The translations under genes and the position numbers were made by a program. A stretch of DNA of 29,770 nucleotides from a virus, in the IMG/VR virus record IMGVR_UViG_3300020312_000307, positions 1 through 29,770 of that record; one strand, 5' to 3'. The notes under the pieces were generated by a model. The model searched no databases, had not been told where the DNA came from, and saw only the letters and a program-made list of their open reading frames with translations. Positions within the stretch are counted from its first letter, which is position 1. Each line of letters begins with the position of its first letter. Below are positions 1-29,770 of this stretch, in pieces.

Positions 1-225
1 AGTAGTTACTTTTCTATCACCTTTAGCCATAGTAATTAAAAACCTTGCAAATCCTTGCTCACTATTTAATACTTTAAAATCTACAATCTCTATACCTTCA
101 ATAAATTGTATCTTTTCTACAGCGTTATGTGTAATAATATAATTACCACTTTGTTTATGCAGCCAAAAATCATTTTTATTTAAATTATATTTTTTAGCCA
201 TTTCTTTTAATCTATTGTTTTCCAT
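1..225 (-). CDS. Partial gene, conserved-looking phage protein (N-terminal 75 codons)
   Basis: The reading frame starts at an ATG at 225, preceded by AGGAG eight bases upstream, and runs off the left edge of the window without a stop, so only the N-terminal 75 residues are visible. They contain a basic start (ENNRLKEMAKKYNL), then DFWLHKQSGNYIITHNAVEKI and a segment ending FARFLITMAKGDRK. This pattern resembles N-termini of phage proteins encoded near single-strand-binding or recombination genes, but I recognise it only loosely and assign no function. It is the last gene in the leftward direction and is preceded by two hairpins (251-265 and 280-308) in its leader. Confidence that it is a gene is high; its identity is unknown. 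Confidence 0.8.
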   Translation of the reverse strand, partial: MENNRLKEMAKKYNLNKNDFWLHKQSGNYIITHNAVEKIQFIEGIEIVDFKVLNSEQGFARFLITMAKGDRKVTT

Positions 226-250
226 TTACAACTTCTCCTATATTAATAAT

Positions 251-265
251 GCAAATAACATTTGC
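251..265. repeat. Short 6-bp inverted repeat in gene leader
   Basis: GCAAAT (251-256) and ATTTGC (260-265) form a perfect inverted repeat with a three-base spacer (AAC). It lies about 25 bases upstream of the start codon at 225 on the minus strand, just before the AGGAG ribosome binding site. It could be a small operator or an RNA hairpin. The stem is short and AT-containing, so chance is possible. Confidence 0.4.
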
Positions 266-279
266 TATCTCTTGAATTA

Positions 280-314
280 GGGTGCAGTTTTTCAACGTTT
301 CTGCACCCTTTTTT
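280..314 (+). terminator. Intrinsic-terminator-like hairpin oriented for plus-strand transcription
   Basis: GGGTGCAG (280-287) pairs perfectly with CTGCACCC (301-308) across a 13-base loop, and six T residues follow directly (309-314) on the plus strand. That is the standard layout of a rho-independent terminator for rightward transcription. All recognised genes here read leftward. In the leftward RNA the same hairpin is preceded by A residues and is not followed by a U tract, so it would not act as a classic terminator there. It sits between the gene at 316-519 and the gene starting at 225. Confidence 0.6.
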
Positions 315-315
315 G

Positions 316-519
316 TTAATCTATACATCTATCGCAGTAATATCCTTTGTCCTTTGTATATATATCTTTTAACATTGGAACAAGTTTATCTCTGCCTAAT
401 CTATCACCACAACTTTCACAAGGTTGATGTTCTATTATATAACAAGTACTGCAATATAAATTAGTATCATCTATGATAACACCATCACGCTCCTCGCATC
501 TATCGCAACTACCTCTCAT
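316..519 (-). CDS. Small zinc-ribbon protein with four CxxC motifs
   Basis: This 67-residue protein contains four CxxC pairs, at C5/C8, C23/C26, C34/C37 and C62/C65, which could bind two zinc ions in a ribbon or treble-clef arrangement similar to LIM-type or rubredoxin-like knuckles. The start ATG at 519 overlaps the stop of the upstream gene as TAATG, so it is probably translationally coupled. Small zinc-binding proteins are common in early regions of phages, where they may bind DNA, RNA or host proteins, but no specific function can be given. There is no recognisable catalytic domain. Confidence is high that it is real because of the spacing of cysteines and the gene overlap. Confidence 0.8.
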   Translation of the reverse strand: MRGSCDRCEERDGVIIDDTNLYCSTCYIIEHQPCESCGDRLGRDKLVPMLKDIYTKDKGYYCDRCID

Positions 520-833
520 TATGAATCCAACTTTCCAATATATAATGTAACTTCAGGTTCATCTTCTGCATAATCAATTATTAAATGATCAGGCGATAAT
601 CCATCTATCATAGCTTGCTCTAAACTACCATTAAAATATACTTTACCAATCGCTTTATCTAAAACATCAACTTGACCACTTTCAAATACTATTAATATTT
701 TATTAATAACATATTCAAATTCTATATTAGATTTCAATTTAACCATATTAAAATCCCAATCTATTGTAGCGTGTTTAGGATCAAATTCTTTGCCTAAAAT
801 TGACATATCTTTGTATTGTAATGTTGTTTTCAT
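519..833 (-). CDS. Hypothetical acidic protein, 104 aa
   Basis: I do not recognise this protein. It is acidic in its C-terminal half (IIDYAEDEPEV), has no predicted membrane segment or signal peptide, and alternates hydrophobic and charged residues in a way that suggests a small alpha/beta domain. Translation starts at an ATG at 833 preceded by AAAGGAAA. The 20 bases covering this start and ribosome binding site (831-850) are identical to those of the next gene upstream (998-1017). The stop at 519 overlaps the start of the zinc-ribbon gene, so the two are likely co-translated. It belongs to the small early-type cluster after the tail genes. Confidence 0.75.
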   Translation of the reverse strand: MKTTLQYKDMSILGKEFDPKHATIDWDFNMVKLKSNIEFEYVINKILIVFESGQVDVLDKAIGKVYFNGSLEQAMIDGLSPDHLIIDYAEDEPEVTLYIGKLDS

Positions 834-850
834 TTTATTTTCCTTTGTTT
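831..850 (-). repeat. Duplicated translation-initiation leader, copy 1
   Basis: The 20-base segment containing the start codon and ribosome binding site (on the minus strand AAACAAAGGAAAATAAAATG) is identical to the segment at 998-1017. Each copy precedes one of two consecutive small genes. This may reflect a duplicated leader or a conserved initiation signal of the early genes. Confidence 0.75.
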
Positions 851-853
851 TGT

Positions 854-1000
854 TTAATATTTTTTTTTACTACCTTTATCATTAGATTTCATAAAATCTT
901 CACCAAAAGCAAAATTAAAAACTTGTTGTTTTTCTTTGGGTGTACATTTACTTATTTGTTTGTTTTTTAAAATATGTACTATTTCTTTTTCTGTTAGCAT
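854..1000 (-). CDS. Small hypothetical protein, 48 aa
   Basis: A short open frame begins at an ATG at 1000 (MLTEKEIVHILKNK) and ends at a TAA at 854-856. It encodes 48 mostly polar, lysine-rich residues with a central FNFAFGEDFMK segment. The ribosome binding site AAAGGAAA is well spaced, and the initiation region is identical over 20 bases to that of the following gene at 833, which argues that it is translated. It is the first minus-strand gene after the control-like region 1001-1208. The function is unknown. The homopolymer-rich end (nine A residues within the final lysine codons) is ordinary for this AT-rich genome. Confidence 0.65.
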   Translation of the reverse strand: MLTEKEIVHILKNKQISKCTPKEKQQVFNFAFGEDFMKSNDKGSKKKY

Positions 1001-1017
1001 TTTATTTTCCTTTGTTT
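998..1017 (-). repeat. Duplicated translation-initiation leader, copy 2
   Basis: This is identical over 20 bases to 831-850, and includes the AAAGGAAA ribosome binding site and the ATG of the 48-residue gene ending at 854. The copies are 167 bases apart and the coding sequences after the start codons are unrelated. Confidence 0.75.
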
Positions 1018-1036
1018 ATATTATTGCGTTTCTTAA

Positions 1037-1064
1037 TTGTTTAAATTTATTAAACAAATACAAT
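1037..1064. promoter_or_regulatory. Possible operator palindrome with promoter-like elements
   Basis: TTGTTTAA (1037-1044) and TTAAACAA (1050-1057) form a perfect 8-bp inverted repeat with a five-base spacer, the size expected for a dimeric HTH repressor site. On the plus strand TTGTTT (1037-1042) and TACAAT (1059-1064) are 16 bases apart, which fits a weak sigma-70 promoter. On the minus strand TTGTTT-17-TTTAAT also fits loosely and its -10 would lie inside the palindrome. AT-rich DNA gives many false promoters, so only the palindrome is firmly seen. The HTH protein encoded at 27521-27718 is a candidate binder by inference only. Confidence 0.35.
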
Positions 1065-1132
1065 ATAAACCAAACAAAAAGATTAAAAAAATTAAACATT
1101 TTTATTATTCTTTGGATTTATCGAGGGAGGAT

Positions 1133-1195
1133 ATGGTAGTGGTGCTGTTTGTTTTGTTCTTTTTAAGGCGTTTTATTGTGCATAAGGAGGGATAA
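1133..1195 (+). CDS. Possible plus-strand hydrophobic mini-ORF, 20 aa
   Basis: An ATG at 1133 follows the purine-rich GAGGGAGG (1123-1130) and opens a 20-residue frame, MVVVLFVLFFLRRFIVHKEG, ending at TAA 1193-1195. The product would be one short hydrophobic stretch followed by a basic tail, reminiscent of small membrane peptides such as type I toxins or leader peptides. A second GGAGGG (1187-1192) precedes another plus-strand ATG at 1197. No minus-strand gene occupies this segment. The spacing between GGAGG and ATG is only two bases, and no homolog is known to me, so this may be chance. Confidence 0.25.
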   Translation: MVVVLFVLFFLRRFIVHKEG

Positions 1196-1213
1196 GATGA
1201 TTACACCACTACC
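1135..1213. repeat. 10-bp inverted repeat flanking a 59-base loop
   Basis: GGTAGTGGTG (1135-1144) is perfectly complementary to CACCACTACC (1204-1213). The right arm overlaps the stop codon of the last tail gene (1209-1211). In the leftward transcript this would make a long-loop hairpin at the end of the tail operon, possibly protecting the 3' end or marking a processing site. No U tract follows, so it is not a standard terminator. Confidence 0.5.
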
Positions 1214-2351
1214 AAGTTTCTACTATTTTTACTGATATTTCATATAAGTCAGGAGCTTGTTGCCTAAATTTAAAACTATTTTGTTCAAACCTGCAAACAG
1301 CATAATCATCTATTGTGCTATCAGGTTGAAATATAAATGGCAATGCTCCACCTAAAGTACCATTAACTACTCTTGTATAAAAATTATGTTTTAATCCTAA
1401 ATATTGCAATTCTTCATTTTCTAAACCAACATTATCATAATTATAAAAATACATACCTGAAACATCATCTGCTGACCATCTTTTTTTAGTTGTTCCATCT
1501 GCACTCATAGGAAATACATCATCTCTACTAAAATAACTGAATTTAAGATTCCACACCCTTCTTCCTGTAGGTGTTTCAGCCATATTTACACCATCATTAC
1601 CGTGTTCGTGCCATAAATGATATGGTTTAAATCCTAATAATGGAGAATTATTCCATCTTATGTTAGTCAAAGTATTACCACCTTTTGTAGTGGTAACATC
1701 ATATCCATCATACTCTATATCAAATGATAATGACATATCAGGAGCGTGTGGCATTGTATAAGTCCATCCATAACTAAAGCCACCAAATCTTGTATTAAAT
1801 TTATCATTTGCATTTTCACCTAATTCAAATTTTACTTTCCTTGTTTCTCCATCTTCTGTTCTTAATTGAACACCTTCAAATAAAGTTATAGGCTCATTTG
1901 TTCCTGTTATAGTTTCATTTGTTGTTCTTACTATAGAACTACCTGCATTTTCTGCTCTAAAACCTATTCCATTATTTTCATCATTACAATTATAAGTAGT
2001 AATAGGAGCTAAATCTAAATTATTGCCTGCATAATGAGTATCATTTATATTATTGTCAACATCTATATTATCTAACGCCATATTAAAATTTACTTTATTA
2101 TTAGAAAAATCATTAAAAGTATGTCCTAATACTGCAAAATAATTAATAGATGATACTGCTCTATGATGATTAAAAATAGTTTCACCTGCATACACACTAT
2201 TTTGTGCATTATTTATTTGAAGATCAACCGACAAACCTTTAGTAGTATTAAAAAAATATCCATCACTATCATTTATTGATTGAATTTCACCTATAGCATT
2301 ATAATAACTTGGTGCATCTATAAAAAATCTTGGCACTCTAATATCAGGCAT
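1209..2351 (-). CDS. Distal tail protein, probable fibre or tail-tip component, 380 aa
   Basis: This 380-residue protein is rich in Asn, Thr, Gly and aromatic residues, has no signal peptide or membrane segment, and starts MPDIRVPRFFIDAPSYYNAIGEI. The composition and beta-rich appearance are typical of secreted-surface virion proteins. The C-terminus (SFKFRQQAPDLYEISVKIVETW) reads like the end of tail-tip proteins that pack a beta-sandwich. It is the last gene of the tail module, directly after the 951-residue tail-tip protein and a 127-residue protein, a location where receptor-contacting or baseplate proteins usually lie. No family could be named with confidence. Its end overlaps one arm of a 10-bp inverted repeat. 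Confidence 0.75.
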   Translation of the reverse strand: MPDIRVPRFFIDAPSYYNAIGEIQSINDSDGYFFNTTKGLSVDLQINNAQNSVYAGETIFNHHRAVSSINYFAVLGHTFNDFSNNKVNFNMALDNIDVDNNINDTHYAGNNLDLAPITTYNCNDENNGIGFRAENAGSSIVRTTNETITGTNEPITLFEGVQLRTEDGETRKVKFELGENANDKFNTRFGGFSYGWTYTMPHAPDMSLSFDIEYDGYDVTTTKGGNTLTNIRWNNSPLLGFKPYHLWHEHGNDGVNMAETPTGRRVWNLKFSYFSRDDVFPMSADGTTKKRWSADDVSGMYFYNYDNVGLENEELQYLGLKHNFYTRVVNGTLGGALPFIFQPDSTIDDYAVCRFEQNSFKFRQQAPDLYEISVKIVETW

Positions 2352-2353
2352 AT

Positions 2354-2737
2354 TTAACTCCTAACTGTATAATCTTTGTTGTAACTTTCATATAATCCTG
2401 CTGATTCATAATTACTATCAGTTTCTTCCCAAAATGATATATAATCATTAAAACCTTTACCTACTACTTTATTGCTTTTAAAATCAATTCCTATTACATT
2501 ATTAACTTTTAATGTTCCAATATAATCAAAAATATCATTATTTAAAGTATTTTCATTTGTAGTCCATACTAATAATATATATTTATCTAATTTATATTGC
2601 CAATGTTCAGGCATATTCAAAGTAATTTTAGGACTACCTGAAAAATATATTTCTATTCCTGCTAATATACCATTAGATTCAATGCTAAAAGTTCCATTGC
2701 CATAATAATAACTAAATGATGTCAAACTACCTTTCAT
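2354..2737 (-). CDS. Tail-associated hypothetical protein, 127 aa
   Basis: I do not recognise this protein. It starts MKGSLTSFSYYYGNGTFSIESNGIL, has regularly alternating hydrophobic residues suggesting a beta-rich domain, and contains many aromatic residues. It has no transmembrane segment. The start ATG at 2737 lies inside the last codons of the 951-residue tail-tip gene (11-base overlap, ATGAAAGGTAG), so translation is coupled. The gene sits between the tail-tip gene and the 380-residue distal tail gene, so a minor tail or baseplate role is the best inference. Confidence is high that it is a gene and low for any function. Confidence 0.75.
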   Translation of the reverse strand: MKGSLTSFSYYYGNGTFSIESNGILAGIEIYFSGSPKITLNMPEHWQYKLDKYILLVWTTNENTLNNDIFDYIGTLKVNNVIGIDFKSNKVVGKGFNDYISFWEETDSNYESAGLYESYNKDYTVRS

Positions 2738-5582
2738 TTGTAAGTTCCTGTATATTTGCCAATGAAGGATTTTTATTCAAAGCATTTTCTACTTGCTCTG
2801 CTATAAAACCTCCTTTTGGTGGTTTAATAGACCTATTAAATCCATCATCTTGTGGTTGTTCTTCAGGTACAATATTTTTATGTAATTGCACTAATTTAAA
2901 ACTAATTTTATCTATACTTTTATTTGTTTCCATTATCATAAAGTATGGGTATATATCTTGACCATTTCTTGATACTATTTCCGTATAATCTTCACCATAT
3001 AGTTTTAAGTTATTAATTAAACTATCAAATTGCACCACATCACCTATTTCATATTTCATATATTTTAAAGGTAAGTCTACACTTACTATATTGTGTTGAT
3101 TAGCATACCAAGCCATCAAGAAATTTCTTAATAATAAAGCTGTTTGTTCGTGCTGTATATATTCAGCTTCAAAATCTAATGTACTTGTTCTATGATCATC
3201 CTCTAAACCATAATATGAATTTACATAGCCTTCAAAATAATTACTTGCTTGTAAATATGGTGTAGATTTTAAATATTCATCTGTTATATTATCTTTGCCA
3301 TATATAACTTTTACTTTTGTTTTTAAATCATCAATTTTAGTTCTATCAAATTTATAATTAATTATATCTCTAATTTCTATTAATTCAGCATCATCTTTTT
3401 TATATATATCTTTTATTGTATTAAAACCAAATGAACCATCATTTCTAAATTTTGGAAAGAACTTACTTTGCTTTGCTATATTTTCAAATAGTTTTTTAGA
3501 ATTAATTTTTTCTGTTTGACTAATTGAAAAATAAAAACCATTATGCTCATTTCTTGCTACTTCTAAATCATCTTGCTGTATTGCACCATTAAATCCTATA
3601 TCATTAATTAATAAATGTCGCATAATATCACAAGGCAATTCAATATATGGCTGTTCTATTTTTACAAATACATCTTGTGTTTCTAAATTTTCTTGTATTT
3701 CTAAATCAGTATAGACTTCTCCATTTACAGTTATATTTCCCAATTTTACATCTGTATGTATATCATCAAAAGCAAATGTTTGATGATCGTTTATAATTTC
3801 AATAATAGTAGCTTTAAAATACAATTCATTATCTTCAGTAAAAACATTTATAATATCGCCTAAATTAATTAATTTTGGAATATTAATCATATCTTTATAA
3901 AAAAACAATATAGACACATCAGGCATACCTTTATAAAATAAAGCAGTTTTTACAGTAATATTTTTATTTCTTATTAGGCTATAATCATAATCTTGATTTT
4001 CTATTCCTTTTCTACCTTTTATATCTACACAAAATTCATTTTTAAATATATCATTTAAAAGTCCTATACTTGAGATTCTCGTATTATATAAATTATATTC
4101 TAAATCTACTTCCATATACGATTGATTTTGAGGATTTAAATTTTCAGGAACAACTATAAATTCTGTTTTAGTAATTTTATGATTAGTACCCTGTTCTGCT
4201 TCTGCATTATAAATTAAATTATTATCAGTTTCTAAATTATAAAAATCAGCAAAAGGGAAGCCTAATATTCCATCTTCTATAAATATTGCTCTTGCAAAAA
4301 CAATAATAGGATGATCAGCACTTCCATTAGGATTTTCATATATATGATTTATTGATTTTAATACTACAGAATAATTATAATAATTTTTCTTAAATAAAAA
4401 TTTACTTTCATCAACGTGACTATATGTTGTAACAATTAAAGCAGTATTTATATCAAATCTATTATATAAACTATTATAACTTTTTGTTATTTTACATATA
4501 TTTATTGGCAAGTCTTGACCTATAGTAGTAATGTTTGCATAATTATTATCAATAATATTATCTAATAAAATATTTTTATTTATAAATTCTTGTGATGAAT
4601 TGTCATATTTTAAATTTATGTTTCTAAATTGCCCATCATAATAAATTCCATTATTATTTTCAAATTCTTCTTTATTTAAAAAGATATTTTGTTTAGGCTC
4701 ATAAATAACTTCAGCTTGATCATTACTAATAGTATTAAAAACTTTTAAAGGTTCGTTTTCTTCTGCTGTATAGGCATCTAATAAGATATTTCTAACTAAA
4801 GTTATTGATTTATTATCTTCTATAAAATATTGTTGAGAATCTGAATATTCAAACAATTCATCATCTTCATAAAATTCTAAATTAATATTTTTAGTTAAAT
4901 TCATAACTGTATTATCATATACTAATTTCAAAGGCTTATCAGTAATATATGAATGTATATCTTCATTGTTATCTGCTAATACTTCTAAATCATCAGTATC
5001 ATTGTTTTTTGGTTGCATAACAATTTTATGATTTATGTTTTCACCATATACAAAGGGAATAGGCTTATTTTTATATTTATCCAATATTTCTAAATCAGAT
5101 GAAACAAATTCTATTGGTAAATCTTTGTGTAAATTTTCTTGTGTTTGATCTTCAATTTGTAAAGTTACTTTTGTATCGTCGTGTGTCATTCTTTTTACTT
5201 TACCTGTATAAACAGATAAACAATCACCCAATGTTTTTGCTCTTGGTACTTTCCAATAAATAATACAAGTAGAATTAATTATATCAGGCAAACTATCGCT
5301 AAATCTATCATTATTTTTATGTGCTGAATTACTAATAGATAAAGATATATTACCTATTTTAAAATTACGATTTTCAAAATCAACAGATTCTCTAATAGAT
5401 GGAATGTTTAACAATAATGGCTCAAAATAAAGTAAATCATCTATTCCGTGATCAAGACTAATTGAATTAGTAGATATAGATTTTTTAAGTGAACCTTCTC
5501 GAACAAATACTACTAATGGAATTATTGAAGTATTAGGTGCTTTTATAGATTCAGTAAATATGCCACTTGGATCAGTAATCAT
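2727..5582 (-). CDS. Large tail-tip/central hub protein, 951 aa
   Basis: This is the longest gene in the window and follows the tape measure gene directly (TAATG junction at 5582), the position of the tail-tip hub or host-specificity protein in siphophages. The N-terminal 170 residues include a DHGIDDLLYFEPLLLNIPSIRESVDF segment and a VYTGKVKRMTHDDTKVTLQIEDQT block, resembling the beta-rich N-terminal part of hub proteins that attach to the tail tube. The middle (about 200-600) is Asn- and Asp-rich and beta-like. The C-terminal third (about 640-930) contains FFPKFRNDGSFGFNTIKDIY and YEIGDVVQFDS segments typical of late hub domains. It has no recognisable peptidase motif. It probably links the tail tube to the distal tail proteins encoded by the next two genes. 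Confidence 0.7.
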   Translation of the reverse strand: MITDPSGIFTESIKAPNTSIIPLVVFVREGSLKKSISTNSISLDHGIDDLLYFEPLLLNIPSIRESVDFENRNFKIGNISLSISNSAHKNNDRFSDSLPDIINSTCIIYWKVPRAKTLGDCLSVYTGKVKRMTHDDTKVTLQIEDQTQENLHKDLPIEFVSSDLEILDKYKNKPIPFVYGENINHKIVMQPKNNDTDDLEVLADNNEDIHSYITDKPLKLVYDNTVMNLTKNINLEFYEDDELFEYSDSQQYFIEDNKSITLVRNILLDAYTAEENEPLKVFNTISNDQAEVIYEPKQNIFLNKEEFENNNGIYYDGQFRNINLKYDNSSQEFINKNILLDNIIDNNYANITTIGQDLPINICKITKSYNSLYNRFDINTALIVTTYSHVDESKFLFKKNYYNYSVVLKSINHIYENPNGSADHPIIVFARAIFIEDGILGFPFADFYNLETDNNLIYNAEAEQGTNHKITKTEFIVVPENLNPQNQSYMEVDLEYNLYNTRISSIGLLNDIFKNEFCVDIKGRKGIENQDYDYSLIRNKNITVKTALFYKGMPDVSILFFYKDMINIPKLINLGDIINVFTEDNELYFKATIIEIINDHQTFAFDDIHTDVKLGNITVNGEVYTDLEIQENLETQDVFVKIEQPYIELPCDIMRHLLINDIGFNGAIQQDDLEVARNEHNGFYFSISQTEKINSKKLFENIAKQSKFFPKFRNDGSFGFNTIKDIYKKDDAELIEIRDIINYKFDRTKIDDLKTKVKVIYGKDNITDEYLKSTPYLQASNYFEGYVNSYYGLEDDHRTSTLDFEAEYIQHEQTALLLRNFLMAWYANQHNIVSVDLPLKYMKYEIGDVVQFDSLINNLKLYGEDYTEIVSRNGQDIYPYFMIMETNKSIDKISFKLVQLHKNIVPEEQPQDDGFNRSIKPPKGGFIAEQVENALNKNPSLANIQELTNER

Positions 5583-7192
5583 TATGTCAAAGATTCTCCA
5601 CGCCTTACTGCCTCTTTGATTTTAGGTATAATTGAATCTACAACAGTATCATCTACAAGTGGTGCAGATATATTAATTGTCATTCCACTACCACCACTAT
5701 TCATAGCTTCTAAATTATTAACACCTATTCTACTTACTGCATCTCTGCTCATTACAAATTCACCTGATTCAGCTTCTATCATTGTACCACCTTGTGAATG
5801 TCTGCGACCACCTACTAAACCACCATCTTCAAATTTATTTGATGCCCATTTAAGATTTCTATCTATTGCAGAACTTGCCAATGTTCCTGCACCTGCTGCT
5901 AATATAGTATTTAATGGAAAAGGAACAGATTTAAATATTGATGATATTAGTCCAACAATAGCTTCCATAGATTCTGATTTAATTACAGCCATAGCTGATT
6001 GTTTAGCAGTTAATCCTGATAAAGCTGCATCTTCCAACTTTCTTTTCTTTTCTTTTTCGTGTTGGATTCTTCTACTAATATCTAATTTAGATTCTACTTT
6101 GCTTAATTCTATTGTTGCATCTAATCTACCTCTAAATGCTTTTTGAATTTCAGATTGTGATTCTTCTTCTTTTTTATTTGCATCTTCAATACTTTGTTTT
6201 GTTTTTTCTATGCCTTGAAAAGCCTTTTCATATTGTTCAGAATATAGTCCATACGTTTTTGCTATTTCTTGTAATCTCAATTCTTGTTTTATTAATACGT
6301 CAGTTAAACCTTCTATTCTTTTTTCAGTTTTTGACATAGCTTCTTCTTCAGTGCCACCAAAAATTTTAGACCAAAACATAGAAGCAACACCTAAAGGTGC
6401 TATTAATATTTTTAAAGCACTATAAAGTTTACTTAAATTTTCTTTTGTCTTAATCATTATTGGATCACTATCTAATTGACCATTTAAAAAATCACTCCAA
6501 AATTCAGCAGTTAATTTTATAGTAGGAGCAACTTTTAATAATTGAGGAACTAAACCTTTGCCAATAGCTTCTGCTGTGTCCCCAATAGCATTTTGTAATT
6601 GTTGGACTTGACCTGTATAGGTTTGAGTAGCACTTAATGCTTGACCACCAAATAATTCAGCCATAATTTCAACTGCTTCACCTGCCATCATTTGTTCTTT
6701 TGTTAATCCTCTTAACTGTGGAACTAATTCACCAAGCTCACCTGCTAATCCTGAAAAGGTTTTGGCTGTATTTCTTACTGCACTTTCCAATGTAATACCT
6801 GTAGCTTCTGATAAATCCATAGCAACAGGAATAATTGATTTAATTTGATCTTCAGTAAATTTTAAACTTGCAAGAAATGCTTGTTGTTCTATAATAGCTT
6901 CATCACCAAATCTTGAAACTCTTTGCAAAGCTGATGCCTGTTCAAGTAATGCTACAGATGTTCCACCAAGAGCATCATTTAATTTCTTTTCAGCTAATTC
7001 TTGCCTTGCAAATGCTTCTACTGCAAATTGCGCACCATTAATTAATCCCTGCGCACCAAAATATCCTGCAGTTACTGATGCAATATTTTTGGTCATTGTT
7101 TTTAAGGAACTATTTACACCTTTTAATTCCTTTTCAGTTTTTTTAGCTCCTACTGCCTTAACTATTAATTCGTATATGTTTTTGATTGCCAT
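5582..7192 (-). CDS. Tail tape measure protein, 536 aa
   Basis: The protein determines tail length and assembles with the tail chaperones before tube polymerisation. Residues 1-45 are a short helical start (IYELIVKAVGAKKTEKELKGV), residues 50-220 are Ala/Gln/Glu-rich helices with the pattern seen in tape measure N-domains, about 290-400 is charged coiled coil, and about 405-440 is a hydrophobic stretch (VGLISSIFKSVPFPLNTIL). The C-terminus has the GGLVGGRRHSQGGTMIEAE signature and FVMSRDAVSRIG, common near the ends of phage tape measures. The start at 7192 lies inside the end of the GT frameshift frame (stop at 7165), as in lambda-like G/GT/H gene order. At 536 residues it is short; at about 1.5 angstrom per residue this suggests a tail of roughly 80 nm, an inference only. 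Confidence 0.88.
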   Translation of the reverse strand: MAIKNIYELIVKAVGAKKTEKELKGVNSSLKTMTKNIASVTAGYFGAQGLINGAQFAVEAFARQELAEKKLNDALGGTSVALLEQASALQRVSRFGDEAIIEQQAFLASLKFTEDQIKSIIPVAMDLSEATGITLESAVRNTAKTFSGLAGELGELVPQLRGLTKEQMMAGEAVEIMAELFGGQALSATQTYTGQVQQLQNAIGDTAEAIGKGLVPQLLKVAPTIKLTAEFWSDFLNGQLDSDPIMIKTKENLSKLYSALKILIAPLGVASMFWSKIFGGTEEEAMSKTEKRIEGLTDVLIKQELRLQEIAKTYGLYSEQYEKAFQGIEKTKQSIEDANKKEEESQSEIQKAFRGRLDATIELSKVESKLDISRRIQHEKEKKRKLEDAALSGLTAKQSAMAVIKSESMEAIVGLISSIFKSVPFPLNTILAAGAGTLASSAIDRNLKWASNKFEDGGLVGGRRHSQGGTMIEAESGEFVMSRDAVSRIGVNNLEAMNSGGSGMTINISAPLVDDTVVDSIIPKIKEAVRRGESLT

Positions 7193-7811
7193 TCTTCTAT
7201 ATTCTTAATTTCTTCTTCTATTGTTATAAAATCATCTATAAAATTATATGGTGTAGATTGTACTGAAGGATATGGGGGAGTATTAGATGCTTTGCAATAG
7301 TTATGCTTTTTGATAAGTAATTGACATTTTTCATCAACGAGCAAATCAGTATTAACAAAAAACTTTGATTGAGTAAGCAACCCATTTCCATACTGTTTTC
7401 TGTCTGTGATCTTATCATACAGCCTTATTAGTTCCTCATTGACATCATTTATGTCTTTAAACTCTATATTTTGCTTTTTAGAGGGTGATAGTGCTATATA
7501 TGGAAATCTATTGAAATATGGCTTATCTACGCCCTTAAAACTTATCCAACAATTAATGCGAAGATAGATTTCATCTATTTTTTTTTACCTTGTAATAAAG
7601 ACATTACTACTTGGTTTCCTAAAACAGCTATATCACCTGCATCTAAATATTCCATCTCCTCATCTGTAATATCTACAGCTTTCCTCATAATCCAAAGCAA
7701 AGTTGATGGTAATATCTTTTCACCATCTTCTGTTGCTTTAGTTAAAATATCAAATCTTGTATCAAGATCAATATCTTTAAATTTATACTCTTTATCTTTA
7801 AGTTTAAGCAA
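7165..7811 (-). CDS. Tail assembly chaperone GT-like product made by -1 frameshift (about 215 aa)
   Basis: The gene at 7575-7811 ends with three in-frame AAA codons and TAG. The -1 frame becomes open at exactly this A tract (open 7584-7165) and continues for 139 codons without any ATG or GTG start; the only stop upstream of it in that frame is the TAA at 7587-7585. A -1 slip on A_AAA_AAA gives a 215-residue fusion (647 + 1 bases divides evenly by three). The extension begins IDEIYLRINCWISFKGVDKP and ends EEWQSKTYTN, overlapping the tape measure start at 7192. This matches the known G/GT arrangement of siphophage tail chaperones, between tail tube and tape measure. A candidate TTG start at 7380 exists but would leave more than 200 upstream open bases unexplained. 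Confidence 0.8.
7575..7586 (-). promoter_or_regulatory. Programmed -1 frameshift site (A9 slippery tract)
   Basis: Nine consecutive A residues on the minus strand (7586-7578) fill three lysine codons followed directly by TAG (7577-7575). The A_AAA_AAA heptamer is in phase, so both P- and A-site lysine tRNAs can re-pair after a -1 slip. A weak 6-bp hairpin (ATAGAT-GAA-ATCTAT, 7578-7564) begins immediately at the site. The downstream frame has no start codon of its own, which is the main support. Confidence 0.8.
7575..7811 (-). CDS. Tail assembly chaperone G-like protein, 78 aa
   Basis: This 78-residue, mainly helical, acidic protein (MLKLKDKEYKFKDIDLDTRF, then EEMEYLDAGDIAVLGNQVV) lies directly after the major tail protein gene and before the tape measure gene, the standard location of the short tail chaperone (lambda gpG class). 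Such proteins coat the tape measure and recruit tube subunits, and are absent from the mature virion. Its last codons are GGT AAA AAA AAA TAG, and a -1 shift there yields the longer GT form. The start ATG at 7811 overlaps the end of the tail tube gene (7804), so it is coupled. The name rests on position, size and the frameshift, not on a strong sequence match. Confidence 0.8.
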   Translation of the reverse strand: MLKLKDKEYKFKDIDLDTRFDILTKATEDGEKILPSTLLWIMRKAVDITDEEMEYLDAGDIAVLGNQVVMSLLQGKKK

Positions 7812-8823
7812 TAGTAATTCCTAACATTTTTGTTGAAGAAGATATATCATCTGCACCTACTACTGTAAATGGAATTGTTTCAGTTAATACTGCACCACCA
7901 TTATCAATAGTTGGTTCATTTATTAAGCATTTATCTAATGCTATTGCAAATCCTGATGATTCTGCTATATTTATATCTACTGTATTACTATCATAAAATT
8001 TAGCAAGTAAATCGTGAACATCATCATTTCTAATAACTGTCATAGAACCTGTTATCTCAAAGTTACCTGTCATTGCATATCCAAATGGCTCATAACTACC
8101 ATCTGTTGTATCTTTATAATGTATTCTTTCAATAGTTCTATTAACACTTAATTCCCAAGATTGTATAACAAGTTCTTCTAAAGCACCACCATTAATACCT
8201 GTTGATCCTGAAGCTAAACTTCTAATATTTTTTGGTGTACCTGTATCATACGCAGGACTTGTTATAGCATCATCAGCATCTGTTCCTGTATTAGGCATAA
8301 ATGCAGTTGCCCAATTAATGGTACAAACAAGTTCACCACCTTCAGAACCTATATCTTCAGATAATGTAAATCCTGTTCCTACACAACCCTGACAAACAAC
8401 ATTATTATGAGTAGCATCTGCACCTGCATCTTCAAATCTAATTTCAAATGTTTTAGCAGAACTTGCACCATTTAAATAATTAGCTGACGGAAATGTATAA
8501 TCATTATTTAATACTGCTTCACTTGATCCATCTTCAAATACAGATTCACAAGCTAATAAAACAGAATCAGGAGTACCTCTCAATACTGTGTCAAAAGTCC
8601 ACATTTTAGTTCCTTGTGAGTGATGTCCTTGTGTTGCTGTGGTTACAAATTGACCTGCTCTTGCAGATGAATATTCAACAGGAACACTTGATTCAGGTAT
8701 TGTAAATGATGTTACTTGTAATTTTTTTAATCCTGCATCATCAGGTTGATCGCCTACAGTAGTTTCATTTTGAAACCATACGCTAACATTCTGTGATGGA
8801 AAAAAGTTTGTTGCTTGTGCCAT
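7804..8823 (-). CDS. Major tail tube protein, 339 aa
   Basis: The protein probably forms the tail tube. It is 339 residues, beta-rich and Thr/Ser/Gly/Asp-rich, with no membrane segment. The N-terminal half (about 15-190) has the VTSFTIPESSVPVEYSSAR and TFDTVLRGTPDSVLL patterns seen in phage tube proteins, and about residues 235-335 (LSVNRTIERIHY, NFEITGSMTVI, FTVVGAD) form a second beta-sandwich-like domain. It lies just upstream of the G/GT chaperones and tape measure and downstream of the tail terminator candidate, the normal position in siphophages. The ATG at 8823 follows AAAGGATT. Identity is inferred mainly from synteny and composition. Confidence 0.75.
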   Translation of the reverse strand: MAQATNFFPSQNVSVWFQNETTVGDQPDDAGLKKLQVTSFTIPESSVPVEYSSARAGQFVTTATQGHHSQGTKMWTFDTVLRGTPDSVLLACESVFEDGSSEAVLNNDYTFPSANYLNGASSAKTFEIRFEDAGADATHNNVVCQGCVGTGFTLSEDIGSEGGELVCTINWATAFMPNTGTDADDAITSPAYDTGTPKNIRSLASGSTGINGGALEELVIQSWELSVNRTIERIHYKDTTDGSYEPFGYAMTGNFEITGSMTVIRNDDVHDLLAKFYDSNTVDINIAESSGFAIALDKCLINEPTIDNGGAVLTETIPFTVVGADDISSSTKMLGITIA

Positions 8824-8835
8824 ATTCTAATCCTT

Positions 8836-9267
8836 TTAATTTAATACATTATGGTTTACTAAAATTAAATCAAGTTGAACAATATAAATATCATTATTTT
8901 CATTCTCCTCATCTTGTATATCATACTCAATGTTATCTATATCTAAATAAGCCCAAGTTGTGTTATTGGTCTGCTTATCTAACAACTTTTTTCTTAATCT
9001 ATCTACTTTACCTTTGATATTTTCGTTAATACCATCGCCCATTATCTTGCGATTAAAATAATATCTAATCATTACATTGTATTCACGTTGCTCAAAAGCA
9101 TTTGTAGTCATTAAATTTGTACTGCTTTCTAAATTGATTCTAATAAATTCATTGCCCTTCATCTTATAATCTTTAGATATAAAAACATTATTAAAATCGT
9201 TATTAATCCAATCTCTTAAACCTTTTTCAATTAAAGTATATCCTATTTTATCATAAGTAACTGCCAT
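8836..9267 (-). CDS. Tail terminator / tail completion-like protein, 143 aa
   Basis: This 143-residue protein begins MAVTYDKIGYTLIEKGLRDWINNDF and contains an alternating beta pattern (FIRINLES, YNVMIRYYF, IYIVQLDLILVNHNV). Size, alpha-beta-beta layout and location between a connector-like gene and the tail tube gene match the tail terminator (gpU-like) or tail completion proteins that cap the tube and join it to the head. I see no strong motif, so the assignment is by context. The ATG at 9267 overlaps the stop of the upstream connector gene, giving translational coupling. Confidence 0.5.
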   Translation of the reverse strand: MAVTYDKIGYTLIEKGLRDWINNDFNNVFISKDYKMKGNEFIRINLESSTNLMTTNAFEQREYNVMIRYYFNRKIMGDGINENIKGKVDRLRKKLLDKQTNNTTWAYLDIDNIEYDIQDEENENNDIYIVQLDLILVNHNVLN

Positions 9268-10259
9268 TATCTAACTCGCCTTAATTTTCCTCTTTTAATT
9301 GGTATGTTTTTAATAGGTGCATTACTATCTTTCAATCCTGCACTTCTTACTTCAATATCCCATCTATCATCTACAGTCATTGAATTACCTTGAAATCTTG
9401 CATATAATCCACCTGCAATATGTTGCAATCCACCTGTAATAATTTCATCAGTTATTTCTGTTCCATATAATTTATCATCACCATAAGTTTTAATAGATAC
9501 TTTTGCAGTTCCATATACACCACCTGTTGTACACAATATTTGGATTCTATCATAAAACTCACCTGAATATGATCCATAAGTTTCTACACAATACATTGTA
9601 CCTGCTCTTGTTACTTCAGTAACATTTCCACTCTTATCTGTTGTATCAATTTCAAAGTTTAATTTTCTTTTACCTGAATTTACTTCATCAATCAATCCAC
9701 TTTCATCTATATTTGTAACCATAGAATAATATTTATCAGCTTCTTCACTCATAGGATCAGTTGAGCGTATAAGATTGGCTGCTGCTAAATAACAAGTAGT
9801 TCTTACAATTATCGGATCATATTGTGGTGTATCGCTACCATCTGTAGCTTCTGCATATAAAAACGCTTTAGGAATTGGTACAGGAAAACGAGCATCTAAT
9901 AAAGTATTTAATTCTTGACTTGCATTTTCTAATACATCATCAATTAAAGTTTGAAAATCTACACCTGCTTCAATTTGTATATCATTAGGATCAGCAGTAT
10001 CTAAAAATACTTCTACAGAATCAACAGTAGGAGAATATCTATATTCATAATTAGCATTAGGATCATCTGTTACTGCTGTACCTTCTATGCCATCAAAATA
10101 TAATTGATCTATTTTACCTGTATTATATGCTTTATAAAAATTACTTACACCTGTGGTTACAAAATTATATACAGATGTTTTAGTATCATAATCACCTATT
10201 TTACTAAATACCCTTTGTAGGTCTGTTGATGTTGCATATTTAAATGTTGATATTGCCAT
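9267..10259 (-). CDS. Head-tail connector/adaptor protein with DUF1320-like region, 330 aa
   Basis: Residues about 90-190 contain QTLIDDVLENASQELNTLLDARF, then PVPIPKAF and IIVRTTCYLAAANLIRS, the helical pattern of head-tail adaptor proteins (DUF1320/gp36 and gp6-like families) that bind beneath the portal. The first 60 residues (FKYATSTDLQRVFSKIGDYDTK) also fit this group. The C-terminal 120 residues look beta-rich (FYDRIQILCTTGGVYGTAKVSIKTYGD), an extension longer than usual for the family, possibly a decoration or a stopper-type domain. It is preceded by the basic 85-residue gene and followed by the tail terminator candidate. The function is inferred from pattern and gene order. Confidence 0.6.
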   Translation of the reverse strand: MAISTFKYATSTDLQRVFSKIGDYDTKTSVYNFVTTGVSNFYKAYNTGKIDQLYFDGIEGTAVTDDPNANYEYRYSPTVDSVEVFLDTADPNDIQIEAGVDFQTLIDDVLENASQELNTLLDARFPVPIPKAFLYAEATDGSDTPQYDPIIVRTTCYLAAANLIRSTDPMSEEADKYYSMVTNIDESGLIDEVNSGKRKLNFEIDTTDKSGNVTEVTRAGTMYCVETYGSYSGEFYDRIQILCTTGGVYGTAKVSIKTYGDDKLYGTEITDEIITGGLQHIAGGLYARFQGNSMTVDDRWDIEVRSAGLKDSNAPIKNIPIKRGKLRRVR

Positions 10260-10262
10260 AAT

Positions 10263-10520
10263 CTACCATTTCTTACAAGACCAATATCTTGCTGTTGTTT
10301 TGTCCGTTGCAGTTGAACATTTATGTCTTGATCTAAACGACTTTCTTCTTGCAGGACTTGATTTCTTTATTCTCATATTAGGATCACCAAAAGTTACTCT
10401 TTTAACTTTAGTTCCATCTTTAACAAATACTTGAAACTTTTTACGCCCAAAACTTGTTTGCCCTTTTCTAATCCTACTTGGCTTATTTAAACGAACTGTT
10501 CGCCCTCTATATTTAGCCAA
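10263..10520 (-). CDS. Small basic phage protein with RHKC...ARYWSCKKW motif, 85 aa
   Basis: This 85-residue, very basic protein ends with RKSFRSRHKC followed by about ten residues and ARYWSCKKW, a signature I recognise from small proteins common in aquatic phages and some large eukaryotic viruses; their function is unknown. The two cysteines in RHKC and YWSC could bind zinc. The first in-frame start is TTG at 10520 (LAKYRGRTV), with AGAGGT about eight bases upstream, inside the end of the preceding gene; there is no better ATG. Its position among head-tail genes suggests a virion or DNA-binding role, by inference only. Confidence 0.7.
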   Translation of the reverse strand: MAKYRGRTVRLNKPSRIRKGQTSFGRKKFQVFVKDGTKVKRVTFGDPNMRIKKSSPARRKSFRSRHKCSTATDKTTARYWSCKKW

Positions 10521-10521
10521 T

Positions 10522-10599
10522 TCACTTACCTCTTTTCATTCCTTTTCTTTTTTTAGGTCTGCCTACTTTTTTTCCATATGTTCCTTTACCTCTTGGCAT
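10522..10599 (-). CDS. Tiny conserved basic protein, MPRGKGTYG type, 25 aa
   Basis: A 25-residue peptide beginning MPRGKGTYGKKVGRPKKRK follows a strong AAAGGAGA ribosome binding site and an ATG at 10599, and ends at TGA 10522-10524. Peptides with the same opening (MPRGKGTYG.KVGRPP) recur among phage structural genes and are usually missed by gene finders because of length. The protein is almost wholly basic, which suggests nucleic-acid binding, but its role is not established. It lies between the 33-residue gene and the 85-residue basic gene, and the next gene's start site lies about at its stop. Confidence 0.7.
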   Translation of the reverse strand: MPRGKGTYGKKVGRPKKRKGMKRGK

Positions 10600-10687
10600 T
10601 TTTATCTCCTTTTTTAAATATCATATTATAATTCTTTTCAAATTGCTTCGACCATCTAACTCTTTGCTTATCACCCTTACCATTCAT
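10586..10687 (-). CDS. Tiny conserved phage protein, GKGDK...F..N...IF type, 33 aa
   Basis: This 33-codon frame begins MNGKGDKQRVRWSKQFEKNY and continues NMIFKKGDK. The pattern GKGDK-(P/Q)R...F..N...IF is one I recognise from very small proteins found in many phage genomes, of unknown function. The ATG at 10687 is two bases past the stop of the 527-residue gene (10689), so initiation is probably by coupling; there is no clear ribosome binding site. It overlaps the next tiny gene by 14 bases. A second ATG at 10683 opens only a 20-codon frame without the motif and was not chosen. Confidence 0.6.
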   Translation of the reverse strand: MNGKGDKQRVRWSKQFEKNYNMIFKKGDKNAKR

Positions 10688-10688
10688 A

Positions 10689-12272
10689 TTATAAATCAAA
10701 TGCAACTATTCTAACTGTTGCCCTTCTTTTAGGATTAACACTTCTTGCTTGTATTTCAGTTAGCATTGTAGTATTTGTATTACCACCACACGCCAATCCT
10801 GATAGACCTGTTGCAGTTATTGCATAATTAGCAAAACTTGGACAATTTCGAAGCGTTATAGCACCTGTATCATAATCTATAGTACCACTACCTGTTAATG
10901 CAGAATTTGCTCCAAAATTTAAGTTTCCATATCCATCATCATACATAAATTCAGCTTCATTATCTCTTTCAATACCATCTTTAATTATATCTGAATCAGG
11001 CAACCTTGCTGCTCTTGCACCTTCAGGACTTGCAGGTATTCTACCTATTGCTTGTGCAAATATTTCTGTTGTTGTATCTGCTCCACTTGTTCCTGCTGTT
11101 AAGGCAATAGCTGATGTAGAAAGATGTTGCTTTGAAGTTACTCTTATATCTCCGTTTACGATTGATACTGTTGCTCCCTTCTGAAAATTATTTTTACTTG
11201 CATCATAATATAAAGCATCTATTGCTTCTTGCAATTTTTGAATAAATCCATTAGTTCCACCAAATGTATCTACACTTGAATCTGTAGTGATTGAAATTTC
11301 ATCAGCAGTTGCACCATCTATTCCTATTTTAACATAATAAGTTGTACCTGCTGTTAAACCTGTTTTACTTCTTGATGTAATATTTGACATTCCAAATTCT
11401 TGGTATCCTGCCTTGTAAAATTTTAATACTATAGTACCTCTACAAAATCCATCTAAACTTGCAGTTGCATTTCTGCCATAACCAAATAGATTAGTAACTA
11501 CTAAATTTCCTGATAAATCAGTACAAGGTGTTGAATAAGTATTGTAATCATCTAAAGCATTGAAATGTGGAAAATAAATCCTTGCTCCATTTACTGCTCC
11601 ATTTGTTGCATTAGTTTGTGCATCTTTATCAGCTTTTTGTGTTCCATTTAATGCTCTTTCAACAGTTAAAGTAGTAGATGCTATTTTAGTTACTCTCATT
11701 ATTTCAATTCTTGTAGCAGTTGTATCATTAATTCCAACTTGAATCAAATCACCAACTTTAAAATAATCACCATCACTTACTGTTACAGTCGTATCTGTAT
11801 CTTCTAAATCAGCACCTAATGTTGCATTAGAATATGTGTATAATGTTGTACTTAATGTTTTAGTAGTATCATCATCTAAATCTAAATCTGTTCCATTCAT
11901 AGCTGAAGCTGTTGTTGTATAATTAACTGCCATAGCATTAGGATATACTATATATTCATTAGGTCTTAATAATTTACTTACCTCTCCATCTGTAGCACCT
12001 GTTGCATCTGTACTACCTGCTGTTATTCCTTTATATGTTATTCTAACCTCAATAACTTGATCTGATGGATTATGAATACAAATAAGTCTTGGATCAGCTA
12101 ATTTATTTGTTCCAAAAGGATTAGTAGGATCAAATGTAGCCATTGATATAAAAGCATCATTAAAACCTATATCTTGTTGAAAGTCGTATTTCTGTGTATA
12201 ATCAGAACTATTCATAAATTCTAATGATTCACCATTTGTTTCTAATAATAATCTTGCATTTAATTTTGCCAT
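10689..12272 (-). CDS. Virion surface or fibre-like protein, 527 aa
   Basis: This 527-residue protein is Thr-, Ala-, Gly- and Asn-rich, has no signal peptide or membrane helix and starts MAKLNARLLLETNGESLEF. It contains a beta-rich N-terminal half, a TVTVSDGDYFKVGDLIQVG segment around residue 160-180 that is typical of Ig-like or hub-like insertions, a middle TYYVKIGIDG segment and a C-terminal ARSVNPKRRATVRIVAFDL. It follows two fibre-like genes, and the SD and start at 12272 abut the preceding stop. Composition and place suggest an exposed head or tail decoration, but I cannot name the family. Confidence 0.65.
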   Translation of the reverse strand: MAKLNARLLLETNGESLEFMNSSDYTQKYDFQQDIGFNDAFISMATFDPTNPFGTNKLADPRLICIHNPSDQVIEVRITYKGITAGSTDATGATDGEVSKLLRPNEYIVYPNAMAVNYTTTASAMNGTDLDLDDDTTKTLSTTLYTYSNATLGADLEDTDTTVTVSDGDYFKVGDLIQVGINDTTATRIEIMRVTKIASTTLTVERALNGTQKADKDAQTNATNGAVNGARIYFPHFNALDDYNTYSTPCTDLSGNLVVTNLFGYGRNATASLDGFCRGTIVLKFYKAGYQEFGMSNITSRSKTGLTAGTTYYVKIGIDGATADEISITTDSSVDTFGGTNGFIQKLQEAIDALYYDASKNNFQKGATVSIVNGDIRVTSKQHLSTSAIALTAGTSGADTTTEIFAQAIGRIPASPEGARAARLPDSDIIKDGIERDNEAEFMYDDGYGNLNFGANSALTGSGTIDYDTGAITLRNCPSFANYAITATGLSGLACGGNTNTTMLTEIQARSVNPKRRATVRIVAFDL

Positions 12273-13070
12273 TTACACACTCCTTAAGTGATATACTAAT
12301 TGCATATTTACTGTTAAATCAGCATTTGTTCCGTTTTGATGAACACAAGCTACAATAGCTTTTCCTGCATCTACATTTGCTGTATTTACTGTTAATGATT
12401 GATAATAAGCCTGTTCATATCCTGCACCTGTTATTGTTGATGGTGATACACAATTTTCTACACCTGCACTTAAATCTCCACCTGTTGCATCATTTGCAGT
12501 TGATATTGTATAACTCATTACACTAAATTTTACATCATCTCCTGATGCAGCATCTGCACCAAACCATACTTTCACAGAATCTATAGCTATATTAAATGGA
12601 ACATACCAAATTGATTGTACAAAATCATCAGCTTGATTTCCACCTGATACATCATAAGTTGTTGCAGGAGATGAACCTGTACCTAATTCTATATTAGAAC
12701 TTCTATATCTACCTCCACCTATTGCATCCAATGCACTCCAAGTATTAGCAGCATCAGGAAAACTATTAACAGAAGAATACATAAATTGATGAACACCTGT
12801 ATTTACATATTGCCCTAATGTTTTAACTGCTGTATTTGTAGAATCTACTTTTAATAATTCTGTTCCACCTACATTTCTTATATTTAATGTATCAGTAGTA
12901 TTATCATTTTTTGGTCTAATAGTTAATTGATCATCAGATATAGATGTGCAAGTTTCTGTACCATCACCACTTTTTATAGTTAATGTGCTTGTAGAAATAC
13001 CATTATTACTATTATCTACTTGTAATAAATCTTTATATGTATTTGCTATTGTTTTATTTGTTAAACTCAT
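12273..13070 (-). CDS. Fibre-like virion protein, 265 aa
   Basis: The N-terminal 90 residues resemble beta-helical fibre repeats (STLTIKSGDGTE, DDQLTIRPKNDN, GGTELLKVDSTNTAV), which are characteristic of trimeric fibre shafts. Residues 130-265 form a beta-sandwich-like head with WYVPFNIAIDSVKVWFGA and VNTANVDAGKAIVACV segments. The layout, shaft then globular tip, recalls phage fibres or head fibres. The next upstream gene (200 residues) has a similar tip, so the two may be distant relatives. The start ATG at 13070 overlaps the stop of that gene. Ligand unknown. Confidence 0.6.
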   Translation of the reverse strand: MSLTNKTIANTYKDLLQVDNSNNGISTSTLTIKSGDGTETCTSISDDQLTIRPKNDNTTDTLNIRNVGGTELLKVDSTNTAVKTLGQYVNTGVHQFMYSSVNSFPDAANTWSALDAIGGGRYRSSNIELGTGSSPATTYDVSGGNQADDFVQSIWYVPFNIAIDSVKVWFGADAASGDDVKFSVMSYTISTANDATGGDLSAGVENCVSPSTITGAGYEQAYYQSLTVNTANVDAGKAIVACVHQNGTNADLTVNMQLVYHLRSV

Positions 13071-13672
13071 TATGTATTCCCATCCAAAATAAATACTGTT
13101 GTTCCAATAGTATCATTAGCATCATTAGTAGGATCAAAAGATATGCTTACAACATCTCCTGCTGAAAAACTTGCAGATTCGCCAAAAGTAAATGTATAAG
13201 CTATATCATCAGCAGTCATATCTACAGTTACTTCATTTGATGCAGTAGCATTTGGTATTTCCGTATTATCACTTGATTTGTGTAACCCTACTACAGTTGA
13301 ACCACACGCTTCTTCACTTCTCATTATAACCTTGCTTAAATATCCATTATGTGGCATCACTATAGCTTGATATTCATTTCTGCTTGAATTTGCACTACTT
13401 TCAAATATATAACCATTTAAAGGTAAATATATTTTAGTTCCTCCTGTATAACTATAATTAAAACCACTACTAACAATATAAGAAAATTCAGAACTAACAG
13501 TTCCACCTGCATTATCATCTACATACTTTTTATTTGCTAATTCATAAGCATCTGTAGGTGTTTTAGGATAAACTATTTTACTTTCAGATACATTTAAAGG
13601 CAAAACTTTATCTTCTGCCTTTAATGGTTTTTCATTATGATCAAGTGAATTTTCTAATACAATATTAGTCAT
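13070..13672 (-). CDS. Fibre-like virion protein with tail-fibre linker motif, 200 aa
   Basis: Residues about 37-53 read TPTDAYELANKKYVDDN, the short linker (YELANKKYVDD) that recurs in phage fibre and tail-fibre proteins where the attachment part joins the distal tip. After it come Gly/Ser-rich and beta-rich segments (YLPLNGYIFESSANSS, IVMPHNGYLSKVIMRSEEA, FSAGDVVSISFDP), consistent with a jelly-roll-like tip. The tip is similar in layout to the C-terminus of the 265-residue neighbour. The start at 13672 overlaps the preceding 50-residue gene's stop (TAATG). Probably a receptor-binding or head-fibre protein. Confidence 0.65.
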   Translation of the reverse strand: MTNIVLENSLDHNEKPLKAEDKVLPLNVSESKIVYPKTPTDAYELANKKYVDDNAGGTVSSEFSYIVSSGFNYSYTGGTKIYLPLNGYIFESSANSSRNEYQAIVMPHNGYLSKVIMRSEEACGSTVVGLHKSSDNTEIPNATASNEVTVDMTADDIAYTFTFGESASFSAGDVVSISFDPTNDANDTIGTTVFILDGNT

Positions 13673-13824
13673 TATTTAAAATTTTCTATTATTGGTTTTA
13701 TTTTTTTCCATAATTCATCATCTTTTTTTGATTTAGTTGTTTTAACTATTAAATCTCCAACTGCAAGTAATACAGCTATACCACCTTTTTTAGCTATCCA
13801 TTTACTTAACAGGAGGTGTATCAT
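13672..13824 (-). CDS. Small amphipathic/membrane-associated protein, 50 aa
   Basis: An ATG at 13824 with AGAGG six bases upstream opens a 50-codon frame (MIHLLLSKWIAKKGGIAVLL) that overlaps the end of the 67-residue gene and stops at 13672, sharing TAATG with the fibre-like gene. Residues 13-28 (KGGIAVLLAVGDLIVK) could be one short membrane segment; the remainder is lysine-rich (KKDDELWKKIKP). It lies one gene downstream of the holin candidate. The role may be in lysis or virion assembly; this is context only. The clean overlaps on both sides and the ribosome binding site support it as a real gene. Confidence 0.65.
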   Translation of the reverse strand: MIHLLLSKWIAKKGGIAVLLAVGDLIVKTTKSKKDDELWKKIKPIIENFK

Positions 13825-14005
13825 CAAAAACCTCTACTACTATTTCATATATAGATTCAATTAATTCTGCTTCTTGTTTTTCATTTAAAAATGGAACATC
13901 AACCTTTTTATTTATTTTAGAAACAATCTCATCCTTATTATCTTTAACATAATTTTTTGCAACAGTTAAAGCATAATCTTTTATCCATTTAATAAATTTA
14001 TTCAT
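13802..14005 (-). CDS. Small hypothetical protein, 67 aa
   Basis: This 67-residue protein begins MNKFIKWIKDYALTVAKNYV and is mostly helical: a basic amphipathic N-terminus, then an acidic C-terminus (EIVVEVFDDTPPVK). The ATG at 14005 overlaps the stop of the holin candidate (TGA at 14002-14004), and the next small gene starts within its 3' end. The group of three short genes at 14148-13672 next to the endolysin suggests a lysis cassette, but no motif confirms a function. An amphipathic N-terminal helix could associate with the membrane. Confidence 0.6.
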   Translation of the reverse strand: MNKFIKWIKDYALTVAKNYVKDNKDEIVSKINKKVDVPFLNEKQEAELIESIYEIVVEVFDDTPPVK

Positions 14006-14148
14006 TTCAATTCCTTATTTATTTTAATCAACATATAAATCAATGTAGCTAATGCTGCTAAAGCACTCATAATTGGAGGTATATACTCTGTCCAATGCAA
14101 TACACTACCTGCTATTCCAATTCCTGCTGTTCTTAATGTATCTATCAT
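14002..14148 (-). CDS. Holin candidate, 48 aa
   Basis: The frame starts at ATG 14148, overlapping the endolysin stop as ATGA, and ends at TGA 14002. It encodes 48 residues: MIDTLRTAGIGIAGSVLHW, a turn containing TEYIPP, then a hydrophobic helix (IMSALAALATLIYMLIK) and a basic tail (INKELK). One or two membrane segments, a basic C-terminus and a place immediately after an endolysin gene are the usual features of small phage holins, which permeabilise the inner membrane at lysis time. The class cannot be named without a profile search. The gene is too short for usual length cut-offs, but the coupling with both neighbours supports it. Confidence 0.65.
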   Translation of the reverse strand: MIDTLRTAGIGIAGSVLHWTEYIPPIMSALAALATLIYMLIKINKELK

Positions 14149-14540
14149 TTATCCCTCAATTCAAAGTGTGGGAAATCATCAAACATATTATCTTTTACTT
14201 GCCAATCTTGATCCCAATCGCCACCCCATCTTAAATTGATACCCATACCTCTTGCAATACCTATAACAAAACCTGCAAAAAGAGTTTGACGCTCTCTATC
14301 AGCCCAATCAACAGGATAAGGAGTAACATCAACTGCCCTACTTGGATTAGCATTGTGACGACCATTTGGATACTTGACTTTTGTTTTACCTTCTTCAAAT
14401 AGTTTGTTTTGTCTTTCTTTTGATCTATGCCCTTCGAGAATTGAGCAATCCACATATTTAATAACTTCATTCATCACATCCTGTAATTTTTGATCGCAAG
14501 TTTCTAATCTTTTTTTGGAACTTTTACCAAACTTAGGCAT
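14145..14540 (-). CDS. M15-family peptidoglycan peptidase (endolysin), 131 aa
   Basis: This 131-residue protein has the layout of L-Ala-D-Glu / D-Ala-D-Ala-type M15 peptidases used as phage endolysins. The visible zinc-site residues are His62 and Asp71 (RHNANPSRAVDVTPYP) and His125 (DDFPHFEL), with the RWGGDWD segment (about 104-110) before the last ligand, which is typical for the family. EGHRSKERQNKLFEEGKT (about 36-53) matches the first conserved block. There is no signal peptide, so a holin would be needed to deliver it; the 48-residue gene directly downstream is the candidate. It would cleave cross-bridged peptides in the host cell wall. Confidence 0.85.
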   Translation of the reverse strand: MPKFGKSSKKRLETCDQKLQDVMNEVIKYVDCSILEGHRSKERQNKLFEEGKTKVKYPNGRHNANPSRAVDVTPYPVDWADRERQTLFAGFVIGIARGMGINLRWGGDWDQDWQVKDNMFDDFPHFELRDK

Positions 14541-14788
14541 TATTCTACATCCTCACTTGTCCAAGCTGATGTTGCTAAAGTTGTTTTGATTTGTGTATGA
14601 TTATAAGTTGTCATACCATCAAATACAGATGGCGTATCACCATCCCATTTTAATATAGCTTTAGTTCCATCTATTGATTTTCTTAATGTAGAAGAACTTG
14701 TTTGTATAGCATTAGATACTAATTCTTCTAATTGATCTGCTGTATAATCAGCTAATGTTATTATTACCCATTTTCTATTACTAAACAT
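14540..14788 (-). CDS. Small hypothetical protein, 82 aa
   Basis: I do not recognise a named family. The protein begins MFSNRKWVIITLADYTADQLEELVSN and includes STLRKSIDGTKAILKWDGD, then TPSVFDGMTTYNHTQIK. The hydrophobic beta start and helical middle suggest a compact alpha/beta domain. It lies between the LamG adhesin gene and the endolysin; its ATG (14788) follows AAGGAGAAC. Small proteins with this place may be chaperones for the adhesin or tail, but that is inference. It has no cysteines and no membrane segment. Confidence 0.65.
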   Translation of the reverse strand: MFSNRKWVIITLADYTADQLEELVSNAIQTSSSTLRKSIDGTKAILKWDGDTPSVFDGMTTYNHTQIKTTLATSAWTSEDVE

Positions 14789-14796
14789 TGTTCTCC

Positions 14797-16725
14797 TTAC
14801 GGTGTATCTGTTTCTATATCTGATGTTGCATCAAAATTAATCATATCTCCTGAATTACGGTTAGGAGCGTGATCTACTATATCATATTGACTCATATTTG
14901 TCATTATTCCTGCATTACCATTTACAGGTTTGCAACTAATATTTGCTAATGTTATATCTCCATCTGCATCATTAAATTGAATGGAAAATTGATGATTATT
15001 ATTTAAATCTGTAACATTAGTATAATATACATTTTCTCCACTTGTGATATTATAAGTATCCAAACTACCATCAGGATAAAGTTTTAATTGTTTAACATTT
15101 GGTGCAACTGTCCAAGATGCAGTAAATGATATTTTATGCACACCAAGTGGTAATTGTCCTGCTAAAATTCCTGTTGAAGTGGCTGTATTATAAAAACGAG
15201 TAGCAGCAGCTGAACTTGAATCGTCTGATTCCATAGTAACTGTATTAGTGCTTGAATCAATCGTAGTAGTAATATCAGCAGCATTAGTCCAACTACTAAT
15301 ACTTGTTACTAATTCAGTGCCTAAAGTAGCATTTGTTTGGTCTGCTATTAAACCATTTCCTGCAATATTGCCATCATCTAAAGTACCATTACCCATTCTC
15401 CAATAGCCTTGTAAATCACCTGATTTATCTGTACCACTTCCTGCTGTATAACTTGCAGCTAATGTTAAATCATTTGGTTCACCTGAATTATATATTGATG
15501 CTACTGTGTTGGCATTTAAAGCTGCATCCCATATTGCAACATCACATAGTTTTCCTTCAAAATAATTAGCTGTAGCAGCAGAAGAACTTCCTATTCGAGC
15601 ATTTGTAGTAACATCAATAGTTTGAGATACTGTTCCTGTCGTTTCCAACACTCCATTTAAATAAAGGCAATATGTTGTACCATCATAAGTAACTACAACG
15701 TGATGCCAAGAACCTGATAAACCTGTGCTTGTAGAACTTATAGTAGTATTATTAAGTTTGTATTTAATTTGTTCAGAACTATTTAATCTTAAATGAATAC
15801 CATCACTCGTTCCATCTACATTTTCAAATATTAATTTTTCATTTCCATCATCTATAACTTTAAACCAAGCAGATATAGTATGCTGTGTATAATTAAAAGG
15901 ATCTGATAATTGTATATAATCATTACTACCATCAAAATCTATACTCTTACCACTAAAAAATGTTTTTCTCATATCAGGAATAACAAGATTATTAGCATTA
16001 GCATCTGCTACTCTTGTAGATGCTTCATCACCCATTCTCCACCAACCTTTAATATTAGCACTTGATGAATAATCACCTGAATCAGTAGATAAATCTAAAT
16101 TTGCAGTTCCACCATTGTATATTTGTGTTATTTCATCAGCAGTCAATTCTTTATTCCATATAGCAACTTCATCTATGTTTCCTTCTGAATATATTGTGCC
16201 TGAGGCATTATATTTAGTATGCCCTATATATAAATCAGCAGAAGTTTGATGCATTGCATTATAAGTACCTAAAGTAGCAACAGAATCATCAGCAAGTACC
16301 CCATTTACATATAAATGCATACCACTTGTACTACTACTACCATCATAAGTAGCTGCAACGTGAATCCAATTTCCTTCATAAATTGTTAAAGCTGCTGAAA
16401 ATCTTCGTATATAAACATCAGTATCATTATCCATCAACTTTAAATATAATAAATCACTACCATTACAACCAAATCCCCACTCTGTATTTGGGTCAAAACC
16501 TGTTTTAGATAAGATTGGGAAACCACTTGCATCAGTCATTTTTACCCAAGCAGAAACAGAAAAGGCTGAATCAGAACTGCCATCTCCAAAACTTAAATTA
16601 TCTGAATCAGATATAGATATATATTCATCAGCACCATCAAATATAATTGATTTAGTATTGGTTACTTGTGCAAGAGCATCAACTAATCCCTGTGCTTGTG
16701 TTGTGCCTAATCCTAATCCTAACAT
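14797..16725 (-). CDS. LamG/concanavalin-like multidomain adhesin, 642 aa
   Basis: At least two laminin-G-like jelly-roll domains are visible. The first, about residues 25-225, has FSVSAWVKMTDASGFPIL, WIHVAATYDGSSS and IDEVAIWNKELTADEITQIYNGG. The second, about 255-440, repeats the same blocks (TISAWFKVIDDG, WHHVVVTYDGT, CDVAIWDAALN). About 465-620 forms a third beta-rich, carbohydrate-binding-module-like domain (LPLGVHKISFTASWTV). WWRMGDEAS and YWRMGNGTL close the first and second domains. Such proteins bind glycans, so this is a likely receptor-binding or capsid-surface adhesin. It starts MLGLGLGTTQAQGLVDAL without signal peptide. The ATG (16725) immediately follows the stop of the 113-residue gene. 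Confidence 0.8.
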   Translation of the reverse strand: MLGLGLGTTQAQGLVDALAQVTNTKSIIFDGADEYISISDSDNLSFGDGSSDSAFSVSAWVKMTDASGFPILSKTGFDPNTEWGFGCNGSDLLYLKLMDNDTDVYIRRFSAALTIYEGNWIHVAATYDGSSSTSGMHLYVNGVLADDSVATLGTYNAMHQTSADLYIGHTKYNASGTIYSEGNIDEVAIWNKELTADEITQIYNGGTANLDLSTDSGDYSSSANIKGWWRMGDEASTRVADANANNLVIPDMRKTFFSGKSIDFDGSNDYIQLSDPFNYTQHTISAWFKVIDDGNEKLIFENVDGTSDGIHLRLNSSEQIKYKLNNTTISSTSTGLSGSWHHVVVTYDGTTYCLYLNGVLETTGTVSQTIDVTTNARIGSSSAATANYFEGKLCDVAIWDAALNANTVASIYNSGEPNDLTLAASYTAGSGTDKSGDLQGYWRMGNGTLDDGNIAGNGLIADQTNATLGTELVTSISSWTNAADITTTIDSSTNTVTMESDDSSSAAATRFYNTATSTGILAGQLPLGVHKISFTASWTVAPNVKQLKLYPDGSLDTYNITSGENVYYTNVTDLNNNHQFSIQFNDADGDITLANISCKPVNGNAGIMTNMSQYDIVDHAPNRNSGDMINFDATSDIETDTP

Positions 16726-16726
16726 T

Positions 16727-17068
16727 CTAACCTATATAACAAATGCACTTTTCACCATTAGTACTAACACTAACAGAAGTCCATCTACCATAAATTGTTG
16801 TGCCTTTAGGGATTACATCAGATGAAGAAAGAGTATCACCACCACCACCTGCACCTGCACCTGCTGTATTTATAAATGTAGAAGCACTTTCTGCTGTTAA
16901 TGTACTAAATTTTACATCAGTTAATGCAGTAATTGCTATAACTGCTCTACCTGCTTCGTGATCTGTAGGAGTAAATGTTGTTGCTGCTGTATCTAAATAA
17001 GCAGAACCTTTTTGCCCTAATGTTAAATTACTTGCAGATGTTTTGCTATATTTATTTGTTAAAGGCAT
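16727..17068 (-). CDS. Small virion-associated protein, 113 aa
   Basis: This 113-residue protein starts MPLTNKYSKTSASNLTLGQK and ends WTSVSVSTNGEKCICYIG. It contains a Gly-rich stretch GAGAGGGGD at about residues 70-78 inside a beta-rich sequence (RAVIAITALTDVKFSTL). Low-molecular-weight, Ala/Thr/Gly-rich proteins in this place, between the capsid gene and the adhesin, are often structural, but no family was recognised. The start at 17068 directly follows the preceding stop (TAGATG), and the ribosome binding site lies within the upstream gene. A role in adhesin attachment is only a guess from adjacency. Confidence 0.65.
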   Translation of the reverse strand: MPLTNKYSKTSASNLTLGQKGSAYLDTAATTFTPTDHEAGRAVIAITALTDVKFSTLTAESASTFINTAGAGAGGGGDTLSSSDVIPKGTTIYGRWTSVSVSTNGEKCICYIG

Positions 17069-17224
17069 CTATATCTCCTCTACTTTGTAACCTTTGGCTT
17101 CATAAACTTTTACATAATCACCTAAATCTTTTCTAATAATAGATTTACCATTAAGTTTAGTTATTTTAAATTTACCTGATTTTACTACAACTTCTTCTTT
17201 TTTAACTGCTTTTTTAGTAGCCAT
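17069..17224 (-). CDS. Small basic protein, 51 aa
   Basis: A frame from ATG 17224 to TAG 17069-17071 encodes 51 residues (MATKKAVKKEEVVVKSGKFK then ITKLNGKSIIRKD). The ribosome binding site AAGGAGA is well placed at the end of the preceding gene, and the stop abuts the next ATG. The lysine-rich N-terminus and a beta-like C-terminal half (YVKVYEAKGYKVEEI) suggest a small compact domain. The function is unknown. It lies in the head module between the capsid gene and the adhesin. Confidence 0.7.
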   Translation of the reverse strand: MATKKAVKKEEVVVKSGKFKITKLNGKSIIRKDLGDYVKVYEAKGYKVEEI

Positions 17225-17500
17225 TTAATTCTCCTTATAGGCTTTTTTTAATGTTCCACTTCCAAATCCTGCAAAAGTACCAACCTTATCTACACCTTTG
17301 CCTTTTTTATTTCTTTCAATCCTATCGCCTACTTCTCCAATATAATCAAGGTAATTCATTTTATTACCTTTGTAATAGGCCTGTTGTCCTTTATCCTTAT
17401 CTTCTACAAGTTTCAATTCTTTTTTAGGATCAAGTTCAACCTTAAAATTATTATTATTTAAATTTCCAATATCTTTTTTCATAGTAATATAGGGGAGCAT
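17225..17500 (-). CDS. Small hypothetical protein after the capsid gene, 91 aa
   Basis: The longest frame starts at ATG 17500 (MLPYITMKKDIGNLNNNN), with GGGGAG just upstream, and ends EN at 17225. It is polar and lysine-rich, with KGKGVDKVGTFAGFGSG near the end. The start is uncertain: the first ATG and its GGGGAG sit in a 7-bp hairpin (17491-17511), and two later ATGs exist, one (MNYLDYIGEVGDRIE) preceded by AAAGG. The function is unknown. Its location directly after the major capsid gene suggests a head-associated protein, by inference only. Confidence 0.6.
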   Translation of the reverse strand: MLPYITMKKDIGNLNNNNFKVELDPKKELKLVEDKDKGQQAYYKGNKMNYLDYIGEVGDRIERNKKGKGVDKVGTFAGFGSGTLKKAYKEN

Positions 17501-17511
17501 TACACTCCCCT
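17491..17511 (-). promoter_or_regulatory. Hairpin with candidate start codon in its loop
   Basis: AGGGGAG (17491-17497) pairs with CTCCCCT (17505-17511) across the seven-base loop CATTACA. On the minus strand the loop contains the ATG of the 91-residue frame (17500-17498), and the 5' arm contains the GGGGAG ribosome binding site. The element follows the major capsid gene stop (17534). It could lower translation of the next gene or act as an RNA end after the capsid message; no clear U tract follows, so a standard terminator is doubtful. Confidence 0.6.
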
Positions 17512-17533
17512 GTATTATTTATCTATACAGTTA

Positions 17534-18439
17534 TTAAGAGATTTCTGTATGTATTTCAACACCGTGCAAATCAACTAATTCTGTAATTGCCCAATAACCA
17601 TTAGCAACTACAACTGTTGATGCTTGTGTTTCTTCTCTTTCAGTAGCAATATTTAAGAAACTACCACTACCTGTATCAACTAATCCTGCACCTAAAGCAG
17701 TTTTAGCAAAAACACCACCTTTTTTCTCTGTTGCATCAGCACCATCTTTAACTTGAGGTGAAGTGTAGAAATTGATACCTGCTATTGATGAAACAAAGCC
17801 TGTACCCATAAACTGTTCACCTACTCCTGCAGCGTGTCCACCATTAAATGCACCATTACTTCCATTTGCTGATGAAATTCCGAACTCATTTGACAATCCA
17901 AATGATCCGAACATTTGCAACGGATGTAATACTGCTGAATAAGGTCTTGGAGCATCATTTGCTTCTAATGAAGCTAAAGCATCCATAATATCCAAGAATT
18001 TTAATCCATCAGTTGATGTACCTTTGCTTGTTGCAAAATCATCAAAAGCTGCACAAACTTGCAGATCAAATTCTGCTGCAACTGCATTACCTAATACTAA
18101 TCCTGCATTAGATAAAGCACCTGATTGTGAATGAGCTGCTAAATCTGTTAGATTAGCGTGTATGTTGTGTCTTAATACTTCAACTGTATTAGCACCAACT
18201 GTTAATGCTACTGCATTTTGATGATCACCTTCACTACCTGCTGCATTATTAGTAACACTTGTAGGTGCAACTTTACTATATTCAGGAAATGAAACGCTTG
18301 TTGTTCCCACTGCTGCATACTCTGTGGAAATTAAAGGAAATGTAACATTCGCTTTATTGAATTGAACAATAGCTGCTGCTGTTGTAATCCCTGCAGCGTA
18401 TCCTACATCTGTATCTGTTTGATTTGTTACTGCTGCCAT
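17534..18439 (-). CDS. Major capsid protein, HK97-fold type, 301 aa
   Basis: This Ala/Gly/Thr-rich 301-residue protein follows the scaffold gene and precedes a small gene cluster, the normal capsid position. It has a short N-arm (MAAVTNQTDTDVGYAAGITT), an IHANLTDLAAHSQSGALSNAG helix (about 95-115, the spine-helix pattern), a DALASLEANDAPRPYSAVLHPLQM segment (about 150-175) and a C-terminal ITELVDLHGVEIHTEIS. The LHPLQM block and following GISSANGSNGAFNGG loop are typical of phage capsid A-domain regions. There is no cysteine cross-link or protease domain. The identification rests on composition, size and synteny. Confidence 0.75.
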   Translation of the reverse strand: MAAVTNQTDTDVGYAAGITTAAAIVQFNKANVTFPLISTEYAAVGTTSVSFPEYSKVAPTSVTNNAAGSEGDHQNAVALTVGANTVEVLRHNIHANLTDLAAHSQSGALSNAGLVLGNAVAAEFDLQVCAAFDDFATSKGTSTDGLKFLDIMDALASLEANDAPRPYSAVLHPLQMFGSFGLSNEFGISSANGSNGAFNGGHAAGVGEQFMGTGFVSSIAGINFYTSPQVKDGADATEKKGGVFAKTALGAGLVDTGSGSFLNIATEREETQASTVVVANGYWAITELVDLHGVEIHTEIS

Positions 18440-18448
18440 TTAAAACTC

Positions 18449-19012
18449 CTATCTACGCCCTGCATTATGTTGCTGTATGGCTTTTTCAGCACCTGCAGGA
18501 TCTTTTTGTGCAAATTCTATCCAACTGCTGTAACCTCCGAACTCTTGATTGCCTACACGCTTTGGCTGTTGTGTATTTGTTGGCACTTTGTTCATATTAT
18601 TATTTGACATATTAATATGTTGTTCTAAAGCATCAACTGACAATTCGCCATAAATCGCTCGTTGTTCTTCAGGCAGTTGCTTTATTAATCTTTCTCTTTT
18701 TTCGGCTATTTTAGTATCCATATCAGCCTTAAATGTACGCAATGTACTTAATTCTGATTCCTGTTCTGCAATTAATTGTTTAAAGTTGCCTTCTTCTTCC
18801 AATCTTTTCTTTCTTGCAGCTTCTTCTTTAGCCTTATAAGAATCTAATTGTGTTGTTAATTCCTCCATTTTAGCATTGTTTTTAGCAACATATTCATTAA
18901 ATCGTGCTTGAGGAATCATATTCATTTTGTCGTCTTGATTGACGGTTGGATTTTTATCGCTTTCCATAGCGTTAGTCATTTTTTCGTCTTGTTTGACGGA
19001 TTCGTTTGACAT
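18449..19012 (-). CDS. Scaffold protein, 187 aa
   Basis: A charged, coiled-coil-rich protein (residues about 35-120: MIPQARFNEYVAKNNAKMEE, then DSYKAKEEAARKKRLEEEG) typical of phage scaffolds, which template the procapsid and then leave. It directly precedes the major capsid gene (18439), separated by only nine bases. The Lys/Glu-rich middle, Gln-rich segment (NTQQPKRVGNQEF) and short basic C-terminus (EKAIQQHNAGRR), which may contact the capsid, fit the family. The ATG at 19012 follows TAGGAGAA. A weak promoter-like sequence lies in the 54 bases before it. Confidence 0.8.
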   Translation of the reverse strand: MSNESVKQDEKMTNAMESDKNPTVNQDDKMNMIPQARFNEYVAKNNAKMEELTTQLDSYKAKEEAARKKRLEEEGNFKQLIAEQESELSTLRTFKADMDTKIAEKRERLIKQLPEEQRAIYGELSVDALEQHINMSNNNMNKVPTNTQQPKRVGNQEFGGYSSWIEFAQKDPAGAEKAIQQHNAGRR

Positions 19013-19066
19013 TTATTCTCCTATTGTCATTTAATGTAATTTAATTAAAATTGGATTTTTTGCAAG
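19013..19066 (-). promoter_or_regulatory. Possible promoter before scaffold gene
   Basis: The short gap between the minor head gene and the scaffold gene contains, on the minus strand, TTGCAA followed 17 bases later by an AT-rich block (AAATTACATTAAAT), then TAGGAGAA and the start codon. This could serve as an extra promoter for the highly expressed scaffold and capsid genes. The sequence is low-complexity AT, so the assignment is weak. Confidence 0.25.
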
Positions 19067-19549
19067 TTATTTAATTTTAGGTTTGTCAAAGTTTGTTTTC
19101 CCTTCATATTGTACAGGTGCAAGTTCACAATTACAATGCTCCCTACACACACTCCAACCTGATGCAGGTGTTCCAATAGCTGCCCAAAATTCCATAGTTT
19201 CAATCCTGCCATCTCGTGGTATACAATCAGGACAGGCATTTGATCCATTAACTGTTATCCATTTAAATTCTTGTACTCCTGCTTGTTCATAAGTAGCCAT
19301 TGCTGCAACATTGCCAATTACATTAACATTAGCCTTTACAGTATTAACAATTCCATTAGTTACTGATCCAAATATTCTACCACCTTCATCTAAATCAGCA
19401 AGTAATAGTGCAATAATTGTATCATCTGTTGCACCTGATATTCTTAATTGCTTTATATATAATTCAATATCTATAGCTGATTTTTCTGTTTGCCCTACAA
19501 TTAAAGCAGTAACAAAATCATTATAATCTTCAAAATTATCTAACGCCAT
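19067..19549 (-). CDS. Minor head protein, Mu gpF / SPP1 gp7-like, 160 aa
   Basis: Residues 95-141 contain FKWITVNGSNACPDC, PRDGRIETMEFWAAIG and a C-x3-C-x-C cluster (C106, C109, C135, C139, C141), the zinc-like motif of the phage head morphogenesis family (Mu gpF and SPP1 gp7 C-termini). These minor head proteins bind the portal and help DNA entry. The N-terminal 90 residues are helical (DFVTALIVGQTEKSAIDIEL). At 160 residues it holds mainly the C-terminal domain and is shorter than usual for the family. The gene follows the Mu gpG-like gene with a TAATG junction at 19549. Confidence 0.75.
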   Translation of the reverse strand: MALDNFEDYNDFVTALIVGQTEKSAIDIELYIKQLRISGATDDTIIALLLADLDEGGRIFGSVTNGIVNTVKANVNVIGNVAAMATYEQAGVQEFKWITVNGSNACPDCIPRDGRIETMEFWAAIGTPASGWSVCREHCNCELAPVQYEGKTNFDKPKIK

Positions 19550-19947
19550 TATCTCAACGCTTTCTTAATATGTAACCTTGCTAATTTACTACCAATCTTT
19601 TCTTGTACTTTTCCAACTCCAAACCATTCACGCTTAACGTGTGGTCTTAAACCTTGATTATGAACTATTGATGGCACTTTCCTATCTCTAACATTCATTG
19701 ATATCTCTGCAAATTTCTTTGTTTTAGTTGCTCGTGTTTTGACATAGGTGTTTTTCATTTTACCTTTATCAAGCAATGGTGTTGGATTATTAGTTACTTT
19801 GAATTTTTTGCCATCTATGTCTGTACTTGTTTTAGCTATACCATCTTGAAATGATTTATTAAAAGCATCTGCAATATCATTAATTAAAACATCTAATTTT
19901 AGATTTTTATTTAATTTGAAGATTTCTTTTTTCTTTAGCTTTACCAT
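19549..19947 (-). CDS. Virion morphogenesis protein, Mu gpG-like, 132 aa
   Basis: Blocks characteristic of the phage virion morphogenesis family (gpG of Mu, related to tail completion proteins) are visible: a basic helical start (IFKLNKNLKLDVLINDIADAFN), LLDKGKMKNTYV at about residues 57-68 (LLD.G.M...), the conserved IVHNQGLRPHVKREWFGVG region at about 92-110, and a final helix (KIGSKLARLHIKKALR). Such proteins are needed for capsid or neck assembly. The ATG at 19947 lies well inside the 3' end of the preceding gene (41-base overlap), and the stop overlaps the Mu gpF-like gene. Confidence 0.7.
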   Translation of the reverse strand: MVKLKKKEIFKLNKNLKLDVLINDIADAFNKSFQDGIAKTSTDIDGKKFKVTNNPTPLLDKGKMKNTYVKTRATKTKKFAEISMNVRDRKVPSIVHNQGLRPHVKREWFGVGKVQEKIGSKLARLHIKKALR

Positions 19948-20176
19948 AATGTCTTATTATTTTTTTTGCCTTTTTTTCGCCCAAATCAACTGCTTCTCTT
20001 AATATATCCTCATTATCCTCATAGAAATCCATAGCTAAATTTTTAATGTATTCTCTTGGATTAGCAATCAAAGCATTTAAATCAATAGCTTTTCTAAACG
20101 CTTCTTTTTGTTTATCTACTTTATCCTCAAGTTCAGCAATACGATTAATATAATTCTGTATCGTATTTTCAGGCAT
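19907..20176 (-). CDS. Coiled-coil head-module protein, 89 aa
   Basis: This 89-residue helical protein starts MPENTIQNYINRIAELEDKV and has a heptad-like stretch over residues 5-35 (IAELEDKVDKQKEAF), then DFYEDNEDILREAVDLGEKK and a very basic tail (HYGKAKEKRNLQIK). It overlaps the portal gene by eight bases at its start (ATGCCTGA) and the next gene by 41 bases at its end, so its expression is tied to both. Small coiled-coil proteins after portals can help portal or scaffold assembly, but no family was recognised. Confidence 0.65.
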   Translation of the reverse strand: MPENTIQNYINRIAELEDKVDKQKEAFRKAIDLNALIANPREYIKNLAMDFYEDNEDILREAVDLGEKKAKKIIRHYGKAKEKRNLQIK

Positions 20177-21491
20177 CTCTATTTAATTTAAAACCACTTT
20201 CTTTAGTAGTTCCTTGCACCTTTAATTGATTTTGAGATAATAATCTTTCAGCAAGATATGCTTGTGCATCTTCTCTGCTTTCAAATCCATCAGGGTCTTT
20301 AGCCATTAAGTAATCAACCTTATCAGCAAGTCCGTGTTTAAATTTCCATTCCCATTCTTTCATCTCCATATCAGCATCAGGGAACTCAACCTCATCATAA
20401 TTTATCTTCATCATTTCAGGCAATATTACACCTGCTTCTACTTGTGCTATTGTTTTTTCTATATTATATATTTCTTTTTCTGCAAACTTCCATTTTTCAA
20501 CTTCATCTTCCCTTGCTTCTAATAGTTCAAGGTTTTCCATTCGTAATGCTACACCTGATTTACTGCCACTCATACCAAAATCAAATGTAATATGATGATT
20601 CTGTGCAACCTGTTGCAACTGAAATTTGATGCCACTCATTATGGATTCAATATTAACTCCTGCTGATATATTACTAACTGTTCCTCCCTCTACAGCTAAT
20701 ATTTTATTCAATCCAAGCTGAACTTCATTTGCATCTATTCTTCCTTCAACAACCCATTGTCCACCTGCACTTCTGATATGATGTTGCAACATAGTCATCG
20801 CTATGTCCACTTGACGATTAGCCATAGGGATATCCATCGCTCCCTCATTCCAAAACTCATCAATCATTGTTACAGGTTGCATAAATATAAACGGTAAAAC
20901 ACCATAAGGATTTATATTATCATCATTTATAGCTGTAATTTTACCTTTTTCATTAAATATGAAATGATTCTCTGCATCCCAATACATAAATTCATCAGGG
21001 GTAGATTGACTGTATAAATCAGCAGTTGCTTTTGGTAATAGATATGTAATAGCAATAGGATTTAATGGATCATCAGGACTAAATATAGGCTCAAAGTTAA
21101 TTATAGGTTGATATTTAAAACGATCATTATGCCACCCAACTTGAACAGCCATAGTACCAAGTAAATTGTGCATACGTTCAAAATGTTTCATTTTAACATT
21201 CTTCATTACAGTTAAATCAAAATAATTATCATTCTCAACTTCTCTTGTAGGTGCATCTTTATAAACCAAACTGATTCTATTAATAAGTCTTGATGTCATA
21301 TTAACAGGATACAATGGTATCTCATCTTGCAACGATCCATCAAAGTATTGATCTATATACTTACCTGTATTATTAAACGTATAATAATCAATAGCCATAT
21401 CTCTATGCTCAAACATCATATCTTGATTATAGGATTTTAGTCGTTGTATTGATTCTTGTATTACTTGTTCTACTGTACTAAATATTATCAT
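20169..21491 (-). CDS. Portal protein, 440 aa
   Basis: This 440-residue protein follows the large terminase gene immediately, the usual portal position. Portals form the dodecameric ring through which DNA is packaged. The N-terminal 120 residues contain DMAIDYYTFNNTGKYIDQYF and YPVNMTSRLINRISLVYKDA, then IAITYLLPKATADLY, a stem region (NRQVDIAMTMLQHHIRSAGG, about 225-245) and SGIKFQLQQVAQNHHI near 290, with a long charged helix (EAREDEVEKWKFAEKEIYNIEK) matching the portal crown-stem helices. The C-terminal 60 residues are acidic, with LADKVDYLMAKDPDG. It has no protease or fusion domain. The ATG at 21491 lies three bases past the terminase stop. Confidence 0.8.
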   Translation of the reverse strand: MIIFSTVEQVIQESIQRLKSYNQDMMFEHRDMAIDYYTFNNTGKYIDQYFDGSLQDEIPLYPVNMTSRLINRISLVYKDAPTREVENDNYFDLTVMKNVKMKHFERMHNLLGTMAVQVGWHNDRFKYQPIINFEPIFSPDDPLNPIAITYLLPKATADLYSQSTPDEFMYWDAENHFIFNEKGKITAINDDNINPYGVLPFIFMQPVTMIDEFWNEGAMDIPMANRQVDIAMTMLQHHIRSAGGQWVVEGRIDANEVQLGLNKILAVEGGTVSNISAGVNIESIMSGIKFQLQQVAQNHHITFDFGMSGSKSGVALRMENLELLEAREDEVEKWKFAEKEIYNIEKTIAQVEAGVILPEMMKINYDEVEFPDADMEMKEWEWKFKHGLADKVDYLMAKDPDGFESREDAQAYLAERLLSQNQLKVQGTTKESGFKLNRDA

Positions 21492-21493
21492 TA

Positions 21494-22720
21494 TTATACC
21501 ATAAATGTTTTGGTTGAGGGTTTTCTTATTGGGAACTCATAATCAACAAAATATCCAAAAGCATCTGACATATGTGTAAGTTCAGCATTGCTTTTATCTA
21601 TATCTCTCGTTCCTTCTTTGTTTACTACTTGCTCAAAATCTGCAATTAAGTTTTTACACTTGGGATCAATAATACAATTATCAAATAATTTATTAGTTGC
21701 ATTTACCCTATCAATAACTCGTGGTGCTTGTCGTTTAACTCTTAATACAAAACCTGCTTGTCTTAATATATCGTGGTCTGAATCTACTGCTGATGTTTTT
21801 CTTGCTTTACCTGCAGGATCAGGATAGCAATAATATAATCTATTTGGATATTTGTCTTTAATTGCCAATGCCATCTGCTCTGTTAGGAGTTGTCTTTCGC
21901 CTGTATGTCGTAGTTTAAATTCGTCGAAGATATGAACTTTACCATTTGGCTGCACTTGTGATAATACTGCACAAAGGGGATCAATGTTGAAGTCGATTCC
22001 CACATATATTGGTTTGGTTTTATCGTAAAAGACATTTTTGACATTTTTTTCCCTATCGAAATTATAATAAGTTGCACCATATTGCAAGTTTACAAATTGC
22101 CCTTGCATATATGCTTTTATTAATTTTTCATCATAATTCTGTTTAAGTGATTGTATAAACTCTTTTGGAAGCCTTGAATTATCTTCTGTATTTGCCTGTA
22201 TTAATTCATATCCTTCTTTTGGGGAATCTTTCCAATAGTCATATACGTAGTTGAATCCTTCAGGTGTTGTGCATACAAATGCTCTGAGTGTGTTTCCTTG
22301 TCGTAATCTTGATAAAACCATTTTCCAACATTGGTCGTCTTTGAGGAGAGCAGATTCATCAATCCCTGCCCACGCCAAGTTGAGTCCTGCCAACCTACGA
22401 TAGTTCTCAGCAGAGCGTAGAAGCACATCAGCATACCCATCAGACCAATAAACACGATATCTATTATCAGTCGCACTATATTCATAATTGAACTTAACAC
22501 TTTTTAATACCTCCTCAAATGTTGGCTGTAATGTATCTTTTATCATTCTGTATGTAGGCGACATTAGCAATCCTGTATAACCTGCATTTTTACCACATTC
22601 AATTAAAGATTTTACACATAAAGCATATGTTTTTCCTGCACCATAACCTGATACTAAAGCAGGATACTTTGCTTCAGAATGTACAAATTCTCTTTGATGT
22701 TTAAATAATCCTACACTCAT
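21494..22720 (-). CDS. terL: Large terminase subunit, 408 aa
   Basis: The DNA-packaging motor and headful/cos nuclease. Walker A is GYGAGKT at residues 25-31, Walker B is LAWAGIDE at about 115-122 with the catalytic Glu, and the coupling/C-motif region is FVCTTPEGF at about 148-156. The RNase H-like nuclease domain begins YVGIDFNIDP with the metal-binding Asp at 243, includes the FDEF block near 270, and closes with ELTHMSDAFGYFVDYEFP near 380-397, where the conserved Asp-Ala is seen. The start overlaps a small upstream frame (ATGA), and the portal gene follows. The catalytic set is complete, so the protein should be active. Confidence 0.92.
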   Translation of the reverse strand: MSVGLFKHQREFVHSEAKYPALVSGYGAGKTYALCVKSLIECGKNAGYTGLLMSPTYRMIKDTLQPTFEEVLKSVKFNYEYSATDNRYRVYWSDGYADVLLRSAENYRRLAGLNLAWAGIDESALLKDDQCWKMVLSRLRQGNTLRAFVCTTPEGFNYVYDYWKDSPKEGYELIQANTEDNSRLPKEFIQSLKQNYDEKLIKAYMQGQFVNLQYGATYYNFDREKNVKNVFYDKTKPIYVGIDFNIDPLCAVLSQVQPNGKVHIFDEFKLRHTGERQLLTEQMALAIKDKYPNRLYYCYPDPAGKARKTSAVDSDHDILRQAGFVLRVKRQAPRVIDRVNATNKLFDNCIIDPKCKNLIADFEQVVNKEGTRDIDKSNAELTHMSDAFGYFVDYEFPIRKPSTKTFMV

Positions 22721-22866
22721 TTTTTCTGCAATCTATTGTTAATTAAAAAAGAATAAATCCACCAATGATTAGGATCATCTTCACCAAGTGGTATTATTGA
22801 CCTAACCAAGTCTGCCCATTTTTTGTGGGTTGTTTTCTTTATTCTATTCAATATGATGTGTATCAA
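22717..22866 (-). CDS. Small protein between TerS and TerL, 49 aa (start uncertain)
   Basis: The gap between the terminase genes holds an open frame whose stop TGA (22719-22717) overlaps the TerL ATG. It ends in HKKWADLVRSIIPLGEDD followed by NHWWIYSFLIN, a protein-like sequence with three tryptophans, not random AT-rich drift. There is no ATG; candidates are TTG at 22866 (taken here) or TTG at 22851. AAAGGA lies very close to the first TTG. Re-initiation after the TerS stop (22844) is possible. The function is unknown. Confidence 0.5.
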   Translation of the reverse strand: MIHIILNRIKKTTHKKWADLVRSIIPLGEDDPNHWWIYSFLINNRLQKK

Positions 22867-23158
22867 ATCCTTTGGGTAATTCTGTTGTTGTTACTTCTTG
22901 TTTGTCACTCATTCCTAAATACTGTTTACTTAACCAAATCTGCATAGTTACATTGCCATTTTCAGCAGTACGCCACATCAACTGTCTTAATCGTATCTTC
23001 CCTTTATCACGCCCTTTTGTCAAAGATTCGGAATAACTCTTTCTAATTAAACTTTCATCACAACCAAAAAATGATGCTATTTCAGTATTGGTGCAACCAT
23101 ATGATGATAGCTTTTCTACCTGTTCAGGTTCTATATTATACTTCTTCGGTCTTGCCAT
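22844..23158 (-). CDS. terS: Small terminase subunit-like protein, 104 aa
   Basis: A helix-turn-helix occupies about residues 10-36 (EQVEKLSSYGCTNTEIASFFG, then CDESLIRKSY), and the C-terminal part has NVTMQIWLSKQYLGMSDK (about 69-86), the signature found in many phage small terminases that follows the DNA-binding domain. The protein recognises the packaging start on phage DNA and loads TerL. The gene lies just upstream of TerL with one small frame between. Its ATG at 23158 overlaps the methyltransferase 3' end by 23 bases. The identification is from motif and synteny. Confidence 0.82.
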   Translation of the reverse strand: MARPKKYNIEPEQVEKLSSYGCTNTEIASFFGCDESLIRKSYSESLTKGRDKGKIRLRQLMWRTAENGNVTMQIWLSKQYLGMSDKQEVTTTELPKGFDTHHIE

Positions 23159-24227
23159 ATAATTCTGCTTTCTTTCCTGTAAATTCTTCCCATCTCTTTA
23201 CTATTACATCACAATAATGAGGATCAAGTTCCATACCATAACACTTTCTATTAGTTTTTTCACAAGCTATTAATGTTGAGCCACTACCAAGAAATAAATC
23301 TAATATATTGCTTGGGTTACTATTTTTTATTGCCCTTAAACATAAATCAACAGGCTTTTGTGTTGGGTGAATATATTTAGTGTCTTTTTTAACCTCCCAA
23401 ACATCAGAATCTGAACCACTAAAATCTCCTTTGTAAAAACACACTTCATATTGTCCTCTATAGCCTTTGCCTAAACCAAAATTATTTTTATACCATACAA
23501 TTATATCTCTTGGCTCAAAATTTATATCAACTAAATTATAAATTCTTCCCCATACATATATTTCTTTTACATCAGGAATAGAAGAATAAAATGGAGTTAC
23601 ATCTAAATTATCTCCCATCAACCTCATCTTTTTTCTTCCACCATAACCACCTAAACCATATGGAGGGTCGGTATATACCATATCTGCCTTATTACCATCC
23701 ATAAGTAAATCTACATCTTCCTTTTTTGTAGCATCACCACATAAAAGTCTATGCTCACCCAATATCCACAAATCACCTAATTTAGTAACTGCTTCTTCTA
23801 CTTCAGGGATTTCATCATCATCAATATTGCCCTCTTTATCTTCATCAGGTGCAAAGCCTACCAATTCATCATCACTAAATCCCCAATCCTTTAATTCATC
23901 CATATCAAATAAATCAGCCAATATATCATAATCCCATTCACCTGTATTTTTATTTAATCTAACATTCAATTCTCGTTCTTCATCTAATGTTAAATCAACC
24001 TCTACACAAGGCACTTCTTCAATGCCAAGCGATTCAGCTACTCTTGTTCGCTGATGACCACCAATTATAATATTTTTTCTGTCTTTATTTTTATTTATAA
24101 TAACAGGATCAACCAAGCCAAAACGTTGTATAGAATCTTTTAATTGTTTAAATTGTTCTTTTTTTAACTGTCTTGGATTGTATTCTGCACTAATTAATTC
24201 TTTTATATTTTTAGTTATTACCTGCAT
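23136..24227 (-). CDS. ParB/sulfiredoxin-like domain fused to DPPY DNA methyltransferase, 363 aa
   Basis: Residues 1-95 match the ParB N-terminal/sulfiredoxin-like nuclease-type domain: a YNPRQLK start, IQRFGLVDPVIIN, then IIIGGHQRTRVAESLG with GGHQR at 56-60. After a linker (to about 150) comes an amino-methyltransferase domain with DPPY at 187-190 (catalytic motif), HPTQKP at 286-291 and the SAM-binding FLGSGST at 311-317. DPPY before FxGxG is the order of beta-class enzymes, which methylate adenine N6 or cytosine N4. Phage versions protect DNA from restriction or mark it for packaging. It overlaps the RusA-like gene and the TerS gene. No paired endonuclease is seen beside it, so it is probably an orphan. 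Confidence 0.88.
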   Translation of the reverse strand: MQVITKNIKELISAEYNPRQLKKEQFKQLKDSIQRFGLVDPVIINKNKDRKNIIIGGHQRTRVAESLGIEEVPCVEVDLTLDEERELNVRLNKNTGEWDYDILADLFDMDELKDWGFSDDELVGFAPDEDKEGNIDDDEIPEVEEAVTKLGDLWILGEHRLLCGDATKKEDVDLLMDGNKADMVYTDPPYGLGGYGGRKKMRLMGDNLDVTPFYSSIPDVKEIYVWGRIYNLVDINFEPRDIIVWYKNNFGLGKGYRGQYEVCFYKGDFSGSDSDVWEVKKDTKYIHPTQKPVDLCLRAIKNSNPSNILDLFLGSGSTLIACEKTNRKCYGMELDPHYCDVIVKRWEEFTGKKAELYGKTEEV

Positions 24228-24585
24228 CTAACTCCTTATCAAATGGATGCCTTATTATTTCAGTTCTTTCTTCTTTATCTCTAATCTGTTCTTTTAAAGG
24301 TCTATGTATAAATTCAGGAGCATCATCCCAAATTAATTTATTTCTTACACAAGCATCTAAAATCAACTTTAAATCTAAATTATCATAATCTAATAATCTT
24401 TTTCTATATGATATTATTTCTATTCTAAACTTTTCTTTTTCTTTTGCTTTTCTTATTTCTAATTCCTGCATCTGTTGTGCAACCATATATGTATATTTAT
24501 CTTTTAATCGTGCTTTAGCTGCCCAATGCAATCTATCTATCTGATTCCTTGATTTAATTCTTATAGGTAAAACCATCTTTTCCAT
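24211..24585 (-). CDS. RusA-like Holliday-junction resolvase, 124 aa
   Basis: The RusA fold signature RKRLLDYDNLDLKLILDACVR occupies about residues 61-81, with acidic residues at D66 and D68, followed by KLIWDDAPEFIH with D87/D88. These positions match the Asp residues that bind metal in RusA. The N-terminal strand (MEKMVLPIRIKSRNQIDRLH) is also typical. The enzyme would cleave branched intermediates produced by recombination-dependent replication or before packaging. It is 124 residues, the normal size. Its ATG overlaps the stop of a 24-residue frame (TAATG), and its end overlaps the methyltransferase start by 17 bases. Confidence 0.8.
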   Translation of the reverse strand: MEKMVLPIRIKSRNQIDRLHWAAKARLKDKYTYMVAQQMQELEIRKAKEKEKFRIEIISYRKRLLDYDNLDLKLILDACVRNKLIWDDAPEFIHRPLKEQIRDKEERTEIIRHPFDKELDAGNN

Positions 24586-24659
24586 TAATAACTACCTGTT
24601 GAATAATAAAATAATGTCAATACAAAGATTAAAAGCATCACAACAACAATCTCACTCAT
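24585..24659 (-). CDS. Tiny membrane peptide, 24 aa
   Basis: ATG at 24659 with GGAG just upstream opens MSEIVVVMLLIFVLTLFYYS plus four residues, stopping at the RusA-like start (TAATG). It is essentially one transmembrane helix. The overlap with both neighbours and the ribosome binding site support translation. The role is unknown; similar micro-proteins may tune membranes or act as regulatory leaders. Confidence 0.5.
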   Translation of the reverse strand: MSEIVVVMLLIFVLTLFYYSTGSY

Positions 24660-24768
24660 CTCTCCACCATTCGAGAACTTTAATCTTCAAAGCTATGTAA
24701 AAAAGCCATAAAGGGATGCTAATTAAAATTCCCTGTACAAATGATGTAAACAAACGATAATAATCCAT
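24652..24768 (-). CDS. Small membrane protein, 38 aa
   Basis: A 38-codon frame starts at ATG 24768 behind a strong AAAGGAGA site that itself overlaps the stop of the preceding frame, and ends at TGA 24652, overlapping the next tiny gene by eight bases. The product starts MDYYRLFTSFVQGILISIPL and continues WLFYIALKIK, one transmembrane segment with a charged tail (VLEWWRDE). The function is unknown. It belongs to a chain of very small, tightly overlapped genes between the replication and packaging modules. Confidence 0.6.
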   Translation of the reverse strand: MDYYRLFTSFVQGILISIPLWLFYIALKIKVLEWWRDE

Positions 24769-24770
24769 AT

Positions 24771-24914
24771 TTATCTCCTTTGTCGTTCATTACCACCTAA
24801 AATATCTTTAAAATAATTGTAATACCACCAACCATTATACTTTCCATTAAAAAACTCTAATTGTTTTTTTCTTCTGTCGTGTGTACTACTTTTTTTGGGT
24901 TTCTTTTTTTCCAA
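24771..24914 (-). CDS. Overlapping ORF: TTG-start gene or -1 frameshift extension
   Basis: A frame reading THDRRKKQLEFFNGKYNG then WWYYNYFKDILGG and NERQRR continues from inside the 3' end of the gene at 24857-25132 to a TAA at 24771-24773. Upstream it is open to TTG 24914 (LEKKKPKKSS), giving a 47-residue protein; AAGAGA lies before this TTG. Alternatively, the upstream gene has A_AAA_AAC in phase at 24869-24863, three codons before its stop, and a -1 slip there would fuse its first 90 residues to this frame (about 120 residues). The Trp/Tyr-rich sequence looks like genuine protein. A single-base sequencing error in the A7 tract is a third explanation. Confidence 0.5.
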   Translation of the reverse strand: MEKKKPKKSSTHDRRKKQLEFFNGKYNGWWYYNYFKDILGGNERQRR

Positions 24915-25132
24915 TATCTATCTCTTGCTTTCTTTTCTATACAGTTATCCTGTATGTTTTTTTCTTTTAAAATATATTCACCTGTTTTAGTAACATAAAA
25001 ATCTTCTTCTTCCCAACTACAAACAAATCCTTCACTATCATAATCTTTTTCAATTCTTGGGTACATACAATTTAAGGTTTCACCTGTGCCAATAGTTACA
25101 GTAAAAGCTATAATCCAAGTACTAAAAAACAT
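24857..25132 (-). CDS. Small protein with hydrophobic N-terminus, 91 aa
   Basis: The first 18 residues (FFSTWIIAFTVTIGTGE) are hydrophobic and could be a signal peptide or membrane anchor; the rest is charged, with LNCMYPRIEKDY, EGFVCSWEEED and DNCIEKKARDRYWKK. Three cysteines (C22, C38, C63) could pair in an oxidising compartment if it is exported. The ATG at 25132 overlaps the stop of the upstream membrane protein (TAATG). The last codons carry an A_AAA_AAC heptamer that could shift into the following frame. No family was recognised; with its upstream neighbour it may form a membrane-linked pair. Confidence 0.6.
   Translation of the reverse strand: MFFSTWIIAFTVTIGTGETLNCMYPRIEKDYDSEGFVCSWEEEDFYVTKTGEYILKEKNIQDNCIEKKARDRYWKKRNPKKVVHTTEEKNN
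24863..24869 (-). promoter_or_regulatory. Candidate -1 frameshift heptamer A_AAA_AAC
   Basis: Reading the gene that starts at 25132, the codons GAA AAA AAC place A_AAA_AAC in the X_XXY_YYZ phase, one sense codon before the TAG stop at 24859-24857. The -1 frame is open for about 33 codons beyond it. No strong downstream stem or pseudoknot is evident by eye, which weakens the case. Confidence 0.35.
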
Positions 25133-25581
25133 TACTTACCACCTTTTTTTAATGGCTTATCATCACCCCAAACAGGATTATCAGGCGTTTTAGAATCTAC
25201 TTTTACACCATTACCACCTATTTTAATTTGATTCCTATCCATTGTAACTTCCATATCTTTTTGATTAGCCTGATCTTGTAAGTGATGTACTAAATCTTTT
25301 GCTACTGTCGCTAATGGATCTTCAGGTGCAGGTGGTGCAACCATACTTGTAAGTACATTAATTAAACCTAATGTAATAGTTGAAATTAAACCTGTAACTA
25401 CTGCTAATTGCGATTCTCCAAGATAATAAGCTGCTGCAATAAGCATACAAGCCATAATTAAAATTGTAGGTACACTAAATACGCCTACCCAAAATCTTAA
25501 CTTATCTATCATTAAACGCCTATCAGACGCTCTTTTTCTTTTTATTTCAGCTATTTCTTCTTTTGTTAGTTTTTGTGTCAT
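25132..25581 (-). CDS. Two-helix membrane protein, 149 aa
   Basis: A basic N-terminus (EIAEIKRKRASDRRLMIDKL) is followed by two predicted transmembrane helices, about residues 32-53 (VGVFSVPTILIMACMLIAAA) and 60-80 (VVTGLISTITLGLINVL), then a soluble acidic-to-basic tail that contains QANQKDMEVTMDRNQIK and ends DDKPLKKGGK. The layout could fit a holin-like or other phage membrane protein, but the long cytoplasmic tail is unusual for a holin. It lies between the replication initiator and the 91-residue protein with a hydrophobic N-terminus. The function is not known; a second candidate holin lies beside the endolysin. Confidence 0.65.
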   Translation of the reverse strand: MTQKLTKEEIAEIKRKRASDRRLMIDKLRFWVGVFSVPTILIMACMLIAAAYYLGESQLAVVTGLISTITLGLINVLTSMVAPPAPEDPLATVAKDLVHHLQDQANQKDMEVTMDRNQIKIGGNGVKVDSKTPDNPVWGDDKPLKKGGK

Positions 25582-25582
25582 A

Positions 25583-26365
25583 CTATAATTTAGCTTTTAT
25601 TTGAGGTTTAGGCAATATTTTTGTCTTGCAACATATGGAATCTTCGTTTGTAGTAGCGTAAAAATCGCTTTTATTGCACTTTTCACAGTATCCTATATAA
25701 GATACCCCTAAAACATCTTTTTTAAATTCTACGCCTATATTTACATCCATTTCATCTTCCCATCTACGATTGTTTAAATATGTAAATGGGTATGGCTGAA
25801 ACTGTTTATCAGGTATCAATTTTAAAAAAGCAGGTAATGTATCCATTATTTTAGTTCTATCTATATCTTTTAAATTGTTCCACTTTTTTTCAACTTTAGA
25901 CTTATCTCCAACTTTTTTATTATATAAATCCCAAAAAACACTAAACTCTATATTTACTTTTTTTTTATTTACTTTCTTTTCTTTTATAGCATTGGGTTCG
26001 CTATGCGTTCGCAATGCGTTCGCATTACGTTTCCATCTTTTCCGAGCAGACTCCCTTGCTTTTTCGCTGCGTTCATCTTTCTGTTTCATACGATTTAATA
26101 ACGATTCTGAATAAAAAATATCATCTTCAATTATAAACAAATCATAGTCCTCTACTAAACTTTTAATGCAATCGCTATGCGTTCGCAATGCAAATGCAAT
26201 GCAATCGTAATCACATTCTAAAGTATAATCAGGTTCATTTCTTAATCGTTCAACTATTGCCCAATATAAACCGTATCCTTCCCATCCTAATTTTGACAAT
26301 AATTTGATTATTTTTGGATCGTGTTGTGCATTAGCATCGTGGCTAAAATAATATGCTTCTTTCAT
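25583..26365 (-). CDS. Replication initiator-like protein (DUF4373 type), 260 aa
   Basis: The N-terminal 100 residues match the Lin1244/Lin1753-like DUF4373 domain (AYYFSHDANAQHDPKIIKLL, then SKLGWEGYGLYWAIVERL), a winged-helix DnaD-like replication module. About 137-205 resembles the helical C-terminal region of phage replication proteins (FWDLYNKKVGDKSKVEKKW, then FTYLNNRRWEDE). The last 40 residues carry a CEKC and a CC pair, possibly a zinc knuckle. The peptide ALRTHS occurs twice (residues 59-64 and 117-122) because a 20-bp DNA repeat is embedded in the gene. The protein may bind these repeats to open DNA, as lambda O does. ATG at 26365; SD is AAAGGAGA. Confidence 0.75.
   Translation of the reverse strand: MKEAYYFSHDANAQHDPKIIKLLSKLGWEGYGLYWAIVERLRNEPDYTLECDYDCIAFALRTHSDCIKSLVEDYDLFIIEDDIFYSESLLNRMKQKDERSEKARESARKRWKRNANALRTHSEPNAIKEKKVNKKKVNIEFSVFWDLYNKKVGDKSKVEKKWNNLKDIDRTKIMDTLPAFLKLIPDKQFQPYPFTYLNNRRWEDEMDVNIGVEFKKDVLGVSYIGYCEKCNKSDFYATTNEDSICCKTKILPKPQIKAKL
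25940..25988. other. Candidate DNA-unwinding AT tract beside iterons
   Basis: The stretch from 25940 to 25988 is almost pure T/A pairs with runs of eight or more T, and lies next to the first iteron copy on the side away from the second. Phage origins of the lambda type place such an AT-rich unwinding region directly next to initiator-binding iterons. In this AT-rich genome such a tract is not rare, so support is modest. Confidence 0.35.
25998..26026. repeat. Iteron-like repeat block 1 inside the initiator gene
   Basis: The 20 bases TCGCTATGCGTTCGCAATGC at 25998-26017 recur exactly at 26172-26191. Directly after, AATGCGTTCGCATT (26013-26026) is a 14-bp dyad (AATGCG/CGCATT around TT), so the block holds two adjacent copies of the unit ATGCGTTCGC. 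The block is markedly GC-richer than its surroundings. In the protein it encodes ALRTHS near residue 117. Repeated, dyad-containing elements inside an initiator gene are typical of phage origins. Confidence 0.6.
26162..26208. repeat. Iteron-like repeat block 2 inside the initiator gene
   Basis: The exact 20-bp copy TCGCTATGCGTTCGCAATGC is at 26172-26191 and is flanked by degenerate units (AATGCAATCG before it; AATGCAAATGCAATGCAATCG-like units after). It encodes ALRTHS at residues 59-64 and is 174 bp from block 1. The run of AATGC units suggests several weaker binding sites on both sides. Confidence 0.55.
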
Positions 26366-26388
26366 TTACTATCTCCTTTTACTATCTC

Positions 26389-27414
26389 TTAATTTATTAA
26401 TTTAATAATTTTATCTCCAACTGCTTTAACTACAGGTACACTAACAGCATTACCTAATTGTTTATATCTTTGTGTATCTGATTGCCCTTCAGTCCAATCA
26501 TCAGGAAATCCTTGTAATCTTTCACATTCTATTGGTGTTAATTTTCTTACAGTAGATTTGTTATACAATCTTAAACAATTATGATGTGGTTCAGTTAATG
26601 TCGGACATATATCTTGTGCCTTTTTATTATATAAATCTAATGCCTTTGTATCATCATAATTTAAATTAAATTTTTCTAAAGTTTTATTTAAAGATTTTTG
26701 TGAAAAATTATATTTTTTATTAATTAACAATGGAACATTTTGTCCACCTGTACCCATAGCTTGTGATAAACAAGGACTATTACCATCTTTTCTTATTCTT
26801 AACCCTTCATCATTTCTGTAATCTGCAATTTTAAAATTTACCTTTTTTATTAAAGTTTTTTTATTGCCTTTTGTGATAGGAAATATTTTTGATCTACCTC
26901 GTTCTCCAAGATGTCCGACAATATATATTCGCTCTCTATTTTGGGGTAACCACCATTTAGTATTAAGTAATTGACATTCAACGGTATAATCAAGGTCGGA
27001 CAAAACTCCATAAATTGTAGCAAATGTTTGTCCATTGTCGTGGTTAAGTAAACCTTTAACATTTTCGAGTACAAAGTATGGGATTGGTTTCCCAATATCT
27101 TTGAAATATCGCAAAATCCGTGCAATTTCAAAAAATAATGTTCCTCTTGTGTCATTGAATCCTTGCCTTTTTCCTGCAATCGAAAACGCTTGGCACGGAA
27201 ATCCTCCACAAAGGATTGTAATGTCACTTGGTAAGTTTTTTGGTTGAACAGTTGTAATGTTTCCGAGTTCTGTTGCATTTGGAAATCTCCTTTTATATTG
27301 TTTAGAAGCATATTTATCTATTTCACTAAAACCAACCCAATCAAACTTAAATCCTGATTGTTCAAGTCCTAAATGAAATCCACCTATGCCACTAAATAAA
27401 TCTAATAACTTCAT
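26389..27414 (-). CDS. C5-cytosine DNA methyltransferase (Dcm type), 341 aa
   Basis: All key motifs are present: LDLFSGIGGFHLG (SAM site, residues 4-16), GGFPCQAFS with catalytic Cys at 74, ENVKGLL at 117-123, QNRERIYIVG at 158-167, and the C-terminal TPIECERLQGFPDDW and QLGNAVSVPV motifs. The variable target-recognition region is about residues 180-290 (DYRNDEGLRIRKDGNSPCLSQ). The enzyme adds a methyl group to C5 of cytosine in a short motif that cannot be predicted. It has the normal size for the family. No cognate endonuclease is next to it. It is preceded by a 37-residue membrane peptide gene (ATGA overlap). Probably a defence-evasion enzyme against host restriction. Confidence 0.9.
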   Translation of the reverse strand: MKLLDLFSGIGGFHLGLEQSGFKFDWVGFSEIDKYASKQYKRRFPNATELGNITTVQPKNLPSDITILCGGFPCQAFSIAGKRQGFNDTRGTLFFEIARILRYFKDIGKPIPYFVLENVKGLLNHDNGQTFATIYGVLSDLDYTVECQLLNTKWWLPQNRERIYIVGHLGERGRSKIFPITKGNKKTLIKKVNFKIADYRNDEGLRIRKDGNSPCLSQAMGTGGQNVPLLINKKYNFSQKSLNKTLEKFNLNYDDTKALDLYNKKAQDICPTLTEPHHNCLRLYNKSTVRKLTPIECERLQGFPDDWTEGQSDTQRYKQLGNAVSVPVVKAVGDKIIKLIN

Positions 27415-27524
27415 TTACTACCTCTTAATATGTAAATTGCAACGCCTATACTAATTATTAATTTAAAAACAAGATCAGATATAGTTGTAATTAAATATAG
27501 TATGTCATATTGCAAATCACTCAT
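27411..27524 (-). CDS. Small membrane peptide between HTH and methyltransferase, 37 aa
   Basis: ATG at 27524 overlaps the HTH gene stop (27521, ATGA) and the frame stops at TGA 27411-27413 overlapping the methyltransferase ATG. The product, MSDLQYDILYLITTISDLVF followed by KLIISIGVAIYILRGSK, is hydrophobic with two short membrane stretches and a basic end. Both junctions are coupled. The function is unknown. It could be a small membrane-acting peptide or only a translational bridge. Confidence 0.55.
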   Translation of the reverse strand: MSDLQYDILYLITTISDLVFKLIISIGVAIYILRGSK

Positions 27525-27718
27525 TCTTCCATCTCTTTTATTGCTTTTTCTATAGGAACATCAAATACTTGTAAACACATTGCAAAATGCTTACCACTAA
27601 TGTTTCTTTTACGATTAAGCCAAGAGTAAACCAATGTATGGCTTACTCCTAACTTTCTCGATAACCAAGCAGGTGTTCGTTCGTTCATTTCTAATAAATA
27701 TTCAAGATACTTAATCAA
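27521..27718 (-). CDS. Cro/CI-type helix-turn-helix DNA-binding protein, 65 aa
   Basis: The whole 65-residue protein is one HTH domain: RTPAWLSRKLGVSHTLVYSWLNRKRNISG (about residues 13-41) has the recognition-helix pattern of the XRE/Cro/CI family, and the following helix carries FAMCLQVFDVP. It is a probable transcription regulator of the phage, possibly of the early operons. The ATG at 27718 overlaps the stop of the preceding SSB-like gene (ATGA). Its DNA target is not known; the palindrome at 1037-1057 is a candidate site for testing. No toxin gene is next to it, so an antitoxin role is less likely. Confidence 0.8.
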   Translation of the reverse strand: MIKYLEYLLEMNERTPAWLSRKLGVSHTLVYSWLNRKRNISGKHFAMCLQVFDVPIEKAIKEMEE

Positions 27719-27972
27719 AATGGTAAACCATCACTCTCTTGTGCTGCAACAGGTCTATTATTTGGATCACCTGAAACATCTTGCTCTTTAGATTGAAAAG
27801 ATAATGATAAAAATGTTTTACCACTATTATTTCCTGTTCTTTTCCAAGCAGATACCCAATATTCTTTCCCATTGATCTCACAACTTCCTGTCATATTTGG
27901 CTTTTTATCTTCAGCGTTTTCTTTTTTATCATTTACAAATAAAACACCTTTTAGGTTATTATCATATTGCAT
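27715..27972 (-). CDS. SSB/DUF736-like small OB-type protein, 85 aa
   Basis: The sequence MQYDNNLKGVLFVNDKKEN, then MTGSCEINGKEYWVSAWKRTG and KTFLSLSFQS, has the beta-strand order and GKEYWVSAW block of DUF736-like proteins, and it ends in ESDGLPF, similar to the acidic DDLPF-type tips of single-strand-binding proteins. A role in binding single-stranded DNA during replication is therefore plausible. The C-terminal third is low complexity (VSGDPNNRPVAAQE). It is preceded by an AAAGGAGAAG site and followed by the HTH gene. The assignment is moderate and by pattern only. Confidence 0.5.
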   Translation of the reverse strand: MQYDNNLKGVLFVNDKKENAEDKKPNMTGSCEINGKEYWVSAWKRTGNNSGKTFLSLSFQSKEQDVSGDPNNRPVAAQESDGLPF

Positions 27973-27988
27973 TTACTTCTCCTTTTTT

Positions 27989-28453
27989 TTATATTAACTT
28001 ATACATTGAATTTAGTGGAACAGCCTTAACAGGCTCTCTTTCATTCTTACCATCAAGACCTCTATCCACAATTTTTACCTCACCTTGCAAGTTATTAACA
28101 TCGCAAATATATATACTGCCATCTATTCGCTGTGTAATAAAATATGCTTTACAGTTAAATCCACAAGCAGCCATCTGTAAATTCACATACTTTCTTGCAT
28201 TTAAATAAGCAAATTGATGATCTTTAATAAATGACGTTTTAAGTTCAGCAAAACCAATTACAGCATTATCTTTTTCCATCCAATAATCTATTGGACTATA
28301 TTTTGCATATCCGTGCAATATAATGCCTTGTGTTTCATACAAAGCATCTGCAACTCTTTTTTCATTTGCTGCATCATTTTCATTATGTTGTAACGCTTTT
28401 GGTTTTCCTGTATTTGGATCAATTCTATCCTGCAATGGTGTTGTTTTTATCAT
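27989..28453 (-). CDS. PD-(D/E)XK nuclease-like protein, 154 aa
   Basis: The catalytic pattern is visible as ENDAANEKRVADAL (Glu31 region), then KYSPIDYW (Asp56), and FAELKTSF (Glu70, Lys72), followed by FAYLNARKYVNLQMAAC. This is the D...ExK layout of PD-(D/E)XK nucleases, and the FAYLNARKY helix resembles that of phage recombination or nicking enzymes in the family. I chose the ATG at 28453 because it follows AGAGGAAT; an upstream ATG at 28483 inside the preceding gene has no ribosome binding site. It lies in a DNA-metabolism cluster beside an SSB-like gene and another PD-(D/E)XK-like gene, suggesting recombination or replication work. Confidence 0.7.
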   Translation of the reverse strand: MIKTTPLQDRIDPNTGKPKALQHNENDAANEKRVADALYETQGIILHGYAKYSPIDYWMEKDNAVIGFAELKTSFIKDHQFAYLNARKYVNLQMAACGFNCKAYFITQRIDGSIYICDVNNLQGEVKIVDRGLDGKNEREPVKAVPLNSMYKLI

Positions 28454-28473
28454 ATATTCCTCTATTATATTTT

Positions 28474-28905
28474 TTAATAACATCTTTTAATTTTTTCTAT
28501 CAAATCTTTATCTACAATAGGATTTTCTAAACATTTATATAATGGCATCTTTTCATTCCCATTTAAACTTACATATTTTAATTTTAAATCTTTGTATTTA
28601 ATGTAGAATACTTTTTTAAGTGGTATAACAACCAAAGCCAATAAATCAAAATCAGATTTTCTATATTCATTTTCTTTATGTTTTATATATGTGTTATTGT
28701 TTTCCTTTTTCAATACCCTTTTTTGCCTTGTAACTCCAAAACTATATGATATTTTGTTTCTACTGTGATAATTTGTTTTTCTTTTAATTGTTGATTTTAC
28801 TTGTATTCTATACATTTTATTTTCTGCATCAAGCATAACTAAATCAAATGGCAAATTTTCTTGCATTTTAAAACAGCTATAGCCTTGTAATATTATATCA
28901 GACAT
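28474..28905 (-). CDS. PD-(D/E)XK endonuclease-like protein (start probably further upstream)
   Basis: Residues 20-40 contain FDLVMLDAENKMYRIQVKST (Asp21, Gln35, Lys37) with DFDLLALVV later, the core of a PD-(D/E)XK family whose members also include intron and resolvase-like nucleases. The family normally begins with a G..GE..V...L...G helix. Upstream of ATG 28905 the frame stays open and reads IGLAGEHIV, which supplies that helix, but contains no ATG, GTG or TTG. Initiation may use a rare codon such as ATT at 28932, after the stop of the preceding gene at 28934-28936. The role is likely in DNA processing or recombination. Confidence 0.6.
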   Translation of the reverse strand: MSDIILQGYSCFKMQENLPFDLVMLDAENKMYRIQVKSTIKRKTNYHSRNKISYSFGVTRQKRVLKKENNNTYIKHKENEYRKSDFDLLALVVIPLKKVFYIKYKDLKLKYVSLNGNEKMPLYKCLENPIVDKDLIEKIKRCY

Positions 28906-28933
28906 AACAATATGCTCACCTGCTAATCCAATA

Positions 28934-29158
28934 TTAAGATTCTTCTTGATTAAAATACGCCTTTTTGATGTTATATAAATAGGTAGGATTGCTATCTTCT
29001 TGTATTTGTTCTATAACTTCTTCAGCGTTTTTTAATCTCTTTTCAATGTTTTTATATATCTTTTCAAGGTTTTCAATTTTTTGCCTAAAACTTAATAATG
29101 AAGCACTCATATTATCTTTCCAATCTTGATATTCTGTAATTCTTTCATTTAATGGCAT
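28934..29158 (-). CDS. Coiled-coil hypothetical protein, 74 aa
   Basis: This 74-residue protein has a long heptad-like helix (SLLSFRQKIENLEKIYKNIE, then KRLKNAEEVIEQIQEDSN) over about residues 19-56, flanked by short polar ends. No catalytic motif, membrane segment or zinc site is seen. The ATG at 29158 overlaps the upstream 47-residue gene (TAATG), and its stop (28934-28936) precedes the nuclease-like gene whose frame reads back into its 3' end. Possibly a dimeric adaptor, but this is inference. Confidence 0.7.
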   Translation of the reverse strand: MPLNERITEYQDWKDNMSASLLSFRQKIENLEKIYKNIEKRLKNAEEVIEQIQEDSNPTYLYNIKKAYFNQEES

Positions 29159-29301
29159 TAGTTTAAATCCTTATCTTTTCTTAAATCAATATCTTTAGTT
29201 ACTATGTAATCAACAAAATATTCAAGTTCATCATCTGTAAATGAATCTATATTTTGAATTACAAATTCAATTAATACTTCTCTAACAGTTAGATACCCCA
29301 T
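29158..29301 (-). CDS. Small acidic protein, 47 aa
   Basis: The ATG at 29301 has GAGGT upstream and lies 13 bases inside the end of the DUF1599-type gene; the frame ends at TAA 29158-29160, overlapping the next gene (TAATG). The product, MGYLTVREVLIEFVIQNIDS, then FTDDELEYFVDYIVTKDIDL, is acidic and helical. No family was recognised. Tight coupling on both sides and the ribosome binding site support it. Confidence 0.65.
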   Translation of the reverse strand: MGYLTVREVLIEFVIQNIDSFTDDELEYFVDYIVTKDIDLRKDKDLN

Positions 29302-29645
29302 TTACCTCTATTTACTATCTGCGACATTATACTGTAAACAGATATATCTTTAAATGAATCAATTAATGGCTCATTTGTAGGTGGTGTTTTTTTAACTAAA
29401 AATAAATTTATCAATCTTTGTGCCTTATCGTTTATTCTAACAATTAATGCACTCAAAGTTAAATCAATGTTACAATCATTTCCAACACCTGTACCTAAAG
29501 TTATATTGTGTGATCCATAGTCAAGCTGTTTTTCACAAAATAATTCATACTGCTCTTTTTGTATCTTCTTAAATTCTGTTGCCATTTCAGGATATTGTTC
29601 TTCTATTAATCTTACTGCTTGGTTTGGTTCTTTTATTAGATTCAT
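29289..29645 (-). CDS. DUF1599-type nucleotide-modification-associated protein, 118 aa
   Basis: Conserved blocks of the DUF1599/Nmad1 family are visible: KQLDYGSHNI (DYG at 42-44), VRINDKAQRLINLF (residues 69-82) and EPLIDSFKDISVYSIM (D96, D100, Y104). The family often sits with nucleotide-handling or base-modification genes in phages, but its reaction is not established. I chose ATG 29645 because it has AAGGAGA eight bases upstream; the longer ATG at 29696 lacks such a site and lies inside the preceding hairpin. The gene is preceded by an 11-bp stem hairpin at 29665-29702, which could control it. Confidence 0.75.
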   Translation of the reverse strand: MNLIKEPNQAVRLIEEQYPEMATEFKKIQKEQYELFCEKQLDYGSHNITLGTGVGNDCNIDLTLSALIVRINDKAQRLINLFLVKKTPPTNEPLIDSFKDISVYSIMSQIVNRGKWGI

Positions 29646-29664
29646 TTGTATCTCCTTAAATTTA

Positions 29665-29702
29665 AGAGGTGCAGCCGAAACAAAGGAAAAAGCCACACCT
29701 CT
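29665..29702 (-). promoter_or_regulatory. Leader hairpin before DUF1599-type gene
   Basis: On the minus strand AGAGGTGTGGC (29702-29692) pairs with GCTGCACCTCT (29675-29665), 11 base pairs including two G-U wobbles, with a 16-base loop. The loop contains TTCCTT, complementary to the AAGGA of the downstream ribosome binding site (29657-29651), so a loop-SD interaction is possible. The hairpin follows the stop of the partial gene (29717) and precedes the start at 29645. Confidence 0.45.
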
Positions 29703-29716
29703 CTGTTAGCTAACTT

Positions 29717-29770
29717 TTATATAACTTTGCCTTGTTTTTGATTGGTTATAAATTCATCTTTTATCTTTTT
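29717..29770 (-). CDS. Partial gene at the right edge (last 17 codons)
   Basis: An open frame enters from the right edge and reads KKIKDEFITNQKQGKVI, ending at TAA 29717-29719. Only the C-terminal 17 residues are inside the window, so nothing about function can be said. It is separated by the leader hairpin from the DUF1599-type gene. Confidence 0.55.
   Translation of the reverse strand, partial: KKIKDEFITNQKQGKVI

Follow-up and report, generated by a model that had tools for sequence, protein, structure and literature searches.

A Lin1244_N replication initiator gene that probably carries an iteron-type origin within its own coding sequence

The DNA considered here raises the question of whether a single phage gene can encode a replication initiator and, in the same letters, the origin at which that initiator would act. 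The window, by which we mean the whole 29,770-nucleotide stretch of IMG/VR virus record IMGVR_UViG_3300020312_000307 (29.8 kb, ~30% GC, its main genes being carried by the minus strand), had been singled out by an initial annotation for origin-like iterons lying within an initiator gene. Helical periodicity, constraint in two gene sets and a protein-blind scan make this the best reading: judging from the sequence, we put the probability that the initiator gene has its own iteron-type replication origin, embedded in its coding sequence, at roughly 0.85.

The gene itself (Table 1) was rightly ascribed to the DUF4373 type. Its product is recognized by Lin1244_N (PF14297) with 42 bits against a curated cut-off of 25, and by PHROG 2562, 'replication initiation protein', with an E-value of 2.2e-20; the Lin1244/Lin1753-like (DUF4373) phage replication initiation proteins of this PHROG are its direct sequence family. 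In the AlphaFold2 model, a disordered linker (aa 113-140) lies between a winged helix-turn-helix (HTH) N-domain and a helical C-terminal domain, and the PHROGs that the latter resembles comprise replication-initiation or primosomal proteins. The best structural matches of the N-domain model are the N-terminal domains of RepA_N initiators (4pql, 4pt7, 4pta and 5kbj; Z 5.9-6.4, rmsd 2.3-2.7 over 76-77 residues), but generic winged helices score as well, and every Z is below 8. By sequence, no RepA_N domain is found in the N-domain, where Lin1244_N is the sole Pfam entry; likewise, no PDB structure was matched significantly by the protein model in Foldseek (best E 0.33), and nothing relevant emerged when PDB sequences were searched by profile with the protein. 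The initial annotation had called the family unrelated to that of lambda O, and no sequence relation to lambda O is apparent; with respect to RepA_N, however, the fold is perhaps not unrelated (Z 6.4, tied with generic winged helices).

Table 1. Features of the initiator gene and its embedded repeats; positions are those of the window.
Feature	Position	Strand	Remarks
Replication initiator gene	25583..26365	-	260 aa, N-domain Lin1244_N/DUF4373; PF14297 E 1.6e-10
Winged helix-turn-helix N-domain, aa 6-113	26027..26350	-	AlphaFold2 model, pLDDT mostly >90
Helical C-terminal domain, aa 141-200	25766..25945	-	AlphaFold2 model; similar to PHROG 270/9327/9474
20-mer copy one (ALRTHS)	26172..26191	-	exact; coding strand GCATTGCGAACGCATAGCGA
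20-mer copy two (ALRTHS)	25998..26017	-	exact; coding strand GCATTGCGAACGCATAGCGA
Iteron cluster 1	26159..26206	-	in the coding DNA of the first helix and turn of the HTH
Iteron cluster 2	25989..26026	-	in linker-coding DNA, aa 113-125
14-bp dyad AATGCG-AA-CGCATT (AATGCGAACGCATT)	26013..26026	-	belongs to cluster 2
Pentamer array ATAAA AGAAA AGAAA GTAAA ... GTAAA	25947..25987	-	directly after cluster 2, linker-coding

The 20-mer on which attention had been fixed does occur twice, exactly, and both copies do code for ALRTHS; the epithet GC-rich suits it merely against the ~30% GC of the genome, the element being 55% GC. As a repeat it stands in its two exact copies, but the true unit is one of 11 bp, half-palindromic (GCGAACGC plus 3 bp), and the 20-mer is a part of two arrays of such units. 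Cluster 1 presents the half-palindromes GCATTTGC (26190-26197), GCGAACGC (26179-26186) and GCGATTGC (26168-26175), and cluster 2 presents GCGAACGC (26016-26023), GCGAACGC (26005-26012) and GCGAACCC (25994-26001), 11 bp apart in either case; the start-to-start distances of the units are 11, 11, 163 and 11. The degenerate AATGC units noted earlier are present at 26165-26205, as is the neighboring 14-bp dyad, with a 12-bp core, ATGCGAACGCAT, at 26014-26025. With up to two mismatches, GCATWGCGAACGC is found five times in the 29.8 kb against 0.13 expected, each time within the initiator gene. Chance does not explain the 20-mer and the 11-bp units: among 2000 Markov genes none attained a longest repeat of 20 nt, and among 2000 genes resampled by codon with the protein held constant, 15 did; the codon string of the 20-mer has a probability of 6.5e-6 given ALRTHS; the lag-11 and lag-22 periodicity of the gene was attained in 0/1000 protein-preserving codon resamples; and codons 113-124 (cluster 2) fall within the most atypical 0.04% of the phage's 12-codon windows.

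Directly after cluster 2, the GC content drops from ~0.5 to 0.15-0.2. The AT tract reported at this place is present (~25947-25987), but is not plain AT; rather, it is an ordered array of pentamers, AT-rich and with a purine-rich coding strand, whose unit is NNAAA and ideally GTAAA, and which we regard from its sequence as a candidate unwinding or single-strand element. In the window gene alone, the lag-5 periodicity is weak (p 0.04, codon resamples); the close relative L001 has 15 nt, exactly three pentamers, more in its array, and the median array length in related genes is 31 nt. The unit is mostly GTAAA where the frame permits, with GGAAA or AGAAA where the T would create an in-frame TAA stop; thus, the peptide KVKESKVKESK looks like a DNA repeat read in its open frame. 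When viral contigs were scanned for AAAGK x4 in a protein-blind manner, the matches listed included 77 long ORFs, 73 of them with Lin1244_N. In the 90 nt upstream of these arrays, again among the matches listed, lag 11 is seen in 21/75 genes, lag 21 in 30/75 and lag 22 in 21/75, with all remaining lags from 6 to 23 in 0-1 genes of 75. To see whether pentamers go with the C-domain, phages combining the C-domain of the window's initiator with an unrelated N-domain were sought. Few were returned (12 records), and no clear GTAAA array was seen in Edwardsiella, Psychrobacter and Pontimonas, the three read outside the Vibrio DUF4373 group; this small three-phage sample fits with the array belonging with the N-domain. 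On contig L190, pentamer arrays lie at 9167-9190 and 1194-1217; a full initiator gene holds one, and an open stretch of 24 codons the other, which points perhaps to a second or decayed origin. We also considered a DnaT-like filament reading the pentamers and rejected it, as each protomer of DnaT engages 2 bases rather than 5 (PMC4132743).

Constraint on these elements was measured as synonymous diversity relative to the gene mean, in a 42-gene clade (group A) and a separate set of 29 Bacillota genes. In the former it is 0.34 at cluster 1 (p 3e-4), 0.23 at cluster 2 (0/20000) and 0.35 at the pentamers (p 1.5e-4), as against 1.19 outside the elements. The corresponding values for the Bacillota set, which is nearly saturated synonymously outside the three elements, are ~0.54, ~0.43 and 0.07-0.38, most of the rest being at 1.0-1.3. 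When the window gene is set against L002, 45/170 same-residue codons outside the elements are synonymously different, as opposed to 0/23 in cluster 2 and the array, where four residues have changed. By this measure, the repeats are under nucleic-acid-level selection in two independent gene sets.

To place these elements in a wider frame, we scanned viral and genome contigs for related genes and drew on 127 non-redundant ones (by record title, from Bacteroidota, Bacillota and others), all 127 of which contain Lin1244_N, and on 33 representatives of less than 60% identity for lag tests against synonymous shuffles. Autocorrelation of the linker in the 127 genes reveals only two lag families, 5/10/15 and 11/22/33. 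Significance is reached by 18 of the 33 representatives at lag 5, 16 at lag 10, and 14 each at lags 11 and 22, with weaker signals at lag 15 (nine) and lag 33 (seven) and 0-3 at other lags; in the average over the 33, an AT-rich trough lies right behind the iterons. Across relatives, the clusters keep to the same two positions in the gene, in words that vary from one lineage to another: the window group has GCGAACGC; L006/L007 have ATGCGTTCGCAT/ATGCGAACGCAT, the cluster 1 unit being inverted there relative to cluster 2; L014 has ATGCAGATGCAATGCA; and L015 and L018 have 11-bp repeats built from yet other words. Linker words recur at nt 140-200 (cluster 1) of the same gene in 77/127, and a gene's own linker words match its cluster 1 better than do those of other genes (0/5000 permutations; p 0.13 in a control window), as expected if one changing protein reads both. 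The initial annotation had proposed the absence of the repeats from close relatives as grounds for refutation, and its reading withstands this check only in part: the linker array persists in altered form at 67-82% identity, but the HTH-segment copy decays, being partial or lost at 57-82% identity. Sequence analysis establishes the elements, their periodicity, their nucleic-acid-level conservation and their linkage to the initiator family; the layout of putative landing repeats followed by pentamers recurs, as far as sequence tells, in related phage genes from distant bacterial kinds, and Lactobacillus phage LBR48, whose host is harmless, shares it.

The same relatives differ in exchangeable C-terminal modules: DUF7833 (PF25200) in 26/127 initiators (A3 members), DnaB_2, the DnaD-like C-terminal domain that is absent from the window protein, in 12/127, and Phg_2220_C in 3. 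The module switches just past the array between L008 and L017, and between L010 and L012. DUF7833 is a candidate helicase-recruiting domain. L078-L082 and L093 are short Lin1244_N ORFs of ~127 aa, which stop after the N-domain at the expected start of the linker. In L115, the linker runs directly into the HNH-like sequence SERLAIARTKGTHSKEEWEELKDFFGHCVICG, and one of the 127 relatives, apparently this initiator, has a Pfam HNH endonuclease domain; a homing-type element may have inserted here, at the putative origin.

Genomic neighborhoods link this family, in relatives, to helicase and loader genes. The next downstream gene, taken in 92 relatives, is IstB/DnaC-like (loader-like) in 21 and DnaB_C in 17, and an initiator followed by a loader or helicase is found in phages EF62phi, Porphyromonas 005a, Vibrio 1.091.O and Vibrio 2.095.A. 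For the window, the next gene (25132-25581) has no family match in Pfam or PHROG, and scans of the neighborhood of its initiator found no helicase or loader gene. A change in GC skew, which the initial annotation had suggested looking for, is not seen at 26 kb; the check is uninformative since all main genes are on one strand. Upstream of the initiator, a small HTH regulator (27521-27718) overlaps a gene whose product resembles single-strand DNA binding proteins of phages (27715-27972), together making up a compact replication block. Directly upstream lies a C5-cytosine DNA methyltransferase (26389-27414), and four genes downstream, a ParB-N/N6-N4 methyltransferase fusion (23136-24227).

From these features, we infer binding, opening and initiation at the elements, and advance the following plausible mechanism. 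The N-terminal winged helix would bind the 11-bp-phased, half-palindromic iterons of clusters 2 and 1; this binding might then strain and open the AT-rich pentamer array directly after cluster 2; and the exposed single strand, along with the C-terminal domain, might recruit the replicative helicase or its loader. With iterons and reading domain in one gene, the two would co-evolve and move together as one cassette, and the C-terminal module would be swappable just downstream of the array.

Other explanations for such repeats have to be weighed against an in-gene origin. Many iteron initiators autoregulate, and a winged-helix protein alongside half-palindromic sites might suggest an operator through which transcription of the initiator gene is repressed or timed, either by the initiator itself or by the small HTH protein (27521-27718), with replication starting elsewhere. 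Yet, the strong iteron copies are all deep inside the coding sequence, with none upstream of the gene, and promoter signals near the gene are not above chance; moreover, the iterons are followed by a constrained pentamer array without operator-like dyads, and in relatives often by helicase or loader genes, all of which render the operator highly unlikely. To an element acting in the mRNA, by translation control or structure, we accord a slightly smaller probability still. Such an element would suppress synonymous change too, so that synonymous constraint cannot separate DNA from RNA, and ribosome binding or R-loop formation by the purine-rich array is conceivable. However, while folding is significant (z < -2 versus synonymous shuffles) in 6-7/33 lineages, the mean z is just -0.7 to -1.0, and the single-strand DNA fold of the 271-nt region of the window is no better than that of shuffles (z -0.77). 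Further, spacings of 11, 21 and 22 bp amount to one or two turns of B-DNA, and the inversion of cluster 1 in L006/L007 keeps a half-palindromic duplex site but alters the RNA.

The concentration of most repeats in a disordered linker, and a difference of exactly three pentamers (15 nt) between the window and L001, are what one might see if ALRTHS and KESKV were kept for protein function or if the repeats arose by neutral slippage in a tolerant linker. This is exceedingly improbable in the face of a synonymous diversity that is minimal exactly at the repeats in two gene sets, a linker that shows no synonymous change versus L002 though amino acids do change, a pentamer that is mostly GTAAA unless its T gives an in-frame TAA (then GGAAA/AGAAA), and a cluster 1 that resides in DNA coding for the folded HTH; the tandem 11-bp and 5-bp units cross all three frames, thus marking them as DNA repeats and not peptide ones. 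Equally improbable is the view of the repeats as mainly a homology patch for recombination: although the C-terminal module does switch just after the array (L008 versus L017; L010 versus L012), a hotspot leaves cluster 1, the helical phasing and the lineage-matched words of both clusters unexplained, and it may itself be a by-product of an origin sited at a domain boundary.

In-gene origins as such are already known from lambda O and pSK41. In lambda, iterons lie inside O with a plain AT-rich stretch beside them, and P follows O. With ori within lambda O (PMC6022878), the window is alike in having iterons in the initiator gene and an AT-rich neighbor, and its relatives in having a loader or helicase gene next, like P; it differs in having 11-bp units in two separated clusters and ordered pentamers in place of a plain AT-rich stretch. 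The lambda-like layout originally proposed therefore holds for the in-gene iterons and the adjacent AT-rich element, but the nearer counterpart lies elsewhere: judged by analogy, the nearest described analogue, closer than lambda O, is the RepA_N plasmid pSK41. There, Rep has a winged-helix N-domain, a linker and a C-domain, and the Rep boxes are central in rep, in its linker-coding part (PMC5703833); the structural matches to RepA_N N-domains, tied as they are with generic winged helices, may be a further likeness. In contrast to pSK41, the window lacks a RepA_N Pfam match, Lin1244_N being a phage family that includes phages of Bacteroidota; the Lin1244_N units are of 11, 21 or 22 bp; and there are extra iterons in HTH-coding DNA and an ordered pentamer array. 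A third parallel is offered by the DnaA-trios/DnaD Recognition Element (DRE) of Bacillus subtilis oriC, where a short-period array likewise stands beside initiator boxes with one strand repeating 5'-TnnT-3': the DRE contains TACT three times, and DnaD needs TnnT at oriC (PMC10201434). The TTTAC strand of the GTAAA array yields TACT every 5 nt, a match that is a lead only, as any TTTNN repeat gives TnnT; unlike the trios, the pentamers have a period of 5, not 3, and occur in phages of Bacteroidota too.

What look new are the Lin1244_N family as a setting, the placing of iterons within HTH-coding DNA and the pentamer array shared across the family. The open-access literature yielded no origin description for the Lin1244_N family, DUF4373 being named only in iron-metabolism titles, and nothing naming Lin1244 together with replication; nor did it yield an account of iterons inside HTH-coding DNA or of pentamer repeats at origins, in a limited search where absence is not proof. 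With rather less than even confidence, we extend the reading to all Lin1244_N initiators: each would have an in-gene origin made up of iterons in the HTH DNA, iterons in the linker and a GTAAA/TTTAC array for sequence-specific single-strand loading, the last being a phage counterpart, with a 5-nt step, of the DnaA-trio/DnaD-recognition strand. If this is true for Lin1244_N as a whole, the KVKESKVKESK peptide would be the only open-frame reading of a DNA element, an odd conserved peptide thus being explained as a DNA signal; sequence alone would suffice to locate, to within ~200 bp, the origin of a large and uncharacterised group of phages and prophages, those of Bacteroidota and Bacillota among them; and each initiator would be tied to its cognate sites. 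The family would then be a test case for how one coding sequence can bear two messages, as also for single-strand loading by short-period arrays in systems other than DnaA.

Two other repeats in the window deserve mention. The large protein encoded at 14797-16725 is internally duplicated: a 32-nt repeat occurs at 15678 and 16338 with 88% identity, and the duplicated parts look like two domains of the concanavalin/LamG type. The best tandem repeat of the window (score 68) is a 21-bp one at 29029-29077, in a small coiled-coil-like ORF.
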